From IMG/VR virus record IMGVR_UViG_3300020731_000071, positions 1 to 27,201 of that record: a DNA stretch of 27,201 bases. One strand, written 5' to 3'. The notes beneath the pieces are model-generated. The model did no database searches. It saw nothing but the letters and a program-made list of their open reading frames with translations, and was not told the origin of the DNA. Every line of letters begins with the position of its first letter. Positions within the stretch are counted from its first letter, which is position 1. A program made the position numbers and the translations under genes. The stretch comes from a virus. This document shows, in pieces, positions 1 through 27,201 of this stretch.

Positions 1-204
1 GTGGGCCCGGTCGGGCCGGTAGCGCCTGCGGTTCCCGTAGGGCCGGTCGGGCCGGTAGCGCCTGCGGTTCCCGTAGGCCCGGTAGGGCCGTTAGTTCCTG
101 CGGTTCCCGTAGGCCCGGTAGGGCCGTTAGTTCCTGCGGTTCCCGTAGGCCCGGTAGGGCCGTTAGTTCCTGCGGTTCCCGTAGGCCCGGTTGGGCCAGT
201 AGGG
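1..204. repeat. 36-bp tandem repeats coding collagen block 2
   Basis: About five units of 36 bp lie here, three of them identical. On the minus strand each encodes 12 residues of the form [12 protein letters not shown]. The array runs to the window edge, so the copy number is a minimum. Confidence 0.9.
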
Positions 205-2468
205 CCTGATCCGGGGGCCACCCAAGACGTATTACCGGCTCCGTCCGTCTTCAACACATAGCCGTTGGTGCCAGCGTTGACAGGAAGCGTCAGCGTGTAA
301 GCCGCCGTCGCGCTGTTGCTGGACGCCAGTGTGGTGGAGTACGCCCCGCCAGCGGTGTTATAGAGCTGGATCGTCCCTTGCGACGAGCCCTGAATGCCGA
401 GCACAAGGTTCGATCCAACTACGTTGGTAGCCGGAACACTCAGATAGACCGGGACAAGGATCATCGACCCGTTGGTAGACGAGTTGGTGACGACGCCGAT
501 TTGAACGCAATAGTTCGGTGTGTTTGGGACTGTAGACGTCAGCCCGCCTGCGGTCGTGGGCGAAAGGAAAAGATCAGTGCCCGCCGTATACGCCGAAGTG
601 TCGATGCCGGTAATAAGGCCAGAGAGCGTCACATAGCCGTTGGTGTTGTTGGCGATAGCGGCGTTGGTGATGCCGATAGCTACGATGGTCGAGAACGAGT
701 TGGCTTGGGCAAGCGCAACCGTTGGGTACTGGCCTACATAGTTTCCGTTGATGTAGACAACTTTACCAGCAGCGATTGTCGAGCCAGTAGCATTGTGTAC
801 CCGGATCAGCACCGAGCGGTTCATGTATTCGGTCGCGCCGGTCGCATTGACCACCGTGAACGCATCGTTTCCTTGGCTGAAATATGTCAGCCCGGTTGCA
901 GCCGTGGGCGTGGACGCGTTCGGTGTAAACTGAGCCGTGTTGTTGAACGTCGGGTTGTTTATCGTTGGCGAGCCCTGAAGGACAACGGTGGTGCCAGTTC
1001 CGGTGACCCCATAGCTTGTACCCCAGCTTGTGCCGGTGGAGTTGGCAATTCCTGCGCCCGGATATACGGTAGGCCCAGTCGGCCCCGTAGCGCCCGTCGG
1101 CCCCGTTGCCCCAACCGTGCCTGTCGGGCCAGTCGGACCAGTTGAGCCCGCAACCCCTGTCGGCCCGGTGGGCCCAGCGACCCCGGTAGCGCCCGTTGGC
1201 CCGGTAGGCCCTACGACGGTGGAATCCGCGCCTGTGGGGCCGGTTGGGCCTGTATTACCCTGCGCGCCCGTTGGGCCAGTAGCCCCGGTATTACCCGTTG
1301 GGCCGGTAGGGCCAGTGTTGCCCTGAAGGCCCGTTGGGCCCGTTGGGCCAGTAGCCCCGGTATTACCCGTTGGGCCGGTAGGGCCAGTGTTGCCCTGAAG
1401 GCCCGTTGGGCCGGTAGGGCCAGTAGCCCCGGTATTACCCGTTGGGCCGGTAGGGCCGGCGGCCCCGGTCGCGCCCGTTGGGCCGGTGGGGCCCTGTACG
1501 CTAGACGCGGCCCCGGTCGGGCCCGTGGCGCCAGTGGGCCCCGTGGGGCCGACACTGCCGGTCGGGCCGGAAGTACCGGTTGGGCCGTTAGCCCCTGCGG
1601 CGCCGGTAGGCCCGGCGTTGCCGGTGAGCCCGGTAGGCCCAGTGGGCCCTACCGCTGTAGAAGCGGCTCCAGTGGGCCCTGTGGGGCCAGTGCCGCCGGT
1701 CGGGCCGGTAGGGCCCGTGATGCTGATCGTCGTCCACGTAGGGGCTGCGCTGCCGCCAGCAGACACAAGCACTTGGCCCGCGTTGCCGGCGTTGGTCAGG
1801 GCCAAGCCCGAACTGGTCGAGTAAGCGAGGGCACCGGCAACCGGAGACAGCGAGTTGCCGGTGCCGCCGAAGGCCAAGGGGAGCACGCCAAGGACTTCGG
1901 AACTGAGAGCGAGATTCACGGGTGGGTGTACGTGATCTCCGCGAGCAGCAGCAGTCGAGGTACCCGCCGTTGCGGTTCCGAGAGCTTGAGGCGTTGCGTT
2001 GGAAAAATTGGTGTTAAGCGTCACATTCCCGGTCAGCGCGCCGCCGCCGGTCAAACCCGAACCTGCAATAACTTGCGTGCTTGTCGGCACGTAGCCCGTG
2101 ATGGACGTCGCTACGGTCGATGCGCTGGTGACGCGGCCCGTCGCATCGACCGTGATGACGGGGACGTGCAGCGCGTCGCCATACGTGCCTGCGGAAACAC
2201 CGGTGGCCGACAATTGCGTCGCGCCCACACCGCCGGGTGTGATCGAGATGGTGCGATCCGCGCTGAGATCGCCGCCGCCCGACAGCCCGGTCCCGGTGGC
2301 GATGATGCGCGTTGACGGCACCGCGCCAACGCTGGCGAGCTGCGAGAACTGGACCTTCCACGTCACGCCGCCGTACGTGTACGGCAGGTATCCGGTCGTG
2401 TCTGTCCCTTGGTACTCGGGAAGTTGCGAGAGCCGGGTCGGGACGAGGTTTGACGGAGGTGTGGTCAT
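1..2468 (-). CDS. Collagen-like phage tail fibre protein, C-terminus missing at the window edge
   Basis: The frame is open from an ATG at 2468 to the left edge, giving 822 residues without a stop. The N-terminal ~250 residues carry tail-fibre-type Gly/Thr/Ser-rich sequence such as [18 protein letters not shown]. Residues ~250-466 are Gly-X-Y collagen repeats (GPTGPTG), residues ~467-753 are a beta-rich non-collagen domain ending in [13 protein letters not shown], and a second collagen block starts at ~754 and continues off the window. Collagen-like Gly-X-Y rods are known in phage fibres, where they trimerise. By analogy this protein probably projects from the virion and binds the host surface. 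The ATG overlaps the stop of the upstream gene (TAATG), so translation is likely coupled. The receptor-binding tip is not visible. Being a fibre is well supported; its exact place on the virion is inference. Confidence 0.85.
1070..1716. repeat. Degenerate repeats coding collagen block 1, with 72-bp higher-order units
   Basis: Gly-X-Y triplets on the minus strand give about 215 residues. Within the block a 72-bp unit (24 residues, containing [20 protein letters not shown]) recurs, with GGTATTACCC on the plus strand at 1287, 1359 and 1431. This indicates recent internal duplication. Confidence 0.85.
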
Positions 2469-2770
2469 TACGGTTCCAGATAATCCTGCGAGTCTTCAGC
2501 CGTCATGTAGTAGTTGTCGTTTTCCGTAGGCAGGCCAAGCGGATTGGTCTCCAGCGGAACGTCTGGCCGAGCAAAGCGAAGCGCGATCACCTCGGGCTGC
2601 CGCGCCGGCAAACGGTACGGATCGTACTCGTCGCGGTCAAGCAAGCACACCTTAAGGCCCGGAAAGTTGGGGTCATCGTACAGATCGTCGATGCTCATCT
2701 TCCGGCTGCACCGACCGCACAGGCCGATGCCCAGCGTGGAACGGCCCCGAGTGTCGAGATAAACGGCCAT
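2468..2770 (-). CDS. Small phage protein with CxxC motif, function unknown
   Basis: This 100-residue protein has Cys18 and Cys21 (CGRC) and Cys42 within GLKVC. That layout resembles a group of small phage proteins that start with a degraded zinc ribbon (CxxC, then G-L-[RK]-V-C) and are encoded near tail or connector genes. Only three of the usual four ligands are visible, so zinc binding is uncertain. The ATG overlaps the stop of the upstream ParB-like gene by one base (TAATG), and the stop overlaps the fibre start in the same way. It is therefore embedded in a coupled connector-ParB-fibre operon. The position suggests a virion or assembly role, but that is inference. Confidence 0.7.
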
Positions 2771-3114
2771 TATTTGACCCCTTTGACGGCGAGTTTTGGG
2801 TTAAACTTCGGCGGCTCTTTGCCCCCGACCAACACCGGTACGCGCTTGATGCCGAGCGCCTTGGCTGCCGTCGCGCGGTGGCGCCCATTGGGTATACCGT
2901 TCGAGTAGATGGCCAGAGGCTTCATCTTCTCGCCCGCCGCCAGTTTCCGGTGCTTCTGCTCGATGAGTTTCGTGTCAGACGGCGTGTTGAGCAGCGGCGG
3001 GACGCGCGACAGGAAGGCGTCGGGCGACATCCACACCATGCGCCCGCCCTTGTACGGCTCTTTGCCCTTCCACTTGTCCGGGCTTTTCAGCTTGTATGCG
3101 CGCTCTTTCGCCAT
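2770..3114 (-). CDS. ParB/sulfiredoxin-fold protein
   Basis: The 114-residue protein contains, at residues 73-97, the signature of the ParB/Srx nuclease-like fold: NGRHRA (76-81), then a helix, then GIKRVPVLV. The N-terminal half is basic and rich in Lys and Trp. Members of this fold include ParB CTPases, sulfiredoxin and phage nuclease or modification factors. This copy has only the core fold and no helix-turn-helix, so a chromosome-partition role is unlikely. It overlaps the connector gene stop (TGATG) and is followed directly by the CxxC gene. A short ParB-fold gene inside a structural operon is often seen in phages, with unknown function. Confidence 0.75.
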   Translation of the reverse strand: MAKERAYKLKSPDKWKGKEPYKGGRMVWMSPDAFLSRVPPLLNTPSDTKLIEQKHRKLAAGEKMKPLAIYSNGIPNGRHRATAAKALGIKRVPVLVGGKEPPKFNPKLAVKGVK

Positions 3115-4100
3115 CAGCGGGTATACATCGAAATGTTCGGCGAGATCATCATCGGCGAGTTGTCGCGCTCTTCAGCCTGCGCAATGGACAGCGCCTGCGC
3201 GGCCTTGGCGTCGAGCATCGGGATCATCTGCGGATCGACTTCAACGATCTCCAGCGCCAGCTTAGCGGCCAGACACGCCACAATGGCTTCGTACCAGCGC
3301 TGCGGGATCTCGAGGTTCTGTGTCATGGAACCGACGTCCATGATGTACCGCTGCACCCACAGCACCAGCTGCATCACGGTCGCGCTGATGTCTGGCACCG
3401 GCCACATATGCATAATGGGGCTCGGGATCTGGCGGTCGAACCAGTATTGCAGCGGACGATTCGACTGGAAATACTTGTTCGGCAGGTTGGTGTAATCGTC
3501 GCGGTTCATGCGCGCCAGCGGGATTTCCGTGGGTGTGTTGCCGTAGTAGATCTGGCTGAAGCCCAACGTGCCGCTGAGCGCACGAATGCGGAAATACTGC
3601 GTGGCGACGCTGCTGGTCAGATCGTACCACGTCCACTCTCCTGCGCCGGCAGAAGGGGTTTCGGTCTGTATCGTTTCCCAGATGAAGAAGTCGTACGACC
3701 GCTCGATAGCGATTGGCACCGCCGCCTGAGACCACAGAACCCCCACCGTCGTGACGAACGTCGGCAGGCCGAAATTGGTGCTGTGGATCGTCGACGTGTC
3801 GGTGTCCGAGCCGCTAACTTGCAGCAGGTACCGCAAGTTGCCGTTGAGGATGTCGTTCACGCTGGTGTCGAGCGAGATGTCGCCCACGCCCTGATACAGC
3901 GGGATGATCTGCTTTTCGATGGTCCACAGCGGCACGCCCTGATTGGTCAGGTCCGACAGCAGCAGGTACAACTGGTCGTTGGCGATTTCGATGTATTCGC
4001 CGCTGATCTGGGCAGCAGGGATCTTGCAACGCCGGATGGCGTTGTCGATGATGCGACCAGTCGTGAAATTGGTCTGTGAAACGGTTCCGCTGTATGCCAT
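3114..4100 (-). CDS. Head-to-tail connector / head-completion protein (P22 gp4-like position)
   Basis: This 328-residue protein begins MAYSGTVSQTNFTTGRIID and has an early helical segment of the form AIRRCKIPAAQISGEYIEIA followed by LYLLLSDLTNQGVPLW. That pattern is typical of a conserved phage structural family encoded downstream of the capsid genes and usually annotated as neck, adaptor or packaged-DNA-stabilisation protein. The C-terminal half has Trp- and Pro-rich segments (HMWPVP, QLVLWVQRY) and ends with a helix. A TTG codon lies one codon upstream, but ATG at 4100 is the better start. The upstream gap of 100 bp holds nothing recognisable. The role in the virion is inferred from family pattern and gene order; a tail tubular protein is the main alternative. 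Confidence 0.65.
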   Translation of the reverse strand: MAYSGTVSQTNFTTGRIIDNAIRRCKIPAAQISGEYIEIANDQLYLLLSDLTNQGVPLWTIEKQIIPLYQGVGDISLDTSVNDILNGNLRYLLQVSGSDTDTSTIHSTNFGLPTFVTTVGVLWSQAAVPIAIERSYDFFIWETIQTETPSAGAGEWTWYDLTSSVATQYFRIRALSGTLGFSQIYYGNTPTEIPLARMNRDDYTNLPNKYFQSNRPLQYWFDRQIPSPIMHMWPVPDISATVMQLVLWVQRYIMDVGSMTQNLEIPQRWYEAIVACLAAKLALEIVEVDPQMIPMLDAKAAQALSIAQAEERDNSPMMISPNISMYTR

Positions 4101-4200
4101 CAACCATGCTCGCTGTTTATGGCCCGCAGCCCGCCACCAGAAGCAGGCATCTCTGGCTGATCTGTATTACCGCAAATAACGGCCCGCAACAAGCCAAGCG

Positions 4201-4995
4201 TTAGCAGCCCCGTTTGGCTGCTCCGCCTTTTTTCAAACCCATAGGCGTTGCTGTAGGGGCCGGCGCGCCGATCATCGGGGTGGCGTTGAAGCCGGGCTTG
4301 CCCATCGGCTGCTTCATTTTGCGGGCAAGGCTGTCCGCCACCACTTTGCGGACGACGGCCTTCGCCACTGCGGGGTTGCGCATCACCGAAGCCTCAGGGG
4401 CCACGGTAACGGCGCCGGGGGTTTGGGGCGCCATAATCGGGCCGCCATCGGCCTTGCGCATAACCTTGCCGCCCTTCTTCAGGCCAACAAGGCTGGGCCG
4501 CGATTCCACGTCGGGCTTGAGAGCCAAAGCCTTGCGGATCTGGCCGAGGTCATTGAGACGCTCAGCCCGGACCGCCAGATCCGGGTTCGAGCGAACCATT
4601 TGGTGCGCTTCGTGGATCGAGTCGGACGGGGCGTTCTTGAGATAGCCGCCGGTGGCTTTCTTGATCGGGGCGCCAACCGCCTCGAACTTCCCACCTTCCA
4701 TCGGGTAGCCGGTAGCTTTGCCGACCTTCGCGTCGCGCCCGACCGGCTTGATTTCCCCGCCGTTGGCTTTGTGAACCGGCTTCGCGGCCTTGCGGCCTTC
4801 GCTCAGCGCGATGGCGACAGCCTGCTTCTGGTTCGACACTTTGGGGCCCTTGGCCGAGCCGCTGTGCAGATCGCCTTTGCCCCATTCGTGCATGACTGTG
4901 GCAACTTTGGCTTTAGACACCTTGCCGCCCTTGGCGTAGCACGAGCCGCCTTCCTGCATACGCATGGTCTTGGTGGTGTTCTTGAAACCGTCCAT
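4201..4995 (-). CDS. Basic Gly-Gly-motif phage protein with DUF6496-like domain
   Basis: The 264-residue, Lys/Gly/Ala-rich protein has a DUF6496-like segment at about residues 29-70 (VMHEWGKGDLHSGS, then QAVAIALSEG). The remainder is low-complexity and basic, with many short motifs of the form [KN]xGG (YAKGGK, KANGGE, KATGGY, KADGGP, LKKGGA). DUF6496 proteins are common in phages and have no firmly known function. Such basic proteins may bind DNA or be ejected with the genome, but that is inference. The start MDGFKNTTKT matches the start of the protein encoded at 5175-5471. An AAGGA lies seven bases before the ATG. The gene follows the 57-residue gene by a few bases. Confidence 0.75.
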   Translation of the reverse strand: MDGFKNTTKTMRMQEGGSCYAKGGKVSKAKVATVMHEWGKGDLHSGSAKGPKVSNQKQAVAIALSEGRKAAKPVHKANGGEIKPVGRDAKVGKATGYPMEGGKFEAVGAPIKKATGGYLKNAPSDSIHEAHQMVRSNPDLAVRAERLNDLGQIRKALALKPDVESRPSLVGLKKGGKVMRKADGGPIMAPQTPGAVTVAPEASVMRNPAVAKAVVRKVVADSLARKMKQPMGKPGFNATPMIGAPAPTATPMGLKKGGAAKRGC

Positions 4996-4999
4996 TGCC

Positions 5000-5173
5000 T
5001 TATCCTTTTTTGCGGGCCGCCGCCATGTTGTCGACGAGGTTCGGGTATGGGCGCCCCGCAGCGGCTGCCTTTGCTTTAGCAGATTTCTTCTGCTTCACCG
5101 ATAGGCTTTTTGGTTTGCCCAATTTGGCCGGGCGTTTCTTGTCCCAAACCGGTTTTACCGCGAATCCGCTCAT
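5000..5173 (-). CDS. Small basic phage protein (57 aa)
   Basis: The protein reads MSGFAVKPVWDKKR at its start and ends with RPYPNLVDNMAAARKKG. The middle is a run of Lys/Ala/Ser. The C-terminal RPYPNLVDNM motif is one I recognise from small hypothetical proteins in phages near other basic proteins of this cluster. The ATG lies one base after the upstream stop (TGA-C-ATG), the same junction seen between the two genes before it. Its size, charge and position suggest a DNA-binding or virion-internal accessory protein. No function is known to me. Confidence 0.7.
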   Translation of the reverse strand: MSGFAVKPVWDKKRPAKLGKPKSLSVKQKKSAKAKAAAAGRPYPNLVDNMAAARKKG

Positions 5174-5174
5174 G

Positions 5175-5471
5175 TCAGCAGTCCCACTTCCGCAACGCGA
5201 GGGCCTTGCGCGTGGGCTTGCCGCTTTCGTCTTTCATAGGCCCCTCTATGCCGCTCATGCGAGCACAGAAGCTGTCGCGCCGAGCAGCTGCCTTTGGGGA
5301 TTTTGCCGCCTGCTTTGCGCTGACCGGGGGCTTGATGTCGTGGCCTTGCGCGCGCAATGACGCGCGGCCTTTGGCGTTGAGACCGCCTTCTGGGTTCTTG
5401 CCCTCTTTGCGGGTCCACGCTCCGCCACCGGTGGCGTAATGAGTTTTGGTGGTGTCTTTGTAACCTTTCAC
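5175..5471 (-). CDS. Small DUF6321-like phage protein
   Basis: The 98-residue protein contains EGKNPEGGLNAKGRAS, then ARRDSFCARMSG, then GKPTRKALALRKWDC. These are the conserved blocks of a family of small phage and bacterial proteins (DUF6321-like), often found beside DUF6496 proteins. Function is unknown. I chose the GTG at 5471 because it gives MKGYKDTTKT, matching MDGFKNTTKT of the DUF6496 protein, and because it follows the upstream stop by one base with a GGTAGG in front. An upstream in-frame GTG at 5489 would add six residues and overlap the previous gene. The Cys residues in the SFCARM and KWDC motifs are conserved family features. Confidence 0.75.
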   Translation of the reverse strand: MKGYKDTTKTHYATGGGAWTRKEGKNPEGGLNAKGRASLRAQGHDIKPPVSAKQAAKSPKAAARRDSFCARMSGIEGPMKDESGKPTRKALALRKWDC

Positions 5472-5472
5472 G

Positions 5473-6279
5473 TCACCTACCCCGGCCACGGACGGCTAGG
5501 CCGCCCTTGGCGTACCCGTCCAGCCAGCTGGTGTCGCCGCTGGCGTAACGCTGCGTGTCTGGTTCGATGATGTCTTTGTGGATCGCTTGTTCTCGTGCTT
5601 CAGCGGTCTTGACGTCCGGGTATACCGGGAAGTTTATGCCCGACGTTTTAGCAAAATTCATGGCCTCTTGCGGGCCGACGATTTGTCCGTGAACATAGTA
5701 CGGGTGGAGCATAGCGCCGTTTGGAACGTCGTCGATCCCTCCGTAAACCGTGGTGGTATCGCCGTCGCGCACCAACGGCATCACCGCAAGATTGCGGCGA
5801 TGGTAATCGACGAAGTTTTTCTCTTCGGGCGTGAGGCTGTCGTACGTCAGTTTTTCGGGCTGCGCCAGCCCGCCCTTGGCCATGCGCATCGGCTTTGCGA
5901 CCATATCGGCCAGTTGCTGGTTGCGAACGTCCACAAACTGCTGGGCGTTGGCGTGATCTTCGGGGTCGGATGGCAGCGATGATGCCAGACCCCCAACAGC
6001 AAACCGCTGTGGCTGCTGTTGGGGCTGGACGGAGAAGGCCGGGGCTGGATTTCCCAACCCCGGCGCCGAAGGCATAGGCTGCATGTGCTGGGCGAGTAGC
6101 GTTTGCGCCATTGGTGCCCTCGGCTGGGCCAACAGTGCCGCGCCTTCAGAGGAGGGCTGGGGCGCGGCGGGACTTGGCCCAGAAACGGGAGGCGTAACTG
6201 GGGCCGTGTTCAAGAACGGCATTATGGCTTCAGCCAGATCGGCCTGCGCCTTGGGTGTAGCAAGTTGGAAACTGAACAC
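5473..6279 (-). CDS. Phage protein with Pro/Gln-rich linker and KGGLA motifs, function unknown
   Basis: This 268-residue protein starts at a GTG preceded by AAGGGG just after the previous stop. An N-terminal helix (residues ~8-25) leads into a Pro/Ala/Gln-rich, probably disordered region (about 26-95). Residues ~150-250 look globular (LTPEEKNFVDYHRRNLAV, PNGAMLHPYYVHGQIV). Three repeats of the form [FMY]A[VK]GGLA sit at about residues 93, 133 and 258, the last close to the C-terminus. Similar Gly-Gly motifs occur in the two basic proteins downstream. The position between capsid-associated and connector genes suggests a virion component. I do not recognise an enzyme signature. Confidence 0.65.
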   Translation of the reverse strand: MFSFQLATPKAQADLAEAIMPFLNTAPVTPPVSGPSPAAPQPSSEGAALLAQPRAPMAQTLLAQHMQPMPSAPGLGNPAPAFSVQPQQQPQRFAVGGLASSLPSDPEDHANAQQFVDVRNQQLADMVAKPMRMAKGGLAQPEKLTYDSLTPEEKNFVDYHRRNLAVMPLVRDGDTTTVYGGIDDVPNGAMLHPYYVHGQIVGPQEAMNFAKTSGINFPVYPDVKTAEAREQAIHKDIIEPDTQRYASGDTSWLDGYAKGGLAVRGRGR

Positions 6280-6293
6280 CGCCGTCGGGCCCC

Positions 6294-6701
6294 TTACGCT
6301 GCGTAGGTTTTGATGGCTTCGATGATGATCGTGTACCGGCTGCCAGCCGTTGCGCCGACAGTGGTGAACAGCACGTTTCCAGTGTTCCCAGCGCCTGCGT
6401 TATTCGGCAGGCCGCCGAACTCGTGGTAGCGCATTTCGTATAGCACGTTGGATGGGAACGACTCGCACAGGACGTCGGTGGTGGCGTCCCACAGCAGGTC
6501 GAGGGCCATGTTGATCGTCTGAACCCAGATCTTGTTGATCTTCACGCCGTTGCACGGACGGCCAAACGAGTCGGAATTCAACGCCGAGACGTTGATCTTC
6601 ACGGCTGCGGTTTCGCCCGTGCCGTCGGAGATGTTGGTGTACTTGCCGATGAACAAGCGCTCACCGTCTTGAATCACCTGCGAAGCTACCGCATCAGCCA
6701 T
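6294..6701 (-). CDS. Conserved phage structural protein (135 aa)
   Basis: The protein begins MADAVASQVIQDGERLFIGKY and contains NISDGTGETAAVKINVSAL, LLWDATTD and a C-terminal beta-rich GSRYTIIIEAIKTY. This pattern belongs to a family of small phage proteins encoded just after the capsid genes and presumed to be part of the virion, possibly capsid-associated or neck. The sequence is beta-rich, with no membrane segment or catalytic motif. It is separated from the preceding gene by a 71-bp gap holding a strong two-part stem-loop. AGAGGA precedes the ATG. The specific role is unknown. Confidence 0.7.
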   Translation of the reverse strand: MADAVASQVIQDGERLFIGKYTNISDGTGETAAVKINVSALNSDSFGRPCNGVKINKIWVQTINMALDLLWDATTDVLCESFPSNVLYEMRYHEFGGLPNNAGAGNTGNVLFTTVGATAGSRYTIIIEAIKTYAA

Positions 6702-6720
6702 GTCAAATCCTCTGATTTAG

Positions 6721-6762
6721 CTGGCGGCGCGACTGGGAATGCCCAGTCCTGAACGCCGCCAG
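6721..6762. other. Strong intergenic two-helix stem-loop
   Basis: CTGGCGGCG (6721-6729) pairs with CGCCGCCAG (6754-6762), and inside it GACTGGG (6731-6737) pairs with CCCAGTC (6742-6748) around a four-base loop. In the direction of transcription (minus) no U-run follows, so it does not look like a standard terminator. It may be an mRNA processing or stability element between two structural genes. Confidence 0.7.
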
Positions 6763-6772
6763 TTATCGACAA

Positions 6773-7213
6773 TTAGTTGCCGGCCTTCTGCACGTAATGC
6801 ACGGTGACGACAACCGAACCGGCAGTGGGCTGGCCGACCGAGGTCACAGTCACCACGAGCGCGGGGTTCGAGCCGATGTTCGACATCGCCAGCAGCTGCG
6901 CGGCGGTGTACGTCGGAACGGTGCGCCCAGCGGTCTTGGCGCTGACGCCCGAGGCATACGACGTGTCGCCGGTCGAGGTGCCAGCGGTCAGCGTCGCCGA
7001 AGTGGCGCTGTTGTACGCCGTAGTAACGTCGCAAACGATGTTGGTGATCTGCGAACCGACGGGCAGGTTGAAGGTCAGGTTCTGGACGAGCGTGCCGTCA
7101 AAAGCCAGCGTCGCCGACTGAACGAGTTCAGCAAAACCGATGTTAGGGCCGCCCACGATGCCGGCGTTGAGGGTGCCCGAAGCAAGGGGGCCAGTCCAAG
7201 TCGTCTGAGACAT
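6773..7213 (-). CDS. Conserved phage structural protein, possible capsid decoration (146 aa)
   Basis: This Thr/Ser/Ala/Val-rich, beta-type protein begins MSQTTWTGPLASGTLNAGIVGGPNIG and contains LPVGSQITNIVCDVTTAYNSA and KTAGRTVPTYTAAQLLAM. Small phage proteins with this pattern are encoded next to capsid genes and are taken to be head or head-fibre components. It is the first gene after the hairpins that follow the major capsid gene, so it may start a separate transcript. AAGGA lies seven bases before the ATG, inside the palindrome CCTTCGCGAAGG. No catalytic motif is visible. The decoration role is a guess from fold type and position. Confidence 0.65.
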   Translation of the reverse strand: MSQTTWTGPLASGTLNAGIVGGPNIGFAELVQSATLAFDGTLVQNLTFNLPVGSQITNIVCDVTTAYNSATSATLTAGTSTGDTSYASGVSAKTAGRTVPTYTAAQLLAMSNIGSNPALVVTVTSVGQPTAGSVVVTVHYVQKAGN

Positions 7214-7309
7214 AGTTTATTCCTTCGCGAAGGGGTAGAAACTGTTGCTATAGCATCGGGACATTAGCACGACTTGCCGCGCATGGCTAGATGCAGCCTT
7301 ATAACGCGG

Positions 7310-7364
7310 AAAGCCCCCCACCGGTGGTAGGCTGTTGACACCTAGCCACCAATGGAGGGCTTTT
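7310..7364. terminator. Hairpin terminator, possibly bidirectional
   Basis: AAAGCCC at the left pairs with GGGCTTTT at the right, and inside it GGTGGTAGG pairs with CCTAGCCACC with one bulge. TTTT follows on the plus strand and TTTCC on the minus strand. It lies about 30 bp beyond the capsid gene stop. Confidence 0.65.
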
Positions 7365-7378
7365 AAGCGAAAAATAAA

Positions 7379-7396
7379 TTACTGAAAAATCAGTAA
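7379..7396 (-). terminator. AU-rich hairpin directly after the capsid gene
   Basis: TTACTGA and TCAGTAA form a perfect seven-base stem with a four-base loop, immediately after the capsid gene stop codon. On the minus strand it is followed by TTTATTTTT. The stem is AU-rich, so termination may be weak. With the hairpin at 7310-7364 it forms a tandem pair. Confidence 0.55.
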
Positions 7397-7397
7397 C

Positions 7398-8312
7398 TTA
7401 CACGCCAGCCGTGCCGTACACGCCGCGCGGGTCGGTCCAGCCGAACGCGTAACGCTCGGTGGCCTTGTAGCGCATGGAGTCGGTTTCGAAATCGCCTTCC
7501 ATGCTCTTTTCCAGACCACGACGCATGGCCAGCTTCAGACCGTCGGGAGCATCGGTTTCGACCCACCAAGCGGTGGTCGAGGTGATGCGCGACAGGTTGG
7601 CCTGACCACCGTCCAGCATCCCCATCGACTTGACGGGGTTGATGTCGTTGTTCGCCGTGCCGGTACGCAGGACCGACTTGAGCAGCACTTCAGCCTGAAA
7701 GACGTTGCTCGGGCCGGCAACGATCTTCTTCGGCGTCAAGCGGATGCGCTTGCCGTTGTTGTCCACCGCGTTACGGATCTGGATCAGCATCTGTTCCAGC
7801 GGGGTCTGCGACAGGCTGGCCGCAGTCGTGAGCTGGTTGCTGAACGAGCCGTTAGCAATCGGGTGAGCAGTGTTGATGAGCGAAACGCCATCGCCGCCAA
7901 CGTACGCGGAGTTGAACGCGCGGTTGAGGATGTTGGCACCAAGGGTTTCCTTGGTTTCGATCAGCGACTGCGCCAGATGGCGAGCGTAGGTCTGGCCGAT
8001 GCGGATGTGGTCGCCGTCTTCCACCAGAACTTTCGTCAGCGCGAAGGCAAGGCCATACACGCGATAGACGTAGCGCTGGATGAAGAGCACGCCACCCGAC
8101 TGGTAGGTGACAGGCATACCGTCGGGAAGTTCCGGGGCCGCGCCGAAACCGAACAGTACCGGTTCTTCGTGGTAGTTGCGAGGAATACCGTTGAAGGTCT
8201 TGAAGACCTGCGTGTATTCGTCGGTCCGCTGATCGTAGATGCCATTGAATTCCTCATTGAGGATAGGCTCGACGATAGAGCGGAAGTCGGTTGAACGCAT
8301 TGGGGTAGCCAT
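7398..8312 (-). CDS. Major capsid protein
   Basis: The 304-residue protein forms the phage head shell. It begins MATPMRSTDFRSIVEPILNE and has an extended-loop-like segment (VTYQSGGVLFIQRYVYRVYGLAFALT), a spine-helix-like region (YARHLAQSLIETKETLGANIL) and a C-terminal block MRYKATERYAFGWTDPRGVYG. This last block is characteristic of a widespread phage capsid family, probably HK97-fold and related to the Mu gpT type. Gene order (terminase, portal, scaffold, then this gene) supports the call. A strong GGGAGG precedes the ATG, and a double hairpin follows the stop, as expected for a heavily expressed gene. A prolysin or protease domain is absent, and the separate scaffold gene takes that place. 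Confidence 0.88.
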   Translation of the reverse strand: MATPMRSTDFRSIVEPILNEEFNGIYDQRTDEYTQVFKTFNGIPRNYHEEPVLFGFGAAPELPDGMPVTYQSGGVLFIQRYVYRVYGLAFALTKVLVEDGDHIRIGQTYARHLAQSLIETKETLGANILNRAFNSAYVGGDGVSLINTAHPIANGSFSNQLTTAASLSQTPLEQMLIQIRNAVDNNGKRIRLTPKKIVAGPSNVFQAEVLLKSVLRTGTANNDINPVKSMGMLDGGQANLSRITSTTAWWVETDAPDGLKLAMRRGLEKSMEGDFETDSMRYKATERYAFGWTDPRGVYGTAGV

Positions 8313-8327
8313 GACTCAAGCCCTCCC

Positions 8328-8912
8328 TTAATAAGCGGCCGCATTAGCGACGTTCTGATGTTCGCTAATTTGGACCTGAACGATGGTGTAGTTGTCGCCC
8401 CAAGCGTTGTCCGGTCCCGGCGTAAGGCCGATGACGCGAAGCTGCGCGTTGGTTCCCGACGTGGCGGTGTCCAGCATCATCTGCGAGACGCCGACCGACG
8501 AGTTGCCGGTGCCGATGGCGGTCGTGTTGTACTGCGACCCGATGGCGGCAGCAGTCAGCGAACCGTTGGCCTGAATATCGTAAACGATAGCCGGGTCCAG
8601 CGTGACATAGGCACGCACGTCGGTGTTGGCTTGGGTTGCCGTAGACGCGGTCCACTTGTTGGAGACGCGAAGACGACCATCGGTGTCCGTCCATTCAACA
8701 CCCGAGAAGGTGCCGATGAACGCAGCGCCGACAGCGGCTGCAACGACAGTGCCCTGCGTTTCGCCGCCGGTAGTGGCGGGAGCGATACGCACAGGCTGGT
8801 TACCGTAGATGTTGACCGCGTAGCCCGAAGCAATCGAGTACATCGTGGGGCGAATGACCCCCGACGGATGATAGCTGGGGCGGAGGCCAAACGGGGCAGA
8901 AACAGTAGACAT
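8328..8912 (-). CDS. Capsid-associated conserved phage structural protein
   Basis: This 194-residue protein starts MSTVSAPFGLRPSYHPSGVIRP and contains AAVGAAFIGTFSGVEWTDTDGRLRVSNKW and TLDPAIVYDIQ. These blocks are typical of a conserved family encoded directly before the major capsid gene in many environmental phages. It is beta-rich with no catalytic motif. A capsid decoration or cement protein is a reasonable inference from its constant position. The gene ends 15 bases before the capsid start, so the two are translated from the same message. GAGGT lies nine bases before the ATG. Confidence 0.7.
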   Translation of the reverse strand: MSTVSAPFGLRPSYHPSGVIRPTMYSIASGYAVNIYGNQPVRIAPATTGGETQGTVVAAAVGAAFIGTFSGVEWTDTDGRLRVSNKWTASTATQANTDVRAYVTLDPAIVYDIQANGSLTAAAIGSQYNTTAIGTGNSSVGVSQMMLDTATSGTNAQLRVIGLTPGPDNAWGDNYTIVQVQISEHQNVANAAAY

Positions 8913-8950
8913 GGCTGTTTACCTCGGAAGGAAGATCAATTGTCCCGCTC

Positions 8951-9481
8951 TCACTGGAAGATCGGAGCAGGGGCGGATTGACGAATGTCTGCGTTTCCAT
9001 CACCTTCGATAATCACAGAGCCGGAACGGTTGGCCTGCTCACGAAGCATATCTGCCACATCAGCAAGTTTGTTCTCCTCACGCAACGGGGCGTCGTGGTG
9101 GGCTTCCTTCATGTACATTTGGTACAGCTGAACAGGAAGCTTGAACGCGAGCATCTCGTTGACGCCAATCATACCGACATAGTCGCCGGTCTTGATAGTG
9201 GCGAACTCCATACCGGGCGAGTCAGCAGCTGTAATCGGCTCGTAACCGAGTCGCATACGCCGCTGGATACTATCACTCGGGTTGGTGGTCGTAAGCCAGC
9301 ATACGTGATAACCGGGGATTTCCGGAATATCAGGCAGTACGTCATTGTGCATCTGCTGCTGGAACATAACGAGCCGGTCGTCATCGCTGATAGCCCGGTT
9401 CTCGGTCACCTTCCGGTCATCGAGAGCGCGGCTGCGCCGACTGGCACCATCGTCCTTCTTAAGGCGTTCATCCAGATCCAT
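8951..9481 (-). CDS. Conserved phage assembly-module protein, function unknown
   Basis: The 176-residue protein has a charged N-terminus and a conserved core IPGYHVCWLTTTNPSD, then RRMRLGYEPITAAD, then IGVNEMLAFKLP and MKEAHHDAPLREE. I recognise this core from hypothetical proteins encoded between scaffold and capsid genes in related phages. No domain of known function is visible. The position suggests a head-assembly role, which is inference. AAGGAG lies nine bases before the ATG and 23 bases separate it from the scaffold gene stop. Confidence 0.7.
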   Translation of the reverse strand: MDLDERLKKDDGASRRSRALDDRKVTENRAISDDDRLVMFQQQMHNDVLPDIPEIPGYHVCWLTTTNPSDSIQRRMRLGYEPITAADSPGMEFATIKTGDYVGMIGVNEMLAFKLPVQLYQMYMKEAHHDAPLREENKLADVADMLREQANRSGSVIIEGDGNADIRQSAPAPIFQ

Positions 9482-9504
9482 GTTATCTCACTCCTTCGTT
9501 GCGA

Positions 9505-10446
9505 TCAGCGAGAAGCACCACGGTCGTAGGCATGATACGCTTTAGCGTAGCGTTTGCGAAGTACGGGGTCATCCCATACTCCTGCCTCGATCATAGCATC
9601 TTTTCGTTCTTTTGAAATAGAAATTTCACCGCGCTTGGTTTGGCGGCTATCTTCCCGGTCTGTGCCCATAGGCGGAGCCTGCCGTTTCTTGGCCTTATCC
9701 GCCTTATCGACCTTCTGCACTTTCTCTTCCGATCCGATCCGTTTGGCCACTCGCTTGGTCAGTTCGTGCCAATACACCTCCGTTGCAGGGTTCCAACCTT
9801 CGGCAGCCATAGCGTTGTCTACCGCTTTGGTGATGAGGCTCTGCTCATCGCCGCCGTTGGGGTTGTACCAAGGATTGGCCTTGTGCCACTCATTGGCGTA
9901 GGTGGCAACGCGCGGATCAGCACGCGGCGCCACAACCTGCTTGTGGAGGTTCTCGGCCTGCTGCTTGGCCTGCGAAAGCTGGTAGGCTCTGGCATTGGCT
10001 TCGTCGCGCAGCCGGATCGCCGCCGTGACGTCGGAACCGTTGCCGGCCTCAACGGCTTTGCCGATGATGTACTCGGCTTGGCGGATCTCCTGCTGGACCT
10101 GCGCGATCTGTGCGTCAAGCTGCGAGACGTTGGCGTTGACAGCGTGGCCTTCGACAGCCTGAACCCGGCGGACGAGGTCATCGTTCTGCTGGCGCAGGAA
10201 CGCCAGTTCGCGCTCTGCGTTTTCCTTGGCGCGACGACGAAGCTCTTTCTGCTTCTTGCGCTTTTTCGCGTTCTTGGCGCTGTTGCTGCTTTCGCTGCCC
10301 TCGTCGCCGTCGAGAATGTCGTCTTCGCTGTCGTCGGCGTTATCGCCTAGCCGCTCGTCGCCATCTCCATCATCGTCGTCGTCGTTGTTCTCGGTGATGA
10401 TGAGATCTTCATCATCGTCGTGCTCGTTCAGATTGATGTCGGACAT
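9505..10446 (-). CDS. Scaffolding protein
   Basis: The 313-residue protein guides capsid assembly and leaves before or during packaging. It has a very acidic N-terminus (residues 1-55, Asp/Glu runs), then a basic stretch (KKRKKQKELRRRAKE), then a long predicted coiled coil (about 70-175, Gln/Ala/Arg-rich heptads) and a basic C-terminal part ending KRYAKAYHAYDRGASR. This charge distribution, the coiled coil, and the position between portal and capsid are those of phage scaffolds. Sequence identity to a named scaffold is not apparent to me. AAGGAG lies five bases before the ATG. Confidence 0.78.
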   Translation of the reverse strand: MSDINLNEHDDDEDLIITENNDDDDDGDGDERLGDNADDSEDDILDGDEGSESSNSAKNAKKRKKQKELRRRAKENAERELAFLRQQNDDLVRRVQAVEGHAVNANVSQLDAQIAQVQQEIRQAEYIIGKAVEAGNGSDVTAAIRLRDEANARAYQLSQAKQQAENLHKQVVAPRADPRVATYANEWHKANPWYNPNGGDEQSLITKAVDNAMAAEGWNPATEVYWHELTKRVAKRIGSEEKVQKVDKADKAKKRQAPPMGTDREDSRQTKRGEISISKERKDAMIEAGVWDDPVLRKRYAKAYHAYDRGASR

Positions 10447-10482
10447 TGCATCTCCTTTCTGCTTGGCAGCAATGTACTGCGC

Positions 10483-10914
10483 TTAGATGTACGCTTTCAT
10501 CGAAAGCGGATCAGGAACGATGGCCCTCACGTCGAGGTCGTTGAACATGATGAAGTGGATCTCGGCGTCTTCGTCTTCGCCGATGGCAACCGTCCAGCGG
10601 TCGCCGCCGTATTTGGGGACGCGCACGAAATCGCCCGCTTTGACCCAAGCGCCTTCAGGCCACTGGGCCATCGTGTCGCGGCTGCGGTAGGCCAAGGGGC
10701 CAACACGCACGACCTTGGCAACCTGCGTGTTCCACTGCTCGGTCTGCTTGCTGTCGGCCACCAGAATGATGCCCCCGGCGGTAACAGACTTCGAACGCTT
10801 GAGCTGTACGACGATGTTGGAACCGCACGGGATGCAGTTCGGATCGACATCAGGGAACGCATCGTCGATGCTATCGTAGCTGATGTTGACCTTGTTCAGG
10901 ATATACTCTTGCAT
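10483..10914 (-). CDS. Phage GroES-like co-chaperonin
   Basis: The 143-residue protein shows the Cpn10 pattern: PCGSNIVVQLKRSK (about 29-42), TAGGIILV (46-53), then AKVVRVGPLA and WVKAGDFVRVPKYGGDRW. GroES caps GroEL, and phage versions such as T4 gp31 adapt the host chaperonin to fold the capsid protein. Here it lies between portal and scaffold genes, which fits a role in capsid folding. It is longer than bacterial GroES (about 97 aa), with extra residues at both ends. The mobile-loop region is short and does not clearly match the host-type loop, so binding to GroEL is inferred. GGAG lies five bases before the ATG. Confidence 0.75.
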   Translation of the reverse strand: MQEYILNKVNISYDSIDDAFPDVDPNCIPCGSNIVVQLKRSKSVTAGGIILVADSKQTEQWNTQVAKVVRVGPLAYRSRDTMAQWPEGAWVKAGDFVRVPKYGGDRWTVAIGEDEDAEIHFIMFNDLDVRAIVPDPLSMKAYI

Positions 10915-10933
10915 GTGTGCTCCATCTGCAAGT

Positions 10934-11131
10934 TTACAGGCTAAATCCGCGTTCCTCGGTCTCTCTCACGAGATCAATCAACACGTTTGCCGCGTGCTCG
11001 AGGCCCGCGTACATTCCAACGACCCGCCCGTATTCGAACAGATCGTTGGATCGAGGCTGCTCCAGCGCTTCTTTCGCAAGCTGGGCTTGCGCTGTCTTCA
11101 AGCGTTGGAGCAGCGGCTCAATCTGTCTCAC
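10934..11131 (-). CDS. Small helical phage protein (65 aa)
   Basis: This protein is almost fully alpha-helical: an N-terminal amphipathic helix (IEPLLQRLKTAQAQLAKEAL) and a second segment YGRVVGMYAGLEHAANVLIDLVRETEER. The second segment resembles small phage proteins near portal genes. Function is unknown. It starts at a GTG that overlaps the stop of the upstream 48-residue gene (GTGA), so translation is coupled. Confidence 0.65.
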   Translation of the reverse strand: MRQIEPLLQRLKTAQAQLAKEALEQPRSNDLFEYGRVVGMYAGLEHAANVLIDLVRETEERGFSL

Positions 11132-11274
11132 GCAGGGGTCTTTTTCGACGGCGACTTGCCGCCCAAAGCGCCTTTGCCTGCGCCGGTTTCGACCGGCTTG
11201 CCCATAGCCATTGCCTTGTGCAGCGGCATAGCATCTTCCGAAACCGGTTTACCCTTGGTGTCATTCTTGGCCAT
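11128..11274 (-). CDS. Very small basic protein (48 aa)
   Basis: An ATG at 11274, preceded by GAAGGA at eight bases, opens a 48-residue frame starting MAKNDTKGKPVSEDAMPLHK and ending SPSKKTPA. It is Lys/Gly/Ala-rich, probably disordered, and unlike any protein I know. The good ribosome binding site and the four-base overlap with the next gene (GTGA) support it being translated. Without that context it would be too short to call. Confidence 0.6.
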   Translation of the reverse strand: MAKNDTKGKPVSEDAMPLHKAMAMGKPVETGAGKGALGGKSPSKKTPA

Positions 11275-11285
11275 GTTCAGTTCCT

Positions 11286-11591
11286 TCACTGCGCTGCCGC
11301 GAGACGATCTCGCAGCAAATACCCTTCCAACTTCCAGAGTTGGCGGATGGCGTTTTCGTAGGCGAACTTGTTGCCAAGATTGGCATCGTAGTTCGCTGCG
11401 CTGGCCGGCGCGCTCTCGCCCACTACATAAAAACCGTTTTCCATCTCGAGGACGCAGATGGTCAGCAGGCTGTGGCGGTAGTATGTTTCGCTGACGATCT
11501 TCGCCGTCATGCTTTCCAGCGTGACACGCGGCGCCGTCGCGTTGGCCGCGCTTTCCGCTTCAGCGGCCATCAGGGAGTCGGTGTTAGTCAT
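11286..11591 (-). CDS. N4 Gp49 / Sf6 gene 66 family protein
   Basis: The 101-residue protein carries the family pattern: PRVTLESMTAKIVSETYY, then LLTICVLEMENGFYVVGES, then NYDANLGNKFAYENAIRQLWKLEGYLL. The family is common in podoviruses and other phages and has no settled biochemical role. The conserved NGF-V-GES and LEGY-LR blocks are intact and the length matches the family. GTAAGGAG lies before the ATG, and the gene starts nine bases after the portal stop. Confidence 0.88.
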   Translation of the reverse strand: MTNTDSLMAAEAESAANATAPRVTLESMTAKIVSETYYRHSLLTICVLEMENGFYVVGESAPASAANYDANLGNKFAYENAIRQLWKLEGYLLRDRLAAAQ

Positions 11592-11600
11592 GTCGTCTCC

Positions 11601-14201
11601 TTACTCGGGAAGCTTCGTAGGCTCAGGCTTGTAAGCCTCCATCGCCTGAGCGTGCGCGTGGTCCATCAGCGCGATCTGTACGGACGTGCTGTTGTCTTGT
11701 GTATTCATAGCCGCTCGAGCGTCCATGTCCATACGTTCGCGCTCGTCGACCGCGTGCTCCTTGGCGGCCTCGATTGCGGCGTTGCGCAGCGAGTTCTGGG
11801 CAGCCTGATCCAGCTTGGTCTGGGTCTGTTGGGCCTGCGTGGCCGCCTTGGTCTGGTTGAACTGCGCCTGAGTTTGGGCCTGCTCGGCTGCCTGCGCGAG
11901 TTTCTGCTGCTCGATCTGGTTGCGCTGCTGGTTGTTGCGGTCCTGCATCTGAACCTGCTGCTGCGCGACTTGCACCGCAGGGTCCATCTGCGGGGGCGGC
12001 ATGAACTGCTGCAACGTCTGCTGCGCCTGCTTGATGGCTGCCGGCAGCTGGGTGAAGACCGCCTGAGCCTCCTCGCTGACCGTCTGCGACGCCTCGGCCA
12101 GCATCCGGTCGAACGCCTGACGATCCTTCGGATCTTTCATGTCGCGCATGTCTTCCGCGATGTTGCCGCCCGACACCTCGTTGCCCAGCTGGAATACGCC
12201 ACTGGCGTACCAGAACGCGATGTGCTCCTTGATGTGGTTGAGCATGATCGGGATGTATGCCGGCGCGATCAGCGGGCTCGAGCCCAGCGCCGGGTTGAGC
12301 ATGTAGCTCAGGTGCGCCTTGAGGTGGGCGATGTGGTCCTGCTCCGGGAATGCCAAGATCGTGTGGCCCATAGTGGCCGTCACGTTCTCGTTGACCGCGT
12401 TCTGCTCCTTGGGCTCGGTGGTCGGCGCCAGCAACTCCAGCGGGTTCGGGATTTTCAGCGTCTCGAGGATGCGCTGCTCGACTTTGCGCAGGTCGTACAG
12501 CTGCGGGACGATCTGCGACCGCTGGGCCACCGCCTGCACCTGAGCGTAGCGCTGGGCTTCGCTGAAGATGTTCGGGTCGCTGACGGGCACCACATCGAGC
12601 GGCCCCTCGAAATCCCCACGAGTCGCGAGTTCCTGACCGACTTCATGCTCGATGTCGTCATCGTCGAGGTACATGCCGTTGAGCCGGTGCAGCACGCGCA
12701 GCAGCCGCGCCATCGCGTCGTGCAGCCGGGCGTGGATGGCCGAGAAGACCACCATCCCTTGCTCCATGCGCGCCAGCGTCGTGCCGACGGGCGTGTCGGC
12801 CTGCATCTCGGACGCCACGTCTTCCATCGACGTGCGGACGACGCCCTTGGCCGCGTCGGTGATGAAGCCCAGCAGTTCCATCAGGATCTGCGACGGCGGG
12901 TTGAACGGCAACGGCATCGCGATCTTGCGGATGTCGTCGATGTTGAGGCCGCCCTCGATCTCCTCGACCTGCGTCGGCTGGATGTTCAGCGACTGGCCGC
13001 CGCGCGACCCGCCCTTCAGCTTCAGCATGGTCGGAGCGTTCTGGATGTGCGCGCTGTCCATCAGGGCGCGCAGGGCGCCTGTGGCAGCCGCAGACAGGCC
13101 ACCCATGATGTGCGGCAGCCCAATCGGGTACGCGCCGCGCCACGGGATGAACGGGAACTCGACGAACCACTGAAGTTCCTCGCGGGTCTCGTCCAGTTCG
13201 TCCCAGTTGCGGTAGATCGACAGCACGGTGCGCGATGTCTTGTCGACCGAGATGATGTAGGGCGACGCCTCGTCGTCATCGTCCAGCGTGGTCGTGACGT
13301 AGATCTCGAACACGGTGCGCAGACCGTCCTCGTTGTAACTGCTCTCCGAGCGGCCTTCGATCTTGTCGTTGGCCTTGTCGACGTCCGACCGCTCAGGCTC
13401 TGAGCCCGGCGGGATGACGTCGATGTCGCGGTACATGCCGCTCTTGACCTTGCGGTCGTAGTCGAGCGTGGTCAGGTACTGGACGTGCGTCTTGCGCTGC
13501 GCGCTGTAGAAGTTGGTCGCAGCGAACGGCAGGTACATATCGTCGATGGCGACGAACAGGAACTGGGGCCGGTTGCGCGAGTTGTTCCACGTCGTCTTGA
13601 GGTACTGCGCGCCGCCCAGCGGCACCTGCGTCAGCAGCTGCTCCAGTTCCGCGCGGAACTCGGTCGACTGGACGGTAAGCTGCCAGTTCATCAGCGCGGT
13701 CTTGCGCTTGGCCTTCTGCACCTTCTCGACGGTCACGTCGCCGACGATCAGATCCTTCACCGGGCCCGTCGGCGGCATCAGTTCCTTCATGGCCCGCGAT
13801 GCGAAGTCGATGCACGCCTCGGTCAGCATGGGATGCACGACGCGCGAGGCGCCTTGGAACTGCGCACCGCCCGGTGCGTCGTCGCCCAGCCCGGTGCGGC
13901 GGATGCCGTCTTCGTACTGCTCGTCGCGCTTCTTGCGCGCTTCCCGGTCCTTCTCGATGAGGTCGAGGTACTCGGCGGCAATGTCGCCCAACTCGCCTTC
14001 GCTCATGTCCTCGGCGAGGTTGCGGTAGAAGTCGGGGGTGCGCTCGTCCTCGTCATCCTCGCTCACGCGGATGGTAGCGCTGCCGTCCTCGTTCTCGGTG
14101 ACGTCGCCATCGTCGTCATCGTCCATGAACGCGATTTCAGCCTGCGTGTCGCCGCTCAGATCGCCGTAGTCGGGAAGCGCGTCGTTTTCGTCGTCCATCA
14201 T
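11601..14201 (-). CDS. Portal protein
   Basis: The 866-residue protein forms the dodecameric DNA channel at the head vertex. After a very acidic N-terminus (residues 1-60) come portal-type blocks: RTPDFYRNLAEDM, GASRVVHPMLTEACIDFASRAMKEL, a wing region, IPWRGAYPIGLPHIMGGLSAAATGALRAL, and a clip/stem region PLPFNPPSQILMELLGFITDAAKG. Residues ~750-830 form a Gln/Ala-rich coiled coil that may be the barrel extension seen in P22-type portals. Its length (866) is large, as in podoviruses. It starts seven bases after the large terminase stop. Two tandem ATGs are present (14201 and 14198); the second has better spacing from AAGGA. Confidence 0.88.
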   Translation of the reverse strand: MMDDENDALPDYGDLSGDTQAEIAFMDDDDDGDVTENEDGSATIRVSEDDEDERTPDFYRNLAEDMSEGELGDIAAEYLDLIEKDREARKKRDEQYEDGIRRTGLGDDAPGGAQFQGASRVVHPMLTEACIDFASRAMKELMPPTGPVKDLIVGDVTVEKVQKAKRKTALMNWQLTVQSTEFRAELEQLLTQVPLGGAQYLKTTWNNSRNRPQFLFVAIDDMYLPFAATNFYSAQRKTHVQYLTTLDYDRKVKSGMYRDIDVIPPGSEPERSDVDKANDKIEGRSESSYNEDGLRTVFEIYVTTTLDDDDEASPYIISVDKTSRTVLSIYRNWDELDETREELQWFVEFPFIPWRGAYPIGLPHIMGGLSAAATGALRALMDSAHIQNAPTMLKLKGGSRGGQSLNIQPTQVEEIEGGLNIDDIRKIAMPLPFNPPSQILMELLGFITDAAKGVVRTSMEDVASEMQADTPVGTTLARMEQGMVVFSAIHARLHDAMARLLRVLHRLNGMYLDDDDIEHEVGQELATRGDFEGPLDVVPVSDPNIFSEAQRYAQVQAVAQRSQIVPQLYDLRKVEQRILETLKIPNPLELLAPTTEPKEQNAVNENVTATMGHTILAFPEQDHIAHLKAHLSYMLNPALGSSPLIAPAYIPIMLNHIKEHIAFWYASGVFQLGNEVSGGNIAEDMRDMKDPKDRQAFDRMLAEASQTVSEEAQAVFTQLPAAIKQAQQTLQQFMPPPQMDPAVQVAQQQVQMQDRNNQQRNQIEQQKLAQAAEQAQTQAQFNQTKAATQAQQTQTKLDQAAQNSLRNAAIEAAKEHAVDERERMDMDARAAMNTQDNSTSVQIALMDHAHAQAMEAYKPEPTKLPE

Positions 14202-14208
14202 CTATCCT

Positions 14209-15708
14209 TCAGGCGGCGTAAGGGTTCTGGTACTCACGGGGGGCGGACCGGCGCTCCTCGTCGTCGGCCCTGCGGTTTCGCTCTTCGGCGGCTTTTACCG
14301 TACTTACCAGCCCTTTGTCGAGGCATAGACGCACGCCCTGCGACACAGCGTCGACGTAGTCGTCGTGCTTGATCGAGCCGGCGCCCGTAAATGCGCACAA
14401 TTGAGCCAGCATGGGGTCGATCCACGTCTTGGGCCGGCCCTTGAACTTGTCGCTCTCAGGGAGCCACACGCGCCGCTGGGCGAACACAGGCGACACGATG
14501 TGCAGCCGGCTCAGCTTGTCCGCACGACCGGGGTTGTAGGCGTACGCCTCGATCCCCTCGCGCGCCAGCATCTGCCGCAGCGAGATGCCCGACCCCTTGT
14601 CCTCGATCAGCAGGATGTCTGGCGCCCGGCCACTGGTCAGCGGCTTGGCCGACCCGAACATGGGCCGGATGACCGCCGTGTCCTCGTCGTCGCCGTACCG
14701 GTTCTGCAACTCGCGCTTCACCCGCTTCATCAACTCGGGCAGCCCCAGCTGCTCAGCCCAGCAGTCGAGCATAATCAGGTTGGCCACGCCGTCCTGCTGG
14801 AACACGCCCATCACGACGCACGCCGAGAAGTCGGCGCCATTCTTCTTGTCAAACGTCGCCTCGGTGAACGCCGTGTCCATCGACATGATGATCCAGTCCA
14901 ACTGCGGCAGCGGCTTCTTCGCCGGCCACAGCCTGAACCACGACCGCTTGATGATGCCGCTCTCTTCCGGGTCGATCAACTCGCCGTACAACTCCTGCCG
15001 CCCGAGGGTCGTGCCCTCGTACTGCTCCAGCTGCGCAAAAAAGCTATCCGGCAGGTTCGCCTTGTTCTCGAACGTCGAGCCGCGCACGATGAACCGGCCC
15101 TTCTTCGGTTCGATGAGTTTGCGGACCAACTCTTTTGGCTTCGGCGTCGTCGTCCACAGTATTTGCGGATTATTACCAAGTCGCAGACCCATCATGGCCA
15201 TGTCCCACGTCTCCTCGTCGTAGGCCCACGAAGACAACTCATCGCCCCAGATCCGCGCGTGCTGCGGCCCGCGCAGTCGCTCGGGCTTTTCCGCCGTAAA
15301 TCCGCGAATTGTGGTTGTCTTGCCGCTGCGCGTCTTCATCTCGATAATCATGTCCGACGAGTTGTACCGTACGATCAACTCCTTCGGAATGACATTCAGC
15401 AGCCCCGCCGGCCCTTCGAAGCACGTAAACTTCACGTCCCCGTAGGTCGGCGCGATCACAGCCGAGGGGAACGCATCGGGATCTTCGAACGACGCTGCTC
15501 CAAGCCACTCAGCGCCCACGCGCGTTTTACCGAACCCGCGACCGGCCATAAAACCGGTTTCAGTCCACAGTGTCTCGGGGGGTAGCTGATTTGGACGAGC
15601 TGTCATCGCCCATTTGGTCTGCCAAAGCAGGTAAGCCACGTCCTCTGCCGACCACCCCCCGAGGGTGCTTTCGTCCAGAGATTCCAAAGCACTCAGATCG
15701 AGGGCCAT
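14209..15708 (-). CDS. terL: Terminase large subunit
   Basis: This is the packaging motor ATPase and nuclease. In the 499-residue form starting MALDL, the Walker A motif is AGRGFGKT (55-62), the Walker B is IWGDE (Asp156, Glu157) and the coupling motif is WTTTPKP (about 185-191). The RNase-H-like nuclease residues are Asp278 (MSMDTAF), Asp370 (LIEDKGSG) and Asp449/450/453 (HDDYVDA). The ATG at 15708 has GGAG nine bases upstream. An in-frame ATG at 15723 is possible but poorly spaced, and the frame stays open further upstream across a promoter, which argues against a longer start. It lies at the head of the structural operon, about 50 bases from a sigma70-like promoter. Confidence 0.93.
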   Translation of the reverse strand: MALDLSALESLDESTLGGWSAEDVAYLLWQTKWAMTARPNQLPPETLWTETGFMAGRGFGKTRVGAEWLGAASFEDPDAFPSAVIAPTYGDVKFTCFEGPAGLLNVIPKELIVRYNSSDMIIEMKTRSGKTTTIRGFTAEKPERLRGPQHARIWGDELSSWAYDEETWDMAMMGLRLGNNPQILWTTTPKPKELVRKLIEPKKGRFIVRGSTFENKANLPDSFFAQLEQYEGTTLGRQELYGELIDPEESGIIKRSWFRLWPAKKPLPQLDWIIMSMDTAFTEATFDKKNGADFSACVVMGVFQQDGVANLIMLDCWAEQLGLPELMKRVKRELQNRYGDDEDTAVIRPMFGSAKPLTSGRAPDILLIEDKGSGISLRQMLAREGIEAYAYNPGRADKLSRLHIVSPVFAQRRVWLPESDKFKGRPKTWIDPMLAQLCAFTGAGSIKHDDYVDAVSQGVRLCLDKGLVSTVKAAEERNRRADDEERRSAPREYQNPYAA

Positions 15709-15759
15709 TAACGTGTGCTCCATGCTCACCGCTCGCACGAGGAGCAGCGCCGCAAAAAA

Positions 15760-15788
15760 AATATAGGGGGGTGGCACCCTTTTGTCAA
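15760..15788 (-). promoter_or_regulatory. Near-consensus sigma70 promoter for the structural operon
   Basis: On the minus strand TTGACA (15788-15783) and TATATT (15765-15760) are separated by exactly 17 bases. The -35 is perfect and the -10 matches five of six positions. Transcription would begin near 15752, some 45 bases before the large terminase ATG. Confidence 0.75.
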
Positions 15789-15860
15789 ACCCGAGGGGGT
15801 GTTGCGCTTTTTTGCAAATAGGAGGGGGTGGGTAGGGGCCGGGGGGCACGTGTTGCTTTG

Positions 15861-15882
15861 TACTTGTAGAATTTTACAAGTA
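15861..15882. promoter_or_regulatory. Candidate operator overlapping the -10
   Basis: TACTTGTA (15861-15868) and TACAAGTA (15875-15882) are perfect inverted arms around a six-base spacer. Size and position over a -10 element are those of a repressor site. No cognate repressor is identified. Confidence 0.5.
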
Positions 15883-15899
15883 GCTGCTTTATTTTGCAA
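15871..15899 (-). promoter_or_regulatory. Second sigma70-like promoter, overlapped by inverted repeats
   Basis: On the minus strand TTGCAA (15899-15894) and TAAAAT (15876-15871) are separated by 17 bases. The -35 matches four and the -10 five of six positions. An 8-bp inverted repeat covers the -10 and another covers the -35. Confidence 0.5.
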
Positions 15900-15909
15900 A
15901 TATGCAAAA
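15892..15909. promoter_or_regulatory. Candidate operator overlapping the -35
   Basis: TTTTGCA (15892-15898) and TGCAAAA (15903-15909) are inverted arms with a four-base spacer. The sequence TTTTGCAAATA also occurs at 15810-15820, giving a direct repeat. Confidence 0.4.
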
Positions 15910-15975
15910 AATTTGGCGCGTGGGCTGGCAATGCCACGCCACCCCCCGGCCTTTTCGGCCCCCACCCCCTTCATG

Positions 15976-15999
15976 AAAAGCCCATAGTTTCAAGGGCTT
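15976..15999 (-). terminator. Weak terminator-like hairpin between the terminase genes
   Basis: AAGCCC (15978-15983) pairs with GGGCTT (15994-15999) with a ten-base loop, and TTTTC follows on the minus strand. It could stop transcripts arriving from the small terminase side before the promoters at 15760-15899. Confidence 0.4.
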
Positions 16000-16019
16000 A
16001 GCGGCCAATGGTACCTAGT

Positions 16020-16215
16020 CCATCGCGTCGCGACGCGTCGCGCAACGCGCCGGGCACGGCATGGGAGGCAAGGCGCAATGCCCTAGGCGCGCACCGCGCA
16101 TGGCGCGGTGCAACGCGCCACGCAACGCCACGCGCGTTGCACAATGCCGCGTCGCGTCGCGGTGCGCGCCGGGCGGGGCGTGGCGTTAGGGCGCGTCGCG
16201 CGTCGCGCCGGGCAA
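16020..16215. repeat. GC-rich palindrome and octamer cluster downstream of the small terminase
   Basis: The octamer GCGTCGCG occurs six times (16025, 16035, 16149, 16154, 16193, 16200). A perfect 14-bp palindrome lies at 16029-16042, a 9-bp-arm inverted repeat with a three-base loop at 16091-16111, and a GCAACGCG/CGCGTTGC pair around 16110-16138. The cluster extends into the last codons of the small terminase gene. Confidence 0.7.
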
Positions 16216-16725
16216 TGCCTTAGGTGGCGCATCGATCAACGCGCCGGGCGCGCTATCCCGCTTGGCCGCGCGCACCAGCGCCACAAGCTCTGTAACGGCG
16301 GCGCTGTTGTCGATGGCAATCGCCCCGCCGTCTTTGCCGGTCAGCTCCACGCGGTTGCTATCGGCGTACTTGGGCGACAGCTTGGCGAGCAGGCGCATAC
16401 GCGTATCGGTGCGCAGCTTAAGACTTGCAACGTGGGCGCTATCGTAGCGGGCGTTCCCCGCCGTATCGACAATCCGGGCAATGGGCGTATCGGCGATGGC
16501 GATGCATTCCTCTGCCATTGCGTCGTGGCCTAGCTCTATCGCACGCGCGTGCGCTTGCGCCAGTGCGGGGGTTGCCTCGAGCCAATCGGACCAAGTGCGC
16601 GGCTCAATCCCGTTTTGACGGCAAGCGGCGCTTATGGTTTCGCCCCGTGCAATCCGTTCGATGATATTCGCCTCTATGGCAGGCGTGCGCTTAGAGCGTG
16701 GGTTTCGTGCTGGTGGGGTATTCAT
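16186..16725 (-). CDS. terS: Terminase small subunit
   Basis: The 179-residue protein recognises phage DNA for packaging. The N-terminus has a helix-turn-helix-type segment (IIERIARGETISAACRQNGIEPRTWSDWLE), followed by a helical oligomerisation region and the conserved block LKLRTDTRMRLLAKLSPKYAD, then VELTGKDGG. These are features of the Sf6-type small terminase family. Most family members are 140-180 residues. The C-terminal tail is Ala/Pro-rich and its codons run into the GC-rich repeats downstream. The ATG lies at the foot of a 12-bp perfect hairpin whose loop carries AAAGGA, so translation may be controlled by RNA folding. The large terminase lies 480 bases away rather than adjacent. Confidence 0.85.
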   Translation of the reverse strand: MNTPPARNPRSKRTPAIEANIIERIARGETISAACRQNGIEPRTWSDWLEATPALAQAHARAIELGHDAMAEECIAIADTPIARIVDTAGNARYDSAHVASLKLRTDTRMRLLAKLSPKYADSNRVELTGKDGGAIAIDNSAAVTELVALVRAAKRDSAPGALIDAPPKALPGATRDAP

Positions 16726-16760
16726 TGCCGGGCATTCCTTTCGCTGTCATGCCCGGCAAT
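16724..16760 (-). promoter_or_regulatory. Perfect 12-bp hairpin at the small terminase start
   Basis: ATTGCCGGGCAT (16724-16735) is inverted exactly at 16749-16760 with a 13-base loop. On the minus-strand mRNA the AAAGGA ribosome binding site lies in or at the edge of the loop and the start codon at the base of the stem. No U-run follows, so it is not a terminator. Confidence 0.65.
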
Positions 16761-16766
16761 TTAACC

Positions 16767-17333
16767 TCACGAGGCGAAGGTTACAACATCCCCCGCAATC
16801 CGGATCACCGGGGCGTCACGTTGCGCTAGCGTCTTGATGGCACGCATGGCCGATTGCCGTCGCGTGTCCCTCTTGCCATCGATCCTGCCCGGCAACATCG
16901 GGGCGACAATCGCGGCAATGTCCGAGGCGCGTGCGCTGTCTTGCGCCAGCGCCATTGCGCCCACCACTTCGAGCACCACTTGTTCAATCGTGCCAAAGCT
17001 AGATTGATGGCGCTGCTTGACGCTTTTGCTAACCGCAACCCGCTTGTATTGGTTAGCGTGCGCCGCACACGTCCGGCGGGAATAGGCGAAGGATCGGCGG
17101 CTCTCCCATGTGAACGGCTCTTGGCACACGGCACACGGCGCGCGCCACATGACCAGACGGCTAGGCGCTTTCCCCTCCCTTGGGACATCGCGAACGGCGA
17201 TAGCCGTGAACGTCTGACCGCAATCCGGCAATGTGTACGAAGCGCCTACGGGTGGGTCATAGTCATGAAAGCAAAGCATTGCCGCGATAGCTTGCTTGTT
17301 CGAGGGTGGGGCCGCATCATAGGTTTTGGACAT
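16767..17333 (-). CDS. Putative zinc-binding protein with possible winged helix, function unknown
   Basis: The ATG at 17333 has AAGG eight bases upstream and gives 188 residues. Residues 67-92 hold a C-x2-C ... C-x2-H pattern (CAVC, then CAAH), compatible with a treble-clef zinc site. Residues ~115-186 are helical with a final hairpin (QSAMRAIKTLAQRDAPVIRIAGDVVTF) that looks like a winged-helix DNA-binding domain. It is the first minus-strand gene next to the palindrome-rich control region and is directly upstream of the small terminase. A regulatory or packaging role would fit but is inference. I do not recognise the family. A longer frame upstream lacks a ribosome binding site. Confidence 0.6.
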   Translation of the reverse strand: MSKTYDAAPPSNKQAIAAMLCFHDYDPPVGASYTLPDCGQTFTAIAVRDVPREGKAPSRLVMWRAPCAVCQEPFTWESRRSFAYSRRTCAAHANQYKRVAVSKSVKQRHQSSFGTIEQVVLEVVGAMALAQDSARASDIAAIVAPMLPGRIDGKRDTRRQSAMRAIKTLAQRDAPVIRIAGDVVTFAS

Positions 17334-17359
17334 TCGGGCAACCTTACTTGTTCGAGGGT
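17291..17359. repeat. 17-bp direct repeat spanning the start of the 188-aa gene
   Basis: CTTGCTTGTTCGAGGGT (17291-17307) and CTTACTTGTTCGAGGGT (17343-17359) differ at one base and are 52 bp apart. One copy is in the coding region and the other is just upstream of the ribosome binding site. Confidence 0.6.
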
Positions 17360-17445
17360 CAAGAGCCGGGCAGGTTAAATGGAGCCTGTCCGGTTCGAAT
17401 TGCATACCACATTGCAACGCAACTCCATAGAAATTCCCGCATCAC

Positions 17446-17475
17446 TTACACCGCCACTTTTACACCGTTACACCG
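17446..17475. repeat. Three TTACACCG direct repeats
   Basis: TTACACCG occurs at 17446-17453, 17460-17467 and 17468-17475. Short direct repeats beside palindromes are typical of initiator- or regulator-binding iterons. Binding is not shown. Confidence 0.6.
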
Positions 17476-17479
17476 CCGT

Positions 17480-17546
17480 GCATCGTTTGCATCGTCTAGG
17501 GGTAGAATGGAACATTCTAACCCCACCTAGCCGATGCAAAAGATGC
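17480..17546. repeat. 67-bp imperfect palindrome
   Basis: The left arm runs 17480-17509 and the right arm 17513-17546. Outer segments are GCATCGTTTGCATCG against CGATGCAAAAGATGC (one mismatch). Inner segments are CTAGGGGTAGAATG against CATTCT-A-ACCCC-AC-CTAG, with small bulges. The centre is GAA. Confidence 0.75.
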
Positions 17547-17557
17547 GTATGCACCAC

Positions 17558-17589
17558 GCAGCGTTTGCACCAAAAGATGCAAACGCTGC
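17558..17589. repeat. Palindrome with 12-bp perfect arms
   Basis: GCAGCGTTTGCA (17558-17569) is inverted exactly at 17578-17589 with an eight-base spacer. CAAAAGATGC, also found in the longer palindrome, lies across the spacer and at 17589-17598. Confidence 0.75.
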
Positions 17590-17704
17590 AAAAGATGCAC
17601 GGCCCCACCGCGCAACGTCAGCAACGCGAAAACAGAACAAAGCAGAACGAAACCGGAACAATTCGTGAAGATTATTTTTTATGGGCCAGAGTGCCGTTTT
17701 CCGC

Positions 17705-17746
17705 AAAAACGTCTGTATGGGGCTTAAATCGCAATTTACGGCATAT
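17705..17746 (+). repeat. Conserved 34-42 bp non-coding element, copy 1
   Basis: It matches 21373-21414 at 36 of 42 positions with an exact 14-base core GGCTTAAATCGCAA. It lies 144 bases before the first plus-strand gene. It could be a phage-specific promoter, a protein-binding site, or a recombination site. Confidence 0.7.
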
Positions 17747-17889
17747 AGGGAAAACCCGGACATCGGCCACGCCGGGCACGGCGTACGTATGGTTGCTTAT
17801 GTTTGCAGTTTTTTGCAGATAGAGCTTGATCGCATGGCGCGGGGCGTTATCCCGGCATGACATCAACACACAAACAAGGACAGACAGAC

Positions 17890-18006
17890 ATGAACGCCGT
17901 GCTTAATTTCATCGATAAAATCGTTTTTGACCGGCCCGACTTGGGCGTTTGCATGATTTTTGGCGGGTTGTGGGTTGTCAGTGCAGCTCTTTCATTCGTG
18001 AATTGA
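17890..18006 (+). CDS. Small membrane peptide (38 aa)
   Basis: An AAGGA nine bases before the ATG opens a 38-residue frame. Residues 1-17 are polar (MNAVLNFIDKIVFDRPD) and residues ~18-37 are a single hydrophobic helix (LGVCMIFGGLWVVSAALSFV). It is therefore probably an inner-membrane peptide with its N-terminus on one side and almost no tail. Function is unknown. It is the first gene of the operon that contains the Cys-rich protein and the peptidase. Confidence 0.6.
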   Translation: MNAVLNFIDKIVFDRPDLGVCMIFGGLWVVSAALSFVN

Positions 18007-18021
18007 TAGGGGGGAAGTACA

Positions 18022-18135
18022 TTGCGTTACGTTATCGGAATCGCTCTAATCGTCGCGTATGTCGCGTTGTGCCAGTGTTCAATCGCTGACCAGTGCAAGG
18101 GTGCCAGCGTTCATTGCCAAGAGGAATCGCTCTAA
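18022..18135 (+). CDS. Small secreted or membrane peptide (37 aa), TTG start
   Basis: A TTG start follows GGGGGGAAG. The peptide has a hydrophobic N-terminal segment (about residues 3-16, YVIGIALIVAYVAL) and a Cys-rich, polar C-terminus (Cys17, 19, 26 and 33). It resembles a signal sequence with a short exported tail, but the lipobox is not canonical (Leu just before Cys17). The stop overlaps the ATG of the 520-residue gene by one base (TAATG), so it may serve partly for translational coupling. Confidence 0.5.
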   Translation: MRYVIGIALIVAYVALCQCSIADQCKGASVHCQEESL

Positions 18136-19697
18136 TGCCGTACTATGTCACATTCCGCCGCACCGCCGCGCATGATCCTGTCATCCTTGCGGCATATGGC
18201 AGGCATGACACCTATGCGAATGCCGCCACCATGCGCGACGAGATGCAACGCGCGTTCCCCGATTGCAGTTATTACGTGCGGTTTTCCACCCTAGAATATC
18301 CTGAAGGCGCGGCTTGCAACGCGATGTTAGTATTCGGGCCAAGCCCGCTAGGGGCCGAAAGCGTACCAGTCGCACCAGCGCGCCCGGATCACCCCCTTGA
18401 TGCGCCTATCAATGGGGCGTTTATGGCGCTTCCGGTTGATTGGCCGCGCCGGGAACGCCGACGCTTTGCGACGGGCGACTATACCCCCGTTCCTTGGCAA
18501 TTCGAACCGTGGGCGGATTCCCACCCCCTCTTATTCGCCCATATGAGCCTGAAAAGCCCCGGCATGGTTTCATTCACTGAAACCCCGGCCAAGGGCGAGG
18601 CAGACGTGCAAGCTAAGGGCATGACACCGGGCCGGTTCCTTAACAAGTATTATGCCGATTACCTTACCGCGCAAGAGATGGAACGGTGGGCTACCGAGTG
18701 CGCCAAGCTGGCGGGCTTGCTAACGCTGCAAGTGACCAGTGACGCCGACGAGATTGAGCGGGTTTATGTCAAGGGGCCACGCTCGTGCATGTCTCATGCC
18801 GCCTCGTGCTTCGCGGGCTACTGTCACCCGGCGCGCGTGTACGCTGGGCCAGACTTGGCCGTTGCGTTCCTTGGCGACTTGGAAGCGGGCGAAATTACCG
18901 CGCGTTGCGTGGTCTGGCCCGAAAAGATGCGCTACGGGCGCATTTATGCGGGTGATGTCCGGCGCATGGAAACGGCGCTACAGGGCGCGGGGTATTCCGA
19001 AGGATCACTAGAGGGGGCGCGCGTTCAATACCTTGAAAGCAACGGCACGATAGTCATGCCGTACGTTGACAACATCGACGCGGCCGAAATTGACGGCGGA
19101 TATGTGGTTCTGGGAAGCGGCGATCTTTGCACGCAACAGACTAACGGCACTACCGGCGAGCGTTACTCGTGCGACTGTTGCGGGGACCATACCCAAGAAG
19201 ATGATTTAATGTGGATCGAATCACAGGATGAAACGTGGTGCGCGCAATGTATTAGCGAGCGTTTGTCGCGTTGCGATTATGACGATTGCTATTATCGCGA
19301 TGGCGATATGGTGGAGGTTTACGGTTATCGCCGATACAACACGGTTTACCGCGACAACCTCGATTCTATCGACGCGGTCTATGTCGAATCGCGCGGCGAA
19401 TATTGGAAGTCAGACGAAGTGTTCTGTTGCGAGGATTGCAGCGAATATTTCCATGTTGATGACCTAGTGGCTGTCGATGACGGTGACGATTGCAGCAATT
19501 GCGCCTCTTGCGCCGAAACACGGCAAGCGGCCCTTGATGAACGCCTGAAAGCGGAAGCGGAAGCGGAAGCGGAAGCGGAAGCGGAAGCGGAAGCGGAAGC
19601 GGAAACGGAAACGGCGCGCGCGCCCGATTTTACCTTGCGCGTTGCTGCTACCTTTACCGTTGCGCCCCCGCATACCCCCTTCGTGATTTACGCTTAA
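18135..19697 (+). CDS. Cys-rich phage protein with multiple zinc-binding-type motifs and an (AE)9 tract
   Basis: The 520-residue protein starts at the ATG coupled to the upstream stop; an upstream in-frame ATG lies inside the preceding gene and lacks a binding site. Residues ~1-200 have no known pattern. Residues ~215-315 hold a Cys/His cluster (CMSHAASCFAGYCH) and a conserved-looking block (EITARCVVWPEK, MPYVDNID) resembling a hypothetical phage family. Residues 346-459 contain at least three CxxC-type pairs (CDCC, CAQC, CCEDC, CSNCASC), suggesting several treble-clef or zinc-ribbon units. Residues 473-490 are (AE)9. The protein is probably cytoplasmic and may bind nucleic acid or proteins. 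No function is known. The peptidase gene follows by 13 bases. Confidence 0.7.
   Translation: MPYYVTFRRTAAHDPVILAAYGRHDTYANAATMRDEMQRAFPDCSYYVRFSTLEYPEGAACNAMLVFGPSPLGAESVPVAPARPDHPLDAPINGAFMALPVDWPRRERRRFATGDYTPVPWQFEPWADSHPLLFAHMSLKSPGMVSFTETPAKGEADVQAKGMTPGRFLNKYYADYLTAQEMERWATECAKLAGLLTLQVTSDADEIERVYVKGPRSCMSHAASCFAGYCHPARVYAGPDLAVAFLGDLEAGEITARCVVWPEKMRYGRIYAGDVRRMETALQGAGYSEGSLEGARVQYLESNGTIVMPYVDNIDAAEIDGGYVVLGSGDLCTQQTNGTTGERYSCDCCGDHTQEDDLMWIESQDETWCAQCISERLSRCDYDDCYYRDGDMVEVYGYRRYNTVYRDNLDSIDAVYVESRGEYWKSDEVFCCEDCSEYFHVDDLVAVDDGDDCSNCASCAETRQAALDERLKAEAEAEAEAEAEAEAEAETETARAPDFTLRVAATFTVAPPHTPFVIYA
19551..19610 (+). repeat. Hexanucleotide tandem repeat in the Cys-rich gene
   Basis: Nine perfect GCGGAA units (19551-19604) are followed by ACGGAA. 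They encode (Ala-Glu)9 then Thr-Glu. Because the unit is six bases, copy-number changes alter length without shifting the frame. Confidence 0.95.
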
Positions 19698-19710
19698 GGA
19701 TCACCCCGTC

Positions 19711-20739
19711 ATGACAAAAGCCCATACAAGCCCCGTGCAAGCCACCTACAGCGCACCAGCACGCTTTGCGGCCCCCGAACCCCTACTTGCCGATATTCTC
19801 TCTTGGGGGCGTCCCCATGACAGCGAGACGGAACATCGGTTCCTTAAGGAATATCTGGATAAGGTGCCCGGCATGGAATCCGACGGTTTCGGCAATCGCC
19901 ATGTGACCATAGGCGCAAGCCCGGTCCTGTATTCCTGCCACGTTGATACGGTGGGACGCTATGAAGGGCACCAGCCCCTAGCCTATGACGCTGTTACCGG
20001 CATGCTAGGGCTGGAAAGCGGCAAGCCGGGGCAATGCCTAGGGGCAGATGATGGCGCGGGCGTTTGGATCATGCTTTGCATGATCGCGGCCAATCGTCCC
20101 GGCCTATACGTGTTTCATCGGGGGGAGGAAGTCGGGTGCCTCGGATCGAAATGGATTGCCAAGAGTAACCCGGCCCTATTGCGCGACATAACGGCGGCGA
20201 TTGCTTTTGATCGCGCGGGCTTTTCGGACGTTATAACGCATCAAGCGTACGGCATGACGGCAAGCGATACGTTCGCGAATTCCTTGGCGGGTTGCCTAAA
20301 CGCAATAAATCCCCGGTTCACTTACAAGCCCGACGATACGGGCGTTTATACAGATACGAACGAATATGCCGATTTAGTGCCCGAATGTACGAATTTGTCT
20401 GTAGGCTACTTTGGCCAGCATGGGCCGCGCGAAACGCTAAACGTGCCCCATGTAACGGCGTTGCGCGATGCAATGCTAGTGCTGGATTGGCGCGAATTGA
20501 CCATAGACCGAAAGCCGGGGGATGCTGGCGATTACGGGTACTTTATGGGGCCATATGGTCAAACCATGGACGATTGGCGCGATGGATACGCGCGCAAGCC
20601 CCTAGGCGCGCCCGATGATAGGGAATTTGACACTATGCTAACGCTCGTGCGGGAAAACCCGGAAATAGCGGCGCACCTACTGCTAGAGGCGGGTTTCGAA
20701 TGTGACGATATTCTTGACGCGGCTTTTGACCTAAACTGA
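19711..20739 (+). CDS. Di-zinc metallopeptidase of M20/M28 type
   Basis: The 342-residue protein has all five metal-ligand motifs of the M20/M28/M42 exopeptidase fold in order: CHVDT (His77, catalytic Asp79), GADDGAG (bridging Asp113/114), RGEEVG (catalytic Glu139, ligand Glu140), FDRAG (Asp167) and GQHGPRE (His237). This supports an active co-catalytic enzyme that cleaves N- or C-terminal residues or acyl groups; the substrate cannot be read from sequence. There is no signal peptide, so it should act in the cytoplasm. The C-terminal ~80 residues are phage-specific. AAGGA lies eight bases before the ATG. It is the last gene of the operon and is followed by a strong terminator. Confidence 0.8.
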   Translation: MTKAHTSPVQATYSAPARFAAPEPLLADILSWGRPHDSETEHRFLKEYLDKVPGMESDGFGNRHVTIGASPVLYSCHVDTVGRYEGHQPLAYDAVTGMLGLESGKPGQCLGADDGAGVWIMLCMIAANRPGLYVFHRGEEVGCLGSKWIAKSNPALLRDITAAIAFDRAGFSDVITHQAYGMTASDTFANSLAGCLNAINPRFTYKPDDTGVYTDTNEYADLVPECTNLSVGYFGQHGPRETLNVPHVTALRDAMLVLDWRELTIDRKPGDAGDYGYFMGPYGQTMDDWRDGYARKPLGAPDDREFDTMLTLVRENPEIAAHLLLEAGFECDDILDAAFDLN

Positions 20740-20760
20740 CACCGCACAGACGGCGCGACT

Positions 20761-20788
20761 AGCGGGGCTTTAACCGGCCCCGCTTTTC
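20761..20788 (+). terminator. Strong Rho-independent terminator after the peptidase
   Basis: AGCGGGGC (20761-20768) is perfectly inverted at 20777-20784 (GCCCCGCT) with an eight-base loop, and the stem's last U is followed by further Us (CGCTTTTCG). It closes the 17890-20739 operon. Confidence 0.85.
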
Positions 20789-20926
20789 GCGTTTATCGCG
20801 CCCTAGCGGCAAGCCTAGGCCATTGCGCCTACGCTTTCCCCTATGACGCTTTGCCGTAGGATCGCACCATGAGGGGCTCCGCCATGCCTGCCCATAAACC
20901 GCCCTAGGGGGCCGCCATAGGCGCGC

Positions 20927-21260
20927 CTGTGCGCCCTGCGTCTGTGCGTCTGTGCGCCCTGCGTCTGTGCGCCCTGCGTCTGTGCGCCGTGCGTCTGTGC
21001 GTCTGTGCGCCCTGCGTCTGTGCGCCCTGCGTCTGTGCGCCGTGCGTCTGTGCGCCGTGCGTCTGTGCGCCCTGCGTCTGTGCGCCCTGCGTCTGTGCGC
21101 CGTGCGTCTGTGCGCCGTGCGTCTGTGCGCCTAGCGCCGTGCGTCTGTGCGTCTGTGCGTCTGTGCGTCTGTGCGTCTGTGCGTCTGTGCGTCTGTGCGC
21201 CGTGCGTCTGTGCGCCGTGCGTCTGTGCGCCGTGCGTCTGTGCGCCGTGCGTCTGTGCGT
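20927..21260. repeat. Nested 15-bp / 8-bp satellite array
   Basis: By hand the array parses fully into 16 copies of CTGTGCGCC[C/G]TGCGT (15 bp), nine copies of CTGTGCGT (8 bp) and one 22-bp variant, for exactly 334 bp. Six 8-bp units run together at about 21143-21190. The C and G versions of the 15-mer alternate in the order CC GG CC GG in the middle, a 60-bp higher-order repeat. There are no unique spacers. Confidence 0.95.
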
Positions 21261-21295
21261 CTGGTGCCCGACGCGATTGCAAAGCCGTTCATGCG

Positions 21296-21329
21296 ATATT
21301 TCGCAATTTCCATTTTAAGCCCCGTACAG
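21296..21329 (-). repeat. Conserved non-coding element, copy 3 (inverted)
   Basis: On the minus strand it reads CTGTACGGGGCTTAAA, matching copy 1 at 15 of 16 positions, then diverges but keeps TAT at the same distance. It faces away from copy 2, 43 bases to its right. Confidence 0.6.
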
Positions 21330-21372
21330 GCGCAAGAGGCGCGCGGGGCACTACAGATACCCCTAATGGTAG

Positions 21373-21414
21373 AAAAACGCTTGTATGAGGCTTAAATCGC
21401 AAATTTCGGCGTAT
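21373..21414 (+). repeat. Conserved non-coding element, copy 2
   Basis: It matches copy 1 (17705-17746) at 36 of 42 positions, in the same orientation. Together they bracket the operon 17890-20739. Confidence 0.7.
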
Positions 21415-21467
21415 TCATGGCCAAAGATTGCCAGCGACGCGCAACGCGCCACCCGGCGCGTATGATA

Positions 21468-21574
21468 GGCGCGCGGGTATCAACGCGACGCGCGCCCGGC
21501 GGTGCGGGCGTGGGCGCGGGCATGGGCGCGCGGGTTTCAACGCGACGCGCGCCCGGCGGTGCGGGCATGGGCGC
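21468..21574. repeat. 50-bp direct repeat, period 57
   Basis: 21468-21517 and 21525-21574 match at 48 of 50 positions. The unit includes CAACGCGACGCGCGCCCGGC. It resembles the GC-rich motifs between the terminase genes, sharing GCAACGCGCC nearby (21441). Confidence 0.85.
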
Positions 21575-21928
21575 ATACAGGCGCGGGTATCCTATCTGTG
21601 CCCGCGCGGCGGCGCACGGGCACGCACGCATGGGCGCACGGGCGCGCACGCATGGGCGCACGGGCGCGCGCGCGCACGGCCACGTACGGGCGCATACGCG
21701 CGGGCGCGCCCCCGCGCGCCAATATAAAAGGCCAATCTCGGAACCCGAAAAATCCTTTTTGGGAAAATCGGAACGGTTTTGAAAATTCCGTTAGGGGGCC
21801 TCCAACTTTTTATCCGGGGGGACGATTTTTTCGGTTGCAAGGCCCCGGCATAGTCACTATTGCTCATTAGGCAGGCAGAACCTGCACACCATTGTTGGTT
21901 TGGTATACGCAAGAGAAGGGCGAGTTTT

Positions 21929-22492
21929 ATGACCAAGATGATTGATGAATTTGCGAATTGGACGGATGTTCCGCTGGAACGCCTGAAGTCTCTGACACCG
22001 AATATGCGCAAAGCCTTCGCGCACCACAACATCGCCACCGCCGGCCAGTTCGCCGCAGTCGGTGATCTGAAAAATCTGCTGACCTACGGCGTGGGCATCG
22101 GCACCATCCAGAAGGCTTGCACCAGCGTACACGACGAACTCCTCAGTTTGGGTTACACGTTCGCCCCGCAAGCGGAGCCGGGCGTGACGGCGTCCGAGAA
22201 CGTCGAGACGGTGCGGGTAGACGCTAAGTCGGCCATTATCGACGAGCAACGCATGTACATCCAGAACCTCGAAGCGCGCGCGGTCACCCTCGAAATCGAA
22301 CTGAACCACGCCCTCGAGAAGATCTCGGCCAACACCACCGGGAGCCAGCCGGCGCACAACCAGCACGCGGCTTTTGTTGAAGAGTTTGTCCTGCGTCGCG
22401 CCAGCGCGGTCACGGGCGAGTTGACCGGGGCGCAAGCCGTGTACGAGGCCAACAAGGCGTGGCAGCGTATCGTCGAAGTGTGCGGGGAGTGA
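21929..22492 (+). CDS. Phage protein with helix-hairpin-helix-like N-terminus, function unknown
   Basis: The 187-residue protein has an N-terminal helical block (about 17-68: LKSLTPNMRKAFAHHNIATAGQFAAVG and LLTYGVGIG) that resembles the helix-hairpin-helix arrangement of the RNA polymerase alpha C-terminal domain. A short coiled coil follows (about 105-132), then FVEEFVLRRASAVTGELTGAQAV. AAGGGCGAG precedes the ATG. It is the first gene of the second plus-strand operon. DNA binding is a guess from the fold pattern. A conventional annotation would be hypothetical protein. Confidence 0.65.
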   Translation: MTKMIDEFANWTDVPLERLKSLTPNMRKAFAHHNIATAGQFAAVGDLKNLLTYGVGIGTIQKACTSVHDELLSLGYTFAPQAEPGVTASENVETVRVDAKSAIIDEQRMYIQNLEARAVTLEIELNHALEKISANTTGSQPAHNQHAAFVEEFVLRRASAVTGELTGAQAVYEANKAWQRIVEVCGE

Positions 22493-22497
22493 AGCGC

Positions 22498-22683
22498 ATG
22501 ACGCTTATGCAATTGATCGCAGCGGTTGTCCGGGCCGATTTCCTGACGGACCAAGAGGCCGTCGAACTGGTGCAGGAACTGACCGCGCCCATCGTGGTCA
22601 ACACCGACCGGCTGCTTGCCAACTGGAAACTGGACTGGCGCGACAACAAGCTGGTCAACACGGCGGGAGAGAAGAATGTTTAA
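22498..22683 (+). CDS. Small hypothetical phage protein (61 aa)
   Basis: The protein starts MTLMQLIAAVVRADFLTDQEAVEL and ends KLVNTAGEKNV. It is mainly helical with a short hydrophobic start but no true membrane segment. GGGGAG lies eight bases before the ATG. Its end overlaps the next gene by eight bases. I do not recognise it. Confidence 0.6.
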   Translation: MTLMQLIAAVVRADFLTDQEAVELVQELTAPIVVNTDRLLANWKLDWRDNKLVNTAGEKNV

Positions 22684-22936
22684 GATCGTCTACCCCGAGG
22701 AGATCATGCTGGCCCGGATCAAGGTGCTGGAAGCCGAAGTCGAGCGGCAGCGGGAAGCACTGAGGGCCGTCCGCGACACCGGCATTGGCTTCCCCACCGG
22801 GCAGGCGATCAAGAAGATCACCGAGGCCGTGGGTATGCTGGGCCGGGGCGAGGGTGACGCGGCCGCGCGTGAGCTGCTGGGTGCCATTGTCTACACGGCG
22901 GCGGCGGTCAAATTCATCCGGGAGGACTGGGAGTGA
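22676..22936 (+). CDS. Small coiled-coil hypothetical protein (86 aa)
   Basis: Residues ~10-32 form a heptad-rich helix (IMLARIKVLEAEVERQREALRAV in pattern). The rest is helical with a hydrophobic Ala-rich stretch (LLGAIVYTAAAVKFI) near the C-terminus. GGAGA lies six bases before the ATG, and the start is inside the end of the previous gene. The stop overlaps the next start (GTGA). Function is unknown. Confidence 0.6.
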   Translation: MFKIVYPEEIMLARIKVLEAEVERQREALRAVRDTGIGFPTGQAIKKITEAVGMLGRGEGDAAARELLGAIVYTAAAVKFIREDWE

Positions 22937-23019
22937 TCGCGCCGGGCCTCCGGCAATGGTTGTGGGTGAATTTCGGCTGGGACGTATACGACTGGGCCGA
23001 TGAAGATCTGAGGTTTTGA
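22933..23019 (+). CDS. Trp-rich microprotein (28 aa)
   Basis: A GTG overlapping the previous stop (GTGA) and preceded by GGAGG at seven bases opens a 28-residue frame with four Trp residues (WLW, GWD, DWAD) and an acidic C-terminus. The excellent binding site and the coupling are the reasons to call it. A coding role is still uncertain at this length. No function is known. Confidence 0.5.
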   Translation: MIAPGLRQWLWVNFGWDVYDWADEDLRF

Positions 23020-23020
23020 T

Positions 23021-23287
23021 ATGGAAGATGATGCAATCCCCCGGTGGGCGCTGGACGAGGCCGCGAAGCGGCTGAACGAGGCACTTGGCTGTCTCCTTTA
23101 CGGGAACGAAAGCGGCGCAACCAAAGTCCTCGCCCGCATGATCGTGAGGCACGAGAAGCCACCCGTCGATCCTGACGAGGAGGCGGTGAAGCGGATACTC
23201 AGTTGTGTGCTGATGTTTGTTAGGGACGACCAACTTTTTCGCGCCGCCCTCGCGCAGTACAAGAAGGAGATTGGCCGTGACTGTTGA
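23021..23287 (+). CDS. Small hypothetical phage protein (88 aa)
   Basis: A charged, helical protein (WALDEAAKRLNEALGCLLYG at the start, then KKEIGRDC at the end). It starts one base after the previous stop, with TGAGG nine bases upstream, and overlaps the next gene by 11 bases. No domain is recognised. Confidence 0.6.
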   Translation: MEDDAIPRWALDEAAKRLNEALGCLLYGNESGATKVLARMIVRHEKPPVDPDEEAVKRILSCVLMFVRDDQLFRAALAQYKKEIGRDC

Positions 23288-23525
23288 CCTTGAGAAGCAC
23301 GCCGAGGCGATCTTGCGCCTAGCTGGCATCCCAGACAATTTGCCGTATTCGCCTACCGCATGGGACGAAGCACGAAACGCCATCCTCGCTGCCTGCCGCG
23401 CGCTGGCAGAGGATGCTGCGAAGGCTGGATACGCCAAGGGGTTTGTGGACGGATACCGCCAATCCACGTTTCGGGAGATGACTCCCGAATTCGACCCCGC
23501 CAGCGTGATCGAGGTGACGAAATGA
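23277..23525 (+). CDS. Small hypothetical phage protein (82 aa), GTG start
   Basis: AAGGAG at seven bases before a GTG supports this start; the overlap with the preceding gene is 11 bases. The protein is helical (HAEAILRLAGI, AILAACRALAEDAAKAGYAKGFVDGYR). The GYAKGFVDGYR segment is common in small phage and prophage proteins of unknown role. Its stop overlaps the next ATG (ATGA). Confidence 0.6.
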   Translation: MTVDLEKHAEAILRLAGIPDNLPYSPTAWDEARNAILAACRALAEDAAKAGYAKGFVDGYRQSTFREMTPEFDPASVIEVTK

Positions 23526-23752
23526 CTGACGAAGTTGAAGCTGTAGCGCGGCGGCTGACGAAGGCGCAGCGGTACGCAATCATGATTTTGTCCGATATCT
23601 GGGCATCAAGGGCGATTGCCGGCCGAGTAATATGGTTGCCGCCGTCAATTCTTGAAATGGCTGCACCGTTACGGACCGGGCACGAGCGCGTTCGTTTGAC
23701 GCCATTGGGAATGTCTGTCCGCGCCTATCTTTTGGAGCACCCCAATGACTGA
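23522..23752 (+). CDS. Small possible winged-helix protein (76 aa)
   Basis: The protein begins MTDEVEAVARRLTKAQRYAIM and ends with VRLTPLGMSVRAYLLEH. The final LTPLG-VR-YL pattern looks like the last strand and helix of small winged-helix proteins, but the evidence is slight. The ATG is coupled to the previous stop by ATGA, with GAGG seven bases upstream. Confidence 0.55.
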   Translation: MTDEVEAVARRLTKAQRYAIMILSDIWASRAIAGRVIWLPPSILEMAAPLRTGHERVRLTPLGMSVRAYLLEHPND

Positions 23753-24125
23753 CCTGTCAGACCTCATTGCGCGCGTGGAGGCCGCTACCGGGCCGGATCG
23801 GGAATTGGATGACGCCATCGCTGATGCAATTTTTACCGGCAGACATCGATGCTGCATCAAAGGGCTTTCCGATGAATCTGGCGGCATGTGGATGTTTACT
23901 TACCCGGACGGCTCTATTGGTTCATCGTTGCGCTTTACCGGCAGCACCGACGCCGCTTTGACGTTGGTACCGGAGGGGTGGGTTTTTTCCGTTGATACGC
24001 TGGACGGTTATCCTGATGCCGTTGTGGGCAATAATCAGCGTTCAATCGTTCGCGCCGATTATATTCGCGCCGCCACCCCAGCCCTAGCCCTCTGCGCAGC
24101 AGCCCTGAAAGCGAGGAACCCATGA
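23745..24125 (+). CDS. Hypothetical phage protein of the RVEAATGPDRELD type (126 aa)
   Basis: The N-terminus LIARVEAATGPDRELDDAIA, the middle block STDAALTLVPEGWVF and the C-terminus ATPALALCAAALKAR form a pattern common in prophage and phage proteins of GC-rich proteobacteria. It may correspond to the family called phage ABA sandwich domain. No function is known. It overlaps the previous gene by eight bases and the next by four (ATGA). Confidence 0.65.
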   Translation: MTDLSDLIARVEAATGPDRELDDAIADAIFTGRHRCCIKGLSDESGGMWMFTYPDGSIGSSLRFTGSTDAALTLVPEGWVFSVDTLDGYPDAVVGNNQRSIVRADYIRAATPALALCAAALKARNP

Positions 24126-24571
24126 CCCCCACCACCGAAGCGCCCGTTTATTTGGTCGAAACAACGCCAGCCACAAAACCCGACAACTGCCCGACTTGCG
24201 GCGATCCTGCTAACGTGTTTTGCAGCGACGGCTTTCATGCGCCGGGCAAGACGTACTGGCCTGCCGAAGCGCCAGACGCCGTGGAGCGGGTCGCGCGGGC
24301 CTTGGCGGAGATGGACGGTATCAAAATTTGCAGCTCCGCGCTGTATGCGTTTTCGTCATACGGGTCACGCGCCCGCGCCGCCATTGCCGCGATGCCCGGA
24401 GGCGGCCCCGGCGCTTGGGTACCAGCGGATCATCTGGCCGAGGCTAACCGTGAGATAGCGCGGCTGCGGGAAGCGTTGGAGTGGTTGCAGGACAATCAAC
24501 TTTGCGGCTTGGTTAAGCGAGAGGAAGTTGTTTCCGCAGTCCTGAAAGGACAAGCTGATGACCCTGCTTGA
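24122..24571 (+). CDS. Hypothetical protein with CxxC zinc motif (149 aa)
   Basis: Residues 23-39 hold CPTC, then Cys34 and His39, a plausible small zinc site. Residues ~55-75 are a helical block (AVERVARALAEMDG) and ~102-120 a coiled-coil-like helix (LAEANREIARLREALEWL). The mosaic of common small phage segments suggests recombination between such genes. It overlaps its neighbours by four and 14 bases. Confidence 0.6.
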   Translation: MTPTTEAPVYLVETTPATKPDNCPTCGDPANVFCSDGFHAPGKTYWPAEAPDAVERVARALAEMDGIKICSSALYAFSSYGSRARAAIAAMPGGGPGAWVPADHLAEANREIARLREALEWLQDNQLCGLVKREEVVSAVLKGQADDPA

Positions 24572-24806
24572 AATGCTGAAGCGTGAGCAGCCGATGGCCG
24601 CAAGCTATAGCTGGCTCCGGAACGACTGCGGGATGCCGGCGACGGCCACTATCATCAAGTCCGTGCCCGACATCATCGCGGCGCTGGAGGCTGCTGAGGA
24701 GCTAATAGGCTTCCGCCTCGAGCAACTCCACGACGACAAATGCGGGTGGGATTGCTCTTGCGGGCTTGACGAGACTCTGGGCAAATACAGGAAGGCTATG
24801 TCATGA
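24558..24806 (+). CDS. Small hypothetical phage protein (82 aa)
   Basis: Helical, with a Cys-containing C-terminal part (CGWDCSCGLDETLGKYRKAM). The Cys-x3-Cys-x-Cys cluster could bind metal, but the pattern is not a known finger. It overlaps the previous gene by 14 bases and the next by four (ATGA). Confidence 0.55.
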   Translation: MTLLEMLKREQPMAASYSWLRNDCGMPATATIIKSVPDIIAALEAAEELIGFRLEQLHDDKCGWDCSCGLDETLGKYRKAMS

Positions 24807-25033
24807 CGAAAGTTAACAATTCGATGTTGTACTGCTCATGCTCTGACCCGCGCTGTAGCGTCGGGTGCCGGCTTTATCGTCGCCAGCTACCCACAACAGC
24901 CCCCATCTGGACCACACCGCAGCGGCCAGCAACTCAAGGGTGGGAATGCCCGCGCTGTCATTCCGTGATGGGTCCGCACGTGCCTTCGTGCGTTTCGTGC
25001 AAACCCAATCCAATGCAGGGGCCGACATCATGA
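24803..25033 (+). CDS. Small zinc-ribbon phage protein (76 aa)
   Basis: Residues 49-66 form a clear zinc ribbon (WECPRC, then ten residues, then CVSC). An N-terminal group of four Cys (11, 13, 18, 22) may bind a second metal. Small single-ribbon proteins like this are common in phage accessory regions. Function is unknown. The stop overlaps the next ATG (ATGA). Confidence 0.6.
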   Translation: MTKVNNSMLYCSCSDPRCSVGCRLYRRQLPTTAPIWTTPQRPATQGWECPRCHSVMGPHVPSCVSCKPNPMQGPTS

Positions 25034-25464
25034 CTGACATCGACGATCTGCTGGCGCGGTTGGATGAACTTGGCAAAGCCGGTAAGGCAGCGGATGTCGT
25101 GACGATATGGGGGCAGTCCGCCGCCGTGATCCGCGCGCTGCGGGCTGGGCGCGAGTGGAGGCCGATTGACAGCGCGCCGAGGGATGGGACGGAAATACTC
25201 ATCTATGCCAATGGCATGGCCATACAGGCTTGGTTTTGCAGGGGAGGGTGGAGCAGCGATACGCCGGCCTATCCCGCCGAATATGATGGAGCCATTTGGT
25301 GTGCCTTCGATGATGCAATTCAGTTTGAGGTTGAGGAAACGCCTTTCGGTTTTCATGATGGAGCCGTGACCCACTGGCAGCCCCTCCCGGAGGGCCCTGC
25401 ATCATGCGGCCACGCCGTGCAGTCCCCCGAATGCGCCAGCGCCCACAAGGAGTCGACATCATGA
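25030..25464 (+). CDS. DUF551-like phage protein (144 aa)
   Basis: Residues ~43-128 follow the DUF551 pattern: WRPIDSAPRDGTEILIYA at the start and VTHWQPLPEGP at the end. The N-terminus is helical (IDDLLARLDELGKAGKAADVV). DUF551 proteins are common in phages and prophages with no known function. The ATG is coupled to the previous stop and the stop to the next ATG, both by ATGA. The last 20 residues look like read-through of a former junction. Confidence 0.75.
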   Translation: MTDIDDLLARLDELGKAGKAADVVTIWGQSAAVIRALRAGREWRPIDSAPRDGTEILIYANGMAIQAWFCRGGWSSDTPAYPAEYDGAIWCAFDDAIQFEVEETPFGFHDGAVTHWQPLPEGPASCGHAVQSPECASAHKESTS

Positions 25465-25754
25465 CTGACAAATACCGCATCCGGGACATCAGGTCCTCGA
25501 ACGTAGTCTTCCATCTGGGGGACAAGAGCATCGTGTTCAAAGCGGACGGCACGATTGACATGGATCCGGCGTGGCGAGACCAGCCCGACGAGGCCGCGCG
25601 TGCGTTTATCGAGGCGTTGACGCAGTTGTACCCTTCAGTCCTCGAGGACGCGGTGCGCGACATGCGCGAGCGTGCAGCGAAAGAGGCTGATGACTTTTGG
25701 GATTTGGAATCGGCAACGGATCGCATCCGGGCGCTGCCATTGAGGAGCAAGTGA
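25461..25754 (+). CDS. Small hypothetical phage protein (97 aa)
   Basis: It starts MTDKYRIRDIRSSNVVFHLGDKSIVFKADG, beta-rich, then turns helical (DEAARAFIEALTQ, DMRERAAKEADDFWDL). No family recognised beyond general likeness to small phage proteins. The first 17 bases around the start repeat those of the previous gene. Confidence 0.6.
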   Translation: MTDKYRIRDIRSSNVVFHLGDKSIVFKADGTIDMDPAWRDQPDEAARAFIEALTQLYPSVLEDAVRDMRERAAKEADDFWDLESATDRIRALPLRSK

Positions 25755-25945
25755 TGGCATATTTTGTAGCTAAGTTGTTCGCCACCGCTTTGGCGTTCCT
25801 GTGGCCCGCCACGACATTCTACATCATGGCCAATGGTCCCATCCACACGGAGACTGGGAGCCGCGTTGCAGTCGCAGTGGTATTCTCTACGCTGTTCTGC
25901 ATGATCGGAACCCTCGTCGCGATAGTCTGGACAATCCTGCCGTGA
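25754..25945 (+). CDS. Small protein with two membrane helices (63 aa)
   Basis: Two hydrophobic segments, about residues 4-26 and 38-62, are joined by a short polar loop (NGPIHTETGSR). This is the layout of class II holins, but there is no charged C-terminal tail and no lysis gene next to it, so a holin role is only possible. GAGGAG lies seven bases before the ATG, which overlaps the previous stop by one base (TGATG). Confidence 0.6.
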   Translation: MAYFVAKLFATALAFLWPATTFYIMANGPIHTETGSRVAVAVVFSTLFCMIGTLVAIVWTILP

Positions 25946-26118
25946 CTGAGAAAATGGACCGCATCGATACGACTGCCAACAACATCCGAGACGCGATCAG
26001 GCGGCATCTGGACCCTGATGCACGGGTGGGCGAACTGACGCACGATGAACTGCGCGCGATTGCCAAGGCCGCGATTTACGCTTGGGTGCTCAGCGGCATC
26101 GACTACGGCTATGAATAG
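25942..26118 (+). CDS. Small hypothetical helical protein (58 aa), GTG start
   Basis: A GTG overlapping the previous stop (GTGA) opens a helical, charged protein (NNIRDAIRRHLDPDARVGELTHDEL, ending SGIDYGYE in pattern). An internal ATG at 25954 is an alternative. Function unknown. It is the last of the tightly coupled set. Confidence 0.55.
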   Translation: MTEKMDRIDTTANNIRDAIRRHLDPDARVGELTHDELRAIAKAAIYAWVLSGIDYGYE

Positions 26119-26157
26119 GGGATATTACCCTAACGCACCCCTGACGTGAGAGAGAAC

Positions 26158-26583
26158 ATGGAAAACGAAAACCCAGTGAACCTGATCGACACCCTGACCC
26201 CCCGCCAGAAGCAGATGCTGCGGCTCATTGGGGAAGGGTACATGGTCAAGCAGATCAGCCACCAGCTGGGCTTGGCCGAGCGCACGGTGAACAACCACGT
26301 CGCTGGGATCAAGGCCAAGCTGAAGGCGCGCAACATGACACACGCGGCCATCATGCTGAACCGTGCGGAGAACAACGGACCCACGCTCGATTGGTGGTAC
26401 AACGAGGGGCGGCGCGAGACACGCGCCAAGATCGTGGCGTGGCTGCGGGATCAGGCCGACGAGTACAGCGACGAGCTGTTGCCGCACAACATCTCGGTCG
26501 ATACGTCGTACTTGGCCAGCTTGATAGAGCGCGAAGTTTACGAGCCCAATCTTGCCGACACAGATGAGGCGCGCATCCTGTGA
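26158..26583 (+). CDS. LuxR/GerE-type helix-turn-helix regulator
   Basis: Residues 13-69 of this 141-residue protein match the LuxR C-terminal DNA-binding domain: LTPRQKQMLRLIGEGYMVKQ, QLGLAERTVNNHVAGIKAKL, then MTHAAIMLNR. There is no receiver or autoinducer-binding domain; the remaining ~70 residues are charged and of unknown role. Such stand-alone domains act as transcription factors, so it may control phage or host genes. I chose the ATG preceded by GAGAG; an in-frame GTG at 26146 is possible. A 39-base gap separates it from the preceding gene, so it may have its own promoter. Confidence 0.75.
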   Translation: MENENPVNLIDTLTPRQKQMLRLIGEGYMVKQISHQLGLAERTVNNHVAGIKAKLKARNMTHAAIMLNRAENNGPTLDWWYNEGRRETRAKIVAWLRDQADEYSDELLPHNISVDTSYLASLIEREVYEPNLADTDEARIL

Positions 26584-26624
26584 CGCACAAGGGCCGGTGG
26601 TAAATCCGGCGCTGGCATGGTATA

Positions 26625-26646
26625 GGCGGGCCCATGAAAGCCCGCC
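26625..26646 (+). promoter_or_regulatory. Hairpin with the start codon in its loop
   Basis: GGCGGGC (26625-26631) and GCCCGCC (26640-26646) form a perfect seven-pair GC stem with the eight-base loop CCATGAAA, which contains the ATG at 26634. Confidence 0.6.
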
Positions 26647-27201
26647 TGTCCTTCGCGCTCTTGCTGCTTGCCGCGCCAGCCGCGCACGCCCAGCAGATCA
26701 GCGCTGACCGGCCCGGCGTCGGTAGCGATCCGGAAGTCGTGCCCCAGTTCGTCTTGCAGCCCGAGATGGGCACAGATGGCCGCGAGATCCGTATCGGCGT
26801 GGCCGGCGGCGTCGAGATCGACCGCGACGAGGACAACTGGGCTGCAAAGTTCCGCTTGGCGGACAACGACACGATCAAAACATCGGTGAAACTGTCGCGT
26901 AAAGACGACACCGGGCGCATCGGGATCGAGGTGCCGCTCAACGTGGCGGCGGCCCACTGGCTGAACGTGACGCTCGACGCGCAGATGTATGCGCAGCGCT
27001 CGAGCAACGTGTACGCTGCCGAGTTCAACTTCGCACCCACTGGCCGCCTGACGATCACGCCCACGCTCTACCACGACACCAAGACGCAGGCCGCGCTGTT
27101 CGGCGCGTGGGTGCCGCCCGCGCACGACAACATCCAGCTGGACATCGGATACTACCAGCACCGCGCGGTCGTCGGGATCAGCGCGGCCATCGACTTTTCG
27201 G
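26634..27201 (+). CDS. Exported, probably outer-membrane beta-barrel protein, C-terminus beyond window
   Basis: The 189 visible residues start with a classic signal peptide: a short basic start (MKAR), a hydrophobic core and AHA before the likely cleavage at QQ. The mature part begins SADRPGVGSDPEVVPQFVLQPEMG, resembling the start of the Phenol_MetA_deg/transporter-type outer-membrane family, and continues with alternating polar and hydrophobic residues typical of beta strands (IRIGVAGGVEIDRD, LRLADND-like repeats, GIEVPLN). The frame is open to the edge. Exported barrels are unusual in phages but could alter the host surface. The family match is by eye only. Confidence 0.55.
   Translation, partial: MKARLSFALLLLAAPAAHAQQISADRPGVGSDPEVVPQFVLQPEMGTDGREIRIGVAGGVEIDRDEDNWAAKFRLADNDTIKTSVKLSRKDDTGRIGIEVPLNVAAAHWLNVTLDAQMYAQRSSNVYAAEFNFAPTGRLTITPTLYHDTKTQAALFGAWVPPAHDNIQLDIGYYQHRAVVGISAAIDFS

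Follow-up and report, generated by a model that had tools for sequence, protein, structure and literature searches.

Here we report the analysis of an early operon in a linear IMG/VR virus contig of 27.2 kb (record IMGVR_UViG_3300020731_000071), referred to over its full length as the window. The contig is probably a fragment of the genome of an alphaproteobacterial tailed phage, with sphingomonads as its presumed hosts; no match was found among the phage records searched with it at the DNA level. The terminase, portal and head genes are read leftward, as is the gene of a collagen-like GPTGPTGA protein that is probably a tail fibre (Table 1). The early genes are read rightward, and their operon faces away from the terminase block. 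All four ORFs that an earlier note on this DNA had assembled into this operon are present and co-oriented, and the hairpin that it had taken for the operon terminator can be recognized as well, with only a short run of T behind it.

Table 1. Features of the window discussed in the text
Feature	Position	Strand	Remarks
Collagen-like GPTGPTGA protein	3-2495	-	cut off by left contig end
Major head protein	7398-8312	leftward	
Portal	11601-14201	leftward	
Terminase large subunit (terL)	about 14209-15726	leftward	
Terminase small subunit	16186-16725	leftward	
E1, upstream repeat copy	17705-17746	+	non-coding
Putative membrane peptide, 38 aa	17890-18006	+	first early gene
Putative membrane peptide, 37 aa	18022-18135	+	TTG start; stop overlaps next start (TAATG)
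big, 520 aa	18135-19697	+	core residues 100-340 (18432-19154), zinc-binding tail
M28/PepT-like di-zinc peptidase, 342 aa	19711-20739	+	phrog_4191, PF04389
Terminator-like hairpin, end of early operon	20761-20784	+	z=-3.75; 4 T only after hairpin
Tandem array, 15-bp unit GTGCGCC[G/C]TGCGTCT	20906-21274	.	intergenic gap
E3, third repeat copy, inverted	21296-21332	-	41 bp from E2
E2, downstream repeat copy	21373-21414	+	non-coding; precedes next rightward operon, first clear gene 21929

The terminase of the window is 63% identical to that of Caulobacter phage KcrB and 89% identical to that of another IMG/VR contig, L004, the closest relative. The KcrB locus (L095) contains two terL-like genes with a SAM methyltransferase gene between them. 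In L004, the terL gene (3155-4500) is interrupted in frame at the Walker A lysine by an insertion with an end that reads ...LIPTHN followed by T; the insertion, absent from the window terminase, is by its look an intein.

The last gene of the operon encodes a protein that matches PF04389 with 33.1 bits (curated cut-off 21.3) and phrog_4191 with E=6e-72, and its seven metal and catalytic residues (H77, D79, D113, E139, E140, D167 and H237) are invariant in all 44 homologues, in agreement with the di-zinc peptidase proposed in the earlier note. By its sequence, the protein belongs to the M28/PepT-like di-zinc peptidases, with predicted activity in amide-bond hydrolysis. Its closest solved relatives are Peptidase T and tripeptidases. 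It has in common with Peptidase T and M28 enzymes (3gb0, 3rza; PF04389) the di-zinc fold and all metal and catalytic residues, the sequence match to PepT spanning about 90 residues; it differs from them in falling into a separate phage/plasmid clade, whose members nearly always lie behind the gene that precedes it in the window.

This preceding gene, here named big, encodes a protein whose description as Cys-rich in the earlier note holds. Its tail contains a zinc knuckle, C346-x2-C349-x19-C369-x2-C372, and the C-terminal part has further cysteines; among 67 homologues, C346 is present in all, and C349, C369 and C372 in 54-55. The same note had called the protein sensor-like, which is not obvious, since the conserved part of big is its transferase-like core. 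In that core, S217, C218, M219, Y236, R257, P309 and D312 are invariant in 67 of 67 homologues, a set that resembles an active site. No match to big was found in Pfam, NCBIfam or PADLOC, the PADLOC profiles matching none of five proteins, and sequence and profile searches gave no GNAT match for it; many of its homologues fall into phrog_6980, a family without assigned function. Used alone as queries against viral contigs, big recovered one distant relative and the peptidase no close one, so that profiles were needed for both.

The structural evidence on big comes from an AlphaFold (AF2) model with pLDDT 95 in the core. In the PDB, this core is matched overwhelmingly by GNAT acetyltransferases, FemX and aminoacyl-phosphatidylglycerol synthases, uniformly but weakly: the best matches reach a Foldseek E=0.012 and a Z=5.4 over 86 residues, the latter below the caution line of Z=8, and the GNAT likeness covers about 96 residues. 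At the strand 4/helix 3 loop, the consensus of big reads R-x-Y-G-D-x-x-R, in which the first half of R/Q-x-x-G-x-G/A is present and the final G/A absent. No other fold stood out in the Foldseek/VIA comparison, and a PcfJ-like protein was a structural neighbour at E=0.045 only. We take a GNAT-like fold of the big core as probable. Significant matches were also obtained with predicted structures of viral proteins, among them the same early-gene proteins from phages of Klebsiella, Pectobacterium, Vibrio, Pseudomonas, Shigella and Caulobacter.

The big and peptidase genes form a tightly linked, co-evolving unit across very different phages and conjugative elements. Where enough upstream sequence was available, big lies directly upstream of the peptidase gene in 99 of 107 peptidase-seeded loci (29 of 33 from bacterial genomes, 70 of 74 viral), and conversely the peptidase gene directly follows big in 68 of the 74 big-seeded viral loci. 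The distance matrices of the two proteins are correlated with r=0.86, compared with a permutation maximum of 0.09. The four-gene unit of the earlier note is therefore retained for these two genes, which travel together, but not for the tiny membrane peptides, and the co-occurrence search that it proposed for all four proteins divides them in the same way. We rejected the peptides as members of the module: neither has relatives in 128 related loci, and the hydrophobic small ORFs found upstream of the pair in 13 of 104 loci, the window included, are unrelated in sequence. A weak phrog_4736 match had raised the option that the pair is part of amidoligase/aminotransferase clusters, which profile searches did not support.

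The pair recurs in hundreds of unrelated phages and also in conjugative elements. It is found in several Autographiviridae genera, where it lies in the early region upstream of the primase/helicase genes, as well as in larger phages, and the same gene order was observed in Pasto, BDU-MI-1 (121 kb), Kpp-9 (Drulisvirus), Ep4, Nobby (Phimunavirus) and KF2 (Maculvirus). On plasmid pMC4 of Sphingopyxis indica the order is again the same, with a peptidase 56% identical to that of the window; according to the annotation, the pair there is read in the same direction as DUF2958, ParB, Toprim and DUF2493 genes and lies near HEPN and Abi-family genes, and the trb and mobF genes are about 25-40 kb away. 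Methylobacterium and Limnohabitans plasmids also carry the pair in this order. The pair is rare in cells, the peptidase occurring in two of 200 sampled genomes of the family, one of which was the seed. In the phylogenetic trees, the window peptidase joins copies from sphingomonad cells and elements (support 0.97), and window big joins that of L109, a phage-like region of Aquisediminimonas (support 0.99). In this region (L109 4548-12960, Aquisediminimonas sediminicola), the pair opens a block with zinc-finger primase-like, HNH-like and DnaB-like genes beside chromosomal genes; the block, which holds the closest big homologue, is likely a prophage.

Within the terminase clade of the window itself the pair is patchy. 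In L004 the divergent position is occupied by unrelated small genes behind the same control element, and neither big nor the peptidase was detected in 80 terminase relatives, of which 29 extend for 4.4 kb or more upstream of terL. These comparisons indicate that the pair was swapped into, or lost from, a conserved early slot, and it is best read as an exchangeable two-gene early module. The comparison of relatives for presence or absence of the interval, as proposed in the earlier note, thus agrees with it in the patchy distribution, but a precise empty site, with the repeats and without the interval, was not found in any relative.

The control element in question is the motif TTTGCAN(T)5-6GCAAATAG, which is found in the window at 17802-17822 (+), before the early operon, and at 15801-15821, before terL; none of 100 shuffled sequences contained two matches. 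L004 has it at the equivalent places (1946-1966 and 3186-3206, -), and it is probably the real operon control site. Tandem arrays, of which a second, G+C-rich one lies at 21465-21720, occupy the 1.2-kb non-coding gap between both rightward operons, a possible replication or packaging region.

The 42-bp repeats E1 and E2 lie exactly where the earlier note had placed them, outside of coding sequence and in the same orientation, with 36 of 42 positions identical (50 bits, E=5e-9); their score of 30 is far above chance, as 60 dinucleotide shuffles gave at most 15. We identified in addition an inverted third copy, E3, absent from that account, which is identical to E1 at 28 of 37 positions (score 19, maximum of 15 in 500 shuffles). 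E1 precedes the early operon, and both E2 and E3 are located in the 1.2-kb gap before the next rightward operon. No sigma-70-like promoters were found at the repeat copies, the site counts being equal to those in shuffles, and Rfam and tRNA searches gave no match. CtrA sites were considered and discarded: there is no exact TTAA-N7-TTAA, and two sites with one mismatch compare with 2.07 expected by chance. Four distant phages (L189, L194, L195 and L201) have the same lay-out, with the terminase leftward and the pair first rightward, and quite different short repeats on both sides of the pair; other pair-carrying phages have unrelated repeats, or none, at comparable positions. Given the quite different repeats in the gaps of these four phages, the repeats around the pair are best interpreted as control regions of units that are transcribed separately. 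The number of copies, their placement and their orientation, with three copies in two intergenic regions and one of them inverted, support the 42-bp repeats as a putative dispersed regulatory element rather than cassette ends.

Our overall best explanation, which we regard as somewhat probable, combines an exchangeable two-gene module, regulatory repeats and a two-enzyme action on a host or defence target; the reading as a module with regulatory repeats is, taken alone, likely. The early-region position and the conjugative entry-type neighbours suggest that the pair acts as the DNA enters a new cell. Judging from the gene position, the two proteins would be made early, and big would recognize a host or defence target via its zinc tail. 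The combination of a transferase-like protein bearing a zinc adaptor with a peptidase suggests successive steps of amide chemistry on a single target. Big may add or rearrange an acyl or aminoacyl group on that target, and the peptidase may hydrolyse an amide bond in the same pathway, switching off a host process or a defence; this enzymatic reading is possible though doubtful. A narrower and rather unlikely version is a portable 'tag-and-trim' system, in which a transferase with a zinc tail, representing a new GNAT-like clade, would mark a protein of the host or of a defence, and an M28-type peptidase dedicated to the task would complete the inactivation of that protein.

In the earlier note, the interval was viewed as an excisable cassette, with the 42-bp copies as recombination sites, so that the whole 3.7 kb with four genes would come and go. 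The direct copies at the two borders, which exceed chance expectation by far, and the patchy occurrence of the pair agree with such removal, which is nevertheless quite improbable. The repeats are not confined to the borders, since a third copy lies, inverted, 41 bp away from the second; the interval has no recombinase, and the tiny genes do not accompany the pair. An exact scan of 2.9 million viral contigs with the repeat core returned no match, and no convincing copy was seen in 80 terL relatives; L004 lacks the element and has other genes at this place; elsewhere the pair is accompanied by unrelated repeats or none, and among 95 pair loci a flank-to-flank repeat scoring 24 occurs only in the window and L162, the rest scoring at most 19.

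The remaining alternatives accept the pair and assign it another task. A nutritional role, in which a PepT-like tripeptidase supplies amino acids for virus synthesis while big serves as an accessory binding protein, would fit the solved relatives of the peptidase, but it is unlikely, as it explains neither why the peptidase is so strictly associated with a conserved zinc protein, nor the invariant S-C-M/Y/R/D core of big, nor the carriage on conjugative elements beside ParB, Toprim and DUF2493 genes. The presence of HEPN and Abi-family genes near the pMC4 pair, and of the GNAT toxin AtaT2 at low rank among the fold matches of big, would instead suit a toxin/antidote or element-borne defence system, with a GNAT-type toxin modifying aminoacyl-tRNA or peptides and a Zn amidohydrolase reversing it. 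We consider this improbable: PADLOC gave no match, two large enzymes in strictly virulent phages would be unusual for a toxin-antitoxin pair, and order and sizes of the pair are unlike those of known GNAT toxin pairs. Mom-type proteins have the GNAT fold, and big could be a GNAT of the Mom kind, attaching an amino-acid-derived group to DNA, for which the peptidase supplies or trims the donor. The GNAT-like core with its zinc tail, the early phage position and the conjugative-element carriage would be compatible with DNA or nucleotide modification; however, neither sequence nor specific structural matches to Mom were found and the window pair is far from DNA-synthesis genes, making this option highly improbable.

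As for an action of the two enzymes on a host or defence target, the co-inheritance of the pair, its patchiness and its location in early or establishment regions of phages and conjugative elements make the undescribed takeover or anti-defence system of the earlier note a fair inference for two genes, not for four. The Rac protein of phiKMV-like phages is a GNAT that triggers cleavage of the host RNA polymerase alpha subunit, and the acetyltransferase anti-CRISPR AcrVA5 (spelled AvrVA5 in that paper) is a precedent (PMC7552054). Rac is comparable to the role proposed for big, as a GNAT-type phage protein that brings about the proteolysis of a host protein, a likeness in the way of working only; Rac is a solo predicted GNAT and its protease is presumed to be that of the host, whereas big is a much larger protein with a zinc tail and has a peptidase of its own as partner. 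The principle of the 'tag-and-trim' scheme would be that of N-terminal tagging, or of a Rac supplied with a protease of its own. GNATs also occur in the polyvalent proteins of phages and conjugative elements (PMC5512222), which are similar in deploying GNAT-type and peptidase activities at entry, in the same kinds of element; theirs are multidomain proteins with RimI-like GNATs and zincin, assemblin, DD or LonC peptidases, and M28/M20 peptidases are unmentioned (PMC5512222).

The 'putative peptidase' and the preceding hypothetical ORF of PhiM1-like phages, Drulisvirus and Maculvirus (phrog_4191, phrog_6980) represent the same families in the same order, in the early region before the primase. 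The peptidase was published earlier as a conserved early-region ORF (PMC6115819). In those phages the two genes were described one by one, big as hypothetical; as a pair they are undescribed, and a literature search, with most subscription journals and preprints outside its reach, returned no paper on it. Unlike theirs, the window pair belongs to a phage outside the Autographiviridae and has its closest counterparts on sphingomonad conjugative elements. An early-region peptidase without an assigned role is carried by hundreds of lytic phages that have been well studied, such as those of Klebsiella, Pectobacterium and Vibrio; its strict pairing with a transferase-like partner makes two 'hypothetical' genes testable as a single system. 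The same pair beside ParB/Toprim genes on a conjugative plasmid points to entry as the time of action, and the two genes are a good candidate for a widely distributed means of host takeover or anti-defence.

Several elements contain multiple copies of the two genes. Methylobacterium plasmid pVL1_2 (L092) has two peptidase and three big places, with a peptidase enlarged to 554 aa. The uncultured megaphages LR756504.1 (L294, 636 kb) and LR756501.1 (L295, 735 kb) encode eight and five peptidase paralogues, respectively, together with three and six matches to the big core; at 434-442 kb of LR756501, two of each alternate.
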